This document shows, piece by piece, positions 1 through 22,218 of a DNA stretch of 22,218 nucleotides. Source of the stretch: a virus; the IMG/VR virus record IMGVR_UViG_3300037237_000037, positions 1 to 22,218 of that record. One strand, written 5' to 3'. The notes under the pieces are model-generated. The model saw only the letters and a program-made list of their open reading frames with translations. It had not been told where the DNA came from and did no database searches. Within the stretch, counting starts at the first letter, position 1. Each line of letters starts with the position of its first letter. Made by a program: the position numbers and the translations under genes.

Positions 1-810
1 TATAAATTGGAAGTGAAATCCACCTGCCGCCCCATTAGTGCCCGATGTGGTTACGATGCCCGCTGAAGCAACTGATCCAGCAGGAACCGTAAACTGCATG
101 TTTTGAACTCCGCAATCATTACACCCTCCAAAGTCGATGCCGAATTTGTTTTCCGTCAGTGCGAGGTTGATCTGGCTCCAGCGAAAACCAGACCCTGGAT
201 CGCCAACCACCCAAAATCCCTGATTGCAGCCGTTCACGTTGGTAGCATTCAGCCCCGTGGTTATCTTGCATCCATTGGCTGTGCCGGGAACGTAGATGCC
301 GGTGTGGGCCGCGCAAGCCGCTGTGATGGCGTTCTGGATGGCCGTGGTGTCGTCTGTGGTGCCATCGCACTTTGCGCCCTCGGTTTCCACGTTGATTAGA
401 GTGGTTCCCGTCCCTCCCCCGCCCGCTCCGACGGTAAAAAGGTAGTTATAGCTTCCCCCTGAAGACGTGATCGTTGCCATGTACTGCCCTGGCTGGAACC
501 AGCCGCCCATATTGCCGTATGGGTCTGCGGATGCTACGCACGTAGAGGTTCCATTTAGCACAACCTGCATAGGCGTCGGTGAGGTCGGGCACGCTGTCAC
601 TGAATTGACGCCCGTGTAAGTCGTCGCCAGCGTGGTGCAAGTAGATCCCGAGCACGAATAGAACAGGATGCCCGCGCCTGGGATGGCATAGACGGGCAGC
701 AGGTTTCCGCCCTGAGCCTGAACGGTATACACATCGAAGTCCCAGCGGACATTCTGCGCGAGAAGAGGCGAGGCGAGAGCGAAGATCAATAGCCAGCGAA
801 TCAGTTTCAT
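1..810 (-). CDS. Tail spike/fibre protein with signal-peptide-like N-terminus (3' end cut by window edge)
   Basis: The reading frame opens with ATG at 810 and stays open for 270 codons to the window edge, so the C-terminus is missing. The ATG overlaps the stop of the upstream gene (ATGA) and has a GGAG ribosome site. Residues 1-18 look like a Sec signal peptide: Lys2 and Arg5, a hydrophobic core, then PLLA|Q. Residues about 20-128 form a beta-rich, cysteine-containing domain, followed by a glycine linker (129-134). Residues 145-161 (GAKCDGTTDDTTAIQNA) match the start of the pectate-lyase-3 type right-handed beta-helix of phage tailspikes. Ten cysteines in 270 residues are many for a virion protein. 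Position last in the tail module fits a receptor-binding spike. The beta-helix call is fairly sure; enzymatic activity cannot be judged. The signal peptide is odd for a protein assembled in the cytoplasm. Confidence 0.75.
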   Translation of the reverse strand, partial: MKLIRWLLIFALASPLLAQNVRWDFDVYTVQAQGGNLLPVYAIPGAGILFYSCSGSTCTTLATTYTGVNSVTACPTSPTPMQVVLNGTSTCVASADPYGNMGGWFQPGQYMATITSSGGSYNYLFTVGAGGGGTGTTLINVETEGAKCDGTTDDTTAIQNAITAACAAHTGIYVPGTANGCKITTGLNATNVNGCNQGFWVVGDPGSGFRWSQINLALTENKFGIDFGGCNDCGVQNMQFTVPAGSVASAGIVTTSGTNGAAGGFHFQFI

Positions 811-2237
811 TGGTTCTCCTGGGGGCGTAGAAGCGGAGCCGCAACACCAGCAGCGGTTCCCACCGGGGCTAGATTAGGCGCGGCGCCGGCCAGTCTGCCG
901 GCGTGATAGAGCAAATAACCCGCGCTAGTCTTGACTGGGATGCTGTCCATGAGCAGCGGAGCAGCCGCGAGGAACGGATTGTGGGTCGCGTATCCGAGCC
1001 CGACGCCGGCTGCGCCCTCAAGTCCACGATTAACCAGCGAAGTGAACGGCGGAGTTCCGGTATCGGCGCGCGCACCCGCACGTTCCGCGAGATTTCCCGA
1101 CCCTTGATAGATGCGATTCAGTGGTCCAGTTTCGGGAACGGCATCTGTGAGTAGTTTTCCTACTCCCCCGACTCCCTGTTGACGCACTGAGTTCATGTCG
1201 AACATCGTGGGATCGTTCCAGCGCGTGTTTGCGGCGACGTTGCGCTTGAGGTCGAAGAGCGAACGCGGCGTAAAGTCTTCCCCTGTGCTGCTACGGATGC
1301 CGCCTTCGTAGTCGTCCAATGCCGGACTCGCGCCTACACCTCCCGGACCGTTCTGGATTCCACGAAGTCGATTAACAGGGTCAAGCAACGCACTACGCAC
1401 GTCACCTGCTGGAATGCGAGTAGCGCCGAGGGGAAAAGGCGTCCCCGATGGCTCCGGCGACATCACTTGACCAGCGGGGCGACTCGCAGCGTCGTATGCC
1501 TCGCCGAGATGCTGTCCTGCGGTTTCCTTGACTGCTTCCGCCTTATTAGCCAATCCTCGCATCGTTAGCGCGGGCGTACCCCCGCCTTCCAAATATGCGC
1601 GTCCCGGTTGTGCTTCATGAGCGAAATCGCCTTTGAGCGACCCGGCGGCACGGTCAATCAATCCACCGCCGCCAGCCTGCATGGGTTCGCTTATGGCCTC
1701 AGCCCCGCGTCCCAGCAATTTGCCGCCAACTCCGCCCAGTTCCCCGCTTGCCGCCATTCCCGCGCCGGTCCCCACCAAATCAGTCGTGCCGCGCACGGGA
1801 CCATGTGCCTGATAATCCTCTGCCGCGTGCTCGATCAAAGGTCGTGCAAGATCAGACATCACACCCGCCGCATTGCCGGGATTGTTGGCAATCGCATGAC
1901 CGACAGTGCTTGCCATCCCTTCTGCGCTGTTGATCGGGTGCGAGACGAGCGGAACGACGCTAGAAGCGACGTGCTGCGCGAAATCATCTACTCCGCTGCG
2001 TAAAGGGCTTTGCCACTCTTCGCGGCGTGGATCGGGTGTAATGAGGTTGTCAGCCCATCGCTGGAAGCCATTGCGCGTGTCGCCGGGAGCGGGCTCTCCA
2101 GTCGGGGTGCGTCCGCTTGGATCGGTGGAAGCGGAAGCAGCTTTCGGCGCCGGCCCGACAATTTGATTGATTTCATCAGGGGTTGCATCATCAGGGACCG
2201 TGATCGTGCGGCCATCGGCTTTGATTGTGCGCGGCAT
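807..2237 (-). CDS. Probable internal virion / DNA-ejection protein (476 aa)
   Basis: The start ATG at 2237 shares one base with the stop of the upstream gene (TAATG). Residues about 4-26 contain DGRTITVPDDATPDEINQIV, resembling a short N-terminal motif I associate with phage structural and ejection proteins (pattern: DG-x-x-I-x-V/A-PDDAT-x-E/D-E/Q-I). The middle is rich in Gly, Ala and Pro with low-complexity stretches. The C-terminal 80 residues hold two hydrophobic Gly/Ala-rich segments (around GAAGVGLGYATHNPFLAAAP and TAAGVAAPLL) that could contact a membrane. Its place between a second probable internal protein and the tailspike fits a podovirus ejection protein. No lytic transglycosylase or peptidase motif is visible. 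The role is inferred from context and composition, not from a recognised full-length family. Confidence 0.6.
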   Translation of the reverse strand: MPRTIKADGRTITVPDDATPDEINQIVGPAPKAASASTDPSGRTPTGEPAPGDTRNGFQRWADNLITPDPRREEWQSPLRSGVDDFAQHVASSVVPLVSHPINSAEGMASTVGHAIANNPGNAAGVMSDLARPLIEHAAEDYQAHGPVRGTTDLVGTGAGMAASGELGGVGGKLLGRGAEAISEPMQAGGGGLIDRAAGSLKGDFAHEAQPGRAYLEGGGTPALTMRGLANKAEAVKETAGQHLGEAYDAASRPAGQVMSPEPSGTPFPLGATRIPAGDVRSALLDPVNRLRGIQNGPGGVGASPALDDYEGGIRSSTGEDFTPRSLFDLKRNVAANTRWNDPTMFDMNSVRQQGVGGVGKLLTDAVPETGPLNRIYQGSGNLAERAGARADTGTPPFTSLVNRGLEGAAGVGLGYATHNPFLAAAPLLMDSIPVKTSAGYLLYHAGRLAGAAPNLAPVGTAAGVAAPLLRPQENQ

Positions 2238-3736
2238 TATTGTTTCACCAGTTTCCCATCGGCACCGCGTACCCAGTTTTCAGCGTCCCCGCCGCCTTGC
2301 GGTTGCGCCTGGTTTGGATGCGCTTGCTCCTGCATCTTCTGGAGCCAAGGCAGCATGGTCTGAATAGTAGCTTTCAAGTTCTCCGGCGACTGCTGCGGGG
2401 CGTTAATAGCATGATCGAATTCCTGCCGCAAATTCTCAGGCAACCGCCCTTGAGCGTGGGCGAGAGCAACCGCGCTGGACATCATCAAAAGGTCGGAACG
2501 CAATTCCGCCATTGGAGCGTCTGGAGCGCCCACTGTTCCCTGCATGAATTTGTCCCATCGACCACTCAGCGGACCTATTTCCTTCGCCGTCGCGTCAATC
2601 CGCGCAAGCACTTCGGGAGCCATCTCTAGAACTGTTTCAGCGCGTCCTGCTGCCGTGCGCTGCGTCATGGTTGGGGTATTTGTCGAGTTCAACCCAGGTG
2701 CCGTTTGCGCCCCCGCAGGGACAGGTTCTCCTGGTTTGACCCGGATCATCTTCGTGCCGCCTTTGCCGTCTGGAACGAAGAAATTCTGCCCTTCCTTCTC
2801 TCCGGCGTTGACGGCCACAGCAGGCCGCTCGTAATGCTTGCCGAGGTCTACAACCTTGTTCCCCTTCTCATCCACCCCGTAAACGTGCGGGCCGTCTGCC
2901 GCGTCCACCGTTTGATAGGTGAGCTTCACGGGTGCTCCGATAGGCTTGCCGTCTACCGTGACATGTTGCGCCGTTCCGTCGGGGTGAATCATCATCGGTC
3001 CAGACGGCGTTTCCTCGTATTTTGGCGCAGGGTTTTGGAGGTTGGCCGTCTCCGCGTTCTCATGTCCAGCAGTAGCGTTCTCTGCGCCGATCTTCGCCTC
3101 AGCCTCTGGTGCAACCTCCGGCGTCTCTGCATTCGTCTTACCAGCCGTGGCGTTCTCGTTCGCAGCCTGCGCCTCTTTCTGCGCGTTTTCGGTGTCTTGC
3201 GTCAGTGCTGTATTGGCGCGGCCCAGATTGCGGCTGTAATTTCCTTCTGTACCGGGAACCATACGCTCAAGTCCCGGCGCAGCGGCATGGAGCAGCGTGT
3301 CTCCGACCATACCTGCGCCTTCCGCAGCGCCGCCGAGCAACTTACCTAAGAATGGATGTGCTTGCCCGAACCGTGACCCTTCTACATTATGAGCAATGTT
3401 CTCAACACCCGGTTTCTGCCCTAAGAGCATCCCGCGCTCGTTTGTATCGCCCTCAATTGTTCCCCGAGGTGCTTTCACGGTTGGCGGAGTCGAAGTTGGA
3501 AAACCCGAAAGAGAGGGTGCTGGGCTTTCCATTGAGATTGTTCCCTGCGGCGGTCCATCGTCAGGCTGGGGCAACAGCATTCCATGAGGGATAACCGGAG
3601 CTGCAGATGGGCTTGCGGTGGAGGGCGCCTGAGCGTTGCCGCCCATCTTCGCAACGACGGCCTGCGCATCGGGCGACATCGACTGGATGTGTCCCTGAAT
3701 CTCGCTCAATATCGGATTGAAAGTGAAGCCGTCCAT
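2237..3736 (-). CDS. Probable internal virion protein with 25-residue repeat (499 aa)
   Basis: ATG at 3736 follows directly on the TAG of the upstream gene; a weak purine-rich GGGGATGGG lies upstream. The N-terminal half (residues 30-110) is Pro/Ala/Ser-rich and probably disordered. A helical, Ala/Glu/Asn-rich region (about 170-235) contains two copies of ENATAG-x-x-NAET at residues 194-205 and 219-230, 25 residues apart. Residues 240-300 are beta-rich with DG and GK turns. A helical C-terminal part (about 355-475) includes a segment around LEMAPEVLARIDATAKEIG. No catalytic motif was recognised. Composition, length and neighbours fit an internal virion or ejection protein, but this is inference. 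Confidence 0.55.
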   Translation of the reverse strand: MDGFTFNPILSEIQGHIQSMSPDAQAVVAKMGGNAQAPSTASPSAAPVIPHGMLLPQPDDGPPQGTISMESPAPSLSGFPTSTPPTVKAPRGTIEGDTNERGMLLGQKPGVENIAHNVEGSRFGQAHPFLGKLLGGAAEGAGMVGDTLLHAAAPGLERMVPGTEGNYSRNLGRANTALTQDTENAQKEAQAANENATAGKTNAETPEVAPEAEAKIGAENATAGHENAETANLQNPAPKYEETPSGPMMIHPDGTAQHVTVDGKPIGAPVKLTYQTVDAADGPHVYGVDEKGNKVVDLGKHYERPAVAVNAGEKEGQNFFVPDGKGGTKMIRVKPGEPVPAGAQTAPGLNSTNTPTMTQRTAAGRAETVLEMAPEVLARIDATAKEIGPLSGRWDKFMQGTVGAPDAPMAELRSDLLMMSSAVALAHAQGRLPENLRQEFDHAINAPQQSPENLKATIQTMLPWLQKMQEQAHPNQAQPQGGGDAENWVRGADGKLVKQ

Positions 3737-4393
3737 CTATGCACCCATCCCCGCCGAAGCCCCGTTGATTCCGCTGACCGCATTCAATCCAAATTGCTTC
3801 AGAAGCGATTGCCATATAGTCGGCGCCGCGTCTCCCGCATTCTTCAGTGCAGCATTCGAGGCATTCAAGCCGCCCAATTCGGCCGATGTGTTCGTTCCGT
3901 AGAGACTTCCCAGCCCCTTGAGTCCTTCGGACTGCTGTTCGGTCTTGAGCTTCTGGTTCTCATTTTGCGTCGAGAGATTGGCCTTTGAGAGATTCTGGCT
4001 TGCCGCCTCACTGCTCTTTGCGATAGCAGCGTCTGCCGTGCCAGCGTTCTTTGTGCGCGCTGCCAGCAATGAACCTTGGCCGACCGCGCCGGCGTTAGCC
4101 CCGCCTGCGGTCTGCATGTTTGATGTTTGGATTTTGGCCATGTCCGCCGGGTTGATGCCTTGCGGATTTGTGGCCATCGTGGAAAGGGTCGGGCTTAGAG
4201 TGCCGTAGAGCGAGGCGGCGTTGTTTCCGGCAGTCGAGGAGATTTGATTACCCGTCTGGGCGTTTGCGAAGTCGTCTTTCTTGACACCGCTGCCGGTATT
4301 GCACAATTCCAACGTGCCCGAATACTCAAAACCCTCGTCTGAGAGGATTGAGCCGCTTTCGATGTCAATGACCGTCCTGGTGTGTACCCTCAT
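3737..4393 (-). CDS. Probable internal virion / tail-associated protein (218 aa)
   Basis: The chosen start, ATG at 4393, has a good ribosome site (GAGGTGAAGG) just upstream and overlaps the end of the GNAT-like gene by 29 bases. The first 35 residues (RVHTRTVIDIESG...FEYSG) are a compact beta-type motif; the remainder is Ala/Asn/Ser/Gln-rich and predicted helical with little charge, as in internal virion proteins of short-tailed phages. The stop TAG abuts the next gene's ATG, implying coupled translation. No enzyme motif is visible. It could equally be a small tail-assembly or scaffolding-like protein; placement in the ejection block rests on order and composition. Confidence 0.5.
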   Translation of the reverse strand: MRVHTRTVIDIESGSILSDEGFEYSGTLELCNTGSGVKKDDFANAQTGNQISSTAGNNAASLYGTLSPTLSTMATNPQGINPADMAKIQTSNMQTAGGANAGAVGQGSLLAARTKNAGTADAAIAKSSEAASQNLSKANLSTQNENQKLKTEQQSEGLKGLGSLYGTNTSAELGGLNASNAALKNAGDAAPTIWQSLLKQFGLNAVSGINGASAGMGA

Positions 4394-4742
4394 CCTTCAC
4401 CTCGAAGATCGCGGACTGAAAACCCTCTTTCCAGCCCAGCCCAGCTAGCCTCCGCAGGAAGCTCCGTTCAATCTTCGGTGCGATGAGAGCGACTACCCTC
4501 TTGTGCCCCGTGTCGTTCATCCAACGCAGAAACTCAGCCTGAATCGTCCTCAGCCAATGCGATCGTGCTGCAGGATGGCCCTTTGCCAGCACAAGAACCG
4601 CTTCTGGAACCATCCTGATACCAGCGTGGCCTACAATCCTGCCATCTTCGACCAAAACCCGCTCATAGGCCAACCTTGGGACGTTTCCATCATACAACGC
4701 CTCGATTTGGGCAGTATCGGAATCTTGTCTTGCGCGAATCAT
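4365..4742 (-). CDS. GNAT-fold-like protein (125 aa), probable virion-associated
   Basis: The ATG at 4742 overlaps the preceding stop by four bases (ATGA). The layout suggests a GNAT acyltransferase fold: an N-terminal helix (RARQDSDTAQIEALYD), strands around ERVLVEDGRIVGHAGIRM, a central strand (AVLVLAKGH), a long helix (SHWLRTIQAEFLRWMND), strand VVALIAPK and a C-terminal FLRRLAGLGWKEG like the F-x-x-x-GF end of GNATs. The usual acetyl-CoA pyrophosphate loop (Q/R-x-x-G-x-G/A) is not recognisable; KGHPAARSH sits in its place, so activity is doubtful. From memory, GNAT-like proteins occur next to internal virion proteins in several podoviruses, which fits here. A true host- or virion-modifying transferase remains possible. 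Confidence 0.6.
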   Translation of the reverse strand: MIRARQDSDTAQIEALYDGNVPRLAYERVLVEDGRIVGHAGIRMVPEAVLVLAKGHPAARSHWLRTIQAEFLRWMNDTGHKRVVALIAPKIERSFLRRLAGLGWKEGFQSAIFEVKDEGTHQDGH

Positions 4743-5317
4743 CGAACTGGAGGCTTCCCGGTCGAACTCCTAAATGCAACTGGCCCCGGACCAGAGATTA
4801 CGCCAGCCGAGCCGGTCCCGGTTCCCTGCGACGGCAACCAGAGAGGCCCCGCGACGCTTCCGCCGCCCTGTACGGCTCTGGGGGTCACGCCGCCATGAAC
4901 GACCGGCGAAGTTGGGCCTGACCACGGATAGGATTTGTATGCTTGGACGTACCTGGTTTGGTTGCCGATGAATTCAGTGTGGTTGCGAAGCTCCGTGCCC
5001 GACGCCTGAGTGTGGATTGCGTTCGTGAAGTTCGGATTATCGGCGTGAGCCACCCAGTATTGAACTCCCCGGTAGAGCGGCCCCTGATCGTTTAGGGCGA
5101 CGTGCATGTAACCATCGCGGGCCGTGACCTGAATGCCAAGAGGCGCTGGCGGCGGCTGAGGTTCCCCAGTGGGATTGCCGTTCGTCTGGGCCAGGTGATT
5201 CGAGATTGCGGAATTCAAGTCCTGAATCGCCTCGTACAGACGTGCTCCGTATCCTGTCCCTGCCGTGGCGGGATCGGTGGCTCTGAGGTAGTCGAGATTG
5301 CGAATCTTGAGTGTCAC
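4739..5317 (-). CDS. Fibronectin-III-like virion protein (192 aa, GTG start)
   Basis: I place the start at the GTG at 5317, which overlaps the stop of the nozzle gene as GTGA; AAGGGG lies about ten bases upstream. The frame is open further upstream, but that part lies inside the 1200-residue gene in another frame and is a shadow. Residues 1-46 form a helical segment (KIRNLDYLRATDP...LNSAISNHL). A Pro-rich linker follows (about 50-60), then a domain of about 85 residues ending RYVQAYKSYPWSGPTSP, the hallmark end of a fibronectin type III fold. The tail is Gly/Ser/Pro-rich and probably disordered. FnIII domains are common in phage tail proteins and often assist surface attachment. It may decorate the tail nozzle; the exact role is unknown. 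Confidence 0.6.
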   Translation of the reverse strand: MTLKIRNLDYLRATDPATAGTGYGARLYEAIQDLNSAISNHLAQTNGNPTGEPQPPPAPLGIQVTARDGYMHVALNDQGPLYRGVQYWVAHADNPNFTNAIHTQASGTELRNHTEFIGNQTRYVQAYKSYPWSGPTSPVVHGGVTPRAVQGGGSVAGPLWLPSQGTGTGSAGVISGPGPVAFRSSTGKPPVR

Positions 5318-8300
5318 TGCGCTGCGCCCCTTGTCTTGAGCCTGGTCGGAATCAGCGCCACGGTCACCATCTGAATGTTGTAGGCATTGTCCGTCTGTCC
5401 AACCAGCGGCACAGATGAGAACTTGAGAAAGAATCTGCTCCCACGAGCAATAATCATCCCCCCGTAACCCCACTGAAGATCGATGTTCGGCTGACTCACC
5501 GTGCGTTCGCAGGAAAGCGGCCAGATATTCGCCGGATTGTTCGGAGCAACCTGTACCAGCATTGTCCCGGCTGGCCAAGTCACGGTTGCAAGAACGCCGA
5601 AGAACCCCTTCTGATGGCTTCCGACTTGCAATTGCTGCTCCGCGCCCCTGTTGACAAAGCCGTAGGTGTAGTAGTAGCTCGACACAAGCCCATAGTCGTC
5701 GTCTGTGTACTTGTTCGGATTGAGCGTGTAGACGTTCCCAAATCCGCCGACTGCAGGCGTCGATCCATTTCCCCCTCCGAGCACAAGCGAGAGCGTCCCA
5801 GCGACGCGATACATCAGCGCGGCGCCGTTCATGCTCATATTCCAAAGTGACCATTTGCGGGAGTTGTCCGTCGCAATCAGTTTTCCGCTGAAAGACACTC
5901 GAAACGGTGGAGAATTGGCGATAGATTGAGCCGAGTCGAGTTGGCGATACGACATGAATAGAAGTTTGCTGGGAGCGGTCGCAGTTCCCATCGGGACGCC
6001 GAAATAAAGCGCCCTTTCTACCGGATCGTTCACGCACCAGACCGTCAGAGCCGCCGCGGGATTGATTTGTTCCCAATCGGGCTGGATTTCCTGCGAAATC
6101 TTGTCAGGGTACGCACCTCCAAAGATTCGCGCGCCGGAAAGACTCGCCCAGGCCATCCACTCCTCACCCCCGGAGGCCGCTGTGTCGTCCGCTTGGCTCT
6201 TCGTGAGGGAAAAGGCCGATAACGCACCGCAGTTCGCCCCAGCCTCGTTTACGGTCCATCCTGAAGGCTCTGTTGTCCCGTTGTCAGTTGTTTCATGCAG
6301 CCTGCCGCTTGGTTCCTGGGTGAGCATGTAGAACGTCTCGCGCATGACGCCAAAATCCATGACCTTGCGCGTGTCAGTGACAGGCCCGAACTTGCCCGTT
6401 ACTCCGTCGATACCCTCTTCGTTGTTTCCGTAAGAACCAAAGAGAACGCCATCGAGATACGGGGTCTGTGAGTAGATCGCGCTGATTTCATCAACCAGGA
6501 TCGTTCGGTTTGTCACCGTCGAAACCGCATAGATGGTCAACAGCATGTCATTCGGAATAGCCTGCGGCATTGTGGCAGAGAAGTTAGCCTGCACAAAACT
6601 CCCCGACACACTCATTGCCGCACCGTTGATAGTGGCTGTCGAAGTAAAACTTGCCAATGCACTTGAAATCACGGCGTAGAAGTTCAGATTTGCATCGATC
6701 GCGCTCGGCTTCAACCACACGCGCAAGGTGTACGGCGTGTTTCCAGTGAGGATCGGATTTCCATAGGCGTCCTCGTAGGCGGACTGAGATAGGACGCCCG
6801 ATTGACCAGCGCCTGCGTTCGCAGTGATGAGCCAGGCGGACGATGGTGGCAATGATGGGTTAGCAGACAGCGTTCCAGGGATGGCGCCGAGCGTCCAGCC
6901 GGCCGGGACCGTAGGCGCTGAAGGCAGATACCCTCCATCGAAGCTGAGATTGAGGAAGTTCTGAAGCCGATTGCGCTGGCCGTAGGTGATGAGACGGGTT
7001 GCATACTGCCCAAACCCCAAAGCCCCGTCTAGCACAATCTGCTGCTTTAAGTCATTGCCGGGTTCTGAAGTTCCAAGGCCTCCAAACAGCGAATTGTCAG
7101 AGAAGTCGAGCAACACCGATGTCGTCGTATTGTCGTTGATCTGCGTTGCAGTAGAGACGATTTGCCCATCGACCTGAGACGGATCAGGAAGGTAGTAGAA
7201 ATAAGCGCCATCCGCACCTGTGAACTCAAGGATGCGTGCCACGACATTTGCGGGACCGATGGGAATGTTTGAGACCTGAACGTATTGCCCCCCGTTTGCA
7301 ATGAATTTCACATAGGGGCTTGGCTTCAGCACCGCGCCCTGCCGCGTGAGGAAATTCACGCGCATCAGATGGAATCCAGGTGCGGCTTGACCAAATGGTG
7401 TGACCGTCCCTCCAGTTGCGGTTGTAGTCCCATCTGGCCCGTATTGCTGATAAGTAAATGAAGTCGCGGACGGAATCGAGGTCACATAGAATGTCCCGTC
7501 CCATGAAAATGAAACAACTCCACTCGTCCAGATGCCGTCCGCATAAGTGATAGGAACCTGAAACGTGGTTGGTGTGGGACATTCCTCAACTTGGAAATAG
7601 ATCGGGTCGGGTGTGCTCGCTGGGATGGGCCAAGCGACAGCAACCGCCAAGCCAGTTTCTGTAAGCGGAGCTGTACCAAGCCCAATTGTGAAGAAAGAGA
7701 AACTGTTGGGATCGTTCACACTCTCAATGGTCACTTGTGTATTGAATACGGCTCCCGCGCCGGCCCCGCCGCTTATGGTCACCGTGCTACCTGGGATTAG
7801 GCCATGCGGAGACCCCAACTCCATCGTAACGACGTTGCCATTCCATGCTGCAGACCAGGATCCAGACCCGCCAACCAAAACTGGATTCACCCCGGTTATG
7901 GTGACATTGTTTTCTGGCTGCAACCCATGTGGAGTAACCGTCGTCACGGTGGCCAAGCCAGGATTCTGTTCATTGTCGATCACGATTGAAGCGATCCCGC
8001 CCCCGATGGCCAGAACGCCATTGCCTTGCATCAGCGCCTGATAGCCGATCCTCAGATTGTGGTTTGCTGCTGTCGAGGCAGACACTTGATTGTTGAGCCT
8101 GACGAGGGTTGTCCCGCCTTGGACCGTCGCAGTCCCCCCCGTTCCAGTCTGCAAAGTTGCCGAAAGGAAAGAGACCACAAACACAGTTGGGCTGATGACA
8201 CTCAAAATCGGCCAATATTGATTGAATGTCCCGTTCGTGTTTCCCGCGATCAGGACGGCCCCAGAAAGAGAAGTAGGCGCAGAGGCCAGCGTGACAGTAA

Positions 8301-8916
8301 AGCTCGTCCAGAACGTCACGTAGCCCCGCACAGGCCCTTCGTATACGGTCGTCGTCCCCGTGCTGACAATGCTGCTGATTGTTACGGGTGCGATAGTTCC
8401 GGAAACGGCTAGAGCCACGGGAGGGAACGCGAGAGATGCGACCGTGGGCACCGCGCCGGGACCATCCTGCGTTACCCTGTCAAGATTCGTTCCGTCCCAC
8501 TGGAGGGGCACTGTGGCCCCGTGGAGGGTGTCGTTGAGCGCGATGAACTCCCGCCCGAACATGGTCGCTGACTTGGCGTAGCTTCCCGGAGGCCCGGTAA
8601 AGAGCAAATTGCCGATTTCCGGGGCGTTGATCGGATCTTCCCAGTAGAGTTGCCCGTTGGAAAACAGGTACAGGTTCTTGATCGCGCCGGTGGGCGTGAC
8701 GAAGGACTTCTGATAGGTGACCGTGGTATTGGGAGGGCCGTTGGCGAGGACGCGCTCAAGGTTTGGGCGAGTCAGTACCGCGCCGGGGATGTAGGTGTTG
8801 TCCTGCTCATCTGGAGACAGACCTTCGCAGAGGTCCACTGCGGCCATTTCAGTGCACCTTCCGGCCAGCACCTCTAATGGAATCTCAATCGCGCCTTTTG
8901 TCTGGAATCCGGGCAC
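5314..8916 (-). CDS. Probable tail nozzle / tail tubular protein B-like, large beta protein (1200 aa)
   Basis: Translation starts at GTG 8916 with a strong AAGGGGG ribosome site ending five bases before it. The N-terminal 150 residues include LYLFSNGQLYWEDP and REFIALNDTLHG, propeller-like strands typical of nozzle proteins. Residues about 310-425 carry two copies of an HGL-x-P-x-x-x-VTI-x-G module (HGLQPENNVTITG, HGLIPGSTVTISG), similar to FCCH-type beta modules of phage tail proteins. Residues about 690-830 look like a carbohydrate-binding-type beta sandwich (NTPYTLRVWLKPS, ILVDEISAIYS). The C-terminal third returns to propeller-like strands (MDFGVMRETFYMLTQ, WCVNDPVERALYFGVP, LIATDNSRKWSLWNM). 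It follows the probable adaptor gene and precedes the ejection block, as nozzle genes do in podoviruses. It is longer than T7 gp12 because of the inserted beta domains. A baseplate or hub protein is a less likely alternative. Confidence 0.6.
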   Translation of the reverse strand: MPGFQTKGAIEIPLEVLAGRCTEMAAVDLCEGLSPDEQDNTYIPGAVLTRPNLERVLANGPPNTTVTYQKSFVTPTGAIKNLYLFSNGQLYWEDPINAPEIGNLLFTGPPGSYAKSATMFGREFIALNDTLHGATVPLQWDGTNLDRVTQDGPGAVPTVASLAFPPVALAVSGTIAPVTISSIVSTGTTTVYEGPVRGYVTFWTSFTVTLASAPTSLSGAVLIAGNTNGTFNQYWPILSVISPTVFVVSFLSATLQTGTGGTATVQGGTTLVRLNNQVSASTAANHNLRIGYQALMQGNGVLAIGGGIASIVIDNEQNPGLATVTTVTPHGLQPENNVTITGVNPVLVGGSGSWSAAWNGNVVTMELGSPHGLIPGSTVTISGGAGAGAVFNTQVTIESVNDPNSFSFFTIGLGTAPLTETGLAVAVAWPIPASTPDPIYFQVEECPTPTTFQVPITYADGIWTSGVVSFSWDGTFYVTSIPSATSFTYQQYGPDGTTTATGGTVTPFGQAAPGFHLMRVNFLTRQGAVLKPSPYVKFIANGGQYVQVSNIPIGPANVVARILEFTGADGAYFYYLPDPSQVDGQIVSTATQINDNTTTSVLLDFSDNSLFGGLGTSEPGNDLKQQIVLDGALGFGQYATRLITYGQRNRLQNFLNLSFDGGYLPSAPTVPAGWTLGAIPGTLSANPSLPPSSAWLITANAGAGQSGVLSQSAYEDAYGNPILTGNTPYTLRVWLKPSAIDANLNFYAVISSALASFTSTATINGAAMSVSGSFVQANFSATMPQAIPNDMLLTIYAVSTVTNRTILVDEISAIYSQTPYLDGVLFGSYGNNEEGIDGVTGKFGPVTDTRKVMDFGVMRETFYMLTQEPSGRLHETTDNGTTEPSGWTVNEAGANCGALSAFSLTKSQADDTAASGGEEWMAWASLSGARIFGGAYPDKISQEIQPDWEQINPAAALTVWCVNDPVERALYFGVPMGTATAPSKLLFMSYRQLDSAQSIANSPPFRVSFSGKLIATDNSRKWSLWNMSMNGAALMYRVAGTLSLVLGGGNGSTPAVGGFGNVYTLNPNKYTDDDYGLVSSYYYTYGFVNRGAEQQLQVGSHQKGFFGVLATVTWPAGTMLVQVAPNNPANIWPLSCERTVSQPNIDLQWGYGGMIIARGSRFFLKFSSVPLVGQTDNAYNIQMVTVALIPTRLKTRGAAQ

Positions 8917-8925
8917 TCAGCCCCC

Positions 8926-9300
8926 TTAGTACGCCGGGAACCATGCGCGGATGCGCAGAACCGCTGCCAGGAGGCCGGCAGAGTAGGCCGATGCCTCTGT
9001 GTACTCAACCAAGTTGGACCCGATGGACAGCACGCCATTCAACTGTGTCGTGCCAGGGCAGAATACGAACTGGTAGAAGGTGGGCGCGGTTCCGGCTGGA
9101 GGGTCTTCCCACACCTGGACGTTGGTCGGGAGCTGCGAAGACTTCGCCAGATCCTGAAGCTGTTGGAGGTTCAGCGTGTCGCCGTGAGTCGAAGCACCGC
9201 CGTAATTGGCGGTTAGAACGACTGTGCCATCTACGATGATTTCTCGCGCGGTCGTATCGGGGTTCTGCGGGGCCGTGATCTGTGTGATTGTCGCTGCCAT
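8926..9300 (-). CDS. Small beta-rich phage structural protein (124 aa)
   Basis: ATG at 9300 has a near-perfect AGGAGG ribosome site four bases upstream, suggesting strong translation. The protein has alternating strands (REIIVDGTVVLTANYGG, NVQVWEDPPAG, YQFVFCPGTTQLNGVLSI) and a C-terminal helix (EASAYSAGLLAAVLRIRAWF). I do not recognise a named family. It lies between the probable adaptor and the nozzle gene. A strong ribosome site and small size would suit a multicopy virion protein such as a head decoration or tail-completion subunit, but nothing in the sequence proves this. Confidence 0.6.
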   Translation of the reverse strand: MAATITQITAPQNPDTTAREIIVDGTVVLTANYGGASTHGDTLNLQQLQDLAKSSQLPTNVQVWEDPPAGTAPTFYQFVFCPGTTQLNGVLSIGSNLVEYTEASAYSAGLLAAVLRIRAWFPAY

Positions 9301-9321
9301 GATGCCTCCTGAATTACTGTA

Positions 9322-10104
9322 TCACCAAGCGTTTGCATATCCGCGCCCACTGCGGGGCTGCCTGCGCACGTTGGAACGGTTCTTGAGCCGCACATCCCGG
9401 TTGAAAATCAGCTTCGCTTCGGCTTCGGCCCTGCTTTTGAAGGTTGACGAATCCACATCGTCCCTCCCGTCGCAGGCTTCGACGCAAATGTAATCCGCCA
9501 GCGAATCGAGACACCCGACAATCGGGACCGGCTGCTGATACCACTGAACGTCTCCCTGCGTCTCGAAAAATGGGAAGAATTGCGCGAATCTGACCCGCAA
9601 ATCGACCGGAACCGTGGTCCCAGGCATGTAAATTCGGTCGTTTCTCCATTCAAAGATACCATTTCTGGGATATTTGAACGTCGCTGGCAGGCCGTCCATG
9701 ATATTGCGGATGGGTTCGCCCCAGCCAGAGTTATAGCCGGTCACGCGATCCCAAATCTTGAGCGGAAATGAGAGCTTTTGAGGGAGTGCAAAGCCCGTCC
9801 AAATCTGCGTCCCATCATAGAATCCGGTCCAGTCAATCCAGCACTGAGAAGCCGGGTCGGAGCTTCCGCAGATCGGCAACCCGGTAATTATCTCCTCGTC
9901 GATCAGTCGCGCAAAGCCGAGATTGGCGAGGAATTGCTGCATCCGCAGCCACGCGGAATTGGCCATTTGCTTTGAAAACGGCTGAGTATCTTTCAGGATG
10001 TCGCCAGAAAGCTGCTGGATTGCATCATTGAGCCGCACGCGCGCCGTATTCAGCACGCCTTCCAGCGAGTGATACGGCGCGGCATTGAGCGGCGGGAGAG
10101 GCAT
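9322..10104 (-). CDS. Probable head-tail adaptor / tail tubular protein A-like (260 aa)
   Basis: ATG at 10104 directly follows the TAA of the gene upstream; only a weak GGCGG lies before it, so translation is probably coupled. The N-terminus (residues about 13-70) is helical, with SLEGVLNTARVRLNDAIQ and SKQMANSAWLRMQQFLANLG. A beta-rich centre follows with many aromatic residues (QCWIDWTGFYDGTQIWTGF, GIFEWRNDRIYMPG), then a helical segment (SLADYICVEACDG) and a basic C-terminus. This helical-bundle plus beta layout and its position between the capsid and nozzle genes resemble podovirus adaptor proteins (T7 gp11 role: ring linking portal to nozzle). The family is not recognised with certainty. 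Confidence 0.5.
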   Translation of the reverse strand: MPLPPLNAAPYHSLEGVLNTARVRLNDAIQQLSGDILKDTQPFSKQMANSAWLRMQQFLANLGFARLIDEEIITGLPICGSSDPASQCWIDWTGFYDGTQIWTGFALPQKLSFPLKIWDRVTGYNSGWGEPIRNIMDGLPATFKYPRNGIFEWRNDRIYMPGTTVPVDLRVRFAQFFPFFETQGDVQWYQQPVPIVGCLDSLADYICVEACDGRDDVDSSTFKSRAEAEAKLIFNRDVRLKNRSNVRRQPRSGRGYANAW

Positions 10105-10950
10105 TTAGGCGACCGCCAGCGATTTCTTGATGGCTTCCTGCTGCGCTACAGCGCGCTTGTAGGCGTCCGCATCCACGATGTGACCGTTCTGGCAGGTCGC
10201 AATGCCTTCGTCTACCAGCAAGCCGCACATTTCGCACTTCACGCGTCCTTGGGGCTTCGTTCCACGCAGCCAGTCGCGGTCGGTAAGGTTCATCCACTGA
10301 GCGCAGATGTGGTGAATCTCCGGGCGGATGACTTGTTCTGCCTTCTGCGGACCTGACGCCCAGGCGCGATCGGCTTCGAGAATCATTTCGCCCATGTACT
10401 TGGCGAGCTCGGCGCGCGCCGCTTCCAATTCCTTCGCGCTCGGTTCTTTCTTGGCTGCCACAAAGCAGCCGCGGCGCACATGTGAGTTCTGCTGAGAATG
10501 TCCAATGCCCACGCCTAAAAGCTCATTGGCGAAATAGCGGCCTTCGTCCTGCAGGTTCCATGTGCATTCGTCGATCTCTTTCGGCAAAGGCTCGGCCATC
10601 AATCCAGGCAGCGGTTTCATGGCGGCGTACTCGGTGCGCGGATCGGTGACGCGGCGGTCGCCTTCTTCCCAATGGTCGGGGACGTAGACGCCAGGCGCGG
10701 CCGGTGGAGACTTCAACCGTTCCCATTCCATCGGTGCGCCAACTTCGCAGGCCGGGATGAAGTGGTAGCCAAATGATCCCATGTTCTCCCGATAGCCCCA
10801 GGGCCCGACGTTGAACACATGCACAGTGTTTTCGCGCATGATGTCCTGAATGGAGTTGTTGATGGGTGGAATCCGGCGATTCTTGCCGGTCTTGTCCTTG
10901 AGGTACTGGTTGATGCGGTTTGCCGCTTCTGACGCCGAAATCCTTGCCAT
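10105..10950 (-). CDS. Conserved phage protein with C-terminal zinc ribbon (281 aa)
   Basis: ATG at 10950 starts three bases after the upstream stop, with AGGAG inside the end of that gene. The N-terminus is a basic helix (SEAANRINQYLKDKTGKNRR). The middle includes HVFNVGPWGYREN and a glutamate-rich helix (KELEAARAELAKYMGEMI). At the C-terminus C239-x2-C242-x10-C253-x3-H257 (CEMCGLLVDEGIATCQNGH) is a plausible zinc site. The order after the major capsid gene suggests a virion-assembly or structural role. I cannot name a function; the zinc ribbon could serve folding or nucleic-acid contact. Confidence 0.6.
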   Translation of the reverse strand: MARISASEAANRINQYLKDKTGKNRRIPPINNSIQDIMRENTVHVFNVGPWGYRENMGSFGYHFIPACEVGAPMEWERLKSPPAAPGVYVPDHWEEGDRRVTDPRTEYAAMKPLPGLMAEPLPKEIDECTWNLQDEGRYFANELLGVGIGHSQQNSHVRRGCFVAAKKEPSAKELEAARAELAKYMGEMILEADRAWASGPQKAEQVIRPEIHHICAQWMNLTDRDWLRGTKPQGRVKCEMCGLLVDEGIATCQNGHIVDADAYKRAVAQQEAIKKSLAVA

Positions 10951-10953
10951 CGC

Positions 10954-11568
10954 TTACGCTCCTTGAACTTGCCGGAATCCAGGTCCGGGCAGGTTGAAAT
11001 CCTTCGCCGGCCTCAGACCTGACTTCTGCTTACCCAACATCATAAGCCCGTTGGGGTCGGGCTGGGCATCCCGCAAGCGGTATCGCTCGGATTCCTGTGT
11101 CTTTTGGGCGGTGTAGTCAATGACTTCCTGCCTCATGCGCCGTCTTTCCGCCCAACCGATATCGCGCTCCCTGATCCATTTGGCAATCAACTCTTCAACG
11201 CCGGTCGGTTCTCCGGCGAAGATGTGTCGCTCGACGTAGGTTCCGTCATAGGGATATGGCTCGTTTTGGATTGTTGTCACACAGCCGTTGGCCTGAAACT
11301 TGATGGGGTACTCTTCCGCTGTGCATCCGGTGTGCTCAAATGCGGAGATCCACGATTCCAGCACCCATTTACCCTTTGCGCCGGGGCCAGTGTAGACACG
11401 CGCAAGTCGGTATTCCTCGTTCCCATCCGGCCAGTGTCCACCGATGAGCCGCTTGACGGAATCAGCGAAGACGATGCGCCACATGGGCTGCTGATGAGGA
11501 TTCAGGCCGAACCGCGCCATTGGCGTTGGGTGATAGGTGGGAGCATCGCTGCCGACGGTCTGAATCAT
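10954..11568 (-). CDS. Phage protein of unknown function downstream of capsid gene (204 aa)
   Basis: ATG at 11568 is the first start after a hairpin that follows the capsid gene. No clear ribosome site precedes it, and the later Met17 (MARFGLNPHQQ) has none either, so the start is uncertain. Residues about 17-75 (NPHQQPMWRIVFADS, EEYRLARVY, KWVLESWISAFEHTG) look like a compact mixed domain of a type I associate with genes near capsid genes in environmental phages. The C-terminal half is a long charged helix (EELIAKWIRERDIGWAERRRMRQ) followed by a flexible basic tail. No enzyme motif is seen. A head-completion or chaperone role is possible only by context. Confidence 0.55.
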   Translation of the reverse strand: MIQTVGSDAPTYHPTPMARFGLNPHQQPMWRIVFADSVKRLIGGHWPDGNEEYRLARVYTGPGAKGKWVLESWISAFEHTGCTAEEYPIKFQANGCVTTIQNEPYPYDGTYVERHIFAGEPTGVEELIAKWIRERDIGWAERRRMRQEVIDYTAQKTQESERYRLRDAQPDPNGLMMLGKQKSGLRPAKDFNLPGPGFRQVQGA

Positions 11569-11574
11569 GGCTTT

Positions 11575-11583
11575 AAGGTAGCA
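11575..11583 (-). promoter_or_regulatory. Possible extended -10 element before the post-capsid gene
   Basis: On the minus strand TGCTACCTT follows the hairpin directly and partly fits the extended -10 pattern TGnTATAAT. The surrounding GTGCTACCTTAAAG is a near copy of a motif upstream of the terminase small-subunit gene. There is no evident -35 box and the gene starts only seven bases away. Weak on its own; listed because of the recurrence. Confidence 0.15.
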
Positions 11584-11609
11584 CGGCTCACCTGGTTAGA
11601 TGAGCCGCG
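11582..11609 (-). terminator. Hairpin after the capsid gene (terminator-like or processing stem-loop)
   Basis: Arms CGGCTCA (11584-11590) and TGAGCCG (11601-11607) form a perfect 7-bp stem. On the minus strand a U-G and a C-G pair can extend it to 9 bp with a 6-base loop. It lies 12 bases beyond the capsid stop and before the next start. No T-run follows in the direction of transcription, so it is not a classical rho-independent terminator. It may attenuate, block exonuclease or mark an RNA end so that capsid mRNA accumulates. Confidence 0.4.
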
Positions 11610-11619
11610 CCGTCATGGT

Positions 11620-12885
11620 TTATTTTCCGAAGTAGCCCTTGGGGATCGTCACGTTGTTGATGAACGCATTGATGCGCGGCATCCACGAGCCCACTTGCAC
11701 GCCCATGATCATCCAGAACATGTTTGTGGTCGCAACCGAACCATCTGCCGCGTACTGCGGGAAGGTGGTTTGGCCGTCAACCTCGTACATGTCCAGCGCC
11801 TTGGCTTCGAGACGGCCCCACTGCTTGAGGGCGAAGAAGTCGATGAGTCCCGGAATTGCGCGGGGGTTCACGACCATCTCATAGCCCGCCATTGCGGAAG
11901 GGGTCTTGCCGGCCAGCATGTCAGCGGACTCTTTGCGCTTGCCGGATCCGATGTCGATGCGCTGCACCAGAAGAGCGTTATCCTCCCATGCAGCCGCCAT
12001 ATCGACGTTGCAGTGGACGATTAGGTCGTTCTCGTCTGCGGCTTCGATTCCTTTGGCGAGGATGATCTGCGCGAGCATGGCGCGGACGGTTGCCGGGACC
12101 AGAGCGCCATTGGCCGGGATGTTGCGCGCGGAGAACTGATCAGGATAGGTCGAGCGCAGGATGTTCATAAAGTTGCCGGTGTTGCCAGCAACCTGGTAGT
12201 AGTTGCGCCCGAATAGTCCTGAGTTGGGCACGCCTGCCGAGCCGGAGACGAGCAGGTAATAGCCACCTGTGACACCACCGGGGACCGGCCCCGTAAGCCA
12301 AAGGGTTGTGTTGGTAGTGTCTACGGTCTGAATCGTCACTGTGCCGACGAAGCCAGCAGCGCCAGTCAAGGCCGAGTAGATATCGATCGGCTGTCCCGAC
12401 TGGAAGAAATCGGCATTGTTGACAACGAGGTAATTGGCCCCAGCGGTGACAACAGTGTCCAGCGTGTTTGCGCCGTCGCCTGTGCAGAGAACCGCATCCA
12501 TCATGCCCGCGAAGGTCCGGGTTACGGTCTCTTCGGTGTAGGCGACGTAATCCTTGATCGAGCGGGAATCTCCCTCAGTCGCGTAATCGGATTGCGCGGT
12601 ATAGGCGCCGCCCTGCGAGAAGTACACACAGGAGAGTTGCCCATAGACTTCCTGGGGGCCATCACCAACGCCCAGAGATCCGCCATTCGGATTGAACTGG
12701 CGAAACGCCGCGGTCGGAATCGGGGTGAATGGGATGCGCGAAGGGCGCGAGGAAACAGGCTTGATGTCCGTTCGTGCTTGGACGCGGCTCCAGAATACGG
12801 AGGAAAGGAGGAAAGTCTCTTCGAGCTTGTCCCGCAGATACTCTCGCTGGGACGCAATTGTGTTTGCATTATTGCCTGGGGGCAT
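11620..12885 (-). CDS. Major capsid protein (421 aa)
   Basis: I chose the ATG at 12885 because GAGGTG lies six bases upstream; a GTG nine bases earlier is part of that ribosome site. The N-terminal helix (SQREYLRDKLEETFLLSSVFWSRV) leads to an extended strand (RPSRIPFTP), followed by a long helix region (residues about 105-135), as in HK97-type capsid folds. Residues about 139-216 form a beta-rich insertion (VDTTNTTLWLTG, GGYYLLVSG). The C-terminal half (PATVRAMLAQIILAKGIE, DLIVHCNVDMAAAW, GYEMVVNPRAIPGLIDFF) resembles the A-domain region, and the end (NMFWMIMGVQVGSWMPRIN) a terminal strand. Position after portal and scaffold agrees. It has the longest leader in the operon and a hairpin behind it, both suiting high expression. 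I know of no closer named family. Confidence 0.85.
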   Translation of the reverse strand: MPPGNNANTIASQREYLRDKLEETFLLSSVFWSRVQARTDIKPVSSRPSRIPFTPIPTAAFRQFNPNGGSLGVGDGPQEVYGQLSCVYFSQGGAYTAQSDYATEGDSRSIKDYVAYTEETVTRTFAGMMDAVLCTGDGANTLDTVVTAGANYLVVNNADFFQSGQPIDIYSALTGAAGFVGTVTIQTVDTTNTTLWLTGPVPGGVTGGYYLLVSGSAGVPNSGLFGRNYYQVAGNTGNFMNILRSTYPDQFSARNIPANGALVPATVRAMLAQIILAKGIEAADENDLIVHCNVDMAAAWEDNALLVQRIDIGSGKRKESADMLAGKTPSAMAGYEMVVNPRAIPGLIDFFALKQWGRLEAKALDMYEVDGQTTFPQYAADGSVATTNMFWMIMGVQVGSWMPRINAFINNVTIPKGYFGK

Positions 12886-13087
12886 GGGACACACCTCAAG
12901 TGAATTTGAGTTGCTGTCGCCATTCCGCCGCCGGCCGATCGCTACGTTTTTTGGTGGGAGTCACGCGCTCCGGGCGATTCCATTGCAAACTTCGTGGAGA
13001 TACTTTCAATTGTGCTATCCGCGCTTGGCTACCGTTTAAGGAGTTCGGTTTTCCTCTTGCCTTGCGCTTCAAGCGATTACGAACCCA
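12886..13087 (-). other. Long untranslated leader of the capsid gene
   Basis: These 202 bases are the longest gene-free stretch within the operon, where other gaps are mostly under 20 bases. The only minus-strand ORF of note is a 13-codon one starting MESPGARDSH. A TTGAAA (a possible -35) lies in the middle but without a convincing -10 at the expected distance. The last bases hold the GAGGTG ribosome site. It directly follows the cold-shock gene. It may hold a promoter or a regulatory leader; I see no defined riboswitch or strong hairpin. Confidence 0.4.
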
Positions 13088-13300
13088 CTATATCACGGTC
13101 ACCGCATCTGCCTGCGGCCCTTTCTCTCCTCTGACCACCGCGAACGATACCCGTTGCCCTTCTTTGAGCGCCCGGTAGCCGTCCATATCGATGGCTGAGT
13201 GATGCACAAAAACGTCCTTGCCGCCGCGATCTGGGGCGATGAACCCATATCCCTGCGGGGCCGAAAACCACTTCACAGTTCCTTCAATCCGTTCGTCCAT
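13088..13300 (-). CDS. Cold-shock-domain protein (CspA family)
   Basis: This 70-residue protein is one complete cold-shock domain, the usual length of the CspA family, which binds single-stranded RNA and DNA and melts RNA structure. Residues 10-21 contain the RNP1-type motif [12 protein letters not shown] and residues 29-35 the RNP2-type motif DVFVHHS; the key aromatic residues Trp11, Phe12, Tyr18, Phe20, Phe31 and His33 are all present. The C-terminus ([24 protein letters not shown]) is typical too. The start ATG overlaps the previous stop (TGATG) with AAGGTGAG as ribosome site. It lies between the probable scaffold and the capsid genes, an unusual place for an RNA chaperone. It may aid late mRNA translation; that is inference. 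Confidence 0.95.
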
Positions 13301-13488
13301 CAGCTCACCTTGCTGTTTTGCAGGTTAACGCAAAACGAATGAGCTTCGTTCGCATCCTTGAATCCAATGACGACCGCTGCGATTTGCCCATATTGATTTT
13401 TCGGAAATGGAATCCAGAGCCGGTCATTCTGTATGATCACTTCCGCGAAACGAAGAGAATCCACGATTTTCTGCTCAATATTTCTCAT
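13300..13488 (-). CDS. Small protein of unknown function coupled to the cold-shock gene (62 aa)
   Basis: ATG at 13488 has a good AGAGGT ribosome site and starts three bases after the scaffold stop; its own stop overlaps the cold-shock start. The protein has an N-terminal helix ([16 protein letters not shown]), strands ([26 protein letters not shown]) and a short end. It could be a small alpha/beta domain. No motif is recognised. Tight coupling to the cold-shock gene makes a joint role conceivable, but nothing shows it. Confidence 0.6.
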
Positions 13489-13491
13489 GGC

Positions 13492-14763
13492 TTACCTCTG
13501 GTACAGAACCTTTGATCCGTCGCGCATGACGAACTTGCCGTCTCCGCCCTTTTTACCGGGGATGCGCGCTGTTGCCTGCCAATCGACTGCGTTGTGATCT
13601 GGCTTTGTGGCTGCGCGGGTGAATCCGGTAGTTGGTGCGGCCTTCGCTGCTCCCGGTGCTGCCTTGGCCGCTGGCTTTGCGGCGACCGCTCCGCCTCCAA
13701 CTCCAGCCTTGCGGAACGCCTGGGCCATAGCTTCGGGAGCCTTGGCCTTGATTGCCGCCTCCATGTGCTTGCGGTAACCGGCTTTATCCTTGGCCGCCAG
13801 AAAGCGGTCTACCTTTTCGGTGTGCCGCGGAATGGCCTTGACGAGCTTATCGAGCGCGAGGTCGTAAAGCTCTTGGATGGTGGAGATCTTCTCTTCTGGG
13901 AGTTTGCGCGTCCCGGCATTCTTGGCGAACTCCGACGCAGTTACAGAATCCAGAATCCGCGTCCGCTCGGCGCTGAACTCACGCACGGTCAGTTGCTGCT
14001 CGCGCTGGTCGATATCTGACGTGGCAGTAGGGTTTGCAGCGTTTGGCTTGGCCTCAACCTTCGGCGCCGTCTTTGCCATGCCGTTGACCCGATCCACATA
14101 GGCCGCAAGCTGTGTCCAGAGTTGCTGTACTGGCCCGCGATTCGCTTCAGGTAGAGCGGCAATCTCCCGCTGGAATAGCCGCATGGTGAGCATTACATCA
14201 TTTGCGGCCATGTCCTGCGCGAAGACTTTCGAGACGTGATAGGAGAATTGATCCGGCGCCAACTCCGCAAACTTGCTCATCACCGTTGGCGCGAGTTTGG
14301 TGAATGCTTCGGGATTACCCTTAGCGATGTCCTCGACGAACTTCGGTTCTCCGGCCTGAAAATCCGCGTCCAAGTCCTTCCAGAGTTGATTCTCAGCCTT
14401 GACCGCCTGCACCGCTTCCGAACCGCCCTCGGCCTCGTATGCCTCGATGGTCGCAAGGGCTTCCTTGACGCCGCCTGGTACCTTGGCAAGCAACGTCTGT
14501 CGATCGAACAGCGCGGCCCGCATCTCTCTTGCCAGTTTGGGATTGTCTGTCTTGATGCGGTCGAGTTCCGCGCGCGCCTTTTCCGAGAGCTTGAGTTGGC
14601 CGTTCGCGTCGGAGATGACCGGGGCCGTGTCTTCGTGGGAGACGTCACTGTCAACCTGCGTCGAATCATCGCTTGCCGAAGAATCTGCGCTGGAATCGTC
14701 TATCTGGACGTCAGTATCAACCGCGTCTACTTCTGGGGCATCTAACAGGGCTTCGTCTGCCAT
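13492..14763 (-). CDS. Probable capsid scaffolding protein (423 aa)
   Basis: ATG at 14763 lies after AAGGAG, with a spacing slightly longer than usual. The first 50 residues are strongly acidic and Ser/Asp-rich (DTDVQIDDSSADSSASDDS). Residues about 60-330 are almost wholly helical and highly charged (ARAELDRIKTDNPKLAREMR, REQQLTVREFSAERTR), as in scaffolds. A flexible Ala/Pro/Lys/Gly linker (about 350-385, AKPAAKAAPGAAKAAP) precedes a basic C-terminus (ARIPGKKGGDGKFVMRDG) that could bind capsid subunits. The place between portal and capsid genes is the usual scaffold position. No protease motif is seen here. Sequence identity to a named scaffold is not recognised; the call rests on composition and order. 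Confidence 0.7.
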   Translation of the reverse strand: MADEALLDAPEVDAVDTDVQIDDSSADSSASDDSTQVDSDVSHEDTAPVISDANGQLKLSEKARAELDRIKTDNPKLAREMRAALFDRQTLLAKVPGGVKEALATIEAYEAEGGSEAVQAVKAENQLWKDLDADFQAGEPKFVEDIAKGNPEAFTKLAPTVMSKFAELAPDQFSYHVSKVFAQDMAANDVMLTMRLFQREIAALPEANRGPVQQLWTQLAAYVDRVNGMAKTAPKVEAKPNAANPTATSDIDQREQQLTVREFSAERTRILDSVTASEFAKNAGTRKLPEEKISTIQELYDLALDKLVKAIPRHTEKVDRFLAAKDKAGYRKHMEAAIKAKAPEAMAQAFRKAGVGGGAVAAKPAAKAAPGAAKAAPTTGFTRAATKPDHNAVDWQATARIPGKKGGDGKFVMRDGSKVLYQR

Positions 14764-14777
14764 ACGCTACGTTCTCC

Positions 14778-17222
14778 TTACATGGTCTGCGGCGCTGCAG
14801 GAGCCTGTGGAGGCCCTGGCGGTGCCGGTTTCGGTGGCGCAATCGCACTCATCGCTGCCTGCTGTGCCTGAATCATAGCAGCCGCACGCGCCAAGTGCTC
14901 CTTCGTATGCAGTTTCACGTTCTCAACCCCGGCCACGTTCGGCATCGGTGTTCCGTCCGGTCCGGGCCGGCCAACATTGATCTCCCGCCAGCAAGCCTCG
15001 GTCGAAAGCCAGTCCTGCCCGCACGGACCCTCCCACTGGTGGAAGTCAAGATCATCAACCTCGATGGACGGCTTGAGTAAATCTTCGGGGTATTGCTGCC
15101 CGTTGCCCAAATCGATCATCTTGGGAGGTGCAGGTGCAGGCGGTTCCGGCAATCCCTGCTGCTGCGCCATCAAGGCCACCGCTGCGTGCTGTTGAAGCAT
15201 CTGTTTCTGCTGAAGAATGTACGCCTGCATCTCTTCGGGGCTGGGCGGGATCGGGGAAGCCTGCAAAAGCTCCTCGATTTCGCGCATTTGCTTCTTTCCG
15301 GCCTCGGCTTCCATCAATTGAATCTCTTTGAAGCCCATCACCTGCAGAATGATCTCCCAGTTGTAGACATCTCCAAGCAACTGGGCCGAAATCTGCGGAT
15401 TCGTCGCGGCGACCGTAATAAGTTGCTGCAAAAGTGCTCGTTTTGCCGATGTTGACTCTGGAAAGCTGGAATCCTCGTCTGGGAAGGCCCCAAATTTTCC
15501 TTTTGTCAGCTTTTCGAGCTTCAAAACCTGTGTCTGGCCCTTTACGGGCACCAAAATCTGCTCTGCATGGTCGGGATTCTTCGACGCCTTCAGCGCGGCA
15601 AGATAGTACATCTTCGCCATGATCCATTGAACTGAGGCCCACGGAATGCCTTTGACGCCCATCGCCTGATTCTTGGCCTGGGCATATCCAGATGCCGTTT
15701 TCTGGTCTTCCATCGAAGCGCCAAACAGCGCCGGAGGGGTTCCAAGCACGAATTGCAGGAATGGACCCGCCAGATACTCCATCAGGCTCACCAGCGAGGC
15801 CGGGAGGACCAAATCCGGCTCACGGAAGAAATCGGCCTCAAGGGCTTGGCCGGCTCGGGCTTTCTTCAGCGCAAAGGCATACGGCTCGGACCGCTGATCC
15901 TGAATCGCATCAAATTCCTCGTCCTCGGCGGAAATGTACGTCCGCGGCCAACCCAGGTCTTGCGCCTCCCGCAGCGAGTTCATGATGTCGTTGAAGAAGT
16001 CCTGAATGACGATAGAGTCGTCCATGATCGCTTCGCGCGCCATGCCATCGCCTTCGTAGGGGAAGCCAATCACAAGCCCGTCATCCATCGACTCGGCCCA
16101 CGCCTCTGCGTAGGTTTTGCCGATGAAGACAGAATGAACGCCGTCAGGGAAGAGTTGATTGAGTTTGTCGCGCACCGTGAACGGCTGCCCGTCCTCAGTT
16201 TCGTTCTCTTCCGGCTCATCGGGCGGGATGTCGTTCTCTTCGTCGCCCTGAAATAGCTCGTAAGGATCGTCGAACTTTTCATCAAGGAAGTTGCACGGCC
16301 TGAGATAGCAGTTCGCCCGCACCGCCAGATGGGTCATGGCATCGCCGACCTGCGCATAGCGCCTGGTGCCCTGCAATATGCCGAGCCGCGCAATGCGCTC
16401 ATAGGCGTTCTCGCAGATTCCCGCCGAATCGCCCTTGATCTTCTTCTCGATGTGCGGATACTGCATCTTGGCTGAGTTGACGGTCGGATCGTTGTACAGG
16501 ATCACCGCGTCAAGCTCGCTCTGGCTGTTTGCCGTGAGCGGGAAAACACGACTTGAAAGAGCACTCCAAACGTGCGCCGTCTCGTTCTGCTTCGCTTCTC
16601 CGTCCTCGTTCATACCCCAGAGTTGCGCGTTCGCCTCAGTATTGACGGAGACAATCGTTAGCCCAGACTCGCAGAATTCCTGCACGATTTTGAGCTGAAT
16701 GCCCTTGGAGTCGTTTGAACGGTCGAAAAACTCTCGGTAAATCTCGGCCGTGTTGGCCGCTTCTAAGTCTTCGGTTTCCTGAGTTTTGGGCCGGAAGTCG
16801 ATGCCGGGAGGATTTTGGGTAAGAACAGATTCAATGACAAGTTCCGTGGGTCGAACGACGTTGTAGTCGCCAATGTATTGCGGGCACTCAATGAATCCAG
16901 ATCCAACAGCAACGGATTCCCCTGCCACTCCGACGGCAAACATTCCAGTCTGCCGATTCTCATAGATGTGCTGGAAGCCTTTGCGGTAATACTTGTTCCG
17001 TCTCACCCGCATGACGTGACGCCGCCGGTCGTACAACTCTTTCGTCCCCAAAGACTCCAACGCCACCTTCAAGGCAGTCTTCAACTGTTCGGGTAGATAG
17101 CAGTTGCGCTCGCCGTAGGTTGGCGGCTCATTGGGATCTTGAATTTCTTCAGGATGGTCCTCGACAGATTGGACGCCGTCGTTCGGTGCGGTGGGCTCGT
17201 TGAGAACTGGGGTGGTTGCCAT
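14778..17222 (-). CDS. Portal protein (814 aa)
   Basis: The portal ring is the dodecameric vertex through which DNA is packaged and to which the tail binds. The protein is near the size of large podovirus portals. Visible features: a helical N-terminal region (ALKVALESLGTKELYDRRRHVMRVRRNKYYRKG), a wing-like region (about 110-430), a segment FLQFVLGTPPALFGASMEDQKTASGYAQAKNQ typical of portals near the stem, and a Gln-rich helical C-terminus (MQAYILQQKQMLQQHAAVALMAQQQG) like the barrel or crown helix of large portals. The last 40 residues are Ala/Pro-rich and probably disordered. ATG at 17222 has only a weak AAGG site close by. It sits between terminase and scaffold/capsid genes as expected. 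Confidence 0.85.
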   Translation of the reverse strand: MATTPVLNEPTAPNDGVQSVEDHPEEIQDPNEPPTYGERNCYLPEQLKTALKVALESLGTKELYDRRRHVMRVRRNKYYRKGFQHIYENRQTGMFAVGVAGESVAVGSGFIECPQYIGDYNVVRPTELVIESVLTQNPPGIDFRPKTQETEDLEAANTAEIYREFFDRSNDSKGIQLKIVQEFCESGLTIVSVNTEANAQLWGMNEDGEAKQNETAHVWSALSSRVFPLTANSQSELDAVILYNDPTVNSAKMQYPHIEKKIKGDSAGICENAYERIARLGILQGTRRYAQVGDAMTHLAVRANCYLRPCNFLDEKFDDPYELFQGDEENDIPPDEPEENETEDGQPFTVRDKLNQLFPDGVHSVFIGKTYAEAWAESMDDGLVIGFPYEGDGMAREAIMDDSIVIQDFFNDIMNSLREAQDLGWPRTYISAEDEEFDAIQDQRSEPYAFALKKARAGQALEADFFREPDLVLPASLVSLMEYLAGPFLQFVLGTPPALFGASMEDQKTASGYAQAKNQAMGVKGIPWASVQWIMAKMYYLAALKASKNPDHAEQILVPVKGQTQVLKLEKLTKGKFGAFPDEDSSFPESTSAKRALLQQLITVAATNPQISAQLLGDVYNWEIILQVMGFKEIQLMEAEAGKKQMREIEELLQASPIPPSPEEMQAYILQQKQMLQQHAAVALMAQQQGLPEPPAPAPPKMIDLGNGQQYPEDLLKPSIEVDDLDFHQWEGPCGQDWLSTEACWREINVGRPGPDGTPMPNVAGVENVKLHTKEHLARAAAMIQAQQAAMSAIAPPKPAPPGPPQAPAAPQTM

Positions 17223-17225
17223 GCC

Positions 17226-17450
17226 TTAATGTACCTTATCGGCGACTGTGTTCAGGAAGTCAATCGCGGCCTGCTTCTCCATGCGGTCCAGCACGCCGGT
17301 GCTCGCTTCGCCAAATAGTTCGCAGCACAAATGCTCATCCGCTGGCGTGTTTTCCGTTCCGCAGTAGGGGCAAGTGATGAACGAGAGCACGCCGGCGCGA
17401 ATCTGGAATATCTGATCGCGGATGAACTCGATCTTTTGCTCGCCGGTCAT
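17226..17450 (-). CDS. Small zinc-ribbon-like protein (74 aa)
   Basis: ATG at 17450 overlaps the previous stop (ATGA). After an N-terminal helix (GEQKIEFIRDQIFQIR) comes C27-x2-C30-x11-C42-C43 with H40 (CPYCGTENTPADEHLCC), a plausible zinc site. A C-terminal helix (GVLDRMEKQAAIDFLNTVAD) follows. It precedes the portal gene by three bases after its stop. The function is unknown; a small nucleic-acid or protein-binding zinc domain is likely. The C-rich motif is clear, the ligand set is not. Confidence 0.6.
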   Translation of the reverse strand: MTGEQKIEFIRDQIFQIRAGVLSFITCPYCGTENTPADEHLCCELFGEASTGVLDRMEKQAAIDFLNTVADKVH

Positions 17451-17641
17451 ATCTTGTGCTTGAGGAAGCGTTCACCTAAAAGGCCGCGGCCGCGCTTGTG
17501 GGGGTCTGAGGATTTGGCATCCACCTCGGCCTGTTCGAGCTTTGAGCGGCCCGACGCCTGCGCCTCAGCCGTCAAAGCGCCGGGGTGCTTTACGGCTCCC
17601 TGAATCCACTTCTTCGGCTTGCGCGCGCCCAACATGCTCAT
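17447..17641 (-). CDS. Small basic protein with RGLLG motif (64 aa)
   Basis: ATG at 17641 overlaps the previous stop by four bases, as does its own stop with the next ATG. KKWIQGAVKHPGALTAEAQ (residues 10-28) resembles a KKWI-x-x-A-x-K-PGAL-x-x-x-A pattern I have seen in small phage proteins near terminase and portal genes. The second half is basic, with DPHKRGRGLLGERFLKHK at the end. The protein is very basic and has few hydrophobic residues, consistent with a nucleic-acid-binding or structural peptide. Function unknown. Confidence 0.6.
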   Translation of the reverse strand: MSMLGARKPKKWIQGAVKHPGALTAEAQASGRSKLEQAEVDAKSSDPHKRGRGLLGERFLKHKI

Positions 17642-17826
17642 CGCTTCCTCCGCGCCGAAATCATGCTGCCCTTGCGCTCCGGAAGACCGCTACGAGGCGT
17701 AGCGGCAAAATCGTGTAGTTGCTGATGGCTCATGCCGAGCAGTCCCCTGTTGCGCTTTTTGAGCTTTGAGGGATCATGCTCGGCAATCGCCATTGCCTCT
17801 TGCTGCGCCTTGGATACCGAAGGCAT
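17638..17826 (-). CDS. Small basic phage protein resembling DUF3008 (62 aa)
   Basis: MPSVSKAQQEAMAIAE at the start and MSHQQLHDFAATPRSGLPER near the end match the layout I recall for the DUF3008 family: an SKAQQ-x-x-M head, then M-S-x-x-Q-L-x-DFA-x-T-x-x-x-GLPER. The family has no known function. Residues 18-31 (DPSKLKKRNRGLLG) share the motif of the neighbouring small protein. The ribosome site upstream of ATG 17826 is weak, so it may be translated by coupling. Basic and largely helical; possibly a DNA- or capsid-associated peptide. Confidence 0.65.
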   Translation of the reverse strand: MPSVSKAQQEAMAIAEHDPSKLKKRNRGLLGMSHQQLHDFAATPRSGLPERKGSMISARRKR

Positions 17827-17832
17827 CCGTTC

Positions 17833-18753
17833 TTATAGACCGCCGACTACGCGGTAGGTGGTCGTTACCTTGAGCGTTCCAGTGCCGGTGATGAAAGGGG
17901 CGCTTGCGTTGGAAATCGTAACCGCTGCATTGAGAGCATCGGCGCCAAGATCGGAACTGTACGTCCCTGTCAGCACGTCGATTGCGGTCACGGTCGGCGT
18001 AGTCAGGAAGGTAGCCGCAGCCGTGGTTGATGCTGGATAAGTCTCGCTGGTGCCATAGAACAGACCAATCGCACCACCGTTGGCATAGGCAGTTCCGGTG
18101 TTCAGATTCTCCAGGATCACCTGATCAATGATGATCGCGGTGTTGGCACCCCCAGCAGGAATCAACTGAACCGGAGTGACTTGCATCCCAAGAACCTGTG
18201 CATTCGTCAAGGTCGTTACATTGGTCAGAATCGGGTAGATGCCTGTTCCACCAAGGTGATTGTCCGTGACGGTCACGCCTGAAGGAACGGTGGCCGCTGC
18301 CAGAATGCCCGCAGTTCCTCCCAGCTTGTACCAGGCTGCGTCTACAATCACAATCCCGCCGCCGGCGGCGCTGGCCGCGTTGATCGCTTCCTGCAGGCCA
18401 ACCGTGCCACTCGCCACCTTGTCCCCGGTGCCGTGAGCATGGGAGAAAGTGGTTGCTGTGAAGTTGGACGACTGGTAAATCTGTGGGGTGTTGTTGCTGA
18501 CCGCGCTCGGAGTGACGGTATCGGCACTCGCGCCAGTCCCTACAATTACGGGTGCGGTGGTCGCCAGTGGTGCGATGATTGTGCCGTCGTCCAGCGTCAC
18601 CGTACCGAAGGCCACGGTCAAGGTTTGGGTTCCTACCGCTGCTGTGGCGCCGCTGGGGTTGTCCACGGTGAGGCCTGGAATGTCGGCGGAGATGCCGTAG
18701 GCATAGGAGGCGGCGCGATATTGACCAGCGAAGAAAGTCGGGTTCTTTGGCAT
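17833..18753 (-). CDS. Beta-rich probable virion protein between terminase and portal genes (306 aa)
   Basis: ATG at 18753 has AGGAG six bases upstream. The protein is low in charge and rich in Thr, Ala, Gly and Val, as in exposed virion proteins. The first 95 residues contain strand-turn-strand repeats (TQTLTVAFGTVTLDDGT). Residues 105-150 (SHAHGTGDKVASG, GLQEAINAASAAGGGIVIVD) resemble the entry of a right-handed beta-helix, but no long helix follows. The C-terminal 110 residues (from VTPVQLIPAGGANTAIIID) form a beta domain ending TGTLKVTTTYRVV, of a kind I associate with environmental-phage structural proteins. Candidate roles are capsid decoration or fibre; no catalytic motif seen. Its position ahead of the portal gene is unusual for a tail protein. 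Confidence 0.6.
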   Translation of the reverse strand: MPKNPTFFAGQYRAASYAYGISADIPGLTVDNPSGATAAVGTQTLTVAFGTVTLDDGTIIAPLATTAPVIVGTGASADTVTPSAVSNNTPQIYQSSNFTATTFSHAHGTGDKVASGTVGLQEAINAASAAGGGIVIVDAAWYKLGGTAGILAAATVPSGVTVTDNHLGGTGIYPILTNVTTLTNAQVLGMQVTPVQLIPAGGANTAIIIDQVILENLNTGTAYANGGAIGLFYGTSETYPASTTAAATFLTTPTVTAIDVLTGTYSSDLGADALNAAVTISNASAPFITGTGTLKVTTTYRVVGGL

Positions 18754-18762
18754 TTCATTCTC

Positions 18763-19113
18763 CTAGTAAAGGCTCTGATTTTCTTCCGGCTCCATGCCGC
18801 TGGCGTGCTGTGGCTGTTCCTGTTCGCCGCCCATGAACCGCTGCATGTGGGCGTGAGCTTCTTCGTCTTCATGCGGGCCTTCATGCTCGCCCTTTTCATC
18901 AATCGAGTGGGTCTTGAGCCCGTAGCCGTCATGCGAAGCGATCATGTGCTTGGATCCAGGCTCGGCCTTGTGCATCTTCTCCGCGGCGTCGTGCATGGGG
19001 TCGCCAGACGCTTCGCCCTCATCCACGCCTTCCGGAGCCTTCTCTTCCTTTTTGGGCTTGCTATCCATTGTCGGGCGGCGGGGATTGCTCAGGCGGGACA
19101 TTGCTTCAGCCAT
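18763..19113 (-). CDS. Small highly charged protein of unknown function (116 aa)
   Basis: I place the start at ATG 19113 because AGAGGAG lies eight bases upstream; an open frame further upstream overlaps the preceding small gene. After a short basic head (SRLSNPRRP), the protein is very rich in Glu, Lys, His, Gly and Asp (KKEEKAPEGVDEGEASGDP, DEKGEHEGPHEDEEAHAHM). Many histidines and acidic residues suggest disorder or metal binding, not a fold. The stop TAG is part of the TAGGAG ribosome site of the next gene. Role unknown; in this position a scaffolding-like or head-maturation function cannot be excluded. Confidence 0.6.
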   Translation of the reverse strand: MAEAMSRLSNPRRPTMDSKPKKEEKAPEGVDEGEASGDPMHDAAEKMHKAEPGSKHMIASHDGYGLKTHSIDEKGEHEGPHEDEEAHAHMQRFMGGEQEQPQHASGMEPEENQSLY

Positions 19114-19276
19114 TGATCGGCTCCTCTGGAACTTCATGGTAAACGAGCTTGTTCTCAAGCGCCGTCAGACGCGCATCGAGGCTTTGGAGTGTGACCGGAA
19201 CGACGGGAGCCTTCACAGGCATCACGCGAACCGCTGCAACTGCGTCGAGTTCGGCCTTCTTTGCTTCAGAAATCAT
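19106..19276 (-). CDS. Small coiled-coil protein (56 aa)
   Basis: ATG at 19276 has AGGAG eight bases upstream, and the 56-codon frame ends in TGA eight bases into the next gene. The product starts MISEAKKAELDAVAAV, contains a Val/Pro-rich middle and then LQSLDARLTALENKLVYHE, whose L-x-x-L-x-x-x-L-x-x-x-L spacing (heptad-like) suggests a short coiled coil. It fills a gap of otherwise unexplained sequence, supporting it as a real gene. Function unknown; small coiled-coil peptides often oligomerise. Confidence 0.6.
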   Translation of the reverse strand: MISEAKKAELDAVAAVRVMPVKAPVVPVTLQSLDARLTALENKLVYHEVPEEPING

Positions 19277-19287
19277 CCCTCTTGCTC

Positions 19288-19551
19288 CTAGGGATCGCTT
19301 GCTTTTTCGAGGGCTGCTTGCGCCTGACGCCAGTTTACACGCCGCGGCGCTGCCGGCTTCGGTTCAATCTTCGGCTGTTCTGGTTCGGCTGTCAAACCAT
19401 TTTTCAGATCGGCTATCTCGACAAAGGCCTGCTTCAGATCGGTTTCGATGGATGAAATGCGAACAGACTGAGCTTGTGCGGCCTTCGCCAGCGTCAGATT
19501 CTCCTTCTCCAGCACATCGATTCCCAGCCACTTCTTTACCTTGCCGACCAT
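19288..19551 (-). CDS. Small coiled-coil phage protein (87 aa)
   Basis: ATG at 19551 overlaps the terminase end by 16 bases and has GGAGG five bases upstream. The N-terminus is amphipathic (GKVKKWLGIDVLEKENLTLA), followed by a helical, heptad-like segment (SVRISSIETDLKQAFVEIADLKN), a Pro-rich linker and a basic C-terminus (PRRVNWRQAQAALEKA). Its TAG stop forms part of the TAGGAG ribosome site of the next gene. It is of a type often found beside terminase or portal genes in phages, without a known role. Confidence 0.6.
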   Translation of the reverse strand: MVGKVKKWLGIDVLEKENLTLAKAAQAQSVRISSIETDLKQAFVEIADLKNGLTAEPEQPKIEPKPAAPRRVNWRQAQAALEKASDP

Positions 19552-21047
19552 CTCGTCCTCCGCTTTGCCTTGTGCCGCTCCTCAGACTCGAACTTCCGCA
19601 TTGCCATCGCCTTCTCAGTCGGGTCCGTGATCGGCAGCGCAATCTCGGCACGCCTGACTTCCATTGGAACCCTGGTCGTCCCAAGCATATCGACCAGGCC
19701 ATACCGCAGGCAATCGCCAACATCATCATACAGATGTTCCGTCTTGCGGATATCCTCGCCGCCCTTGTCTGAATCGTATTCGAGCGATGGAATCGCCGCT
19801 AGAGCTTCGGGGCACATGTCGGAGATGAACCAGGTATCGGATTGGATCAGCGAGTAAACGAACCGCCAGCCGACGACGCGCGAGCCGGGGTCCATGTTGG
19901 CCGGCTGCGGCTCTGGCAACTTCTTAGCTCCCTGCCTGAGCAGTTCTGCCGCCGTGTTCTGGCTCGTCTTCTTCCCAAAGGCATCGCTCGACAGAATCCA
20001 TGTTTTGATCTTTTCGCCTTCGCTCTTGACCTGCACTTCCTGCCCAAGCTCAATCTCGCTCGTGTCCGAGTCCGACAAATTTGCGATATGTTCCCTATAA
20101 GTAAACACGCACCTGCGCGGCGCATCCCAGTCTCGACCCAGCAACTTCGCCTGTTCTGGGCTCACGAAACCCACAGAATGCCAGTAAACCGGGCTTGCGT
20201 GCTTGAATCCCCAATCCTGCCCAATCCAGTGATTCCACCAAGGCTGCACGATCTGCATGACAATCGCGTGAGGAGCCTTGCGCTCCGATTCCTCGAAGTT
20301 GATGAAGTACTGCCCTTCCGGGATTGTCCAATCGCCATCGAGCAACGCTTTGCGTTTCTTCTCCGGCAGCCCCTCAAGTGTTGCCCGGTACGAGGCATCC
20401 ACGTGCGGATTGTGCTCTAGTAAAGCTTGAACAAAATAGAATTCGTGTTTCAGATGCTTCAGTTCAGGAGCGAACTTCGCCCCACGTAACCCATCAATCC
20501 ATATAGCCTTGACCCATTGCAGACCTATCCCGGTCGGGTTGGTTGCGCCCAGAAAACATGGCCGCTTAATGCCTGGGGTGCGGAGGCGGAACAACACTAG
20601 ATCCTCAAATACCTCGCGTTCGTTTTCCGTCAACTCTTCAACCGCGATATCGCAGAACTCGGCAGACTTGTAAGATTGGACATCCTGAAGATTTCTAAGC
20701 GCAATGCGGCCGCCGCCGAATTCTTCTTTAAGAAAGAAGCACAACCCCTCTATTCGTGTTTCCTTCATTTCCCCGAGCCATGGGGGGAACTCGCGCTTTA
20801 TCTTGGATAGTTGACGATCCTCCAAGCTCTTGTATGTCCCAGAGAATAATCCAACACAGAGCCCTTGAATGCCGGTTTCGGCGAAACGCTTCAGGAGCTG
20901 CCGAAGACACCACCAGCGCAATAAATACGACTTGCCGCCGCCACCACCACCACCGTAAAGAACGAAGCGGTAAAGGTCGGTGGCCTCAATGCACTCGCGT
21001 TGCTTAGGCGTGGGGTCAATCAGGGAGGAGAGGCGGATGTCTTCCAT
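19536..21047 (-). CDS. terL: Terminase large subunit (503 aa)
   Basis: This is the packaging motor: an ATPase that drives DNA into the prohead and a nuclease that cuts the concatemer. ATPase: P-loop YGGGGGGGKS at residues 31-40 (pattern GG-x-x-GGGKS) and Walker B CDIAVEE at 132-138 with catalytic Glu137 or 138; LGATNPTG (166-173) fits the coupling motif. Nuclease (RNase H fold): Asp278 in IGQDWGF, Asp355 in SSDAFG, and DDVGDCLRYGL from 441. All key acidic residues are present. The length is normal. ATG 21047 abuts the previous stop with weak ribosome signal, so it may be coupled. The C-terminus is basic (HKAKRRTRW). The packaging mode cannot be told from this. Confidence 0.95.
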   Translation of the reverse strand: MEDIRLSSLIDPTPKQRECIEATDLYRFVLYGGGGGGGKSYLLRWWCLRQLLKRFAETGIQGLCVGLFSGTYKSLEDRQLSKIKREFPPWLGEMKETRIEGLCFFLKEEFGGGRIALRNLQDVQSYKSAEFCDIAVEELTENEREVFEDLVLFRLRTPGIKRPCFLGATNPTGIGLQWVKAIWIDGLRGAKFAPELKHLKHEFYFVQALLEHNPHVDASYRATLEGLPEKKRKALLDGDWTIPEGQYFINFEESERKAPHAIVMQIVQPWWNHWIGQDWGFKHASPVYWHSVGFVSPEQAKLLGRDWDAPRRCVFTYREHIANLSDSDTSEIELGQEVQVKSEGEKIKTWILSSDAFGKKTSQNTAAELLRQGAKKLPEPQPANMDPGSRVVGWRFVYSLIQSDTWFISDMCPEALAAIPSLEYDSDKGGEDIRKTEHLYDDVGDCLRYGLVDMLGTTRVPMEVRRAEIALPITDPTEKAMAMRKFESEERHKAKRRTRWSAR

Positions 21048-21386
21048 CTACCGCGAAACGATCAAACTGCCGGATGTTGGAGCGACCGCGAACGTGAAAC
21101 GAATCCACCCGGCCGTCAGGTTGTAAGGGAAAGCCGCACCTGGGCCAACGACGCAGCCCGACAGAAGCTGGTAGTTCGCAGATGTGTCTGTGGGTGAAAA
21201 CTCCCCTTGAGCCTGCTGATTGGTCGTGTTCAGCACCATCACCGTAATCCCAGCCCCGCTCTGGCTGGGAGCAATGGCGCATTGCTGGCTCGTCGTGACG
21301 CCGGTATCAGTGGCAGCATTGTTGACGAGAGCGATTGCTGTGCCGGGGTAAAGGGCTGCTGGCTGAACGGCGTTATAACTGGGCAT
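21048..21386 (-). CDS. Beta-rich protein of unknown function between terminase genes (112 aa)
   Basis: ATG at 21386 has GAGGTGG about four bases upstream. The product is low in charge and strand-rich (GITVMVLNTTNQQAQGEFS, NYQLLSGCVVGPGAAFPYN, WIRFTFAVAPTSGSLIVS). The composition is like that of virion surface or decoration proteins, not of a DNA-binding packaging protein. It sits between the two terminase genes, where small accessory or structural genes are sometimes inserted. No family recognised. Confidence 0.6.
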   Translation of the reverse strand: MPSYNAVQPAALYPGTAIALVNNAATDTGVTTSQQCAIAPSQSGAGITVMVLNTTNQQAQGEFSPTDTSANYQLLSGCVVGPGAAFPYNLTAGWIRFTFAVAPTSGSLIVSR

Positions 21387-21403
21387 GGACCACCTCGCAG
21401 CGA

Positions 21404-21832
21404 TTATATGTCAGTGACCACACGCTTCACCGCGATCTCGCCGCTAATCTCCTGCTGCACGCGCTCTCCGTACTTCTTGGGGTTCCACTTCGCCAGCAAC
21501 TTCAATCGCGTCTCAATCCGCAGTTTGCGATGCTCAATCATGTCCGCACTCTTGATTTCCTGCGATCCATCCGCCTTTGTTGTCACTATCTCGCCAACCT
21601 GTGTTGTGTCAGCGATTTCAAGGCATTCCTGCGCGATTTGATCTTCCCCTAACGCGCGTGCGTGTGCGAAGCGTGAATCTTGCTCTGCATCGCGTTCCAG
21701 CCAATCGTAAACTGTTCCATACGAAGGCTTTCCTGCTTGTCTGCAATATGCGCGAAGAGTTTTGCCGGATTCAATCCATGCGTGTATTTCAGGGAGGAAT
21801 TTGGCTGGATCGTAGACTAGCGCGGCAGGCAT
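21404..21832 (-). CDS. terS: Terminase small subunit (142 aa)
   Basis: TerS recognises phage DNA and regulates the large subunit. The N-terminus (YDPAKFLPEIHAWIESGKTLRAYCRQ) followed by PSYGTVYDWLERDAEQDSRFAHARALGED is the homeodomain-like DNA-binding layout of phage small terminases (Y-x-W-L-x-x-D-x-x-F-x-x-x-x-x-A-R). LEIAD follows, and the C-terminal RKLRIETRLKLLAKWNPKKYGE is the conserved end of this family. AGGAG lies seven bases before ATG 21832. It is the first clear gene of the late array, ahead of the large subunit, as usual. Confidence 0.9.
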   Translation of the reverse strand: MPAALVYDPAKFLPEIHAWIESGKTLRAYCRQAGKPSYGTVYDWLERDAEQDSRFAHARALGEDQIAQECLEIADTTQVGEIVTTKADGSQEIKSADMIEHRKLRIETRLKLLAKWNPKKYGERVQQEISGEIAVKRVVTDI

Positions 21833-21857
21833 TACGCGCTCCTGAGCCCTGTGACAA

Positions 21858-22061
21858 TCACGCCGCCCGTTTGCCGTGCATGATCCTGATCGCTTCTGAG
21901 CGCAGGTTGCCGAGTTGCAGGTGAATCGTGGTCTGCACGCGGAAGATCGCGGGTTTTGGCGTCGTCTTGTTCACGGCTGCACATTTGATGTGAGTGTAGC
22001 ACGGTTTTTGCCTTTGTGGTTCGCGTTGACGATTGTCACTTAGGGTAGCACACATGGTCAA
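21858..22061 (-). CDS. Doubtful small ORF upstream of terminase small subunit
   Basis: A frame of up to 67 codons ends in TGA at 21858. The last 38 residues, from an in-frame GTG at 21974 (NKTTPKPAIFRVQTTIHLQLGN...), look more protein-like than the N-terminal part, which is Arg/Gln/Cys-rich. No ribosome site precedes any of the starts. A competing 50-codon frame (21832-21984) ends in a TAATG overlap with the terminase start but has frame-shift-like composition. Either or neither may be expressed. Confidence 0.25.
   Translation of the reverse strand: MTMCATLSDNRQREPQRQKPCYTHIKCAAVNKTTPKPAIFRVQTTIHLQLGNLRSEAIRIMHGKRAA
21993..22001 (-). promoter_or_regulatory. Possible extended -10 element of the late operon
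   Basis: On the minus strand TGCTACACT fits the extended -10 pattern TGnTATAAT with four of six core bases. No good -35 is seen 16-18 bases upstream. A start of transcription about seven bases downstream would lie at 21985-21987, roughly 150 bases before terS. Confidence 0.2.
22042..22050 (-). promoter_or_regulatory. Second GTGCTAC-type motif upstream of the late operon
   Basis: TGCTACCCT on the minus strand, 49 bases upstream of the similar TGCTACACT, within GTGCTACCCTAAG. It may be a weak extended -10 or a protein-binding repeat. The match to a sigma-70 -10 box is poor (three of six). Confidence 0.15.
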
Positions 22062-22087
22062 GCCACTAGATGTTGTGGTCGCAAAAG

Positions 22088-22121
22088 AACGCCCGCCGAT
22101 CCGAACGCTGGACAGGCGGGC
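22088..22121 (-). terminator. Rho-independent-type terminator for leftward transcription
   Basis: Arms GCCCGCC (22091-22097) and GGCGGGC (22115-22121) pair perfectly. Inside, after a mismatch, a G-U pair and TCC/GGA extend the stem around a 7-base loop. Read on the minus strand, the stem is followed by GTTCTTTTG, a T-rich tract. This would end transcription coming from the right before the late operon. On the plus strand no T-run follows. Confidence 0.6.
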
Positions 22122-22155
22122 AAGTGATTCACGGTTTGCGTGATGCGATTGTAGC

Positions 22156-22218
22156 CTATGTGGTCTGGATCCAGGTGCGGCTGGTGGGCAGGTTTGCCGG
22201 CGGCGGCGGCGCGGACGG
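22156..22218 (-). CDS. Possible C-terminus of an upstream gene (cut by window edge)
   Basis: A frame entering from the right edge ends in TAG at 22156, giving 20 residues with a Pro-rich start (PSAPPPPANLPTSR). Its stop lies 34 bases before the terminator hairpin, which is the expected arrangement. Another frame is also open across this stretch, and a plus-strand frame (from 22070) too, so the call is uncertain. Confidence 0.25.
   Translation of the reverse strand, partial: PSAPPPPANLPTSRTWIQTT

Follow-up and report, generated by a model that had tools for sequence, protein, structure and literature searches.

Predicted Sec signal peptides and paired cysteines in the tailspike genes of related uncultured tailed phages

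Receptor-binding proteins set the host range of phages. The general view is that they are built in the cytoplasm, and tailed-phage spikes are otherwise known to assemble from cytoplasmic pools. The closest described systems are the P22/Sf6-like podophage tailspikes, such as Sf6 gp14 and that of cyanophage Pam1, in which an N-terminal attachment domain is followed by a right-handed beta-helix. The spike described here is like them in this domain order, in its polysaccharide-binding or -cutting role as proposed, and in its place in the structural operon, and it has middling fold matches to them. It differs from them in that it carries a predicted Sec signal peptide, has cysteine pairs that are conserved, and lacks sequence similarity to the phages of INPHARED. 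Structural proteins with cleavable Sec signal peptides are known from filamentous phages, namely, the coat proteins pIII and pVIII. Those proteins are inserted into the membrane and become subunits of virions that are extruded without lysis, whereas the phage studied here has a terminase, a portal, and a capsid. The literature searched contained neither an account of tailed-phage spikes with signal peptides nor a precedent for an export route, and export followed by attachment to the virion is not described there as an assembly mode for tailed phages.

The window, meaning the whole stretch of DNA that was analyzed, is a complete virus record of 22,218 bases, and the 3' end of its spike gene therefore lies beyond the sequence. 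All of the structural genes are on the minus strand, with the spike gene last. The label "ejection-like" is based on size, place, and composition, with no profile matches to these proteins. The features are as follows.

19536 to 21047, minus strand: terminase large subunit (PHROG 2)
14778 to 17222, minus strand: portal protein (PHROG 156)
11620 to 12894, minus strand: major head protein (PHROG 14242)
5314 to 8916, minus strand: 1,200-amino-acid tail protein, used as the query for related phages
3737 to 4393, minus strand: first ejection-like protein
2237 to 3736, minus strand: second ejection-like protein
807 to 2237, minus strand: third ejection-like protein, without a signal peptide, the upstream neighbor of the spike gene, with an ATGA overlap
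816 to 820, minus strand: Shine-Dalgarno sequence AGGAG of the spike gene (CTCCT on the plus strand), seen in the sequence
1 to 810, minus strand: first 270 codons of the tailspike gene, whose 3' end is lost at the contig end
757 to 810, minus strand: predicted cleavable Sec (SPase I) signal peptide, residues 1 to 18, cleavage between A18 and Q19, helix at residues 2 to 17 in the model
427 to 756, minus strand: mature N-terminal beta-sandwich domain, residues 19 to 128, conserved across the phage lineage and proposed to attach the spike to the virion
637 to 654, minus strand: residues 53 to 58, with the second cysteine pair, Cys53 and Cys58
589 to 591, minus strand: Cys74, found in all 25 relatives and proposed to pair with Cys91
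538 to 540, minus strand: Cys91, invariant in 25 of 25 relatives
286 to 396, minus strand: PF12708 pectate-lyase-like beta-helix entry, residues 139 to 175

A small cold-shock-like protein is also encoded within the structural operon (13088 to 13300, minus strand).

The spike protein has the N-terminus MKLIRWLLIFALASPLLAQ, in which the boundary between signal and mature protein lies between MKLIRWLLIFALASPLLA and QNVRWD. By a rule-based caller, MKLIRWLLIFALASPLLA followed by Q has the features of a Sec/SPase I signal, namely, a positive n-region, a hydrophobic core, and small residues at positions −1 and −3. The Tat and lipoprotein routes were considered and rejected, the segment having neither a twin-arginine motif nor a lipobox. 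The ten cysteines of the translation are all in the mature part, with none in residues 1 to 18. Residues 139 to 175 match the start of the PF12708 family (Pect-lyase_RHGA_epim) at 2.1e-8, with 34.7 bits against a cutoff of 27, and the match spans just 39 of the 213 model positions because the contig ends. An earlier sequence-only reading had reported the signal peptide, the ten cysteines, and the beta-helix entry, and all three are confirmed on the minus-strand gene 810 to 1. The AGGAG is at the usual distance from the ATG at position 810, which overlaps the stop of the upstream gene. Upstream of this ATG, the frame stays open for only 21 more codons and contains no ATG, GTG, or TTG, so an anchor starting farther upstream is impossible in the window gene.

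Searches with the spike retrieved two viral contigs, and those with its N-terminal domain retrieved a third; the 1,200-amino-acid tail protein led to up to 40 phage loci. Downstream of it, behind the ejection-like proteins, the next gene starts with a signal peptide, and one to three more such genes often follow, with three in a row in L008 (MKPFRWLLLFVLASPLMAQ, MRILRWLLFALLMPVGASAQ, and MKSAIKLAAILLMAIPCAAQ) and four in a row in L061. No spike gene was present at the corresponding place in the distant clade L041 to L045 and L047, and the genes of L015 were without a signal peptide. The caller, which is a rule set of our own and not SignalP, with the core required to be uncharged, was applied alike to all plus-strand genes of 27 loci. 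It was positive for 26 of 27 first spike genes versus 4 of 268 upstream genes (Fisher P = 5.6e-32), a value that is indicative because the caller is permissive (16.6% of shuffled N-termini are called positive), position served to select the first spike gene, and the loci are relatives of one another. One of the four positive upstream genes (L022:12875-15514) is itself a spike, and the product of the only negative first spike gene, that of L013, has an N-terminus of the same type but of greater length. When the proteins were anchored on the conserved Gln, position +1 was Gln in 41 of 42 proteins, and position −1 was A, G, S, C, or T in all 42. The permissiveness of the caller would suit an origin of the signal-peptide pattern and the cysteines in chance or in a misplaced gene start. 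Such an origin is extremely improbable given the difference from other genes of the same phages, the cysteine parity described below, and the strong ribosome site with its ATGA overlap; moreover, the pattern recurs in related phages and is therefore not due to chance. The signal peptide and its tie to spike and fiber genes are thus shown by sequence statistics.

Among the five closest phages, residues 1 to 18 are 6 to 17% identical in nine of ten pairs, versus 67 to 87% for the mature domain, and the break in conservation at the cleavage site is sharp. The exceptional pair is the window and L008, with 72% identity in the signal region. A cleaved signal peptide predicts just such a pattern, in which the signal sequence varies freely and the start of the mature protein is sharply conserved. 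The sequence-only reading had also proposed a hydrophobic virion anchor, that is, residues 1 to 18 left uncleaved and holding the spike in the virion or the membrane. Conservation of the hydrophobic start among homologs, which that reading had wished to see examined, was found in part: all relatives keep the hydrophobicity, which accords with an anchor, but the sequence is poorly conserved in most pairs, although the residues directly after it are conserved, and a working anchor should itself show conservation. In addition, the signal-peptidase-type pattern (small −1, Gln at +1) is kept across unrelated fiber types. Also in keeping with an anchor is an additional N-terminal extension before the signal segment in five relatives (L005:5854-6010, L013:6775-6920, L025:16010-16160, L035:15951-16100, and L040:15958-16110), which consists of a hydrophobic transmembrane helix and a conserved YSxxExYFERDWPRxTWRG loop. 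Within the extension, changes are more frequent at third codon positions than at first and second ones, which indicates that it is translated. These five relatives do have the kind of upstream extension that had been named as pointing to a normal anchor domain, yet it ends in a signal-peptide-like segment before Q-x-x-R-x-D, and the extension may serve as part of a lengthened signal peptide. An uncleaved anchor is therefore disfavored and appears improbable.

Even cysteine counts were found in 29 of 31 complete mature spikes (P = 4.6e-7), compared with 69 of 120 other genes with at least two cysteines in the same loci (P = 0.12). In the relatives of the window phage, the ejection-like proteins directly upstream of the spikes are nearly cysteine free. 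The N-terminal domains of 25 relatives, with 17 to 66% identity to the window protein, all contain Cys74 and Cys91. The second pair (51 or 53 with 58) is complete in 21 of them and missing from 4, and none has only half of it. The pairing of the cysteines is thus shown by the statistics, and even numbers with conserved pairs are what is expected of disulfide-bonded proteins. Together, these patterns indicate that the spikes are probably cleaved, exported, and disulfide bonded. Predicted export is strongly supported, and the export branch of the sequence-only reading is supported for the whole spike class. An unplanned comparison concerned the window gene at 17833 to 18753 (minus strand), between the terminase and portal genes, which has no cysteine and no signal peptide. 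Its homolog in phage G002, with 53% identity over 191 residues, starts with a signal peptide and contains ten cysteines in its mature part; at two aligned sites, these stand where the window protein has N and S. The observation covers the window gene and L068:7924-9753.

Among the five closest phages, the N-terminal domains of the spikes are 62 to 84% identical, while the C-terminal parts are dissimilar, except for 43 residues shared by the window and L002. The C-terminal domains found in relatives include PF12708, beta-helix, GDSL, S74 chaperone, and YadA stalk domains, and there are PHROG tail spike matches. As in podophage tailspikes, a conserved attachment domain is joined to a variable receptor-binding part, and the gene lies in the structural operon after the tail and ejection genes. 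The N-terminal domain was found in this phage lineage only, and a sequence search of the PDB with it returned nothing significant. Residues 41 to 128 were modeled as a confident beta-sandwich (pLDDT of about 90), and the full-spike model of L005 was poor (pLDDT of 43). The best Foldseek match was the Sf6 tail assembly chain 7ukj_C (E = 3.8e-5), which is probably the Sf6 tailspike, judging by its chain length and by what is known of Sf6. By VIA, residues 130 to 261 matched the Pam1 tailspike (Z = 6.2) and residues 27 to 127 matched a Pan3 tail-complex chain (Z = 6.0); the Z scores of 5.2 to 6.2 for Pam1, Pan3, and Sf6 are middling and may reflect just a common arrangement. The N-terminal domain, the swapped C-termini, the operon position, and the weak fold matches indicate that the proteins are virion tailspikes rather than free enzymes.

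The other option of the sequence-only reading was a protein acting outside the cell, for example on surface sugar or as a free receptor-masking factor. In that case, the exported and oxidized product would not belong to the virion; as a glycan-active enzyme or a masking factor, either periplasmic or released, it would act on debris or neighboring cells when the host lyses. The evidence for export and disulfides fits this equally, and the GDSL hydrolase domains in some relatives and the several such genes per phage are in line with it. However, a conserved N-terminal domain with unrelated C-termini is the usual design of virion spikes, the genes lie within the structural operon, and there are matches to S74, YadA-stalk, and PHROG tail-fiber families. 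In addition, the records of phages G002 and G003, when read through, contained no further spike-like gene without a signal peptide that could serve instead. The export part of that proposal is supported, but a virion tailspike is in better agreement with the modular architecture and with the place in the operon, and a free role is rather unlikely.

The preferred reading, to which we give a probability of roughly 0.6, is an exported, disulfide-stabilized receptor-binding tailspike that is cut before Gln19 and joined to virions at lysis. The spike would be made with a cleavable Sec signal peptide and cross the inner membrane; Sec export alone places a protein in the periplasm of a diderm cell. 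After cleavage before Gln19, disulfide bonds would stabilize the spike in the periplasm. The conserved beta-sandwich would be the virion-attachment module and the variable beta-helix the module for binding the host surface or cutting its glycans. Cytoplasmic particles would meet the periplasmic spikes at cell lysis, and the spikes would attach at or after that point. We infer virion membership and this timing of assembly. P22 tailspikes join finished heads in vitro, which makes late attachment feasible. A lineage that exports and oxidizes its receptor-binding proteins would, if real, have a different assembly route, in which disulfide-stabilized spikes become possible and lysis becomes a step of virion maturation. 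The spike and fiber genes of about thirty related uncultured phages share the trait, a distribution suggesting that these viruses fold their host-recognition proteins outside the cytoplasm. A signal peptide together with an even cysteine count, in the gene directly behind the ejection genes, also offers a sequence rule for recognizing receptor-binding proteins in uncultured phages.

The spike had no match among INPHARED phages and PLSDB plasmids, and searches with the portal and the 1,200-amino-acid tail protein likewise gave none; the terminase showed only about 25% identity, to many phages. The sole match in the genome collections, L007 in a Bacteroidetes metagenome-assembled genome, was judged to be due to chance (33% identity over 75 residues of a cell-surface protein). 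A second fiber family used as the query retrieved four more contigs, all with signal-peptide fiber genes. One of them, L067, has no similarity to the structural proteins of the window, and its head protein belongs to a different PHROG, which indicates that the trait is present in more than one lineage. Three consecutive signal-peptide fiber genes are located at L067:5374-10045. There is about an even chance that at least two uncultured tailed-phage lineages export their receptor-binding spikes and fibers via Sec, with oxidation in the periplasm and with completion of the virions no earlier than lysis. The trait is possibly tied to the host, for which the G+C content of 57.5% and the signal peptides ending in AQ might, as a guess, suit Acidobacteriota.

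Extra cysteine-containing proteins without a signal peptide are encoded by insertions that separate the tail protein gene from the small gene next to it in L014 (7079-10650), L037 (11140-13937), and L038 (11125-14037), with that of L014 having sialidase/BNR-like repeats. A protein of 125 to 133 amino acids without a signal peptide is encoded just before the fiber gene in L014 (14804-15205), L037 (18155-18532), L038 (18970-19362), and L022 (19946-20329). These four phages are without the window-type N-terminal domain at that place, and the small protein is possibly a fiber adaptor.

Follow-up and report, generated by a model that had tools for sequence, protein, structure and literature searches.

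The mRNA of the cold-shock gene cspA has a long leader. The nearest known system to the leader described here is, however, that of gene 32 of phage T4, an autogenous translational operator. There, gp32 is described as binding a pseudoknot that lies 67 bases upstream of the start, from where it spreads over the ribosome site (PMC3014915). The same source describes a single pseudoknot in this leader and, 3' of it, an A+U-rich stretch without structure that covers the ribosome site, as well as a message that is long-lived (PMC3014915).

The leader studied here precedes a coat gene. The whole stretch of DNA that was analysed, here called the window, is a 22,218-base virus record, in which the genes of the minus strand are packed almost gap-free. 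Between the TAG of a cold-shock gene (13090-13088) and the ATG of the coat gene (12885), 202 bases of the minus strand (13087-12886) are left untranslated. The two flanking genes are:

13088 to 13300, minus strand: cold-shock protein gene, 70 aa (Pfam CSD, 8e-28), whose last codons contain most of the putative promoter −10 element.

11620 to 12885, minus strand: coat (major head) protein gene (PHROG 14242, major head protein, 7.6e-5), with relatives in 12 contigs.

A 202-base gap in a compact operon was what the first-pass annotation had pointed out, and a survey of the 24 junctions among 25 minus-strand genes, chosen from the list of open reading frames, confirmed it. The next real gap is 51 bases long and lies directly behind the coat gene, whereas the only larger nominal gap, of 571 bases (5313-4743), is covered by an open frame at 4739-6076 whose start is unassigned. 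A GTG at 12894 shares the frame of the coat gene, but this caveat is countered by the conserved N-terminus of the coat protein (M, then G4 and N6), which starts at the ATG.

Relatives of the locus were identified in 12 other viral contigs (L014 to L023, L027 and L028, the last of these on the contig labelled L026). All 12 were found via the coat protein in scans of viral contigs, some of them first via leader patterns. A phage collection gave no match to coat, portal or leader, and scans of genome contigs with coat alignments found no relative. Furthermore, a literature search found no description of such a leader.

In all 12 relatives a leader precedes the coat gene. Their coat proteins are 68-88% identical to that of the window, with only partial coats in L021 and L023. 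For 10 of the 12 relatives, the identity of the leader to that of the window was set against identity at fourfold-degenerate coat sites. The first-pass annotation had named a lack of conservation beyond the ribosome site as an outcome that would speak against a functional leader. This was not seen, as the leaders of five relatives (L014, L017, L018, L022 and L028) are 0.82-0.87 identical to that of the window, versus 0.38-0.50 at fourfold sites. This is exemplified by L028, where a leader identity of 0.87 accompanies 69% identity of the coat and 0.38 at fourfold sites. Leader identity is 0.74 in L019 and 0.69 in L015 (fourfold sites 0.44 in each), 0.44 in L020 and 0.43 in L027 (fourfold sites 0.37 and 0.38), and in L016 it is 0.41, which is less than the 0.47 of its fourfold sites. 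The leaders of the two loci with partial coats are 0.72 (L021) and 0.59 (L023) identical to that of the window.

Conserved coding capacity in one frame, the second outcome that would have told against the leader, was not found either. Over the 180 bases before the coat gene, stops occur in all three frames in 11 of the 12 relatives, the exception being L027, where the leader is longer and different and one frame is stop-free over the bases tested. It is barely conceivable, then, that the stretch is a short gene or a readthrough of the cold-shock gene: the open frame of L027 would fit, as would a 58-codon TTG frame (13072-12896) that is open in the window and shares the frame of the cold-shock gene, but neither Pfam nor PHROG gave a hit, and the TTG frame was rejected on account of stops in the relatives. 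A mini-frame beginning ATG AAG TTT GCA, present in several relatives, was also rejected; its ATG is absent in the window, and in L017, L019 and L021 its fourth codon is followed by a stop, as read by eye.

From the 5' end, the leader carries the following features:

13087 to 13095, minus strand: extended −10 element TGATATAGT, a motif found in 12 of the 13 leaders, with a predicted transcription start at about 13080.

13021 to 13067, minus strand: outer stem (GCGC at 13067-13064 with GCGC at 13024-13021) enclosing PK1; in an RNAalifold analysis of 9 leaders, 33 of 36 cells are paired, with one two-sided change.

13027 to 13061, minus strand: PK1, a GGC/GCC stem around an H-type pseudoknot (GAGGA/TCCTT and CCG/CGG).

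12979 to 13020, minus strand: linker containing GTATCNCCANGAAGTTTGCA, from the alignment of 9 leaders.

12938 to 12978, minus strand: PK2, an ATCGC/GCGAT stem around an H-type pseudoknot (GGAG/CTCC and GCGT/ACGT), with an A-rich loop.

The motif TG-N-TANNNT of a sigma-70 extended −10 element was found at a kept place in 12 of the 13 leaders, starting 17-34 bases before PK1 (34 in eight, 17-24 in four; in L023, which is without PK1, the distance was measured to the GGC in its place). The background frequency of this motif is 104 in 258,400 positions, so that about 0.02 would be expected per 60 bases searched. In L019 it is not beside PK1 but sits at the end of the cold-shock gene, ahead of an insert. 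This insert (L019 2541-2800) comprises about 260 bases between the promoter motif and PK1 and contains a 13-base inverted repeat, GGAAGTAATCAGG/CCTGATTACTTCC. It folds to −106.7 kcal/mol, a raw energy obtained without shuffles, has no Rfam match and is possibly another RNA module.

The cold-shock genes provide a natural control. Where the cold-shock gene abuts the leader, the motif lies in its last codons (6/6 loci), whereas in six others (L015, L016, L018, L020, L022 and L027), where the two are apart, the end of the gene is without the motif, which is instead found beside the leader (6/6). In L018 it begins just 3' of the cold-shock stop. By comparison, then, the putative −10 element stays with the leader where cold-shock gene and leader separate. 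In L015 a terminator-like hairpin is followed by TTGACA-16-TAATAT and then by PK1; 0.4 and 0.3 such sites would be expected from shuffles. The simple sigma-70 scan for −35/−10 hexamers that gave this site in L015 gave no promoter in the window or in L016. Across the leaders, transcription is predicted to start 2-19 bases ahead of PK1. An internal promoter had been among the guesses of the first-pass annotation, and it is supported by this comparison, as is its guess of an RNA element by the covarying pseudoknots PK1 and PK2.

The stems of both pseudoknots were aligned by hand, because RNAalifold draws nested pairs only and MAFFT shifts columns where loop lengths differ. The PK1 alignment comprises 12 leaders, all but L023; in its 11 distinct rows, 119 of 121 cells are paired, and three pairs show two-sided change. 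Since the shuffles used here ignore kinship, the fractions that follow are not probabilities: among 5000 shuffles, the paired count of PK1 was reached by none, its number of two-sided pairs by about 2% and its number of pair types by about 28%. The first knot stem occurs as GAGGA/TCCTT, GAGGG/CCCTT or GATGG/CCATT, with the end pair lost in L020 and L028, and the second as CCG/CGG, or CGG/CCG in L027. The letters of PK1 are well kept in 11 of the 13 leaders; L027 has another sequence there, and L023 none. A model built on PK1 gave one strong match per contig except in L023.

For PK2, 82 of 84 cells are paired over six distinct rows from seven leaders (the window, L014, L015, L018, L022, L028 and L023). 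There are six two-sided pairs, a result reached by 1 of 5000 shuffles, again with kinship ignored. The enclosing stem accounts for two of them and the knot stems for four, all four from the single row of L023, which is the source of all variation in these two stems. The remaining leaders carry other sequences at this place. Those of L017, L019 and L021 follow the same plan, as does the other sequence at PK1 of L027, and a third sequence, in L016, L020 and L027, can be drawn alike. That dissimilar sequences with a similar plan take the place of PK2 suggests the fold to be more important than the letters. A search of viral contigs with a PK1 pattern and patterns of the three PK2 versions gave matches confined to this group; L026 was added by a PK2 pattern.

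The PK1 model also matches the second knot weakly in L005 (4912-4951), L010 (570-609) and L012 (1573-1612), with E values of 0.52-0.81; these matches hint that both knots could be related copies. A further weak match (E 0.17) lies at 2185-2227 of L027, at the start of an ASCH-like ORF (below the Pfam cut-off) behind the cold-shock gene; it is perhaps the remnant of a split leader, or chance.

RNAalifold, in which the knots are undrawable, predicted 34 nested pairs for 9 leaders, seven of them with two-sided changes, with a small covariation term (−0.44), and it pairs the surroundings of PK2 otherwise than the pseudoknot model does. A knot descriptor gave at least two separate hits in 10 of the 13 leaders (L027 being searched over 310 bases); L020, L023 and L028 each gave a single hit. 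Where there were at least two, the best two coincided with PK1 and PK2 in nine leaders out of ten. With 60 shuffles per leader, 17-52% contained a hit and 0-10% equalled the best score. Of 451 tiles from six loci, leaders included, 195 had at least one hit and 46 at least two, and the descriptor is therefore too loose to prove much alone.

That the promoter alone matters and the leader RNA is passive is, given these results, distinctly improbable. The promoter motif is indeed the most constant feature, and the folding energy of the whole leader is unremarkable, being no better than that of shuffles (z +1.0, knots not counted). A passive RNA would, however, leave unexplained both the compensatory changes in the stems and a leader identity of at least 0.82, despite saturated fourfold sites, in five of the 10 relatives compared.

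The leader was also searched for known RNA families. At the gathering cut-off, Rfam gave no match in the window or in loci covering the leaders of all 12 relatives, and at E ≤ 10 only implausible weak matches appeared (window and L004). A tRNA scan found none. The analogy to the cspA leader proposed in the first-pass annotation thus found no link, none of the 13 loci matching any Rfam family. The same results bear on a metabolite riboswitch, in which the pseudoknots would be aptamers and a hairpin at the start site the expression platform. A folded domain followed by a ribosome site in a hairpin is the arrangement of translational riboswitches, and the well-kept letters of PK1 in 11 of 13 leaders would agree with it. 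We nevertheless consider this very improbable, as there is no Rfam family in 13 of 13 loci and nothing sensible at E ≤ 10 in the window and L004, and L027 and L023 have, respectively, another sequence and none at PK1. Furthermore, the replacement of PK2 by unlike sequences of like plan in relatives speaks against a metabolite aptamer at PK2.

Two further hairpins, one at each end of the coat gene, are predicted:

12884 to 12923, minus strand: predicted hairpin over the Shine-Dalgarno sequence GAGGTG (12897-12892) and the start codon, which recurs, with varying stem letters, in 9 of 13 leaders.

11580 to 11611, minus strand: 14-bp GC-rich hairpin directly 3' of the coat gene (z −3.7 versus shuffles); a clear T run is absent.

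A like hairpin, which takes in the A of the start codon as well as the ribosome site, is predicted in the window, L014, L017, L018, L019, L021, L022, L023 and L028; the start sites of L015, L016, L020 and L027 fold otherwise. Its stem letters differ in L019, in L023 and in the pair formed by the window and L017. In the window it is only slightly more stable than shuffles (z −1.7), and the start region clearly beats shuffles only in L014, L015, L023 and L028 (z −2.1 to −5.0). Pairing of the ribosome site at or above the 0.61 of the coat gene was found at 5 of 21 other starts in the window. By these predictions, the pairing of the coat start site is not unusual for this phage.

A translational switch operated by a protein would be another use of such a hairpin. 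The cold-shock, coat or scaffold protein would bind the pseudoknots or single strands and so open or close the start site, in the manner of T4 gp32. The T4 gp32 leader is the precedent (PMC3014915). That the leader is a target of the cold-shock protein had been the third guess of the first-pass annotation. A relative of the cold-shock gene, of a single-strand-binding type, lies upstream of the leader in all 13 loci, which makes its product a natural candidate for the protein that would work the leader, and the start-site hairpin recurs in 9 of 13. However, an ORF separates the cold-shock gene from the leader in five of the 13 loci (L015, L016, L020, L022 and L027; L019 has its insert), so that adjacency of the two is not the constant, and their synteny may merely reflect one clade. 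Sequence swaps in PK2 would alter a specific site, and pairing at the start is, as shown above, ordinary. We therefore regard this explanation as doubtful.

In L020, a 144-aa ORF on the opposite strand (2360-2794, minus), HNH-like by eye and without a Pfam hit at 0.01, lies between cold-shock gene and leader. Thr/Pro/Ser-rich ORFs occupy this place in L015 (2397-2726) and L016 (2254-2727); they have no Pfam family above cut-off and, by eye, are perhaps surface proteins.

On the 3' side, a similar GC-rich hairpin was found behind the coat gene in 9 of the 11 loci with readable DNA, and the 80-base stretch behind the coat out-folds shuffles in 10 of the 11 (z −2.7 to −7.3; the exception is L018). 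The coat message may therefore have a boundary at each end. In L026, a gene of the recombination endonuclease VII family (3312-3902, minus strand; Pfam 1.2e-19) lies close behind the coat gene, at the usual place of the GC-rich hairpin.

On balance, we think that a promoter and a structured 5' UTR with conserved pseudoknots give the coat gene a separate mRNA and tune its stability or translation. In this phage, the extended −10 promoter overlaps the last part of the cold-shock gene; it would start transcription about 20 bases before the 5'-proximal PK1, which would be followed by the exchangeable PK2 and then by a ribosome site able to pair in a hairpin. The knots may keep the coat mRNA from being degraded from its 5' end and, perhaps together with the start-site hairpin, set coat translation, while the strong hairpin would close the message on its 3' side. 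The outcome would be coat protein produced in the excess that capsids require. Comparison of the 13 loci shows the conservation of the leader, the lack of a kept reading frame, the position of the motif and the covariation of base pairs. From these we infer the activity of the promoter, the place where transcription starts and the effect on stability or translation, the translational part being weakened by the shuffle and other-start controls.

Phages need far more coat than portal or scaffold protein, from genes that are neighbours, and the comparison supports a conserved promoter and RNA fold exactly at the coat gene, in a phage group whose coat, portal and leader are without match in the phage records searched. 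A bolder and rather improbable version is a modular phage RNA switch, in which tandem, interchangeable, stem-enclosed pseudoknots and the start hairpin would be operated by the phage cold-shock protein; by melting the hairpin, this protein would license coat translation late or in the cold. If true, the virus would encode an RNA chaperone with an mRNA target dedicated to it.

Among known systems, the cspA leader is likewise long and conceptually associated with a cold-shock protein, but here the leader precedes the coat gene and not the cold-shock gene, and has no Rfam match. Translational riboswitches of the preQ1-I type likewise have a short H-type pseudoknot with an A-rich third loop ahead of the ribosome site; they differ from the coat leader, which is without an Rfam match and whose second module is exchanged in sequence between relatives. 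The T4 gene 32 leader has one knot, and its gene encodes a single-strand-binding protein, whereas here there are two stem-enclosed knots and a coat gene. Furthermore, its ribosome site is described as unstructured and A+U-rich, while a hairpin is predicted there in 9 of 13 coat leaders. Because its ribosome site is predicted to pair and protein binding to it is conjectural, the coat leader is not filed under the T4 gene 32 type. What the two share, through the covariation of PK1 and PK2 and hence by comparison, is that the mRNA leader of a phage gene contains an H-type pseudoknot ahead of the start codon.
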